Positions 1 to 39,946 of a DNA stretch of 39,946 nt are shown here, one piece after another (within the stretch, counting starts at the first letter, position 1; every line of letters begins with the position of its first letter). A model generated the notes under the pieces. The model saw nothing but the letters and a program-made list of their open reading frames with translations, made no database searches and had not been told where the DNA came from. The stretch comes from Acidimicrobiaceae bacterium (GTDB lineage: Bacteria; Actinomycetota; Acidimicrobiia; Acidimicrobiales; Palsa-688), in assembly GCA_003156595.1 (NCBI GenBank), contig PMHH01000148.1, positions 2,710 to 42,655 of the forward strand, in the 5' to 3' direction. A program made the position numbers and the translations under genes.

Positions 1-834
1 TTCGACGGTTCCGACGGCTGGTTCGAGTCGACCGCCCGGCTCGGGGGTGGCGGCGGCCACCACGGGCTCCGCGAGTTCAAGGCCGGCGCCGGCGCCGGCT
101 TCGGCCCGCCGCTCCGCGATGGCCGTGGCAAACCCCTCTACCTCGTACCGGTCCTCGAGGACCTCGACCCGGAAGCGGTGCACGAGCAGCCACGAGAACA
201 GCAGCCCGAAGGCGGCGAACGACAACAGCATGCCGACCAGCTGCCATCCGTGGATCAGGGGATTGGCGCGCAGCAGGGTGTTGCCCTGGTGCAAGGTCTG
301 CCACCAGTTGGTGGCCTCATGGTCGATGGGTACCAGCAAAGCGGCCACCACCCCGAAGACGGCCGAGACCATGGCCCGGGATCGGCGATCGGCGATGGCC
401 CGACGCAGAGCCAGGTAGCCGATGAATACCGCCAGCAGAAGCGCGGTGAGGGTCAGGCGGGCGTCCCAGGTCCACCACACCCCCCAGGAGCCTCGACCCC
501 AGATGCTACCGGTGACGATGGTGATGACGCAGAACACCACGCCGATCTCGGCTGAGGCGGCCGCCAGCTGGTCCCAGCGCCAGCTCCGCGTCCGGGGCCA
601 CAGGTAGGCCAGGCTGGCCAGGGCGCACAGGCCGAAACCGACGTAGCAGGTGGTGGCGGCGGCCGGATGCACGTAGATGAGGCGGACCAGGTCTCCCTGC
701 ACCACGTCCGGCGGGGATACCACCAGCCCGACCCACGCGGTGGCCACCACCGCCACCAGCGTGCTCCAGCCGAGTATCCGGGTCACCCGGTCACCGGTGC
801 CACGCCGGCCCCGGAGGTCACCAACAGAGCCCAT
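1..834 (-). CDS. ccmC: Cytochrome c assembly protein / heme exporter CcmC (C-terminus truncated by window edge)
   Basis: My own translation of the minus strand from ATG at 834: 278 codons without a stop to position 1. Contains the tryptophan-rich WGRGSWGVWWTWDARLT motif; start overlaps the CcmB stop (TGATG). Not in the supplied ORF track. Confidence 0.88.
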   Translation of the reverse strand, partial: MGSVGDLRGRRGTGDRVTRILGWSTLVAVVATAWVGLVVSPPDVVQGDLVRLIYVHPAAATTCYVGFGLCALASLAYLWPRTRSWRWDQLAAASAEIGVVFCVITIVTGSIWGRGSWGVWWTWDARLTLTALLLAVFIGYLALRRAIADRRSRAMVSAVFGVVAALLVPIDHEATNWWQTLHQGNTLLRANPLIHGWQLVGMLLSFAAFGLLFSWLLVHRFRVEVLEDRYEVEGFATAIAERRAEAGAGAGLELAEPVVAAATPEPGGRLEPAVGTVE

Positions 835-1502
835 CAGGCCTCCTCCACCAACGTCGAAAAGCCCAGGATCCCGATGGTCACGTAGATGGCGGCGAAGCTG
901 GCGAGCAGCCCCATCCACTTCCACCCGTCGGCGCTCGACTGCCCGAGGGCCGCCATCCAGGCCTGAGTGGCGCCGAGCAGGACGGGCGCCACCACCGGAA
1001 GAATCAGCAGCGGCATCAGCGTCTCGCGAACCCGCAGCCCGGCGGCCATCATCCCGTACACCGTGCCGGCCGCCGCCAAGCCGACCGTAGCCACCGCGGC
1101 GGTCAGCACGAGCAGCCCCGGATCACGCAGGTCGGCCCCGAAGAGGACCACCACGCCGAATCCCAGCAGGACCTCGAGCGCCACCAGCTGAGCGGCGACG
1201 GCGCCGGCCTTGCCGAGGAAGATCCCGGCCGGGTCCAGCCCGGAGAGGCGCAAGCCGTCGCGGGTGCCGTCGACGGACTCGATCGAGAAGCTGCGCTGCA
1301 CGGCGAGGAGCGAGCACAGCAACACGGCGACCCAGAACAATCCGGCGGCGGCTTGGGTGAGCAGGGCGTGGTTCTGATCGAACGCGAAACCGAAGAGCAA
1401 GAGCACCAGAATGGCGTAGGGCGCCACCTGCATGGTCGCGACCCGGCTCCGCAGCTCGACCCGGAGGTCCTTGCCACCGACGAGGACCGCGTCACGCCAC
1501 AT
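834..1502 (-). CDS. ccmB: Heme exporter membrane protein CcmB
   Basis: Hydrophobic ~222 aa protein with CcmB-like sequence, between ccmA and ccmC. Confidence 0.88.
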   Translation of the reverse strand: MWRDAVLVGGKDLRVELRSRVATMQVAPYAILVLLLFGFAFDQNHALLTQAAAGLFWVAVLLCSLLAVQRSFSIESVDGTRDGLRLSGLDPAGIFLGKAGAVAAQLVALEVLLGFGVVVLFGADLRDPGLLVLTAAVATVGLAAAGTVYGMMAAGLRVRETLMPLLILPVVAPVLLGATQAWMAALGQSSADGWKWMGLLASFAAIYVTIGILGFSTLVEEA

Positions 1503-2181
1503 GCATCGAAGCCTTCGGGAAAAAGGGGTCCACCGCGGCGGTGATCATGCCCCCGGCCACGGTCACGATTCGTCCGGCCAGACCCTGGGCCCGGTCGAGC
1601 TCATGGGAGGCCAACACGACGGTGGCGCCGTGGCCGACCGCGTCACGGATCAACCCGTCGAGGAGGTCCCGGTGCTCGGCGTCGAGTCCGGCGTGAGGTT
1701 CGTCGAGCAGCCACAACTCCGGATCGCGGGCGGCCAGCACGGCGAGTGCCACCCGTCGCCGTTGCCCGGCCGACAACGCCCCGACCGCGGTGGTCGGAAG
1801 CCTTCCAACCAGACCGAGGCGTTCGAGGGCCGGGCCCGCGGCCGCGATCGGACCGCCCGCGGCGCGCACCGCAAACCGGACGTTCTCGGCCGCGGTCAGG
1901 TCGTCGTAGAGGGACGTGGCGTGTCCGAACAGCCCTACCCGCCGGCGCACGGCTCTGGGGTTGGCGACGAGGTCCTCGCCGAGGACGCGGGCGTCACCGG
2001 ACACGACCCGCAACAAGCCGGCACAGGCGCGCAACAGGCTGGTTTTGCCGGCCCCGTTCGCCCCTTGGAGCAGAACGATCTCCCCCTGGGCCACGTCGAG
2101 GTCGACGCCGGCCAGAACGGGGAAGCGGCCCACCAGGGCCACTGCGGCACGAAAGCGGATGACGGGGTCCATGTCGGCCAT
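1492..2181 (-). CDS. ccmA: Heme ABC exporter ATP-binding protein CcmA
   Basis: Walker A GANGAGKTSLLR, signature LSAGQRRRVALA, Walker B LWLLDEPHAGLD; adjacent to ccmB. Confidence 0.88.
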   Translation of the reverse strand: MADMDPVIRFRAAVALVGRFPVLAGVDLDVAQGEIVLLQGANGAGKTSLLRACAGLLRVVSGDARVLGEDLVANPRAVRRRVGLFGHATSLYDDLTAAENVRFAVRAAGGPIAAAGPALERLGLVGRLPTTAVGALSAGQRRRVALAVLAARDPELWLLDEPHAGLDAEHRDLLDGLIRDAVGHGATVVLASHELDRAQGLAGRIVTVAGGMITAAVDPFFPKASMHVA

Positions 2182-2236
2182 GCAACGGTAGCCAGGCGGG
2201 CCCCTTTGGTGCCATCCGGGGCCCGGTTGTGGACCG

Positions 2237-3082
2237 CTACACGGTCGACAACCGGCCCAGACCGACGTCGTGCAGCAAGTCGGAAAACCAGGTGGACAGC
2301 ACGTGCAGGTTGTCCGTCAGCAGCAGAACGCCGAGCGAAGCCAGCAAGAGGCCCGACACCAGGTTGATGGCCCGCAGGTGACGCCGGACGAAGGCCAGCA
2401 CCCCGGTGAGGCGACCGAACGCCACCCCGACCGCGACGAATGGCACCCCCAGGCCGAGCGAATACGCCACCAACATGGCCTCTCCCCGGGCGAGGGTGTG
2501 GGTGTCGCTGGCCAGGCTCAGCACCGCGGCCAGCACCGGGCCGATGCAGGGCGTCCACCCGAAGGCGAACGCCATGCCCATCACCGGCGCGGCCCACTCA
2601 CCGAGCCGGGAGGGCGCCACATGCCAGCGCCGCTCCCGCATGAGCCAGGCGGGCCGGACCAGGCCCGCGAACACGAGGCCGGCGCAGATGATGACCACGC
2701 CCGCGATCTGGTTGAGTAACCGCTCGTGGGCCTGCAGGGTCTGGCCCAGGCCCGAAGCGGTCGCTTCCAGGGCGGCGAACACGGCCGTGAAGCCGGCGAC
2801 GAACAGGAGAGTAGAGCGCAGGAGGCGACGCTGGTTGGGCCGGGTCGCCACCGTTAGCTCGGCGCTGCTGACCCCGGACATCATCGACAGGTAGGAGGGG
2901 ACGAGCGGGAGGACGCACGGCGACAGGAAGGAGATGATCCCGCCCCCGAAAGCCACCACAAAGCCCACGGGCGAGTGGAGTATGAGGTGGTTACCAGCCA
3001 TGACCTGCGCCATCATGGCATCGAGCCTGGTCCACAACGTCGCGCCTGGAGGCCGGTAGCGTCGAGACTCGATGTTGCTCAT
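2237..3082 (-). CDS. ccdA: Cytochrome c biogenesis transmembrane protein CcdA (start may be internal, about 3001)
   Basis: GGGIISFLSPCVLPLVPSYLSMMSG and GMAFAFGWTPCIGPVLAAVL motifs, multiple TM segments. Confidence 0.9.
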   Translation of the reverse strand: MSNIESRRYRPPGATLWTRLDAMMAQVMAGNHLILHSPVGFVVAFGGGIISFLSPCVLPLVPSYLSMMSGVSSAELTVATRPNQRRLLRSTLLFVAGFTAVFAALEATASGLGQTLQAHERLLNQIAGVVIICAGLVFAGLVRPAWLMRERRWHVAPSRLGEWAAPVMGMAFAFGWTPCIGPVLAAVLSLASDTHTLARGEAMLVAYSLGLGVPFVAVGVAFGRLTGVLAFVRRHLRAINLVSGLLLASLGVLLLTDNLHVLSTWFSDLLHDVGLGRLSTV

Positions 3083-3599
3083 CGCCGTAGCCCTCGCGTC
3101 CGGATCGATCGTCGGCCTGGCGCTCGGCGGGCGCGTCCGCCGGATAGCCGAGGCCCGCTTCCGGTCGGTCGGGCTGCTGCTGGCTGGGGCCGGGTGCGAA
3201 TTCGCCGGCTCCCACTTGGGCGCTGGCTGGTTCGGTGGTGTCCTCCTGATCGCCGGCTACGGGCTCCTGGTGGGCTTCGCCGTTCGCAACGCCGCGCTGA
3301 CCGGCATGGTGCTGGTCGCGGTGGGGCTGGCTGCCAACCTGACGGTCATCGCCCTCGACGGCGGCATGCCAGTCCGCGGCGTGGCACCGGGAGCCTCCTA
3401 CGGAGCGCGCCATCACGGTGAGCGGCCCGGAGATCACCTGACGGGACTGGCCGACGTGATCCGCGTGAGCCCGCTCGGCGAGACGGTGTCCGCCGGCGAC
3501 ATCGTGCTATCTCTCGGCGTGGCGACCGTCGTGGTCCGCCTGATGCGACCGGCTCGCCGGCGCCCTCGACGCCCGTTAGACCTCCCGCTGGTCCGATGA
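3072..3599 (+). CDS. DUF5317 family membrane protein
   Basis: Hydrophobic protein with IALDGGMPV and late LADVIRV...[10 protein letters not shown] pattern typical of DUF5317. Confidence 0.65.
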
Positions 3600-4723
3600 C
3601 ACAGGCGCGCCCCGTCGCGGTGAGCATCTCGTACCGGCTCGGCGGGGCCGACGGCGTCTCTGTCGAGGCCGCCAAATGGCAATGGGCGCTGCGGGAGCTC
3701 GGTTTCGAGGTTCGCACGGTTGCCGGCGCCGGACCCGTCGATGTGCTCCTGCCCGGACTCGATGCGGGAGCCTGGCTGACCGGGCACACTCCGCCTCCAA
3801 TCGACCGGGCTGCTCTGGCCGCGGCCCTCCACGGTGTCGAGCTGGTCGTGGTCGAGAACCTCTGCTCGCTGCCGCTCAACCCCGCGGCGGGTCGGGCGGT
3901 GGCGTCCGCCCTCGAGGGCCGGCCGGCGATCCTGCGCCACCACGACCTGCCGTGGCAACGGGCCCGTTTCGCGGGCGCACCTCCCCCGCCGGACGACCCG
4001 GCTTGGGCTCACGTCACCATCAACGAACAGTCCCGACGCCAGCTCGCCGACCGCGGCATCGCTGCCACGTTGATCCGCAACGCCTTTGACACCACAGCCC
4101 TCCCGGGTGACCGAGTGCTCACCCGCCGCAACCTGGGCATCCCAGATGACGAGCGGCTGGTGCTGCAGCCCACCCGGGCGATCCCCCGCAAGGACGTCCC
4201 AGCCGGCTTAGCGGTGGCGGAGGCCATCGGTGCGGTCTACTGGCTGCTCGGCCCCGCCGAGGAGAACTATCACGACGAGCTCGAGCGCATCCTCGCTCAG
4301 GCCCGGGTCCCCGTCCGTCACGGACCTGTCCCTCCGATGGTGGGGTCAGGGCGTATCCAGCATGCCTACGCGGCGTGCGACGCCGTGGTATTTCCTTCGA
4401 CTTCGGAGGGTTTCGGCAACCCACCTGTCGAAGCCGCCATTTTTCACCGGCCGGTGGCGGTCGGCCCCTATCCGGTCGGAGCCGAGCTGCGGGCCCTGGG
4501 ATTCCGTTGGTTTGATACCACCCAGCCGCAGGAGCTGGCTGGTTGGCTCGAGGACCCGGACCCCGGCGTGTTGACCCACAACTGGGCCGTGGCTCACGAG
4601 CACCTGGACCTCGCCGGCCTACCCGCCCGGCTGGCTGCGGTGACGGCGGCCGCCGGGTGGCGGACCGGGGCGCTCAGCGGCCGGTCGGTGGGGCCAGGCG
4701 ATAGCGCCGGCGGCGGACTTTGA
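3596..4723 (+). CDS. Glycosyltransferase (GT-B fold, family 1/4-like)
   Basis: ATGA overlap with upstream gene; C-terminal [34 protein letters not shown] nucleotide-sugar binding motif. Confidence 0.8.
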
Positions 4724-4916
4724 CCGCCAGAAGGCTGGTCGCGACTCGTCGGGACGGCCCAGGCCGGAGGGGCTCGGGAGGTCGAGTCGTGGAGCGGGCT
4801 GGCGCTTGGTTTCCTGGCCTCATGCGCAAAGGTTCGATCCCCGGGCCTCAATCCCTTCTCCTGCGGAAAAACAGCTCCTTTTGGACGATCCGACCCATTG
4901 AGGAAAGGAAGGCCGC

Positions 4917-5543
4917 GTGAGCGACCAACGCCTGCGTCTGCCTGCCGCTCGCCGGCGTAACCAGCTGCTCGAAGTAGCCCTCGAGCGCTTTGCCCCAAAC
5001 GGATTCCACGGCACCTCGATGGAGGAGATCGCCGACGCGGCCGGTGTCACCAAGCCGGTTCTGTACCAGCACTTCGGCTCCAAACGCACCCTCTACCTGG
5101 AGCTGCTCGAAACGGTCGGCCAGGAGCTGCTCCGAGAGGTCACCGACCGGGCCGAAGCCGAGACCCACCCCTATCAGCGCCTCCTGGCCGGCTTTCGGGC
5201 CTACTTCCGGTTCGTTTGTGAGCGCACCAGCGCCTTCCAACTGCTGTTCGGCAGCGGGGCCCGCCAGGCCGACGAGTTCGCCGAGGCGGTCCGGACCCTG
5301 GAGTCGAGCGTGGCCACCACCATCGCCGCTTTCATCGACGCAGATATCGATGACGACCACCGTGACCTGCTGGGCTACGCCATCGTCGGCCTCGGCGAGG
5401 TGAGCGCCCGGCTGTGGGTGAGCCGTCAGGAGGATGGCATCTCCACCTCGTTGGACACGCGCGAAGCCGAGGTGCTCGCGGTGCGGCTCGCCGATCTGGT
5501 GTGGGCCGGCCTGCGCGCCCTGCCGGGTGGTTCGCAGTCGTGA
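4917..5543 (+). CDS. TetR/AcrR family transcriptional regulator
   Basis: N-terminal HTH RRNQLLEVALERFAPNGFHGTSMEEIADAAGVTKPVLYQHFGSKRTLY; GTG start with GA-rich Shine-Dalgarno. Confidence 0.92.
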   Translation: MSDQRLRLPAARRRNQLLEVALERFAPNGFHGTSMEEIADAAGVTKPVLYQHFGSKRTLYLELLETVGQELLREVTDRAEAETHPYQRLLAGFRAYFRFVCERTSAFQLLFGSGARQADEFAEAVRTLESSVATTIAAFIDADIDDDHRDLLGYAIVGLGEVSARLWVSRQEDGISTSLDTREAEVLAVRLADLVWAGLRALPGGSQS

Positions 5544-5944
5544 GCTCGCCCCGACCGAGGGTCCCTCCGAACTGCGACCTGACACTCGGCATGACGTGCG
5601 TCGACAAATCGGAGCCCGGCGTGACGGTCTGGCAGATGGCCGCTGAGGAACATCTGGCCAACCCGGCCGGCGTGATACAGGGCGGTTTCCTGGCTGCCTT
5701 CGCCGACTCGGCCATGGCGACCGCCACGGTGACCAACTTGCAGGGGCGACGGGCCTACACCGCCAACACCGAGCTCAAGATCAGCTACTTGAAAGCGGCA
5801 CCAGTCGGTTCCCCGCTCACGTGTACGGCGCGCGTCATCGGCGGCGGCCAGCGGGTGACCTTCGTGGAGGCCGAGATCACCGACGGCGCCGGCCGGTTGA
5901 TCGCCAAGGCCTCGTCGACCTACCTGCTGACGCCGAGGGACTAG
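5540..5944 (+). CDS. Hotdog-fold thioesterase (PaaI-like)
   Basis: GTG start overlaps TetR stop (GTGA); HLANPAGVIQGGFLAAFADSAMA motif. Confidence 0.78.
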   Translation: MSSPRPRVPPNCDLTLGMTCVDKSEPGVTVWQMAAEEHLANPAGVIQGGFLAAFADSAMATATVTNLQGRRAYTANTELKISYLKAAPVGSPLTCTARVIGGGQRVTFVEAEITDGAGRLIAKASSTYLLTPRD

Positions 5945-5948
5945 CGCT

Positions 5949-6431
5949 TCAGAGCTTCGCCAGCACGGCGTCGGCGCTACTCACGTCCAACCCCAGCGTC
6001 TCCTCGACCGCCAGGTCGGTGACCACGCCGTCCTCGAGGATGGCCGCGTACCGCTTCGACCTGATACCCAGCCCGCCGCCGGTGAGGTCGGTCTCCAGCC
6101 CGAGCGCGTTGGTAAACACGGCGGAGCCGTCGGCCACCAGGGCCACCTTTTCCCCGACATCATTGGCTTCGCCCCAGGCCTTCATGACGAAGGCATCGTT
6201 GACCGACACGCAGACGATCTTGTCCACCCCTTTGGCCTCCAGGTCCTCGGCTCGCAGCACGAACCCCGGCAGGTGGTAGTCGCTGCATGTGGGGGTGAAT
6301 GCCCCCGGCACCCCGAACAGCACCACTTTGCCCTGACCGAGTAGCTCCCCGGTCTGAGCCGGCACCGGGCCGTCCGGGCCCGGAACCTGCACCCTGACGT
6401 CGGGGATCTTGTCACCCACTGCGATGGTCAT
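5949..6431 (-). CDS. Peroxiredoxin, Prx5/redoxin type
   Basis: KVVLFGVPGAFTPTCSDYHLPGF active-site region. Confidence 0.92.
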   Translation of the reverse strand: MTIAVGDKIPDVRVQVPGPDGPVPAQTGELLGQGKVVLFGVPGAFTPTCSDYHLPGFVLRAEDLEAKGVDKIVCVSVNDAFVMKAWGEANDVGEKVALVADGSAVFTNALGLETDLTGGGLGIRSKRYAAILEDGVVTDLAVEETLGLDVSSADAVLAKL

Positions 6432-6493
6432 CGGACCTCCTGTTTTCTGGATCTGTCGGGGTCAGCCTACGGGCCGGCCGGCGGGAGGCTTCA

Positions 6494-7273
6494 ATGGTGG
6501 CCATGGCCGAGTTGGATGATGTCGACCTGAGCCTCCGGTTGTCCAAGGAGGAGGAGCAGAAGCGCCTGGCCGAGGGGCAGCACAGGCTGTTGCAGTTGCG
6601 GCTCGTCAACGGCGGGCAGCTGACCGGCGGACGGCTCGGCCCGCCCGTGTGTGTGGTGTTCGAGGGCTGGGACGCGTCGGGCAAGGGCGGGGCCATCAAG
6701 CGTTTGCTGGCGCCGCTCGATCCCCGCCATGTGCGGGTGGCCAGCTACGCGGCCCCGACTCCCACCGAGAAGCGCCATCACTTCTTGTGGCGGTTCTACC
6801 CGGCGCTGCCCGGCTGGGGCGGCATGGCCGTGCTGGACCGTTCGTGGTACGGCCGGGTGCTGGTCGAGCGGGTCGAGGAGTTCGCCACCGAGGAACAGTG
6901 GGAGCGGGCCTACGAGGAGATCAGCAACTTCGAACGTTCGCTGGCTTTCGAAGGGATGGTGCTGGTCAAGCTGTGGCTGCACATCTCCCACGAGGAGCAG
7001 CTGCGCCGGTTCGAACGGCGGCAGGCCGATCCGCTCAAGCAATGGAAGCTCGGCCCGGAGGACTGGCGCAATCGGGAAAAACGGGATATCTACGAGACGG
7101 CCCTACGGGACATGCTGACCCGCACCGACCACCCACTCGGACCGTGGGACGTGATCCCGGCTGAGGACAAACGCTATGCCCGGGTCAGCGTCCTCGAGAC
7201 GGTGATCACCCGGGTGGAGGACGGGATGCGCCGGGAAGGCGTGGAGCCTCCGCCGGCCGGCGGGCCCGACTGA
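6494..7273 (+). CDS. Polyphosphate kinase 2 family protein (PPK2)
   Basis: VVFEGWDASGKGGAIKRL Walker A and FLWRFYPALPGWGGMAVLDRSWYGRVLVERVE lid/Walker B. Confidence 0.92.
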   Translation: MVAMAELDDVDLSLRLSKEEEQKRLAEGQHRLLQLRLVNGGQLTGGRLGPPVCVVFEGWDASGKGGAIKRLLAPLDPRHVRVASYAAPTPTEKRHHFLWRFYPALPGWGGMAVLDRSWYGRVLVERVEEFATEEQWERAYEEISNFERSLAFEGMVLVKLWLHISHEEQLRRFERRQADPLKQWKLGPEDWRNREKRDIYETALRDMLTRTDHPLGPWDVIPAEDKRYARVSVLETVITRVEDGMRREGVEPPPAGGPD

Positions 7274-7294
7274 GTCGGGCGTAACGTGGAGGGC

Positions 7295-7867
7295 ATGGAC
7301 GACGCACCCGCCGTACCCGACACCGACATGCCCCATTGGCGGGGTGTCAACCACTTGGCCCTCATCACCCCTGACATGGACGCGACCGTGCGCTTCTATC
7401 ACGGGGTTCTCGGTGCCCGCCTAGTGGCGCATCTCGGCAATGAGGCCTTCCGGCACTACTTCTTCGAGCTCGGTCCCGGCAACACCGTGGCCTTCTTCGA
7501 GTACCGGACCATCGAGATCACGCCCTTCGCCAAGCCGGCCGGAGTGCCGGATCCGAGGGCGGTGCAGTTCGACCATGTGTCGTTCAACCTACCCGACGAG
7601 CAGGCTCTGCTCGCCTTGCGGGCCCGGCTCAAGGGAGCCGGGTCGGAGGTGACCGACGTCGTCGATCACGGCTTCCTCCGGTCGATCTACTTCACCGATC
7701 CGAGCGGCATCGCCCTCGAAGCCTCTTGGTGGGTCACCGACGCCACCGGGCGCGACACCGACTACGGCGACCCGGGCCTCTTCACTGACCCCGACCCGGT
7801 GCCCGCCCTGCGCGAGTTGCAACAGACCGGCCGCCTCCACTCGGTTCCGGCCACCAAGCTCAGCTGA
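7295..7867 (+). CDS. VOC family (glyoxalase/dioxygenase-like) protein
   Basis: GVNHLALITPDMDATVRFYHGVLGARLV ... DHVSFNLPDEQALLALRARL ... SIYFTDPSGIALEASWW. Confidence 0.87.
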   Translation: MDDAPAVPDTDMPHWRGVNHLALITPDMDATVRFYHGVLGARLVAHLGNEAFRHYFFELGPGNTVAFFEYRTIEITPFAKPAGVPDPRAVQFDHVSFNLPDEQALLALRARLKGAGSEVTDVVDHGFLRSIYFTDPSGIALEASWWVTDATGRDTDYGDPGLFTDPDPVPALRELQQTGRLHSVPATKLS

Positions 7868-7890
7868 GGGCGGCGGCCGGCGGCCGGCGC

Positions 7891-8028
7891 CCGATCCGGC
7901 ACCGATTGGGACAGACCTCGCGTCGCCGGTCCCGGCTCGTACGGAGGTCTGTCCGTGTCGAAGCCCGATCCGGCGCCCATTGGGACAGACCTCGCGTCGC
8001 TGGTCGGGGCGCGCCACGAGGTCTGTCC
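7891..8028. repeat. Tandem duplication (period 74 bp) of a hairpin unit with 11-bp perfect arms GGACAGACCTC/GAGGTCTGTCC
   Basis: Arms at 7909-7919/7944-7954 and 7983-7993/8018-8028; flanking CCGATCCGGC also duplicated at 74-bp spacing. Confidence 0.92.
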
Positions 8029-8120
8029 GTATGCGAGGTTGGAACATACCGTCGGCGCGGTCGGTCCTCGACGCCTGAGCCAGACGCAGACAGCCCCGGC
8101 TCTGCCATGATCGGGCGCCC

Positions 8121-8783
8121 ATGAGCGACCCGCGCATCGAGCAGGAAAAACGGATCGCCGCCGAGGCCGCCGCCGGCTTGGTCACCGACGGCATGATGGT
8201 GGGCCTGGGGACCGGTACCACGGTGGCGTACCTGCTCCCCGCACTGGCGGCCCGAGCGCTCGACATTCGCTGCGTGGCCACGTCGCCGGCGACCGAAATC
8301 GAAGCCCGCCGCCTCGGTCTCGATGTGCGCGCCTTCGAAGGCATCGACCACCTAGACCTCGCCGTAGATGGTGCCGATCAGGTCGACAGCGATGGGTGGC
8401 TCGTCAAGGGAGGCGGCGGGGCCCACACCCGCGAGAAGGTGGTGGCCGCCGCGGCGGTGCGGTTCGTCGTGATCGCGTCGTCAGACAAGATCGTCGATCG
8501 GCTGCGCCCGCCGGTGCCGCTCGAGCTGCTGGCGTTCGGGGTGGACTCCGTCCTCCGCGCCCTACCGGCCGCGACGCTCCGGCCTTCTACGCCCCCAACG
8601 CCCGATGGCGGACTCATCGCCGACTGGCATGGCGACTTCGGCGACCCCGGTGCCCTGGCCGCTCAGCTAGCCGCCGTCGCCGGCGTGGTCGAACACGGCC
8701 TGTTCCCGCCGTGGTTGGTATCCGACATCCTCATCGGCCGTGGCGACCAGGTGGAACACCGCTCGCCACGGGGCGGGTCCTAG
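8121..8783 (+). CDS. rpiA: Ribose-5-phosphate isomerase A
   Basis: VGLGTGTTVAYLL, DLAVDGADQVD, VKGGGGAHTREK motifs. Confidence 0.9.
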   Translation: MSDPRIEQEKRIAAEAAAGLVTDGMMVGLGTGTTVAYLLPALAARALDIRCVATSPATEIEARRLGLDVRAFEGIDHLDLAVDGADQVDSDGWLVKGGGGAHTREKVVAAAAVRFVVIASSDKIVDRLRPPVPLELLAFGVDSVLRALPAATLRPSTPPTPDGGLIADWHGDFGDPGALAAQLAAVAGVVEHGLFPPWLVSDILIGRGDQVEHRSPRGGS

Positions 8784-9231
8784 CGATTCCGCATGCGGTC
8801 CCAGAACGACAAATCCTCCGTCGCCAGTAGGTTGCCATCTTCGTCATAGGCGCGTAGCTCGTGCAGACCGAACTTGCCTGAGGGCGGCTTCGGCCAGGCA
8901 ACCCTGCGTAGAAGCGCAATCCGTCGACGATGCCTTGACCACACGCAAGTAGTTCGGATTCGTCTCCGGCGCCGGTGCGGATCAGAACGTTCCTGACTGC
9001 GGGCCGGGCCCGTACCACGATGCCTAGAGGCCCCTCCCCGCTCCGCCCCGTGTAGGTGCAGATGAGATCATCTCCCCAGAGCTTGGGACCGGCCATTCCT
9101 CCGCTGCATAGGTAGTCGCCGGGGCCGCTGACTTCGAGTCCGGTCCAGTAGCCGTCGTCGTCACCGCCAGCCTCCAGGGTCCATTGGACGTCGCGAACGG
9201 TTCCGCTTCCGATCAAGCGCGTCTCACTCAC
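8780..9231 (-). pseudogene. Small conserved-looking hypothetical protein interrupted by an apparent -1 nt frameshift near 8902-8904
   Basis: Minus frame from GTG 9231 reads VSETRLIGSGTVRDVQWTLEAGG...GIVDGLRFYAG, then coding character moves to another frame: VAWPKPPSGKFGLHELRAYDEDGNLLATEDLSFWDRMRNR*. One added G in the GGG run joins the two. Confidence 0.65.
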
Positions 9232-9239
9232 CTTGGTCT

Positions 9240-9671
9240 CTACCGCTGGTAGATGACGAACGAGGTCGGGCGGGCGACCTGGTCGTAGAGGGAACGGGCC
9301 GCGCCGTTGTACTGCTGGGTCTGCCAGTAGGTGTTGGTGGCTCCCCGTCGATCGGCCTCGTCGTAGGTGGCCTGAATCAGCTCGCGCCCGATCGAGGTTC
9401 CTCGGGAGGCGTGTGACACGAAGAGGTCCTCCAGGTAGCAATATGACGTTTCCGACCACGTGGACGGGTGGAACACCAAGTGGGCGAAGCCCAGCAGCTC
9501 CCCGTCGTTTCCCACCGCGACTAGGCCTACCATGCCATCGGTCTGCTTGATCAGGCGATCGAAGGTCCTCGCCGTGACCGTCTCCGATAGCTGGGCCCGG
9601 TAGAAGCTCAAGTACCCCTGCCACAGCTTGCTCCAGGCGTTGTAGTCCGCTGCTTCAACCTCTCGGATCAT
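9240..9671 (-). CDS. GNAT family N-acetyltransferase
   Basis: MIREVEAADYNAWSKLWQGYL...YLEDLFVSHASRGTSIGRELIQATYDEADRRGATNTYWQTQQYNGAARSLYDQV. Confidence 0.88.
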   Translation of the reverse strand: MIREVEAADYNAWSKLWQGYLSFYRAQLSETVTARTFDRLIKQTDGMVGLVAVGNDGELLGFAHLVFHPSTWSETSYCYLEDLFVSHASRGTSIGRELIQATYDEADRRGATNTYWQTQQYNGAARSLYDQVARPTSFVIYQR

Positions 9672-10374
9672 GCAGAGGAGGGTAAGGCCTGTGTCGCTTC
9701 CAGTCAGCCCGACAGTTACCATTGGAGTGGTGGCTTTTTGGGGCAGCTCGATCTATCGCGGCGATGATCGGCGGGCCGATTGGGCTTTCGGGTTCGGCCT
9801 TGTCGCCGCCGCTTCGCTGGTAGGAGTTGTTGCCACCCGGTCGGAGGACTTGGTTCAGGCTTTGCTCGGACTCATGTTTCTGGGATCGAGCGTGACCGCG
9901 CTGGTCCTAGGGCTGGTGGTCCTCGGTCGTCGCCACGTCTTGGCGAAGGTGACCGTTCAGAAAGCTTTCATCGGGGTGGCGCTCGGAAGTCTCGTGGCCG
10001 TCGCGGTTGGGTTCTGGGTCTTGTCACTGATCTTCGCGATCCACCAAGGTCAGAACAGTCTCCCGTTCCTGAGCCAGGAGAACCGGATCACGCTCAACTG
10101 CGTGAACGCCGAGGAGCGGTCAGGAGTGCCGCTAGGTCAAGCCTTCGACGACTGCTCAGGCTGTCCTTCCTCAGAGAGCCGGGTCGAGCCGGTGACCGGG
10201 AACGGCGTCAATGGCACATCGTCCTCCTGCCTGGTAAGCACCCAGACATCTTGGTTGTACTGGCCGCTCGCGGCCATCCCCTTCGGGTCGTGGCTAGTCG
10301 TGATGGCGGTTGGTTGGCGCCTGCTCTTCCGCCGCCCGTACCGACCTCCACCCCCGGCGCCGTGGCCTGCTTGA
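9670..10374 (+). CDS. Hypothetical membrane protein (start uncertain)
   Basis: Four hydrophobic segments, Cys-containing predicted extracellular loop (NCVNAEER...DDCSGCPSSES), basic C-terminus. Confidence 0.5.
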   Translation: MQRRVRPVSLPVSPTVTIGVVAFWGSSIYRGDDRRADWAFGFGLVAAASLVGVVATRSEDLVQALLGLMFLGSSVTALVLGLVVLGRRHVLAKVTVQKAFIGVALGSLVAVAVGFWVLSLIFAIHQGQNSLPFLSQENRITLNCVNAEERSGVPLGQAFDDCSGCPSSESRVEPVTGNGVNGTSSSCLVSTQTSWLYWPLAAIPFGSWLVVMAVGWRLLFRRPYRPPPPAPWPA

Positions 10375-10451
10375 CACTTGACTCCCGGACGGTCCATATC
10401 GATCGCGTTCCAGCAGGGCGCCTTGCGGTGCGGTGAGGTCAGACTGACGTC

Positions 10452-10625
10452 ATGTCACACCCGGACTGGGGCGCCCTTCTCGCACGTTATGGCCAGCGTC
10501 TCCACGCGATTGCCGGCGACCGCCATCACGTCGTGTCACCGCTTGGTGGCCGACCAGGGCATCATCAGGGACAGGCTCGTTTACTCGAGACTCGGTCCAA
10601 GACGGGGCGTCGGAGCAGGAGCTAG
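10452..10625 (+). other. Short ORF, possible degraded gene remnant
   Basis: ATG ORF MSHPDWGALLARYGQRLHAIAGDRHHVVSPLGG..., followed by low-quality Arg/Gln-rich tail. Confidence 0.25.
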
Positions 10626-10651
10626 CCAGGAAGCAAACCCGCAGGTCAGCC

Positions 10652-11869
10652 CTAGTTGATGTGCAGTCCAGAGATGGCCCGGGCGATGACCAGCTGCTGG
10701 ATCTCGCTGGTGCCCTCGAAGATCGTGAAGATCTTGGCGTCGCGATGCCACCGCTCGACCGGGTGGTCACGGATATAGCCGGCGCCGCCGAGGATCTGAA
10801 TGGCGTCGTCGGTCACCCGCACGGCAGTCTCGCCGGCGAACAGCTTCGACTGGGAGCCCTCGGCCGCCTCGAACCCCTTGCCGCTGGCACCTCGCCACGA
10901 TGCATTCCATACGAGCAGCCGAGCCGCGTCGGTGTACATGCGCATCTGGGCCAGCTTGAAGGCGATGGCTTGGTTCTCGATGATGGCCCGGCCGAACTGC
11001 TTGCGTTCCTTGGCGTAGTCGAGCGAGTACTCGTACGCGGCCCGGGCGATCCCGACGGCCTGGGCCCCGACTGCCGGCCTGGTGGTCTCGAAGGTGGATA
11101 GGGCCGCCTGCGAGCGCTCACCGGTTAGGCCTTCCCGGGCCCGAGCCAGACGGGCATCGAGCTTGTCCTTGCCACCGAGCAACATGCGGCCAGGCACGCG
11201 CACGTCCTCGAGGATGACCTCAGCGGTGTGCGACGCCCGGATGCCCATCTTCTTGAACTTCTGGCCCTGGCTGAGACCCTTGGTCCCCGGCGGGAGGATG
11301 AAGCTGGCCTGGCCTCGGCCCTTTAGATCGGGTTCTACCGAGGCCACCACCACATGGATGTCGGCTATGCCGCCGTTGGTGATCCAGGTCTTGGTGCCGT
11401 TGAGGACCCACTCGTCGGTTGCCTCGTCGTAGACGGCCCGGGTGCGCATGGAGCTGACGTCGGAGCCGGCATCGGCCTCGGACACGCAGAAGGCAGCCAC
11501 GGCGATCTTCTCGGGTGTCCCGAAACACTGGGGCACCCACTCGGCGATCTGCTCCGGTGTGCCGTTTCCGAAGATCCCTGCTACGCCGAGGGTGGTCCCG
11601 AAGATCGCCAGGCCGATGCCGGCGTCACCCCACGCCATTTCCTCCATGACCAGGGGCACGGAGATTCCGGTGGGATCGCCAAACATGCTGGCGATGAAAT
11701 CGAGCGAATACAGCCCGATCGTGGCCGCCTCCTCGATGATCGGCCACGGGGTCTCCTCCCGCTCGTCCCACTCGTGCGCCGCCGGGCGCACCACCTTGTC
11801 GGCGAAATCGTGGACCCACTTCTGGAGCTGGATCTGATCCTCGTTGAGGCCGTTGGAAAAGTCGCTCAT
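10652..11869 (-). CDS. Acyl-CoA dehydrogenase
   Basis: AFCVSEADAGSDVSSMRTRA, KTWITNGGIADIHVVVA, RKQFGRAIIENQAIAFKLAQM, IQILGGAGYIRDHPVERWHRDAKIFTIFEGTSEIQ. Confidence 0.95.
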   Translation of the reverse strand: MSDFSNGLNEDQIQLQKWVHDFADKVVRPAAHEWDEREETPWPIIEEAATIGLYSLDFIASMFGDPTGISVPLVMEEMAWGDAGIGLAIFGTTLGVAGIFGNGTPEQIAEWVPQCFGTPEKIAVAAFCVSEADAGSDVSSMRTRAVYDEATDEWVLNGTKTWITNGGIADIHVVVASVEPDLKGRGQASFILPPGTKGLSQGQKFKKMGIRASHTAEVILEDVRVPGRMLLGGKDKLDARLARAREGLTGERSQAALSTFETTRPAVGAQAVGIARAAYEYSLDYAKERKQFGRAIIENQAIAFKLAQMRMYTDAARLLVWNASWRGASGKGFEAAEGSQSKLFAGETAVRVTDDAIQILGGAGYIRDHPVERWHRDAKIFTIFEGTSEIQQLVIARAISGLHIN

Positions 11870-11899
11870 GTCTGCACCCTCCCTAGAGAGTTCCCCCGT

Positions 11900-11917
11900 T
11901 GTTACCCGATGGTAACA
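11900..11917. promoter_or_regulatory. Perfect operator-like dyad TGTTACC-CGAT-GGTAACA upstream of the acyl-CoA dehydrogenase gene
   Basis: 7-bp perfect arms, 4-nt spacer; overlaps a minus-strand TATGTT -10-like box (11919-11914). Confidence 0.6.
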
Positions 11918-11967
11918 TAGCCGGGTCAGGGACTGCACGCCATGTGACGAATGTCGCTCCTCAGGCC

Positions 11968-12018
11968 GGCGAATCTCAACGACTGGCGAATCTCAACGAC
12001 TGGCGAATCTCAACGACT
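11968..12018. repeat. Three perfect tandem copies of 17-bp GGCGAATCTCAACGACT
   Basis: Copies at 11968-11984, 11985-12001, 12002-12018; last copy includes the thioesterase stop codon region. Confidence 0.95.
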
Positions 12019-12813
12019 GAGGACCATCGCCAGCTGGCGGGACAGGGCGACCGGGCGTCCCTCGCTGTCCCACAGCTCGCCGTCCTCCTCCATCAAGCCG
12101 TCGACGAGCACCCGGGTCCGGAATGTCCCCAGCAGCCACCCCGGCGAGGGTCGGCCGCGGACATGCACGGTCAACTCGATCGTCGGCACCCAGCCGGCGG
12201 CCATCGAGCCGAGCAGCGTGGGTGGGAAGGCGTCCGCGAAGGCGACTGCAGACAGGGCGCTGGGCTCGGTCCCGTCGCGGAAACGGATCCACCCGGTGAT
12301 CTCGAACGGGTCCCCCTCGCCAGGCCGGCCCCATGGGCTATCGGCGGGGAGGCGCAGGTCGAAGCGGTTCATGATCTCCGGGATCGGGCGGCCGGCGTGC
12401 CGCGTCAAGTGGGCGAGGCTCACGCACTCGTCGGGCGGCGGAATGTCCGGAGGGCGGGCGCTCACGCGCGTTGGCCCCTTACGTTCGGTCAAGTCGCCAA
12501 AGGCGCCGAGCACCCGCACCCGCTCCCGCCCGCCTTGGAGGACCTCCGCCATGACGGTGACGAACGTCCGGCCCGGCTTTATGACCTGGGTCCGGATCGT
12601 CACCAAGCCCTCGGCCGGCGGGGAAAGGTAGTGCGCGGTCACCGTGACCGGATCCGGCCGGCCCGCCTCCCCCTGCATTGCCCGCACCGCAATGGCCAGC
12701 AGGTAGCCACCATTGGGATTGTTCCCGACGTTCCAGCGGGGCTGGAGGTCGGCCGTCCAGCTGTCGCCGTCCCGCTGCACCGCGGTATCCCGCTCGAAGT
12801 CTGATCCGGTCAC
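12010..12813 (-). CDS. Acyl-CoA thioesterase (TesB-like, double hotdog)
   Basis: WNVGNNPNGGYLLAIAVRAM...VTVTAHYLSPPAEG; C-terminal IELTVHVRGRPSPGWLLGTFRTRVLVDGLMEEDGELWDSEGRPVALSRQLAMVL. Confidence 0.82.
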   Translation of the reverse strand: MTGSDFERDTAVQRDGDSWTADLQPRWNVGNNPNGGYLLAIAVRAMQGEAGRPDPVTVTAHYLSPPAEGLVTIRTQVIKPGRTFVTVMAEVLQGGRERVRVLGAFGDLTERKGPTRVSARPPDIPPPDECVSLAHLTRHAGRPIPEIMNRFDLRLPADSPWGRPGEGDPFEITGWIRFRDGTEPSALSAVAFADAFPPTLLGSMAAGWVPTIELTVHVRGRPSPGWLLGTFRTRVLVDGLMEEDGELWDSEGRPVALSRQLAMVLSR

Positions 12814-14159
12814 TTGCGAATTGTGGTCCCGTCGGGACCGTCCTCGACAATCCAGCCCTCGGCCTGCAGCTCCGAGCGCAGGGCGTCGGCCCGGGCCCAG
12901 TCCTTGGCGGCCCGGGCTTCATCCCGGGCGTGGGCCATGGCGAGGGCCTCAGGCGGCACCCCGGCCACTTGATCTTGGAGCGCCAAGCCGAGCGCGTCCT
13001 CGAAGATGACGAACACCGCCGCGGCTAGGGCCTGGCCACGTTGACCAGTGGCGGCCCGCGCCTGGCGCAGCAGGTCGAAGGCGCCGGCCACCGCGTTGGG
13101 GGTGTCGAGATCATCGTCCATGCGCTCCCGGAAGCGCTCGAGCGCGGCCGGGTCGGGATCTGAAGCGCGGGCTCCAGCGAACTCCCGGGCAAAAATGTCC
13201 AGCCGGTCGATGCTCCGCTCGTTCGCGGCCAGGCTGGACTCTCCGATGGTCATCGGCGACCGGTAGTGCGATTGCAGGACCTGCAACCGGAAGGCCCGAG
13301 GGTCGTGGGCATCGAGCAGCTCCAAGAGGGAGAGGGTGTTTCCCAGCGACTTGCTCATTTTTTCACCGCTATCGGCGACGACCATCCCTGAGTGCACCCA
13401 CCGCCTGGCGAACGGCCGCCCGACGCCGAGGGCCTGGGCCCGCTCGTTCTCGTGATGAGGGAACGCCAGGTCCTGACCACCCCCATGGAGGTCGAATCCG
13501 TCGCCGAGCAAGTCGAGCGACATGACGACGCACTCGGTGTGCCATCCAGGCCGGCCCGGGCCCCACGGCGACTCCCAGCTCGGCTCGCCCGGCTTGGCCG
13601 CCTTCCAGAGAACGAAGTCGATCGGAGATCGCTTCCCGGCCTCCTCCGCCACCTCCACTCGGGCGCCGGCCCGCAGGCTTTCGAGGGGCTGGAGGGCCAG
13701 GAGCCCGTAGCCTTCCACCGACTCGGAGGCGAAGTACACGCCGTCGCCGCCGACATAGGCGTGGCCTCGCTCGATCAGCTCGGAGATCAGGTCGACCATG
13801 TCGCGGATGTAGGCAGTGGCGTGAGGCGACTCGGTGGGCCGCTCGACCCCCAGCCGGGCCATGGTGTCCCACCACACCTTTTCGTAGTGGGCCGCCACGT
13901 CCTCGGCGGACCGGCCTTCGGCGGCCGCCCGGGCGATGATCTTGTCCTCGACGTCGGTCACGTTCGACACGAACCGGACATCGAGACCGGACCAGGTGAG
14001 GTAGCGGCACACCACGTCCCACACCACGTTGAAACGCCCGTGACCGACGTGGGGTTCGCCCGACACCGTCGGCCCGCAGACGTACATCGACAGCCGGCCG
14101 GGGTCGCGCAGCTCGAGCGGGACGATGGTGCCTAATGCGGTGTCGTGCAGGCGTAGCAC
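12810..14159 (-). CDS. cysS: Cysteinyl-tRNA synthetase
   Basis: MYVCGPTVSGEPHVGHGR, GWHTECVVMSLDLLG, HGGGQDLAFPHHENERAQ, KMSKSLGN; full length with C-terminal domain. Confidence 0.93.
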   Translation of the reverse strand: MLRLHDTALGTIVPLELRDPGRLSMYVCGPTVSGEPHVGHGRFNVVWDVVCRYLTWSGLDVRFVSNVTDVEDKIIARAAAEGRSAEDVAAHYEKVWWDTMARLGVERPTESPHATAYIRDMVDLISELIERGHAYVGGDGVYFASESVEGYGLLALQPLESLRAGARVEVAEEAGKRSPIDFVLWKAAKPGEPSWESPWGPGRPGWHTECVVMSLDLLGDGFDLHGGGQDLAFPHHENERAQALGVGRPFARRWVHSGMVVADSGEKMSKSLGNTLSLLELLDAHDPRAFRLQVLQSHYRSPMTIGESSLAANERSIDRLDIFAREFAGARASDPDPAALERFRERMDDDLDTPNAVAGAFDLLRQARAATGQRGQALAAAVFVIFEDALGLALQDQVAGVPPEALAMAHARDEARAAKDWARADALRSELQAEGWIVEDGPDGTTIRK

Positions 14160-14179
14160 GCAAGTACGGTAGCGGGATC

Positions 14180-16768
14180 ATGCCGAGCTCGGTCCCCGAT
14201 AAACCGTCCCTGGAGGGCCTCGAAGAAAAATGGGGGCCGCGCTGGGAGGCGGACGACGTCTACTGCTTCAGCCGAGCTGCGACGCGGGAGCATGTGTTCT
14301 CGATTGACACCCCGCCCCTAACGGTCAGCGGGTCGTTGCATGTGGGCCACGTCTTTTCCTTCACTCACACCGACACCATGGCCCGGTACAAGCGGATGCG
14401 CGGCTTCGAAGTCTTCTACCCGATGGGCTGGGACGACAACGGGCTGGCCACAGAACGGCGCGTGCAGAACTACTTCGGCGTGCGCTGCGATCCCTCCCTC
14501 CCCTACGAAGCGGGCTTCACGCCGCCGGCGATTGGCGGCTTGGCCAAAGGCCAGGAGGCGGTGTCGGTGTCGCGCCCCAACTTCGTGGAGCTCTGCGAGC
14601 GCCTGGTCGCCGAGGACGAGAAGGCGTATGAGGCGGTGTGGGTGCGATTGGGCTTGTCTGTTGACTGGACGCAGCACTACACGACGATCGGGGAGAGCTC
14701 ACGGCGGGCGTCGCAACGCGGCTTTCTCCGGATGCTCGCCCAGGGCGAGGCCTACACGGCCGAGGCGCCGACCCTTTGGGATGTCGACTTCCAGACCGCG
14801 GTCGCTCAGGCCGAGCTGGAGGATCGGGAGCGCCCTGGCGCGTACCACCGCCTGGTGTTCCACGGCTCGGACGGCGCGGACGTGCTGGTCGACACCACCC
14901 GGCCGGAGCTGCTCCCGGCGTGCGTGGCCCTGGTCGCCCACCCTGACGACGCTCGGTTCTCGGCGCTGGTTGGTACCACCGTGCGCACGCCGCTCTTCGG
15001 CGCGTCGGTGCCGGTGCTCGCCCACCCGCTCGCCCAGCCGGACAAGGGCACCGGCGTGGCGATGGTCTGCACCTTCGGCGACACGACAGATGTGGTGTGG
15101 TGGCGCGAGCTCGGGCTTCCGGTCCGGGCCGTGGTCGGCCGCGACGGGCGCCTGTTGCGGTCGGCCCCGCCCGGGTTGGACGCCGGCGCCGCCACTCTCT
15201 ACGAGACGGAGCTGGGTGGACGCACTGTCCGCCAGGCCCAAGTCCGGATCGTCGAGTTGCTTGGCGCGGCCGGCGAACTGCGCGGCGAGGCCCAGCCCAT
15301 CCAGCACGCTGTCAAGTTCTATGAGAAGGGTGACCGGCCCCTGGAGATCGTCACCAGCCGGCAGTGGTTCTTCCGCACGCTGGCGCATCGCAGCGCCCTG
15401 CTGCAACGGGGCCGGCAGCTGCACTGGCACCCTCCCTACATGGAGGCCCGCTACGCCAGCTGGGTGGAGGGGCTCAACACGGACTGGCTGATAAGCCGCC
15501 AGCGCTTCTTCGGCGTCGCGTTTCCGGTGTGGTACCGCCTGGACGAGCAGGGAGCGGCGGACCACGACCACCCGCTCCTGCCGAGCGAGGCCGACCTGCC
15601 CGTGGACCCGACCACCGACGTGCCACCAGGATTCAGCGAAGGCCAGAGGGGCCGGCCGGGCGGGTTCGCCGCCGACCCCGATGTCATGGACACCTGGGCC
15701 ACTTCGTCGTTGACACCGCAGATCGCAGGAAAATGGGAGGCCGATGCCGATCTGTTCGGCCGGGTGTTTCCCATGGACCTGCGGCCGCAAGCCCACGACA
15801 TCATCCGGACGTGGCTGTTCGCCACCATCGTCCGTAGCCATCTGGAGTTCGACTGCCTGCCCTGGACCGACGCGGCCATCTCGGGATGGATCCTCGACCC
15901 GGACCGCAAGAAGATGTCGAAGTCCAAGGGCAATGTGGTCACCCCGATGTCCCTCCTCGAACAGTACGGATCGGACGCGGTGCGGTACTGGGCAGCCAGC
16001 GCCCGGCCGGGCACCGACACCGCCTTCGACGAGGGCCAGATGCGCATCGGCCGCAAGCTGGCGATCAAGATCCTCAACGTGTCCCGGTTCGTGCTGGCCG
16101 CCAGCTCCGAGCCGGAAACCGGCGGGGCTGCGGCCAGCGCAGCTCAACCGGAGCTCGTGGACGGCGCGGCCGCACCGGAGGCGTTGGATGGGTCGGTGTT
16201 GGCGTCCCTCGCCCGGCTCATCGATGAGGTCACCACCGCGTTCGAGGGCTACGACTACGCCCGAGCTCTCGAGCGCACCGAATCATTCTTCTGGTCGTTC
16301 TGCGACGACTATGTGGAGCTGGTCAAAAGCCGCGCCTACGGAACTCTCGGCGAAAGCCGGGCTCGGTCCGCTCGGCTGGCGTTGCGGCAGACGTTGTCGG
16401 TCCTCCTCCGGCTCTTCGCTCCGTTCCTTCCGTATGTCACCGAGGAAGTGTGGTCGTGGTGGCACGATGGCGGCTCGATCCACCGAGTCCCGTGGCCGGC
16501 GGTTGGCGAGCTCGGGGCAGTCGAAGGGCTGCCGGAGGTGTGGGCCGCGGCCAGCGAGTTGCTCGGCGAGGTGCGCAAAGCCAAGACCGAGGCCGGCGTG
16601 TCGCTCAAAGCTCAAGTGGCGGTGCTCCGAGTGAGGGCAAGGCAAGACCGCCTCGACCTGGGGCAGGCCGCTGCTGACGACCTGCGCGAGGCCGGCGCCA
16701 TCCTCACGATCGAATGGGCTGCGGCCACCTCGGAGATTGCTCCCGTCATCGAGGTGGTGCTGGCGTAA
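14180..16768 (+). CDS. valS: Valyl-tRNA synthetase
   Basis: PPLTVSGSLHVGHVFSFTHTD, YPMGWDDNGLATERRVQNYFGVRCDPSLPYE, DVMDTWATSSLTPQ, KKMSKSKGNVVTP. Confidence 0.94.
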   Translation: MPSSVPDKPSLEGLEEKWGPRWEADDVYCFSRAATREHVFSIDTPPLTVSGSLHVGHVFSFTHTDTMARYKRMRGFEVFYPMGWDDNGLATERRVQNYFGVRCDPSLPYEAGFTPPAIGGLAKGQEAVSVSRPNFVELCERLVAEDEKAYEAVWVRLGLSVDWTQHYTTIGESSRRASQRGFLRMLAQGEAYTAEAPTLWDVDFQTAVAQAELEDRERPGAYHRLVFHGSDGADVLVDTTRPELLPACVALVAHPDDARFSALVGTTVRTPLFGASVPVLAHPLAQPDKGTGVAMVCTFGDTTDVVWWRELGLPVRAVVGRDGRLLRSAPPGLDAGAATLYETELGGRTVRQAQVRIVELLGAAGELRGEAQPIQHAVKFYEKGDRPLEIVTSRQWFFRTLAHRSALLQRGRQLHWHPPYMEARYASWVEGLNTDWLISRQRFFGVAFPVWYRLDEQGAADHDHPLLPSEADLPVDPTTDVPPGFSEGQRGRPGGFAADPDVMDTWATSSLTPQIAGKWEADADLFGRVFPMDLRPQAHDIIRTWLFATIVRSHLEFDCLPWTDAAISGWILDPDRKKMSKSKGNVVTPMSLLEQYGSDAVRYWAASARPGTDTAFDEGQMRIGRKLAIKILNVSRFVLAASSEPETGGAAASAAQPELVDGAAAPEALDGSVLASLARLIDEVTTAFEGYDYARALERTESFFWSFCDDYVELVKSRAYGTLGESRARSARLALRQTLSVLLRLFAPFLPYVTEEVWSWWHDGGSIHRVPWPAVGELGAVEGLPEVWAAASELLGEVRKAKTEAGVSLKAQVAVLRVRARQDRLDLGQAAADDLREAGAILTIEWAAATSEIAPVIEVVLA

Positions 16769-16855
16769 GTGCCGCCGGGCGTTGAAGAGGCTGGGCCGGA
16801 CGGATGCGCCCGGCCGCGGGCGGCGGCGACTGATGAGAACCCGACGGCCGGGTGA

Positions 16856-16911
16856 GCTCACAGGTGTTCGCTTATCTGCCCGATCGGGGGGATAAGCGAA
16901 CACCTGTGAGC
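16856..16911. repeat. Long perfect inverted repeat, 21-bp arms GCTCACAGGTGTTCGCTTATC, 14-nt loop
   Basis: Arms 16856-16876 and 16891-16911 are exact reverse complements; loop contains palindrome CCCGATCGGG. Confidence 0.95.
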
Positions 16912-16993
16912 CCAGGTTGTCTTGCGGCGGGCGCTAAAGGAGGTTCGGGCGGGCCGGATGCGCCAGACCGCCGGCCCGCCTACAGTCCTAGCC

Positions 16994-17848
16994 ATGCCGA
17001 TCAACCCTGATGCCGCCGGGAGCACCAGCGAGCCGCGCCAAGCCTCGTGGGACTCCAAGGACTGCCTGCTCTACGCTCTCGGCGTCGGCGCAGGCGTGAG
17101 CGATCCCACCGGTTTCGAGCTCGAGTTCACCACCGAGAACAGTCAGGACGTGACCCAGAAGGTCCTGCCGACCTTCCCGGTCGTGATACAGGGAGGAGGC
17201 GGAGCCTTCGGCAAGGTCGGCAGCTTCAACCTGGCGATGCTGGTCCACGGCGAACAGTCCGTCGAGTTGCACGCGTCACTGCCGGTCAACGGCACGGTGG
17301 AGTCCGTGACCACCATCACCGGCATCTACGACAAGGGGTCGGGCGCCGTGATCGCCACCAGCACCGTCGCCACCGACCAGCAAAGCGGCAAGGCGCTGTG
17401 GACCACTACCAGCTCCGCGTTCGTCCGGGGCGAGGGCGGCTGGGGCGGCGACCGCGGGCCGTCGGGCACGGTGCAGTTCCCCGAACGCGGCCCCGATCAC
17501 ACCGTCAGCTACGCCACCCGCCCCGATCAGGCCCTTCTCTATCGGTTGTCGGGGGACCGCAACCCCCTGCACTCCGATCCCCAATTTGCCGCGATGGGCG
17601 GCTTCGACCGGCCGATCCTGCATGGGCTGTGCAGCTTCGGCTTCACCGGGCGAGCCCTGCTGCACACCTTGTGCGAGTCGAACCCGGACCGGTTCGTGTC
17701 GATGGCCGCGCGCTTCTCCAAGCCGGTTTTCCCCGGCGAGGAGCTGACCATTTCGATATGGGTGACCGACGAGGGCTCCGCCCTCTTCCGCTCCTCCACC
17801 CCGGCGGGAGTGGTCATCGACGCGGGACGCTTTAGCTACCAGGGCTAG
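16994..17848 (+). CDS. MaoC-type (R)-specific enoyl-CoA hydratase, MFE-2-like double hotdog
   Basis: SWDSKDCLLYALGVGAG; TRPDQALLYRLSGDRNPLHSDPQFAAMGGFDRPILHGLCSFGFTGRALL. Confidence 0.9.
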   Translation: MPINPDAAGSTSEPRQASWDSKDCLLYALGVGAGVSDPTGFELEFTTENSQDVTQKVLPTFPVVIQGGGGAFGKVGSFNLAMLVHGEQSVELHASLPVNGTVESVTTITGIYDKGSGAVIATSTVATDQQSGKALWTTTSSAFVRGEGGWGGDRGPSGTVQFPERGPDHTVSYATRPDQALLYRLSGDRNPLHSDPQFAAMGGFDRPILHGLCSFGFTGRALLHTLCESNPDRFVSMAARFSKPVFPGEELTISIWVTDEGSALFRSSTPAGVVIDAGRFSYQG

Positions 17849-17883
17849 TAGGTCGTAGCAGGCAAACTGGGGGGTTGGAACGG

Positions 17884-18333
17884 TCAGTTCGAGTGATCGG
17901 TGACCGGGCTCACGCCCACTTCGGCCAAGACCGCCTCGGCGACGAAGATCTCGGCGTCGTCGGCTCGTAGAGCCAAGGCGATGGCGTCGGAGGGTCGGGC
18001 CGACAGGACTCGTCGCTGATCGTCGCGTTCGAGTTCGACGGTGGCGAAGAAGTGGCGCTGCTCCTCGACAGCCGTTATGACAGCCCGGTCGAGACGTCCC
18101 TCGAGCAGCGCCACGGCGGAGACGAAGAGATCCCAGGTCGACGGGCGACTCGGCACCGTATTAGTCCAGGCCGCCAGGATGGCCCGCGCCTCTGGCTGTC
18201 CGATGACCATTGAGACGCTCCGGTGCGGCGGGGATTCCTCGCGCAGCGTCAGCATCCCCGCCTCGACGCCAGGTCCGGTCGCGACCGCCACCCGGACGTT
18301 CGACACCGAGACTTTGACCAGGTCGTCGGGCAC
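17884..18333 (-). CDS. Bifunctional nuclease family protein (DUF151/BFN domain)
   Basis: MLTLREESPPHRSVSMVIGQPEARAIL...RPSDAIALALRADDAEIFVAEAVL. Confidence 0.87.
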   Translation of the reverse strand: MPDDLVKVSVSNVRVAVATGPGVEAGMLTLREESPPHRSVSMVIGQPEARAILAAWTNTVPSRPSTWDLFVSAVALLEGRLDRAVITAVEEQRHFFATVELERDDQRRVLSARPSDAIALALRADDAEIFVAEAVLAEVGVSPVTDHSN

Positions 18334-18342
18334 CGAACGACT

Positions 18343-19101
18343 CTAGGCTCGACCATCGAGTCCGCTCGACCGCGGGGCCTTCGGGCCCGACTTCTGAACG
18401 TCCCTCCACACCGGACGAGCCAGCACCAGGCCGGCCACCTCGCGGGCTCCGGCTCGGCGGAGGACCCGGGCCACTTCGCGCAGGGTGCTGCCTTCCGTCA
18501 ACACATCGTCGATGACAAGGATGCGGGCTCCGGCGACCAGCCGTGGGTTGGGAACTACGAGCGATCTCCGCAACGGCCCCGATGCAATCGCCTGGCGCTC
18601 AGCCCAAGGCTGGCCTTGCATCGCCGGAGATTCCGCTCGCTTGATCACCGCTCCGATGGCGGTCTCCCACAGTGGCTCGACTAGGCGGCCCAACCGGGCC
18701 ACGATCTCACCGACCGGGTCCCATGGTCGTCGCGCCTGAGGACCGGCGTAAGCGGGTGTGGGAACGAGTAGATCGAACTCCTCGAACCAGGTGGTGTGGG
18801 CGTGCAGGTGGTCGGCGAGCAATCGGGCGAAGACGTCCGCCCACCACATCTCGCGCCGGTACTTGTAGCGCAGAACCGCGCGCCGCAACGCCCCGCTGTG
18901 GATACCGACGGCGAACACCACCGAGAAGGCCCGATCCGACCGGCGGCACCAACGGTTCGGACAGGGGCCGATGCGCAACAAAGCCTGACCGCACACCGGG
19001 CAGCCGAGCCCGGAATCTCTTTGACCCACGTTGCCTCCCACCGCGTCGACGAGAGTTCCGACTCGGCTATGGCGCCGGGTGAGCCACCACGAGTGTGGCA
19101 C
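18343..19101 (-). CDS. ComF family phosphoribosyltransferase-like protein
   Basis: Zn-ribbon-like CPVCGQ...CPNRWC, RRAVLRYKYRREMWWADVFARLLADHL, PRPP motif ILVIDDVLTEGSTLREVARVLRRAGA. Confidence 0.87.
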   Translation of the reverse strand: MPHSWWLTRRHSRVGTLVDAVGGNVGQRDSGLGCPVCGQALLRIGPCPNRWCRRSDRAFSVVFAVGIHSGALRRAVLRYKYRREMWWADVFARLLADHLHAHTTWFEEFDLLVPTPAYAGPQARRPWDPVGEIVARLGRLVEPLWETAIGAVIKRAESPAMQGQPWAERQAIASGPLRRSLVVPNPRLVAGARILVIDDVLTEGSTLREVARVLRRAGAREVAGLVLARPVWRDVQKSGPKAPRSSGLDGRA

Positions 19102-19122
19102 ACGGGCGTACGATTCGCCTCA

Positions 19123-19941
19123 GTGAACGGCATCTCACCCGCTCGAGCGTCTCGAGTCCCTGGGTTTCGAGTTCCAGGGTCTGGAGTTCCAGACTCTCGA
19201 ACCGCGCCCTGGTCGAGCGGGGCGGATGCCGCCCGCTACGAGCGCGGCCGCCCGGATTACCCACCGGCGCTCGCCGCCGTACTTTCCGAGCAGCTGGATC
19301 TACGGGCCAACAGCCGCGTCGTCGACGTCGCCGCCGGGACCGGGAAGTTGACCCGGGTGCTCGCCCGGGGACCGGCCACGGTGACCGCCGTCGAGCCGCA
19401 GCCCGGCATGCTCGGGCAACTGCACATGGCCCTACCGGGAACCGAAGTGGTCGCCGGGACCGCCGAGCATCTGCCGATCCGCAGCGCCAGCGTGGACGCC
19501 TTGACGGTCGGCCAGGCGTTTCACTGGTTTCGGGTCGCGGACGCCAGCCATGAGTTCCACCGAGTCCTCCGGCCAGGCGGCCGGCTCGCGGTCATCAGTA
19601 ACCAGCGGCACGAGCCCGAGCAGTGGGTCAAGGACCTGTGGTCGGTGCTCCGCGAGTACGAGAAGCTGGCGCCCGACCCGGGATCCAACCGGGGCTGGCG
19701 AACCGTTCTCGAGAGTACGGGCGAGTTCGGCGCTTTCGATCGATTCGAGATCCCCAACGAACAACGCTTCAGTGGCCAAGCCGACTTTGACGCCCGCTTC
19801 ACGTCGGTGAGCTTTGTGATCCTCCTCGACGAGGAAACCCGGGTGTCACTCCTGCGAGATTTGCACGCGGTCGTGGCCGGCGTCGACCCGATCGTGATCC
19901 CTCTGCGCACGGTGGTCGAGGTGACCAGCCGCTGTGGGTGA
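19123..19941 (+). CDS. Class I SAM-dependent methyltransferase
   Basis: VVDVAAGTGKLTRVLARGPATVTAVEPQPGMLGQL...AEHLPIRSASVDALTVGQAFHWF...FHRVLRPGGRLAVI. Confidence 0.88.
   Translation: MNGISPARASRVPGFRVPGSGVPDSRTAPWSSGADAARYERGRPDYPPALAAVLSEQLDLRANSRVVDVAAGTGKLTRVLARGPATVTAVEPQPGMLGQLHMALPGTEVVAGTAEHLPIRSASVDALTVGQAFHWFRVADASHEFHRVLRPGGRLAVISNQRHEPEQWVKDLWSVLREYEKLAPDPGSNRGWRTVLESTGEFGAFDRFEIPNEQRFSGQADFDARFTSVSFVILLDEETRVSLLRDLHAVVAGVDPIVIPLRTVVEVTSRCG
19151..19195. repeat. Degenerate 15-bp tandem repeat (about 3 units) inside the N-terminal coding region of the methyltransferase
   Basis: CGAGTCCCTGGGTTT / CGAGTTCCAGGGTCT / GGAGTTCCAGACTCT; encodes RVPGF RVPGS GVPDS. Confidence 0.75.
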
Positions 19942-19960
19942 GAGCGCCGAGCCCGCCGTT

Positions 19961-20659
19961 CTAGATGATGCCCTGGCGGATCGCAATGCTCACGGCGTGA
20001 CAGCGGTTGCGGGCCTCGAGGCGCGTCATCAGCTTCGCCAGCACACCCTTGATGGTGCTCTCCGAGTAGGCGAGCTGCTCGGCGACGTCGCAGGTGTCGT
20101 AGCCGTCCGCGACCAAGCGCAGGACCTCCAGCTCGCGGCGGGATAGCCGCACCTCAGTGATCGTCGACACCAGGCCGCGTGGCCGCGGCAATTGCGGCGG
20201 ATCGATCATGTCTGGCCGGGCCGCTTGAGTCAGATCGATTACCTCCGGACGACCCGCCAGCGTGTGGACCTGGACGCTGGCAGCCCGGCGCAGCAAACCC
20301 TCGGGGAGCTGGCTATCAGCCCGATCTGCCTGGCGGAGCATCTCAACTAAGCGGACAGACGTGGCTTCGGTCCGACGGAGGAACCCGGTAACCCCGGCCG
20401 CAACCACTTTGACAACGCCGGCCTCATCGAAATGGGAGGCCACCAGCACCACATGCGGTACTCCGTCGCGCTGAATAGCCCGGGCCACCTTGGCGACCGA
20501 CTCGTCGGCGGCTTCAGCCACGACCAGCGCCACCCGGGCCCGGTCGAGGTCGACGGGGCCGACCAACTCGATGCTCGGCTCGCCCAGGAGCTGTGCCTTC
20601 GCCCCCGCGGCAGACAACGGATCAGCGGCATAGATGAAAACCGGCGTACGACTGCTCAC
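19961..20659 (-). CDS. LuxR/NarL-type regulator with degenerate receiver-like domain
   Basis: C-terminal GerE HTH LSRRELEVLRLVADGYDTCDVAEQLAYSESTIKGVLAKLMTRLEARNRCHAV; N-terminal REC-like fold without canonical acidic residues. Confidence 0.83.
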   Translation of the reverse strand: MSSRTPVFIYAADPLSAAGAKAQLLGEPSIELVGPVDLDRARVALVVAEAADESVAKVARAIQRDGVPHVVLVASHFDEAGVVKVVAAGVTGFLRRTEATSVRLVEMLRQADRADSQLPEGLLRRAASVQVHTLAGRPEVIDLTQAARPDMIDPPQLPRPRGLVSTITEVRLSRRELEVLRLVADGYDTCDVAEQLAYSESTIKGVLAKLMTRLEARNRCHAVSIAIRQGII

Positions 20660-20837
20660 GATACGTGACGGTACGGCACCGGCCCGCGCGCTCGCATCCG
20701 TAGCGAGTACGCAATTTTCACGCTGCGTGGTAAGGCTATGAGTGATTTGTTTGAGTCTACTTGTTATTCCATGCCGGGACCAAGTGCTCACGGTGAGGAA
20801 GGCGCGGGGACGCCGCCCACCGTGCTACTACACGACT

Positions 20838-21329
20838 ATGCAAATCGAGGTGGTGGTCGAGATCCCCAAGGGGACCCGCAACAAGTACGAGACCGATGAA
20901 AAGGGCACCATCTGGCTCGACCGCATGTTGTTCACATCGACTCGCTACCCCGAGGATTACGGCTTCGTGCCCGAGACCCTGGCCGAAGACGGAGATCCGG
21001 TGGACGCCCTGCTGCTCCTCGAGGAACCAACCTTCCCGGGATGCCACGTCCACGCCCGCCCGATCGGTGTCTTTCTGATGCGCGACGAGGAGGGGGTGGA
21101 CGCCAAACTTCTCTGCGTGCCGTCGAGCGACCCTCGCTCCGACCATCTCAACGATCTGGTCGATATCCCGGAGCACGAGCTACGGGAGATCGCCCACTTC
21201 TTCGCCATCTACAAGGACTTAGAGCCGGGCAAGGGAACCGAACCCGGGGGCTGGGCCGACCGCGAGAAGGCAGAAGCCATCATCGAAGACGGCCGCCATC
21301 GGTTCGCATCCCGAGCCAAGCAGCCCTGA
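20838..21329 (+). CDS. ppa: Inorganic pyrophosphatase
   Basis: VEIPKGTRNKYE, STRYPEDYGFVPETLAEDGDPVDALLLLEEPTFPG, HFFAIYKDLEPGK. Confidence 0.95.
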   Translation: MQIEVVVEIPKGTRNKYETDEKGTIWLDRMLFTSTRYPEDYGFVPETLAEDGDPVDALLLLEEPTFPGCHVHARPIGVFLMRDEEGVDAKLLCVPSSDPRSDHLNDLVDIPEHELREIAHFFAIYKDLEPGKGTEPGGWADREKAEAIIEDGRHRFASRAKQP

Positions 21330-21338
21330 GGCCCGCGC

Positions 21339-22610
21339 TCAGGCGGCCACCGGGAAAGCCCGCGCAGTCCAGGAACGACCGCCAGGCAGGGCCATACGAC
21401 AGATCTTGGCCACTACCGAGCCGAACTGGCGGGAAAGACCGCCCGAGTTGTACGGCAACCCGTATTGCTCGCAGATAGCCCGAACGCGTGGTGCCAGCTC
21501 CCCATAGCGGTGAGCCGGCAGGTCCGGGAACAGGTGGTGCTCGATCTGATGACTCAGGTTGCCGGACATCAGGTGGAACAGCGCGCCTCCCTCGATGTTG
21601 GCCGATCCGAGGAGCTGGCGGAAATACCAATGGCCCCGGCTCTCCTCCTCGCTCTCCTCGACGCTGAACTCATAGGTGCCGGCAGGGAAGTGACCGCAGA
21701 AGATGATGGTAAACGCCCAAACGTTGCGAGCCACGTTGGCGGTGGCATTGCCGGCCATGGTGCTGAGCGCCATCGGTCCCGTTGCCAGCGGCCACAGCAC
21801 GTAGTCCTTGACCGCCTGACGGGCCGACTTGGCCAAGCCGCCCCGCAGCGTCGGCCACGCCTCGGACCACGACTTGTCGCCGGACATCAGCCGCTCCGCC
21901 TCGACGTTGTGCAGCATGACGCCGTGCTCGAACATGAGCGCCAGCAGTGCCGCGTACAGGGGGTTGCCCAGAGCCACCGGCGTCCAGCGCTGATCAGGGG
22001 AGATCCGCAAGATGGCGTAACCGACGTCGCGGTCCTTGCCGACGATGTTGGTGAAGGTGTGATGCTCGTAGTTGTGGGAGAGCCGCCACTGGTCGCCCGG
22101 GCAGGCCGTGTCCCAGTCGAACTGCTTCGATGAGAGGACGGGATCCCGGGTCCAGTCGTACTGGCCGTGCATCACGTTGTGGCCGATCTCCATGTTGTCC
22201 AGGATCTTGGCGACGGCCAGGGCCGCCGTCCCTGCCAACCACGCCGGCGGGAAGAATCCGGCGAACAACAGGGCCCGACCGCCCGCGGCCAGGCCGCGCT
22301 GGGCTCGTATCACCCGCCGGATGTAGTCGACGTCGCGCTGGCCCAGATCGCTCAGGACCTCACGGCGGATGGCCTCGAACTCGGCCCCGAGGGCATCGAG
22401 GTCAGATGAGGTCAAGCCGAACTCGGCCGCAGTAGTCCGTATGGCGTCGAAGGTGACGCCCTCGGACCCGACGCCGCCCTCGGACCCGATGGACCCGATG
22501 GAATCGATGGACTCGACGGACTCGACGGACTCGAAGGACCCGACGGCCTCGACGGCCTCGACGCCTTCGACGCCCTCGGTCATGGTGGTGGCGGTCATGG
22601 TGGTGGTCAC
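21339..22610 (-). CDS. Membrane fatty acid desaturase (acyl-lipid/acyl-CoA type)
   Basis: Three histidine boxes: HNVMH, HNYEHH, QIEHH (LSHQIEHHLFPDLPAHRY). Confidence 0.92.
   Translation of the reverse strand: MTTTMTATTMTEGVEGVEAVEAVGSFESVESVESIDSIGSIGSEGGVGSEGVTFDAIRTTAAEFGLTSSDLDALGAEFEAIRREVLSDLGQRDVDYIRRVIRAQRGLAAGGRALLFAGFFPPAWLAGTAALAVAKILDNMEIGHNVMHGQYDWTRDPVLSSKQFDWDTACPGDQWRLSHNYEHHTFTNIVGKDRDVGYAILRISPDQRWTPVALGNPLYAALLALMFEHGVMLHNVEAERLMSGDKSWSEAWPTLRGGLAKSARQAVKDYVLWPLATGPMALSTMAGNATANVARNVWAFTIIFCGHFPAGTYEFSVEESEEESRGHWYFRQLLGSANIEGGALFHLMSGNLSHQIEHHLFPDLPAHRYGELAPRVRAICEQYGLPYNSGGLSRQFGSVVAKICRMALPGGRSWTARAFPVAA
22482..22580. repeat. 9-bp minisatellite (11 units, GGACTCGAC-like) in the desaturase N-terminal coding region
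   Basis: Consecutive 9-mers GGACCCGAT x2, GGAATCGAT, GGACTCGAC x2, GGACTCGAA, GGACCCGAC, GGCCTCGAC x2, GCCTTCGAC, GCCCTCGGT. Confidence 0.9.
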
Positions 22611-22624
22611 GTTTGCAAGTCTCC

Positions 22625-23728
22625 TCAGAGGTCGAATTCCACGTCACCAACAGGGACGCTGACGCAGATCCGGACGTCGGCTCCGGCGCCGCTGGTCAGC
22701 TCTCCGGTGACGATGTCCCGCACGGTCCCCGCCTGCAGCGGGCAGGCGCAGGTGTGGCAGATTCCCATCCGGCAGCCGGACGCCGGCCGTAGCCCGGCGG
22801 CTTCGGCCTGCTGGAGCACCGTCCGGCCGTCGCTGGGAACCGATGTCGAGCTGGCCGCGAACCGTAAGCTGCCGCCAACGGACCCGGCCTCGGCCAGCAC
22901 CTGCTCCAGCGCGAACGCTTCAGTATGCAACTGTTTACCAATGCCCCGTTGCGCGAAGATCTCTTCTACTGCAGCCATCAGGGGCGCCGGACCGCAAACG
23001 TATGCCTCCGCGGCTGCCCACGACGCGTCGATGTCTGCCAGCTGGGCCAGGTCGACAAAGCCATCCAGGTCGCCGGTCCCCGGCTCGTCCGTGAAGACCC
23101 GGATCAGACGAATGTTCGGGTGGGCCGCCGCCAGCGCGTCCAGCTCCGATCGGTAGGTCATGTCATCCGACCGCAGGGCATAGTGCACGAAGGTGATTGG
23201 CCCGGTGTGGCCCTCCTCGCAGAGCGTCCGGAGCATTGACAGCACCGGCGTGATGCCGCTCCCGCCACTAATGAGCAACAGACGGCTCGGCCGGAGCGCA
23301 GGCATCGTGAACGCACCCTGGGCCGGGCTGAGCCCCACCACCAGGCCAGGCTGGGCGTGCTCGACAAGGAAGTTGCTTACGGTGCCGTGGGGATGGGCTT
23401 TGACGGTCAACTCGAAGTGTCGGCTCGCCGCGGCCGCCGAGCTGGCCATGGAGTAGCACCTGGTATGCCGCACGCCATCGATCTCCACGGTCAACTGGGT
23501 GTGCTGACCAGCCCGGAACCCTCTCCAGTTGCGATTGGGGTCGATCGTGAGGGTGACCGTATTGTCCGTCTGCCGCCGGACCAACGCCACCCGGCCACGC
23601 ACCTCAGTCGTCGACCACGTGGGGGCGACCAACTCCACATAGCGGTCCACACCGTGGGGCGTGGCAGCCATGTCGGCCACCCGGACTGCTCGCTGGACGG
23701 CCCGCCAAGACCTGGTTTCAGTGAACAT
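22625..23728 (-). CDS. Ferredoxin reductase with C-terminal plant-type [2Fe-2S] domain (electron donor for desaturase)
   Basis: HTRCYSMAS flavin motif, SGGSGITPVLSMLRTL, C-terminal GCRMGICHTCACPLQAGTV cluster motif. Confidence 0.9.
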   Translation of the reverse strand: MFTETRSWRAVQRAVRVADMAATPHGVDRYVELVAPTWSTTEVRGRVALVRRQTDNTVTLTIDPNRNWRGFRAGQHTQLTVEIDGVRHTRCYSMASSAAAASRHFELTVKAHPHGTVSNFLVEHAQPGLVVGLSPAQGAFTMPALRPSRLLLISGGSGITPVLSMLRTLCEEGHTGPITFVHYALRSDDMTYRSELDALAAAHPNIRLIRVFTDEPGTGDLDGFVDLAQLADIDASWAAAEAYVCGPAPLMAAVEEIFAQRGIGKQLHTEAFALEQVLAEAGSVGGSLRFAASSTSVPSDGRTVLQQAEAAGLRPASGCRMGICHTCACPLQAGTVRDIVTGELTSGAGADVRICVSVPVGDVEFDL

Positions 23729-23730
23729 AT

Positions 23731-23754
23731 GTATACTCTTACCCAATAGTGTAC
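23731..23754. promoter_or_regulatory. Candidate operator in desaturase/TetR divergent promoter: GTATACT-N10-AGTGTAC
   Basis: 7-bp arms matching 6/7, in an AT-rich gap between divergent ferredoxin reductase and TetR genes. Confidence 0.5.
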
Positions 23755-23804
23755 GATTGTCAACTGAAACAGCGTGTGAAACCTGTCATACCCCGAAGGG
23801 TGAC

Positions 23805-24455
23805 ATGCCGGCTTCTCGACCCAGAACAAGGACCCACACCCGGGCTCGGTCCCGCGACGAGCACAAGGAGCTGACCCGCCAGGCGTTGCTGCGCGCCGCT
23901 CTTCGGCTGCTGTCCCGCAACAGCTTCGACAGCATCAGCCTGCGGGAGGTGACCCGGGAAGCGGGTATCACGCCCACCGCCTTCTACCGCCACTTCGAGG
24001 ATATGGAAGAGCTGGGCCTGGTGCTGGTCGAGGACTCGTTCGGCTCCCTGCGGGGCATGCTCCGAGAGGCTCGGTCCGACCCGGCGATGGCGGACGACGC
24101 CATACGGCGGTCCGTCCAGACCGTCGTCAACCACGTCAACGACCACGAAGCGCACATGCGCTTCATCGCCCGGGAACGCCACGGAGGGGTGCGGCGCATC
24201 CGGAGGGCGATCGAACGGGAGTTGGAGCTGTTCGCCAACGAGCTGGCCCTGGACCTGTCGGCCTTTCCTATCGTGCACGGCTGGGACAGCGACGACCGGC
24301 GCATGCTGGCGGAGCTGATCGTGGAGGTGATGGTGGCCGCGGCTGCTGACCTGGTGGACTCCGATCCCGCTACTCATCCGACCCGGGTCAAGCGGGCCGA
24401 GCGCCAGTTGCGCCTGGTCACTCTGGGGACACTCGCCTGGCGCCCCAAGCGTTAG
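23805..24455 (+). CDS. TetR family regulator, DesT/FabR-like
   Basis: HTH ...SFDSISLREVTREAGITPTAFYRHFEDMEELGLVLVEDSF; FabR/DesT-like MRFIARERHGG; divergent to desaturase operon. Confidence 0.85.
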   Translation: MPASRPRTRTHTRARSRDEHKELTRQALLRAALRLLSRNSFDSISLREVTREAGITPTAFYRHFEDMEELGLVLVEDSFGSLRGMLREARSDPAMADDAIRRSVQTVVNHVNDHEAHMRFIARERHGGVRRIRRAIERELELFANELALDLSAFPIVHGWDSDDRRMLAELIVEVMVAAAADLVDSDPATHPTRVKRAERQLRLVTLGTLAWRPKR

Positions 24456-24516
24456 CCGGCCCTCCCGCCGGCGGCGTCAACCAAGCGTTAGCCGGCCCGC
24501 CCGCCGGCGGCGTCAA
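24445..24516. repeat. Tandem duplication of a 36-bp convergent 3'-end/hairpin unit
   Basis: CCAAGCGTTAGCCGGCCC(T/G)CCCGCCGGCGGCGTCAA at 24445-24480 and 24481-24516, one mismatch. Confidence 0.93.
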
Positions 24517-25937
24517 CCGAGCGTCTCGTCGAAGCCGGCCCGCAGGCAGTCGATCAGGACGCCCGGGTCGGAGATGGACACCGGATCCATGTTGACCCCG
24601 ATATGCACGGTGTCGACGTGGCTGAGCAGGGTGAGGTTGAGGCCGGCGCCTCCTCTGGGGCCGATGGGGACGATCTGCTCGACCCTGGCCCCGCCCAGAT
24701 AGAGGTCGACCGGCGATCCAGGGACGTTGGACGCCATCATGTCGGTCGCATCGAGCAAGCCGGTGATCAGGCGCATCGATCCCGGGATGCGCCGGAGCAT
24801 TCCGGTGGCCTGCTCGAGAAGGTCGAGCACGGGCGGGTGGCAGGCGGCAATGACCAGTTCGTGCAGGAGCCGTATGCGCTCCACCGGGTCGAGGAGCTGT
24901 AACGGGGCGTGGACAAGGGTCGGGGCGAACTGGTTGCGCATGTCGGCCTCGGTGCCGCCACCGCGGGTGCTGACCGGGATCCCCAGCCGCAGCGACGCGG
25001 GATGGGATCCCCGCTTGGCGTGATACAAGCGCAGCCCGCCCAGCGCGGCGGCCAGGAAGACATCATTGACCGTGCCTCCGGCCCGCCGGGCGGCCTGGCG
25101 GAGGTCCGAGAGTGGGAAGGCCATGGCACCCAGCCGAGCGCCCGCTGACCGGCCCGCCAGGATGGGGCTGGCGGGGCGACTGGCCGCTCGGGCCAGAGAC
25201 TGCAGGGCGTGCGCCAACTCGAGAGTGGCTTCGGCGCGCGGCTGCGGATCAACGACTGCGTCGCGGATCGCGGTCGTGGCCCAGGGAAGGACGCGGCGGG
25301 CCAACTCGACGCTGCGTCCGGCTTCGAACGCCAGGTCGTCCCACATGCGACCGAGCCGTGGTGCACGGTCCGGCTCGGGGAGCCGAGGCAACGCGCCGTC
25401 CGGGGGCGGGTGGCGCTCGAGGTCGAACAGCTGTGCGGCCAGCTTCACCGCTCCGAGTCCGTCGGTGAAGGTGTGGTGCAGCTTGACGACCAGGGCCGCA
25501 CCGCCGCCCGGGTAGCCGTCCGACTCACCGCCGGGGCCCTCCATCAGCAGCATCTGCCACGGTGGCCGGTCCCGCTCGAACGGGCCCGCCGCCAGCGGCT
25601 CCGCGGCGCGCAACAACTCGGGCAGGGAGACCGGGCTGGGGGCGGCCACCCTGATCAGGTGGTGCTCCATGTCGAACTCGGGATCCGGCTCCCAGCGAGG
25701 TGGAACCGTGGGGAGCAGGCCAGCCGCAACCCGATCCCGGAGGCGGGGCAGGCGCCGGGACAGGCGGTCGACCCGGCGGGCCACGGCGACCGGGTCGGGG
25801 CGTTGGTCGAAGGTGACCAACACGGTGATGGTGGACCTGAGCGCCGGATCGTGCTCCTCGAGGCGCCACAGCAGGGCCTCCAGGTCCGACATGCGGCCAT
25901 CGAAGCGGAGCCCGTCCTCCTCCTTCGTGTGCGTCAT
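24513..25937 (-). CDS. Wax ester synthase / acyl-CoA:diacylglycerol acyltransferase (WS/DGAT)
   Basis: Catalytic HHxxxDG motif (LVVKLHHTFTDGLGAVKL); TVNDVFLAAALGGLRLYHAKRG; SNVPGSPVDLYLGGARVEQIVPIGP. Confidence 0.92.
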   Translation of the reverse strand: MTHTKEEDGLRFDGRMSDLEALLWRLEEHDPALRSTITVLVTFDQRPDPVAVARRVDRLSRRLPRLRDRVAAGLLPTVPPRWEPDPEFDMEHHLIRVAAPSPVSLPELLRAAEPLAAGPFERDRPPWQMLLMEGPGGESDGYPGGGAALVVKLHHTFTDGLGAVKLAAQLFDLERHPPPDGALPRLPEPDRAPRLGRMWDDLAFEAGRSVELARRVLPWATTAIRDAVVDPQPRAEATLELAHALQSLARAASRPASPILAGRSAGARLGAMAFPLSDLRQAARRAGGTVNDVFLAAALGGLRLYHAKRGSHPASLRLGIPVSTRGGGTEADMRNQFAPTLVHAPLQLLDPVERIRLLHELVIAACHPPVLDLLEQATGMLRRIPGSMRLITGLLDATDMMASNVPGSPVDLYLGGARVEQIVPIGPRGGAGLNLTLLSHVDTVHIGVNMDPVSISDPGVLIDCLRAGFDETLG

Positions 25938-26016
25938 CCGGCGATGCTAGCGAGCGCCCGAGCCCCCTCAGAACGGGGTCATAGACGGGCGGTTGCCGTC
26001 GTCGCGCCGGTCCCAG

Positions 26017-26262
26017 TTACACGCCGACGAGTTCGGCGACCAAGTCGAACGCCTGGCCCACCGTCGCCAACTGCTCAGGGTCGACGTCGGGGATCTTGAT
26101 GGCGAAGGCGTCGTTGAGGGCCAGGGTGATCTCGACGACGGCGAGACTGTCAGCGTCGAGGTCCTCCCGCCAGCGGGCGTCGGCGCGCACCTCCGCCGGC
26201 TCGATGTCGAGGACCTCCGCCACACAGTCCTGGAAGGTGTTGAACGCATCGCCTCGGTCCAT
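26017..26262 (-). CDS. acpP: Acyl carrier protein
   Basis: 81 aa, DLDADSLAVVEITLALNDAF 4'-phosphopantetheine DSL motif. Confidence 0.93.
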   Translation of the reverse strand: MDRGDAFNTFQDCVAEVLDIEPAEVRADARWREDLDADSLAVVEITLALNDAFAIKIPDVDPEQLATVGQAFDLVAELVGV

Positions 26263-26307
26263 CTCTCTAACGTACCGCCTCGCCCACCCCGCCTAGGGTG
26301 ACAGGGC

Positions 26308-27084
26308 ATGTCTGGACTGTTGGATGGAAAGCGGATCGTGGTAACCGGAGTGCTGACCGACGACTCGCTGGCGTACGCGGTCGCCGACCTGGCTCAGGTC
26401 GAGGGGGCGGAGGTGGTGCTTACCGGCGCCGGCCGGGGCCTGTCACTCACTCGCCGCGTGGCCCGCCACCTGTCTACACCTCCCGACGTACTCGAACTCG
26501 ACGTCACCGTCCCCGGGCACGTCGAGACGGTCGCCGACGAACTGCGAACGCGGTGGGGTGCGATCGACGGGGTGCTCCACTCCATCGGGTTCGCGCCGGC
26601 AGCCTGTATAGGCGGCGGATTCCTCGACGCCGAGTGGGACGACGTGAAGGTGGCGCTGGAGATCTCCGCCTTTTCACTCAAGCTCCTGGCGGTCGGCTTG
26701 CGGCCGCTGCTGCAGGCCGCCGGCGGAGGGTCGGTGGTCGGCTTGGACTTCGATGCCACCGTGGCCTGGCCGGGCTACGACTGGATGGGCGTCGCCAAAG
26801 CCGCGCTCGAGTCCACAGCCCGATACCTCGCCCGCGACCTCGGCCCCGACAGGATCCGGGTCGACCTGGTGGCAGCCGGGCCTATCAAGACCATGGCCGC
26901 CAAGTCGATCCCGGGGTTCGCCCGCTTCGAGGAGGTGTGGGACGAACGGGCCCCCCTCGGTTGGAATGTCGCCGACCCGGCGCCGGTGGCCCGGGCGTGC
27001 GTGGCCCTTCTCTCGGACTGGTTTCCGGCGACCACCGGCGAGATGGTGCATGTCGACGGCGGGTTCCACGCCATGGGGGTTTGA
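26308..27084 (+). CDS. fabI: Enoyl-ACP reductase (FabI/InhA-type)
   Basis: GKRIVVTGVLTDDSLAYAVADLAQVEGAEVVLTG, DGVLHSIGFAP, YDWMGVAKAALES, AAGPIKTMAAKSIPGF. Confidence 0.92.
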   Translation: MSGLLDGKRIVVTGVLTDDSLAYAVADLAQVEGAEVVLTGAGRGLSLTRRVARHLSTPPDVLELDVTVPGHVETVADELRTRWGAIDGVLHSIGFAPAACIGGGFLDAEWDDVKVALEISAFSLKLLAVGLRPLLQAAGGGSVVGLDFDATVAWPGYDWMGVAKAALESTARYLARDLGPDRIRVDLVAAGPIKTMAAKSIPGFARFEEVWDERAPLGWNVADPAPVARACVALLSDWFPATTGEMVHVDGGFHAMGV

Positions 27085-27102
27085 AAAACGACCGGTGTCG
27101 AC

Positions 27103-27825
27103 GTGGGTCCATCCCCCAACCCGACTGGACGGGTTGTGCTCGTCACTGGGGGCAACCGCGGCATCGGGCTGGCCATCGCCCGGGCCTTCGCTGATGCGGG
27201 GGACCGAGTAGCCGTAACCCACCGGGCTGAGCCGGTCGACGGTTTTCTATCCGTGCGCTGCGACGTGACCTCGGGTGAGCAGGTCGAAGCCGCCTTCAGT
27301 GCAGTCGAGGCGGAGCTCGGGCCGGTCGAGATCCTGGTATCCAATGCCGGGGTCACCGCCGACGGGTTGCTGTTGTCGATGAAGGAGGAAGCCTGGTCGC
27401 GCGTCATCGACGCCAACCTCACCGGCGCCTACCGGGTGGCGCGCCGGGCCACGTCGAAGATGATCCGGGCCCGCCGGGGGCGGATCATCTTTATCTCCTC
27501 GGTGGTGGCGCTCACGGGCTCGCCAGGCCAGACCAACTACGCGGCCTCCAAGGCCGGACTGATCGGCTTCGCCCGATCGCTGGCACGCGAGATCGGCGGC
27601 CGAGGCGTTACCGTCAACGTCGTGACCCCCGGCTTCGTCACTACCGACATGACCGCGGCCTTGTCCGAAGCTCGCCAAGCCGAGATCGTCGAGCAGATCC
27701 CGCTGCGGCGGATGGCCAACCCCGAGGAAGTGGCCGGCGCAGTCACCTGGCTGGCATCGGATGCGGCGAGCTACATCACCGGGGCGGTGATCCCGGTCGA
27801 CGGCGGTCTCGGCATGGGGCACTGA
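27103..27825 (+). CDS. fabG: 3-oxoacyl-ACP reductase
   Basis: VVLVTGGNRGIGLAIARAFADAG, NAGVTADGLLLSM, NYAASKAGLIGFARSLARE. Confidence 0.92.
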   Translation: MGPSPNPTGRVVLVTGGNRGIGLAIARAFADAGDRVAVTHRAEPVDGFLSVRCDVTSGEQVEAAFSAVEAELGPVEILVSNAGVTADGLLLSMKEEAWSRVIDANLTGAYRVARRATSKMIRARRGRIIFISSVVALTGSPGQTNYAASKAGLIGFARSLAREIGGRGVTVNVVTPGFVTTDMTAALSEARQAEIVEQIPLRRMANPEEVAGAVTWLASDAASYITGAVIPVDGGLGMGH

Positions 27826-28253
27826 TGGCGGGCCTGCCCCGGCCCGATGAGGTGCTGCCTCACCGCCCGCCGTTCCTGTTTGTCGACGAGGTGACCGAGA
27901 TGGTGCCGTCGCGCTCCGCGACCGGGCGGTGGCACCTAACCGGCGACGAGGCCTTCTTCGCCGGCCACTTCCCCGGCCGGCCCACCCTGCCGGGCGTGCT
28001 GATGGTCGAGGCCCTGGCCCAGCTCGGAGGGATCGCCCTCCTGTCCGACGAGCGCTACGCCGGCAAGCTGCCCCTCTTCGGAGGGATCGACAAGGCCCGC
28101 TTCCGTCGCCAGGTCAGCCCCGGCGACACCCTCGACCTGTACGTCGAGCTCGACCAGCTCGGATCGAGTGCGGGCAAAGGCCACGGCACAGCGCGCGTCG
28201 GCGACAAGGTGGCATGCGAGGTGAGCATGCTCTACGTGATCGTCAGGCAATAG
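27825..28253 (+). CDS. fabZ: 3-hydroxyacyl-ACP dehydratase
   Basis: [36 protein letters not shown]. Confidence 0.93.
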
Positions 28254-28269
28254 CGGCTGCCGGTCCTGC

Positions 28270-28339
28270 GAGGGATCCAGGTCCATCGAGTTGCGGACCC
28301 GGATCAACGAGGTCCGCAACTCGATGGACTGGATCCCTC
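28270..28339. repeat. Long inverted repeat, 29-30 bp arms with one single-base bulge, 11-nt loop, 17 bp after fabZ stop
   Basis: GAGGGATCCAG(G)TCCATCGAGTTGCGGACC (28270-28299) vs GGTCCGCAACTCGATGGACTGGATCCCTC (28311-28339). Confidence 0.95.
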
Positions 28340-28417
28340 CTATCACTCCAAATCGCTGGCTGCCAAACGAACCACAATGCGCTCACCGCGCATATAGATA
28401 TTTGCTTTTATAAGCAG

Positions 28418-28505
28418 GTGGCCAGGGCGACCTAAGGGTAAGGGGGACAGGTGCAGTGGATTGCTGGTGTCGTTCATTCGCACCAGCAATCCACTGCGGC
28501 TGGAC
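28418..28505. repeat. Hairpin repeat copy 1 (16-bp perfect stem 28454-28469/28481-28496 plus conserved flanks)
   Basis: Aligns with 29187-29275; conserved upstream CTA(A/G)GGGT(A/G)AGG..., loop TCGTTCATTCG, downstream TGCGGCTGGACC. Confidence 0.9.
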
Positions 28506-28525
28506 CCGGCGGGTAACCCGCCGGG
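28505..28525. repeat. Short perfect hairpin CCCGGCGGG-TAA-CCCGCCGGG abutting repeat copy 1
   Basis: 9-bp perfect arms and 3-nt loop; terminator-like; not present after copy 2. Confidence 0.85.
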
Positions 28526-28580
28526 CGGTTTCGGCAGCGGATGGCTGGAAATCAGGTCAGGAGTGCCGACGCTGGCCCAG

Positions 28581-28892
28581 TCAGACGGCTAGGGCGATCC
28601 TGAGTGCGGCGTCGACTCGTGACAACTCATCCGCGCTAAGGAAACCAATCGAGGGCCCAAGCCGTTGAGGATCGACGGCCGTCGTCTGTTCGACCAGGAC
28701 GAGGGTCGGCTGACCGCTGAGATCTACCTCGGGACGAAAGACGGCCGGCCTCGCGGAGGTGGAGGTTGGTGCCACGAGCCAGGTCGAGAGGTGGAGGTCG
28801 TCGGATTGGACGACGACACAGAATCGCCTGCCACTCTGTTCACGTCCGCGAGTTGTGCGAGGCGCCTTCAAGGCAAAGACCTCACCACGCAC
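28581..28892 (-). CDS. MazF/PemK family endoribonuclease toxin
   Basis: MRGEVFALKAPRTTRGREQSGRRFCVVVQSDDLHLSTWLVAPTSTSARPAVFRPEV...LVLVEQTTAVDPQRLG. Confidence 0.88.
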   Translation of the reverse strand: MRGEVFALKAPRTTRGREQSGRRFCVVVQSDDLHLSTWLVAPTSTSARPAVFRPEVDLSGQPTLVLVEQTTAVDPQRLGPSIGFLSADELSRVDAALRIALAV

Positions 28893-29115
28893 GAAGCGAT
28901 TCCATGTCGGCGAGCACCCTCGCCATCTCTGCCCGGTCCTCTGGGTCGGCGGTTAGCGCTTCGGACTGGGCCCTAACGACTCGGCGTTGGCGAGCGACCG
29001 CAGCTTCTACCAGTGCCGAACGGATCGCCTCAGAGACCGGGGTGCCATCTGCGGTGAGAGCCTTCAGTGCCCGTTCGGTGTCGCTGTCTGGTCGGAAGGT
29101 GATGACTCGAGCCAT
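28882..29115 (-). CDS. Antitoxin, ribbon-helix-helix type, partner of MazF-like toxin
   Basis: MARVITFRPDSDTERALKALTADGTPVSEAIRSALVEAAV; 11-bp overlap with downstream toxin gene. Confidence 0.82.
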   Translation of the reverse strand: MARVITFRPDSDTERALKALTADGTPVSEAIRSALVEAAVARQRRVVRAQSEALTADPEDRAEMARVLADMESLRAW

Positions 29116-29135
29116 GCCCGTATCCTACCTCCCTT

Positions 29136-29154
29136 GTGTTACTCAGCGTAATAC
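29136..29154. promoter_or_regulatory. Candidate autoregulatory operator of the toxin-antitoxin pair: GTGTTAC-TCAGC-GTAATAC
   Basis: Imperfect dyad (6/7) just upstream of minus-strand TAGGAT box (29127-29122), which is 6 nt from the antitoxin ATG. Confidence 0.5.
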
Positions 29155-29186
29155 CACGAGCCCGGCCGCCCAGGGCTGTCACAAGC

Positions 29187-29275
29187 GTGGCCGCGACGGC
29201 CTAGGGGTGAGGCGGGGCCAGGTGCGTGGGTTGCCGGTGTCGTTCATACGCGCCGGCAACCCACTGCGGCTGGAC
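29187..29275. repeat. Hairpin repeat copy 2 (14-bp stem 29226-29239/29251-29264 with one G-U-type pair, conserved flanks)
   Basis: Aligns with 28418-28505; lies immediately downstream of the minus-strand fabF stop (29283). Confidence 0.9.
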
Positions 29276-29282
29276 CAGCCAA

Positions 29283-30512
29283 CTACGGTCGACGAAAGAT
29301 CAGGGTTGCGTTGTGCCCCCCAAACCCAAAGCTATTGGTCATGACCGAGTCCACTAAGGCAGGGCGGGCTTCGTTCGGCACGTAGTCGAGATCGCACTCG
29401 GGGTCGGGTTCGAGTTGGTTGATAGTGGGCGGGAGCATCTGATGGTTTAGGGCTTGCACGCAGAAGACCGCCTCCAAGGCGCCCGACGCGCCGAGGGTGT
29501 GCCCGGTCATGGACTTGGTCGACGACACCGGGGGGACCTTTTTTCCGAAGACTCGTTTGAGAGCCAGCGTCTCGACCCGGTCGTTGGGCAGCGTCGACGT
29601 GCCGTGGGCGTTGACGTAGCTGATGGCGCCGGGGGCCAAGCCGGCGTCCTCACAGGCGGCCCGCATGGCGCGCACCGCCCCGTCGCCCTCGGGGTGCGGC
29701 TGGGTCATGTGGTAGGCGTCGGAGGTGGCGCCGTAGCCCGCCAGTTCGGCCAGGATCGGCGCCCCCCGGCCGAGCGCCGCCTCCCGCTCCTCCAAGACCA
29801 GGACCGCGGCGCCCTCCCCCATCACGAACCCGTCGCGGCCGGCGTCGAAGGGACGAGACGCGCGCGTGGGATCGTCGTTGCGGGTCGAGAGGGCCTTCAT
29901 GGCGGCAAAACCGGCGATAGCGACGCGGGTGATGGCGGCCTCGCTCCCTCCGCACACCATGGCGTCCACCCGCCCGGCCCGGATGAGATCGAGTCCCTCC
30001 CCGATCGCCTGGGCTGACGCCGAGCACGCGGTGACGGTGCAGGAGCTGTAGCCGCGAATGCCCCATTCCATCGCCACCTGCCCGACGACCATGTTGGGGA
30101 TGAACATCGGCAGGGTGTAGGGACTGACCCAGTCCGGACCCCGATCGTTGAGGAGAGCGGCGCCCTCCTCGAAGGAGTGCAGCCCGCCGATCCCCGTCCC
30201 GAACAACACTCCCACCCGATGCGGATCCGCGGCGACGTCGAGCTTCGAGGACTCGATGGCCTCCGCCGTCGCAACCAGCGCAAACTGAGCGACACGGTCG
30301 AGGTGTTTGGCCCGGCGGCGGCCGAATACAGCCTCGGGATCGAAGCCGACGACCTCGGCCGCGATACGGGCGGCGAACCCGTCGGGATCGAACAGCGTGA
30401 TAGGGCCTACGCCTGAACGGCCCGAGACCACGCCCTCCCAGGTCGACGCCGCCGTCGGGCCGATCGGGCTGATGGCACCGATGCCCGTGACCACCACTCG
30501 GCGAGCAGACAT
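29283..30512 (-). CDS. fabF: 3-oxoacyl-ACP synthase II
   Basis: MSARRVVVTGIGAISPIGPTAAST, VTACSASAQAIGEG catalytic Cys, NAHGTSTLPND, KSMTGHTLGASGALEAVF. The longer upstream ORF extension is spurious. Confidence 0.94.
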   Translation of the reverse strand: MSARRVVVTGIGAISPIGPTAASTWEGVVSGRSGVGPITLFDPDGFAARIAAEVVGFDPEAVFGRRRAKHLDRVAQFALVATAEAIESSKLDVAADPHRVGVLFGTGIGGLHSFEEGAALLNDRGPDWVSPYTLPMFIPNMVVGQVAMEWGIRGYSSCTVTACSASAQAIGEGLDLIRAGRVDAMVCGGSEAAITRVAIAGFAAMKALSTRNDDPTRASRPFDAGRDGFVMGEGAAVLVLEEREAALGRGAPILAELAGYGATSDAYHMTQPHPEGDGAVRAMRAACEDAGLAPGAISYVNAHGTSTLPNDRVETLALKRVFGKKVPPVSSTKSMTGHTLGASGALEAVFCVQALNHQMLPPTINQLEPDPECDLDYVPNEARPALVDSVMTNSFGFGGHNATLIFRRP

Positions 30513-30548
30513 GCCCGCGTATTCTACGGGTGCAGCCACCCGGCCCGG

Positions 30549-32918
30549 GTGCATTCGCTCGATGGCCCGATCGCGGCTAGACAACGGGGCGTGGCGCTGG
30601 TCACCGAACGGCAACGGAGTCGCCCCGAGCTCCCGGAAAGTCGGTCCTACCGGATCAAGCGAGCCCTGCTCGGCAAGCCACTCGTCACCGAGCAGCTCTC
30701 CAACGAACGGTTGAGCTCGCCGATCGCGCTGGGTGTGCTGGCCCCGGACTGCATCTCGTCCACCGCCTACGGCACCGAGGAGATGCTCACCATCCTGGTG
30801 CCGTATGTGGGCTTGGCGGCTTTCACCCTGGTGCTCCCGATCACCTTCGCCATCCTGGGCATCTTGATCCTGGTCACCTTGTCGTATCGCGAAGTGGTGA
30901 TGGTCTACACCAAGGCTGGCGGCTCCTACGTGGTGGCCCGCGACAACTTCGGGGTCAACGTGGCCCAGATCGCAGCGGTGGCGCTGCTGATCGACTACAC
31001 GGTGACGGTGGCGGTCCAGGTGGCCGCCGGTACCGACGCCCTCACCACGGCCGTCCCGGCGCTGGCGCACAAAGGGGATCAGGTGGCGATCTCCGTGCTG
31101 GTGGTGCTGGTACTGCTGTACGGCAACCTGCGCGGCATCCGGGAAGCGGGGCGGGTGTTCGCCCTGCCGACCTACCTCTTCATCACGACCACCGGCACAG
31201 TCATCGTGGTCGGGCTGGTGCGGGCCGCGGTGACCGGTCTGCCGAAGGTCAACGTCCACGCCAAGGGAGCCCTGGCGCTCGGAACTCATCACGGCAGCGG
31301 GTTCCTGATGGGCGCCACCGTCTTCGTCATGCTCAAAGCCTTCGCCAACGGCGGGTCGTCGCTCACGGGGCTCGAGGCCATCTCCAACGGCGTCGGCAGC
31401 TTCCGACCCCCGGAAGGGCGAAACGCCCGCCGGGTGCTGGTCATCATGAGCCTGACCCTCGGTTCCCTGGTCCTCGGGGTGTCGATCCTGGCTCACCTGA
31501 CCCACGCCATCCCCTATGTCCTCGGATCACCGACGGTTCTGGGTCAAGAAGCCAAGGTGGTGTTCGGCACCAGTGCCTTTGGGCACGCGGTGTTCATCAT
31601 CGTCCAGCTCGTCACCTTGCTCATCCTGTGGACGGGTGGCAACACCAGCTTCAACGGCTTCCCTTTTTTGGCCAGCTTCGTGGCCGAGGACCGCTTCCTT
31701 CCGGCCAAGCTGACCAAGCGCGGCCACCGGCTGGTCTTCTCCAACGGGATCATCGTGCTGGCTATCGTGGCGATCGCCTTGCTGCTGGTGACCAAGGCCC
31801 AGGTCGACTCGCTCGTTGCCGTCTACGCCATCGGGGTGTTCACCGGCTTCACCATGGCCGGGGCGGGCATGGTCAAGCACCACCTGGATGAAAGGAACCG
31901 CGGCTGGCGGCATCGGGTCCTGATCAACGGCAGCGCCGCGGTCGTCTCGTTTGCAGTGGTGATCATCTTCGCGGTCACCAAGTTCACCCAAGGCGCGTGG
32001 GTGGTGGTGGCGCTCTTCCCGATCATGATGTTCCTGCTCATCCGCCTCCACCGCCGCTATGTCGAGGAGGCGTCCGTACTCGGTGAGACCGCCGCAGAGG
32101 CCGCTGCCGAGGTCCGCGCCCTGCCCCGCCAGGTCGCCCTGGTGATGGTCGACCGGCTCGACCTGTCTACGGCGAGAGCCATCCAATACGCCCGGTCGCT
32201 CAGCGTCGACGACATCCGGGCGGTGCATTTCGCCATCGACACCGCCCGGGCCCAGGCCTTGGAGGACCGCTGGGTTCGGCTGGGTATGGGCCGGCTTCCG
32301 TTGGAGCTGGTCGAGTGTCCCGATCGGCGGGTTGTGCGCGCCGCCTTGGAAATGGCGGACGAGACCGCTTCGGACGGCCAGACCGAGGTGAGCGTGCTGT
32401 TGCCCCGCCGTTCGTACACATACGCCTGGAGTCGCCTGCTCCACGACTCCACCGGCGAGCGCATCGCCGCCGCAGTGAGCCGCCTCGAGCACGTCAACGC
32501 CACCATTGTCCCCTTCGACGTCGAGGGCGAACTACGGGATCGCCGCCGCGGCCGGACGGGTCCAGCAGCCGTACCTCCCACCGAGGGTGACCAGACGGAG
32601 GAGCAGCTGGACCAGCTGGTACTGTCGACTGTGCCGGGCACGACGCCGATTTCGGGCCTGCAGCCCCGCCAGCGAGCCAGGGTGGCCGGCCGGGTCAAGT
32701 CCCTCACCGTGCAACCTTGGGGCAACGTCCCGACGCTGCAGGTGCAACTGACCGATGACCACGGCAAGCTGATCGTGGCCTTCCTCGGCCGTCGCCAGAT
32801 CGCCGGGTTGGGCCCCGGGAGTCGCATAGTCGTCGACGGCACCGTGACCGAGCGGCGCGGGCAGTTGGTGATGATCAACCCCGACTACGAGTTCGTGGCC
32901 AGCGCCGAACAAAAGTAA
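30549..32918 (+). CDS. APC superfamily transporter (KimA/YdaO-like) with cytosolic extension and C-terminal OB-fold-like domain (start uncertain)
   Basis: LSSPIALGVLAPDCISSTAYGTEEMLTILVPYVG..., about 12 TM segments; C-terminal ARVAGRVKSLTVQPWGNVPTLQVQLTDDHGKLIVAFLGRRQIAGLGPGSRIVVDGTVTERRGQLVMINPDYEFV. Confidence 0.85.
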   Translation: MHSLDGPIAARQRGVALVTERQRSRPELPESRSYRIKRALLGKPLVTEQLSNERLSSPIALGVLAPDCISSTAYGTEEMLTILVPYVGLAAFTLVLPITFAILGILILVTLSYREVVMVYTKAGGSYVVARDNFGVNVAQIAAVALLIDYTVTVAVQVAAGTDALTTAVPALAHKGDQVAISVLVVLVLLYGNLRGIREAGRVFALPTYLFITTTGTVIVVGLVRAAVTGLPKVNVHAKGALALGTHHGSGFLMGATVFVMLKAFANGGSSLTGLEAISNGVGSFRPPEGRNARRVLVIMSLTLGSLVLGVSILAHLTHAIPYVLGSPTVLGQEAKVVFGTSAFGHAVFIIVQLVTLLILWTGGNTSFNGFPFLASFVAEDRFLPAKLTKRGHRLVFSNGIIVLAIVAIALLLVTKAQVDSLVAVYAIGVFTGFTMAGAGMVKHHLDERNRGWRHRVLINGSAAVVSFAVVIIFAVTKFTQGAWVVVALFPIMMFLLIRLHRRYVEEASVLGETAAEAAAEVRALPRQVALVMVDRLDLSTARAIQYARSLSVDDIRAVHFAIDTARAQALEDRWVRLGMGRLPLELVECPDRRVVRAALEMADETASDGQTEVSVLLPRRSYTYAWSRLLHDSTGERIAAAVSRLEHVNATIVPFDVEGELRDRRRGRTGPAAVPPTEGDQTEEQLDQLVLSTVPGTTPISGLQPRQRARVAGRVKSLTVQPWGNVPTLQVQLTDDHGKLIVAFLGRRQIAGLGPGSRIVVDGTVTERRGQLVMINPDYEFVASAEQK

Positions 32919-32937
32919 AAAATGTCGCGCCGGGCGT

Positions 32938-32968
32938 TTGACCTTGACACGGTGTGAAAGCGTATTAG
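32938..32968 (+). promoter_or_regulatory. MerR-class promoter: -35 TTGACC, 19-bp spacer containing dyad CCTTGACAC-G-GTGTGAAAG, -10 TATTAG
   Basis: -35 at 32938-32943, -10 at 32963-32968, 19-bp dyad at 32942-32960 matching 7/9, directly upstream of MerR gene. Confidence 0.7.
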
Positions 32969-32978
32969 TAGCAAGGTC

Positions 32979-33803
32979 GTGTTAAATATCGGAGACTTCG
33001 CTCGACTCGGCCAGATCTCACCCAGGATGCTGCGCCACTACGACGAGATCGGATTGCTGCGCCCGCAACGAGTAGACCCGGTCACGGGATATCGCTCTTA
33101 CGGGGCACACCATCTCGCCCAGCTGCACCGGCTCCTGGCCTTGCGGGACCTCGGTTTTACGCTCGACCAGATCGGCCAAATCCTGCACGACGACCCTCCG
33201 CTGGATGAGCTTCGGGGCATGCTCCGCATGCGTCAGGCCCAGATCGAGCAGACCGTCGGCGAGGAACAGGCGCGACTGCGCCGGGTCGAAGCGCACCTCC
33301 GAACACTCGAAGGGAGCAATCTCATTGACATCCAGGACGTCGTCGTCAAACCCACCCCGCCACTTCGGATCGCCGAGGCAGTCGGTAGCGCCCCGGGCTT
33401 CGGTTCCGAGAACCTCGGACCGGTGTTCGCCCGGCTCCTGCCCGAGGTGTTCAACCACCTGGAGCGGGTGGGTGCCCGGCCCGGCATCTCGGTGGCGCAC
33501 TACGAAGAGCCCGCTGATGACGGCAGCGTCGTATTGCACGCCGGCTTCGACATCGGCGACCAAGACGTCCCAGACGGTGACCGAGTCCGCGTTGTCGACC
33601 TCCCCACCATCGAGGTGGCGAGCCTGGTGCACCGGGGACCGATGGACACGGTGGTGCCCGTCTACGAGGCGCTCGTTGGCTGGATCGAGGACAGCGGGTA
33701 CCACTTGGCGGGACGAAGCCGGGAGCTGTACCACGAATGGCACGAGGATGACCCCACCCGTAACGTCACCGAACTGCAGATCCCTATCACCATGTCCGCC
33801 TGA
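32979..33803 (+). CDS. MerR family regulator with GyrI-like effector domain
   Basis: MLNIGDFARLGQISPRMLRHYDEIGLLRPQRVDPVTGYRSYGAHHLAQLHRLLALRDLGFTLDQIGQIL; C-terminal GyrI-like region. Confidence 0.9.
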   Translation: MLNIGDFARLGQISPRMLRHYDEIGLLRPQRVDPVTGYRSYGAHHLAQLHRLLALRDLGFTLDQIGQILHDDPPLDELRGMLRMRQAQIEQTVGEEQARLRRVEAHLRTLEGSNLIDIQDVVVKPTPPLRIAEAVGSAPGFGSENLGPVFARLLPEVFNHLERVGARPGISVAHYEEPADDGSVVLHAGFDIGDQDVPDGDRVRVVDLPTIEVASLVHRGPMDTVVPVYEALVGWIEDSGYHLAGRSRELYHEWHEDDPTRNVTELQIPITMSA

Positions 33804-33867
33804 GTGGCCCCGTCGAGACTCCCCGAAAAGCGTGGCATGGAGGCCAGGTTTGGGGAAGGATCGCGGC

Positions 33868-35961
33868 GTGCGCCTCTCATATCCCGAAACGAAGACCGGG
33901 CCCCAGGTTGACGATCACCACGGAGAGATCGTCGCCGATCCGTACCGATGGCTCGAAGACTCCGATGCTCCCGCGACTGTCGCATGGATCCAGACGCAGA
34001 ACACCCTCACAGAAGCGTGGCTGGCCGCGATACCGTCCCGCCCGGCCATCGCGGCTCGGCTCACGGAGCTATGGGACTATCCCCGGTTCGGTGTGCCGAT
34101 CGAGCGAGGCGGTCAGTGGTTTCAGTTCCGCAACTCCGGACTGCAGGCTCAACCGGTTCTCTACGTGATGTCCTCGCCCGAGGCCGAGGGAAGGGTGCTC
34201 CTCGACCCGAACGTCCTGTCTGCGGACGGCACCGTCGCAGTAGTGAGTGCAGAGCCGAACCCCGACGGCGATCTCCTGGCGTACGCGACGAGCTCGGCTG
34301 GTTCGGATTGGATGACTTGGCGCGTCCGGGGCGTCGCCGACGGTGAGGACCTTGCCGATCTCGTCGAGTGGTCGAAGTTCTGCAAAGCGGCATGGAGGAG
34401 GGACGGGTCGGGCTTCTTCTACAGTGCCCCCGAGCGTCCTACTCCTGGTTTGGAGTTCGAAGGCGAGATCCGGAATTCTCGGGTGCTGTTTCACCGTCTT
34501 GGTGCCGATCCGTCCTCCGACGAGATCGTCTTCGCGGCTCCGGACGAGCCGGAATGGTTGCCAGATGCATCAGTGACCGATGACGGGCGATTCGCGGTCA
34601 TCACGATCAATCGCGGCACCTTCCCAGAATCGCAACTGCATGTGATCGACATCGAACACCCGCACGGAGGGCTGCGACCGCTCGTCGCCGACTTCGTCGT
34701 GGAGGCATTCGTGGTGGCCAACGACGGAGAGCGGTTTTTGCTACTGACCAACGACGAGGCCGAGCGCCGGCGGATCGTGGCCGCCGATCTGGCGGCTCCA
34801 GAGCGATCCAACTGGATCGAGGTCATCGCTCAGTCCGACGACACGCTTGTCGGCGCTCGGCAGTGCGGGTCCTTCCTTGTCTGCTGGTACTTACGGGATG
34901 CCCACTCGGTCCTTAGGGTGCATGAGTTGGCGGGCCAGTTCGTGCGCGAGATCGAGCTACCTGCCTACGCCTCGCTGATCGAAGCGGACGCCGGCTGCGT
35001 GTCGGGCCACCCGGACCTCGAGATCGTGCACTTCGGCGTGACATCGTTTACCGACTCAGGCTCGCTGTGGTCACACGATCTCCGCTCCGGCCAGACCAGA
35101 GTCGTGCGACGTTCGACCGCTCGCTTCGACGCCGATTCGTATCTGACCGAGCAGGTCTTCGCCACTTCGGGCGATGGGACCAAGGTGCCAATCTTCCTGT
35201 CCCGACGGCGCGACGTCAGTCCGACTGGCGACATCCCCGTGTTGCTCTACGGCTACGGCGGATTCAACGTCTCGCTGACGCCAAGCTTCTCTGCCGGCGC
35301 CGCCGTATGGATGGAGCGAGGTGGCGTCTATGCGGTGGCCAACCTCCGAGGCGGCGGTGAGTATGGTCGGGCCTGGTACGACGACGGGCGACTGCGCAAC
35401 AAACAAAACGTCTTCGACGATTTCTGCGCCTGTGCTCGCTACTTCTCTGACTCCGGCTGGTCACGCCCGGGGCGCATCGCCATCAACGGCGGCTCGAACG
35501 GTGGCTTGCTCGTCGGTGCTTGTCTCACCCAGCACCCAGAGCTGTTCGGAGCAGCCGTCCCGGAGGTCGGCGTGCTCGACATGTTGCGCTTCCACAAGTT
35601 CACCATCGGCTGGGCGTGGACGAGCGACTTCGGCAATCCCGATGACCCCGATCAATACCCCTGGTTGCGCGCTTATTCCCCACTTCAGCACGTCCAGCCC
35701 GGAGTGGATTACCCGGCCACGATGGTGGTCACCGGCGATCACGACGACCGGGTGGTTCCCGGTCACTCGTTTAAGTTTGCTGCCGCTCTGCAAGCCGATC
35801 AGGGTGGCGACGCGCCGGTACTTATCCGGATCGAGACCTCGGCCGGCCATGGCCTAGGCAAGCCCACCGCCAAGCAGATCGCCGAGCGGACCGACATCCT
35901 GACCTTCATCGAAGGTGCGCTTCTGGTCTCGGGCGTCACGGCGACGTCGTCGGCGACGTAA
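33868..35961 (+). CDS. Prolyl oligopeptidase family serine peptidase (S9A)
   Basis: N-terminal DPYRWLEDSDAPATVAWIQTQNTLT; catalytic INGGSNGGLLVGACLTQ; TGDHDDRVVPGHSFKFAAALQ; SAGHG. Confidence 0.93.
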   Translation: MRLSYPETKTGPQVDDHHGEIVADPYRWLEDSDAPATVAWIQTQNTLTEAWLAAIPSRPAIAARLTELWDYPRFGVPIERGGQWFQFRNSGLQAQPVLYVMSSPEAEGRVLLDPNVLSADGTVAVVSAEPNPDGDLLAYATSSAGSDWMTWRVRGVADGEDLADLVEWSKFCKAAWRRDGSGFFYSAPERPTPGLEFEGEIRNSRVLFHRLGADPSSDEIVFAAPDEPEWLPDASVTDDGRFAVITINRGTFPESQLHVIDIEHPHGGLRPLVADFVVEAFVVANDGERFLLLTNDEAERRRIVAADLAAPERSNWIEVIAQSDDTLVGARQCGSFLVCWYLRDAHSVLRVHELAGQFVREIELPAYASLIEADAGCVSGHPDLEIVHFGVTSFTDSGSLWSHDLRSGQTRVVRRSTARFDADSYLTEQVFATSGDGTKVPIFLSRRRDVSPTGDIPVLLYGYGGFNVSLTPSFSAGAAVWMERGGVYAVANLRGGGEYGRAWYDDGRLRNKQNVFDDFCACARYFSDSGWSRPGRIAINGGSNGGLLVGACLTQHPELFGAAVPEVGVLDMLRFHKFTIGWAWTSDFGNPDDPDQYPWLRAYSPLQHVQPGVDYPATMVVTGDHDDRVVPGHSFKFAAALQADQGGDAPVLIRIETSAGHGLGKPTAKQIAERTDILTFIEGALLVSGVTATSSAT

Positions 35962-36898
35962 CAGGCGACGTAACAGGCGGCGCGAAGTACTGCTCTATGG
36001 CTGCGGCCAGGCCTTGGGCGATGGTCTGCTGGCCGCCCGGGCTGGTCGCGATCGACCCCTCGAACGGGTCGGTCAGGTAGAGAGGCTCGATCAGGGCCCC
36101 GGGCATTTGGCTCGGAGTCGAGAAGTATCCGGCCATCGCCGGGCCGAGCAACAGCAGATGGCCGTACGCCGCCGCCTCCGCGGCCAGGCCGCTGCCGGTC
36201 GATGCCGTGGGCGCGAGCGACCCCAGGCCGGTGTCGCTGAGGGTGCCCTCGTTGGGGATGCCCCAGCCCTGGGCGTTCATCGCCCCGAGCACGTCCGTCT
36301 GGACCAGATTGGCCAGGCGGAGGCTGTCGGGCCAGAAAGGGCGGTCCTGGTCGTAGGCGGTCACACTTCCGGCGTTGGTCGGTGACGCGCCGGCGTCAAA
36401 GTAGATTCCGACCAGAACGGCAGCTCCTGCGTCGTTGGCGCAGATGTCGCGAGCCGCCTCGTCGTCGTGCGAGCCGAGCAGGGTCAAGGCCCCATCAGCG
36501 ACGTCATCGGGGTGCAGCCGTAGGACGGTCGTGTCGTCGGTCCGCGACACGACCACGGTGAACCCCTGAGCGCGCAATAAGGCCATGGTGTCGAGCTCCA
36601 CGGGAAGGGTGAGGGTGGCCTCAGAGATGGCCTGACCCGATTCCGTCGTCCCAGTCCCGCCGGGGTCGATCCCGCCATGACCGGCATCGAGAAAGACGAC
36701 CGTGTGACGGTCACCCGCGGTGGGAGGGAACAATTCGCAGGCACCGGAAGCGAAGTACGCCGGGTCGATGGCTCGACTGGCCTCGGCAGCCGCAGCGTGC
36801 TCTCCGGTGACGGCGGCACGAACCCAGTTTCTGGCTCGCCCGAGGTCACGACCGACAGCCACCACACTTGCGGCGACGACTACGGCGATGATCGCCAC
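35936..36898 (-). CDS. N-acetylmuramoyl-L-alanine amidase (Amidase_3), membrane-anchored/secreted
   Basis: VVFLDAGHGGIDPGGTG motif; N-terminal TM segment; Thr/Ser/Pro-rich C-terminal tail. Confidence 0.82.
   Translation of the reverse strand: MAIIAVVVAASVVAVGRDLGRARNWVRAAVTGEHAAAAEASRAIDPAYFASGACELFPPTAGDRHTVVFLDAGHGGIDPGGTGTTESGQAISEATLTLPVELDTMALLRAQGFTVVVSRTDDTTVLRLHPDDVADGALTLLGSHDDEAARDICANDAGAAVLVGIYFDAGASPTNAGSVTAYDQDRPFWPDSLRLANLVQTDVLGAMNAQGWGIPNEGTLSDTGLGSLAPTASTGSGLAAEAAAYGHLLLLGPAMAGYFSTPSQMPGALIEPLYLTDPFEGSIATSPGGQQTIAQGLAAAIEQYFAPPVTSPVTSPTTSP
35952..35975. repeat. 12-bp tandem duplication GGCGACGTAACA x2 in the convergent 3'-end overlap region
   Basis: Exact copies at 35952-35963 and 35964-35975; encodes part of the amidase VTSPVTSPTTSP tail. 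Confidence 0.85.
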
Positions 36899-37116
36899 GG
36901 CCGCGCCGACGACGAGCCGGCGCCCGCGAATCTGAGCCTGGCGGCGTGGCGACCGGACCCGGCGGGCGGTCGCCGCCGGCGGGGCGTCCGGCGCCGGTCG
37001 TCTGGTTGGCAGAGCGTGTCCTCCTCGGGTGCTGGCACGACCCTAAAGGAGCGGCATCGCCAGTAGGCATCGCGCGTCCGGCCGTCCGGCCGTCCGGTCT
37101 GGGCGGTACTTGGGCG

Positions 37117-37941
37117 TCAGCGAAGGCCCGCGAAGAGGTCGTCCTCCGGAACGGGCTGCCCAGTACGGTCGCGGGCCCGCACGAACGCCTCGCGGCCCAT
37201 GACGGTCCCAAACAGCTCCCGGCTCATCCCGAGGAAGAAGATGTTGTCCGACTGGCTGGCGTGCGCCTTCAGACTGTCGTACTTGCGATCGGTGACGCCG
37301 GCGCAGTCCACGTAGGTCGTGATCAACTCGTCCGGCGTTCCGAACTCCGGGTCCTCTTCCATCGGCTCTGGCGGTTCGACCCCTTGGGCACGCAGGAGGT
37401 CGGCGAAGCCGGCCATCACGGATCTCGGCACCGCCGTGTAATACACCTTGTCGGGGATACCAGTACGGTCCGCGGCGGCCATGGTGATGCGGTGGGCCTG
37501 CACATGGTCGGGGTGCCCATAGAAGCCGTGCTCGTCGTAGGTGACCACGACCTGGGGTCGGTACAGCTCCATCAACGTACCAAGACGTTCGGCTGCCTCC
37601 TTGACCGGAGTGCTCCAGAAGCTCCCGTCGGCACCGTTCTGGGGCCAGCCTTCCATACCGGAATCTCGGTATCCGAGCAACTCCAGATCGCTGATGCCGA
37701 GCACGGCACAGCTGGCTTCGAGCTCCCGACGTCGCAGGGCGACGACGGCTGCCTCCTCATGACCCGGTTCGCCCGGCTTCACTCCGCCGGGTCCATCGCC
37801 GAGCTCACCATTGGTGCAGGTCACGAGCACGGTCCGGACACCCTCGTCGGCATAGCGGGCCAGGACCCCACCGGTCCCCAGAGCCTCATCGTCGGGATGG
37901 GCATGGACGGCCATGAGCGTCAAGGGTTGATCGGACACCAC
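37117..37941 (-). CDS. PIG-L/LmbE family deacetylase, Mca/MshB-like (mycothiol metabolism)
   Basis: LMAVHAHPDDEALGTGGVLARYADEGVRTVLVTCTNGE; VVVTYDEHGFYGHPDHVQAHRIT. Confidence 0.88.
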   Translation of the reverse strand: MVSDQPLTLMAVHAHPDDEALGTGGVLARYADEGVRTVLVTCTNGELGDGPGGVKPGEPGHEEAAVVALRRRELEASCAVLGISDLELLGYRDSGMEGWPQNGADGSFWSTPVKEAAERLGTLMELYRPQVVVTYDEHGFYGHPDHVQAHRITMAAADRTGIPDKVYYTAVPRSVMAGFADLLRAQGVEPPEPMEEDPEFGTPDELITTYVDCAGVTDRKYDSLKAHASQSDNIFFLGMSRELFGTVMGREAFVRARDRTGQPVPEDDLFAGLR

Positions 37942-38021
37942 GCCAGCGTAGGTACTGGCTCGACCCTCCCGGCGATCCCGCCGCCGAGACGTTCACGCGG
38001 CGTGGGTAGGGTTCACCCACC

Positions 38022-39269
38022 ATGCCACTCACCGAGCGGCGTCGGACACCCGGCATTAGCAGGGGTCTCACCCTCCTGCTCGCCGTGGCCTGTGGTGCCT
38101 CCGTCGCCAACCTTTACTACGCCCAGCCACTCCTGTCGACCATCGCCCGGACGTTTGGGACGGGTTCGGGCTCGGCCGGCCTGATCGTCACCTTCGGCCA
38201 AGCCGGCTACGCGCTCGGCCTGGCTTTCCTCGTGCCTGCCGGCGACCTGGTGGCCCGCCGTCGGCTGGTGCCGTTGGCCCTGTTGGTGAGCGCGTCGGCG
38301 CTCGTCGTCTCGGCCGTCGCCCCGAACCTGACCGTGCTGACGATCGTCGCCTTGGTCGTCGGGGTCGGCGCGGTGGCCGCCCAGATGCTCGTTCCGCTGG
38401 CCGCCTCCCTTGCCGAAGACGATGATCGGGGACGCGTCGTCGGCACGGTCATGTCGGGGTTGCTGATCGGCATTCTGCTGGCGCGCACCGCGTCAGGGCT
38501 CGTCGCCGGTGTGAGCAGTTGGCGGGTCGTCTACGGCGCGGCCGCCGTGTTCGTAGTGATTGTCGCGGCGGTGCTTGCCCGTGTCCTACCGCCCGAGGGC
38601 GAGCGACCTCGAATCAGCTACGCGGGGAGTCTTGCCTCCACGGCCCGACTGTTCGCCACCGAGCCGGTCTTACGTCGCCGGGCTCTGCTGGGCGCTCTGG
38701 CCTTCGCGGCCTTCTCGGTGTTCTGGACGACCATGGCATTCCTGCTATCCGGGGCGCCGTACCACTACTCCGACACCGTCATCGGACTGTTCGGCCTGGT
38801 CGGCGCAGCGGGTGCGCTTTGCGCGAACGTTGCCGGCAAGCTGGCCGACCGTCACCTGACGAAGCTGACCACGATCGCCTTCGCGGCCGCCATCCTCATC
38901 TCGTCCCTGCTGCTCTATGCCGGTCGCCACGCCATCATCTGGCTGGTTGCGGGGATCGTGATCCTTGACGTCGGTGTGCAAGGCATGCAGGTCACCAACC
39001 AGAGCCTGATCTACCGGCTGGCGCCCGACGCGCGCAGCCGCGTTACGTCGAGCTACATGGTCTGCTACTTCGTTGGCGGCGCCGTCGGCTCGGCGGTGGC
39101 TGGATCGCTCTATGCGTCGGGAGGCTGGGCTGACGTCTGCGTGCTGGTGGGCGCACTTGGCGCAGGCGCCACGGTCTTCGGTGTGTTTGACGGCGTCCAT
39201 CCGGTCGCTCCGACGGCATCCGCCGCCACCCCTGCGGCGCGGCGGACGTCCTCGTCGTCAAGGTCGTGA
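38022..39269 (+). CDS. MFS transporter
   Basis: 12-TM pattern; GLTLLLAVACGASVANLYYAQPLLSTIARTFG; GYALGLAFLVPAGDLVARRRLVPLAL. Confidence 0.9.
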   Translation: MPLTERRRTPGISRGLTLLLAVACGASVANLYYAQPLLSTIARTFGTGSGSAGLIVTFGQAGYALGLAFLVPAGDLVARRRLVPLALLVSASALVVSAVAPNLTVLTIVALVVGVGAVAAQMLVPLAASLAEDDDRGRVVGTVMSGLLIGILLARTASGLVAGVSSWRVVYGAAAVFVVIVAAVLARVLPPEGERPRISYAGSLASTARLFATEPVLRRRALLGALAFAAFSVFWTTMAFLLSGAPYHYSDTVIGLFGLVGAAGALCANVAGKLADRHLTKLTTIAFAAAILISSLLLYAGRHAIIWLVAGIVILDVGVQGMQVTNQSLIYRLAPDARSRVTSSYMVCYFVGGAVGSAVAGSLYASGGWADVCVLVGALGAGATVFGVFDGVHPVAPTASAATPAARRTSSSSRS

Positions 39270-39362
39270 GGCCCAGGCTCGATTCTTACCTCGAGCTCCC
39301 GCATGGCGAAGGTCCGGCCGGGTGCTCTATCGTCGTTGGAAACGACCAGAAGGGGCAAAATC

Positions 39363-39946
39363 GTGGGCGCACGTCGTGGAGGGCTGTTAACACGCACGAT
39401 CCTGAAGGCCTTGACGGCTGGGGCGGTGATGGTCGTCACGGTCACCGTTGGTATTACCACAGCCGCAGCCAGTCCAACGCTAAGCGCCCCGACGAGCGGC
39501 ACGGCCGGTAACCACATCCTCATCTCGGGCGGCGGCTGGCCCGGATACGACACTGTCTACGCCTACCTCGACCAGGGCAGCACGGACACGTACTTCTGTG
39601 AGCTCGACACCAACGCCAGCGGCAACCTGGGACCCGAAGCATGCACCCTTCCGACCACATTGACCAGAGGCGCATACACGCTCGAGGTCACCGACGAAAC
39701 CCTCAGCGCCAGCCAGACGTTCACGCTGGATCCGTCATCGACGGCGTCCGATACCTCGAGTGGCGCCGTCATCGGCTCGGTAGCGGCCGGGCAGACGTTA
39801 TACCTGGCCGGCGCCGGCTTCGACGCCAGCACCACTATAACGTCGGTCAAGGTGGGCGGCACGGCTGTTACCACCACGCCGGCGGCACCCGCGACGACGG
39901 CGGACGGCAGCTTCAGTGGCGCCACGTTCACCGTGCCGTCCGCCAC
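39363..39946 (+). CDS. Secreted protein with Ig/IPT-like beta repeats (truncated by window edge)
   Basis: My translation: VGARRGGLLTRTILKALTAGAVMVVTVTVGITTAAASPTLSAPTSGTAGNHILISGGGWPGYDTVYAYLDQG...; signal peptide, open to the window end; AGAAGGGG Shine-Dalgarno; absent from ORF track. Confidence 0.7.
   Translation, partial: MGARRGGLLTRTILKALTAGAVMVVTVTVGITTAAASPTLSAPTSGTAGNHILISGGGWPGYDTVYAYLDQGSTDTYFCELDTNASGNLGPEACTLPTTLTRGAYTLEVTDETLSASQTFTLDPSSTASDTSSGAVIGSVAAGQTLYLAGAGFDASTTITSVKVGGTAVTTTPAAPATTADGSFSGATFTVPSA

Follow-up and report, generated by a model that had tools for sequence, protein, structure and literature searches.

A dispersed family of REP-like hairpins with a one-sided pyrimidine tail at gene ends in an Acidimicrobiaceae genome

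The two hairpins that lie on either side of a toxin-antitoxin pair, in the gap between the fabZ and fabF genes of an Acidimicrobiaceae bacterium, belong to a previously unlisted, dispersed family of hairpins with approximately 40 sites in the genome, mostly at the ends of unrelated genes. Both the family and the positions of its members are well documented. Our combined findings suggest, with a probability that we put at roughly 0.6, that these hairpins are a lineage-specific family of dispersed REP-like palindromes with a role as polar elements at the 3' ends of genes.

Three related hairpins in the fabZ-fabF gap

The window, by which we mean the whole stretch of 39,946 nucleotides analysed here, contains a fabZ-like dehydratase gene (27825..28253, + strand; PF07977, E 1.5e-25) that faces a fabF-like ketoacyl synthase gene (29283..30512, - strand; PF00109, E 1.5e-53). 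Between them, on the - strand, lie a gene for a 103-aa toxin of the MazF/PemK family (28581..28892; PF02452, E 3.9e-18) and a gene for its 77-aa antitoxin partner (28882..29115), which is probably a ribbon-helix-helix protein. MazF relatives were found in 17 of 60 other genomes, with the antitoxin gene adjacent in 15 of 19 loci. The partner itself had no Pfam match above the cut-off, and a sub-threshold match (E 0.014) was to the aCcr1 family, which we take to be a family of ribbon-helix-helix proteins. Membership of the pair in a defence system was considered and rejected, as PADLOC gave no match.

Each of the three family hairpins in this gap lies beyond the stop codon of a different gene. 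Copy 1 (28442..28508) and copy 2 (29213..29278) are both on the - strand in gene sense, 72 bp beyond the mazF stop and 4 bp beyond the fabF stop, respectively. With the covariance model R1 they score 86.6 and 75.4 bits, their sense loops are CGAATGAACGA and CGTATGAACGA, and each has a pyrimidine-rich tail on the same strand (28424..28441 for copy 1 and 29194..29212 for copy 2). The two copies are direct repeats that flank the toxin-antitoxin pair, with 88% identity over 51 nt at a distance of 770 bp. Both were present where the preliminary description of this DNA, made by reading the sequence, had placed them, and their folds are 5-6 SD below dinucleotide shuffles (z-scores of -6.1 for copy 1 and -5.2 for copy 2). 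Two stem changes that it had reported as compensatory (28460:28490, from A-T to G-C, and 28465:28485, from T-A to C-G) were both correct, as was a third change that leaves a U-G pair.

That reading had missed three features of the locus. First, copy 2 lacks one nucleotide that copy 1 has (GCAGTGG to GC-GTGG), so that its perfect stem falls short of the 17 bp of copy 1. Second, an inverted third member of the family (28272..28338; + strand in gene sense, - in model orientation) lies 18 bp beyond the fabZ stop, with an R1 score of 71.6 bits, the loop CGGATCAACGA and a pyrimidine-rich tail (28339..28356, + strand in gene sense); the sense fold of this hairpin with its tail has an energy of -59 kcal/mol. 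Third, copy 1 has closer relatives on other contigs: in a whole-genome search its best DNA matches were on contigs C107 and C12 (101 and 100 bits), ahead of copy 2 (87 bits). As copy 1 is thus nearer to those copies than to copy 2, the idea that the two arose by a recent duplication in place was rejected.

The 11-nt loop of the window hairpins was also found on unrelated-looking long hairpins elsewhere in the genome. The loop pattern TCGTTCATNCG occurred 16 times, compared with once for the reversed control, and approximately nine of these 16 occurrences cap long stems that differ in sequence. Covariance models were built from ten sites (R1, alignment A3) and from 27 members (R2, alignment A5). 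The search of this and related genomes with such a model, which the preliminary description had proposed, listed 40 sites in the bacterium's own genome (4.1 Mb), four in G001, a genome of a sister genus, and a single weak one in G020, from a third genus, when R2 was used; these family counts refer to an own assembly that is 76.6% complete. Of the 32 genomes of the taxonomic family, R2 at E <= 0.001 matched two, the own genome and G001. Among 60 relatives, R1 matches were confined to the own genome, and a DNA search with copy 1 found no match beyond it. In the genomes of 84,980 species, a stem-loop pattern gave 18 scattered matches (best 29 bits) and no clear family member, and in viral contigs it gave four matches, none at the reporting limit of R1; a copy-1-type pattern gave none there. 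Rfam covariance models had no match in the window at the gathering score, the only sub-threshold matches being to microRNA hairpins. More divergent relatives elsewhere would escape R1 and R2, since both models were built from own-genome members.

Fold, polarity and position of the hairpin family

Family hairpins are approximately 65 nt long. Their apical CGTT/AACG motif is nearly invariant, while the stems vary freely with compensation: conservation reaches 95% in the apical CGTT versus 64% in the stem columns. Among 27 members, 23 of the 26 stem pairs had changes on both sides (145 cells), and the covariation score was 0.534, compared with 0.219 after shuffling and at most 0.157 when slid. 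The earlier proposal that selection acts on the fold, made from two copies, is thus supported far more strongly by 27 members. Covariation alone is no proof of a role as RNA, because processes at the DNA level can also keep the two arms of a palindrome identical.

The hairpins are polar. Downstream of the hairpin, in gene sense, comes a conserved tract of approximately 13 nt with few G residues (consensus CTYYYYCNYTCRC), which is found on one strand only. For the members selected with R1, a model that covers almost none of the tail, at least nine pyrimidines in 12 nt were found in 27 of 28 sense tails versus 6 of 28 sequences on the other side of the hairpin, against a background of 6.8% of random intergenic 12-mers. 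In Streptomyces Term-seq, at least three U in 8 nt is the threshold for U-rich 3' ends (PMC8269248); 13 of the 28 R1-selected tails reached this value, as did 29 of 45 in a second count. No classical U-tract was found, and a terminator scan flagged none of the three window hairpins and matched no hairpin of the family.

Family members also take a consistent position relative to genes, with neighbours called by a simple codon-usage caller without curated annotation. Most hairpins have a gene edge next to their outer side, and among the 31 edges within 45 bp, 27 were stop codons and four were starts. The p-values for this bias (binomial, 3e-5, assuming independent sites) and for the single inverted arrangement seen in all 11 doublets (0.001; spacers of about 60-260 bp) are indicative only, because the sites share ancestry. 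About half of the doublets are in convergent gaps, with one hairpin for each gene stop, and the others are mostly between co-directional genes. Divergent gaps, which account for 19% of intergenic bases, contained only one family site. In the sister genus, members with a called neighbour lie 2-5 bp beyond stop codons (L207 and both members of L208), and the weak G020 member keeps the same rule. Apart from the four start-proximal sites, several members are directed away from any near stop, and the family is present at a minority of genes only.

Other palindromes and repeats were encountered during this analysis. Another family of palindromic repeats (GGACAGACCTCG ... CGAGGTCTGTCC) is present at 7886-8033 of the window and has 38 exact matches in the genome versus none for the reversed control; it often forms hairpin pairs in tandem steps of approximately 74 bp, and on contigs C38, C44 and C107 copies are found close to hairpin doublets or within them. 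At 16853-16914 of the window is a long, near-perfect palindrome, CTCACAGGTGTTCGCTTATC, with 31-nt arms that are 90% complementary, unlike the family studied here. Elsewhere, a long hairpin of different sequence (TGATGAGAAGTGGGCC...GGTCCACTTCTCATCA) was found just beyond the stop of a convergent partner gene (L172, approximately 1297-1340), and a palindrome of ACTTGGGTGCGGTTG repeats was found inside a doublet between genes that, from reading, we named NUDIX-like and sortase-like (L019, 10021-10109). Related palindromes with TCTCGGCGTC[AG]GATC.TG arms on two different contigs (L009, 15240-15297, and L017, 1-46) may represent a third repeat family or the end of an element.

Possible roles and the history of the locus

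The probable function of the gene-end hairpins is to mark the ends of mRNAs or to protect them. Transcription past the stop codon would place the long hairpin, which is rich in GC, and the C/U-rich tail in the RNA. We infer that together they may stop RNA polymerase as a weak intrinsic or I-shaped terminator, possibly with assistance from Rho at the C-rich tail, which could act as a weak U-tract or as a site favoured by Rho. In addition or instead, the hairpin may block 3' exonucleases. One hairpin per gene at many convergent pairs would produce the inverted doublets. Applied to the window, this would assign copy 1 to the toxin-antitoxin operon, copy 2 to fabF and the third member to fabZ. The loop would be conserved because a protein, or RNA polymerase itself, makes contact with it. 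Among the options raised in the preliminary description, structured terminators or ncRNA-like elements are thus the one that our findings favour.

The hairpins are not required at the orthologous gene ends of G001, since they are absent there: the fabZ-fabF gap and three more hairpin regions with G001 orthologues, which were all of the checkable sites, were hairpin-free in that genome (4/4). Short tandem repeats fill two of the hairpin-free convergent gaps in G001 (AACCTGAGCCGGCC at L195, approximately 17269-17400, and TTGGCGCATCTGACC at L206, 15978-16045).

This absence from orthologous sites also fits the strongest competing explanation, namely that the hairpins are selfish, miniature mobile DNA of the REP/REPIN/BIME type, targeted by a transposase that acts on single-stranded DNA and tolerated after stop codons and between convergent genes, with no host function. 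Such an origin is in keeping with the near-identical copies that form subfamilies across unrelated loci, the lineage-specific expansion, the inverted doublets, and the preference for convergent and co-directional gaps that is known from REPs. However, no match to a Y1 (RAYT) transposase (PF01797) was found in the own genome or in G001, and mobilisation by RAYT/IS200 was rejected on this basis; a Y1 gene may have been missed, as these assemblies are incomplete (about 77% and 82% complete, respectively). Furthermore, the foot of the hairpin is variable and has no dominant GTAG/CGTC tag (GTAG was present in about 1 of 28 listed tails, in model orientation), and neither the one-sided pyrimidine tail nor the 27:4 bias for stop codons is obviously predicted by neutral insertion. 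We regard purely selfish DNA as clearly the less probable explanation. A selfish, REP-like origin is nonetheless compatible with the gene-end role and would explain its lineage-specific spread. Dispersed palindromes of this kind, which share a fixed loop and a polar tail, lie past stop codons and have expanded in one lineage, show how a repeat family can supply ready-made gene-end signals.

A more specific possibility, which we consider unlikely, is that the hairpins are a novel 3'-end RNA element whose apical motif is read by a dedicated factor, with the stem free to vary, the loop and the C/U tail fixed, and the element spread in one lineage. Were a factor indeed to read the loop, the family would be a rare case of a terminator-like element that is recognised via its loop. 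Less probable again is a regulatory RNA or sRNA-binding site, with a loop that binds a protein or a small RNA for post-transcriptional control of a set of genes. The conserved loop on freely varying stems would suit this function, as would the members located just upstream of start codons (L184, L180 and L175), yet the neighbouring genes are varied, and neither a candidate binding protein nor an Rfam family at the gathering score was found.

The preliminary description had also likened the locus to a hairpin-bounded cassette, or a MITE, that carries the toxin-antitoxin pair. In most relatives in which both genes were found, fabZ and fabF converge at a short distance, with spacings of 9 bp (G001), 18 bp (G018 and G004) and 40 bp (G012), and an overlap of 20 bp (G010). 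Some gaps were longer, such as the one of 634 bp in G006 (L125), where the R2 search was negative. The 9-bp gap of G001 contains neither the toxin-antitoxin pair nor a hairpin, and no family hairpin was found in 11 fabZ-fabF loci or at the 19 related MazF loci of other genomes. Since neither the pair nor any of the three hairpins was present in this gap in the relatives checked, both look like late arrivals; nothing ties them into one unit. Moreover, the partners of a doublet differ in their stems (28272/28442 in the window, 9843/10170 on C12, and L208 in G001); they are therefore not terminal inverted repeats, and the idea that a doublet is a MITE whose terminal repeats match was rejected.

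The idea that copies 1 and 2 bound a unit that brought the pair into the gap is very improbable. It is favoured by their arrangement as direct repeats on either side of the pair and by the joint absence of pair and hairpins in the relatives checked. Against it, none of the approximately 40 family sites, mostly at unrelated gene ends, was seen around comparable cargo, related pairs occur without hairpins, the proposed unit does not include the third member, copy 1 resembles hairpins of other contigs more than it does copy 2, and all three window hairpins follow the family in placement and orientation. Repeats on both sides of a toxin-antitoxin pair do not alone make a cassette.

Comparison with known repeats and terminators

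Published REPs are found mainly downstream of genes, in convergent and co-directional spaces, often as inverted dimers and with complementary changes in their stems (PMC3733652). The hairpins described here resemble these GTAG-/CGTC-tagged REP/BIME elements in being multi-copy intergenic palindromes with a preference for certain gaps, inverted dimers and compensating stems. They differ in their longer hairpin, in a CGTT/AACG apex that hardly varies and in a conserved one-sided pyrimidine tail. Because of these differences in length, apical motif and polar tail, and because neither a dominant GTAG/CGTC tag nor a RAYT was found, we call them REP-like rather than REPs.

In their gene-end anatomy, a GC-rich sense hairpin near the stop codon followed by a C/U tail, the hairpins are similar to actinobacterial intrinsic or I-shaped terminators and to the protected 3' ends found by Term-seq in Streptomyces, where the U-rich threshold is one that part of the family reaches (PMC8269248). 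Unlike the Streptomyces terminators, which are independent hairpins that have only a general shape in common, the members of this family are homologous, dispersed and capped by a fixed apical motif. A covariance-model family of terminators at gene ends has reportedly been described in another actinobacterium, as the TRIT model of Mycobacterium tuberculosis in the RNIE paper (cited in PMC3526491). The present hairpins are like TRIT, by description rather than by sequence, in being a gene-end family of an actinobacterium that is captured by a covariance model.
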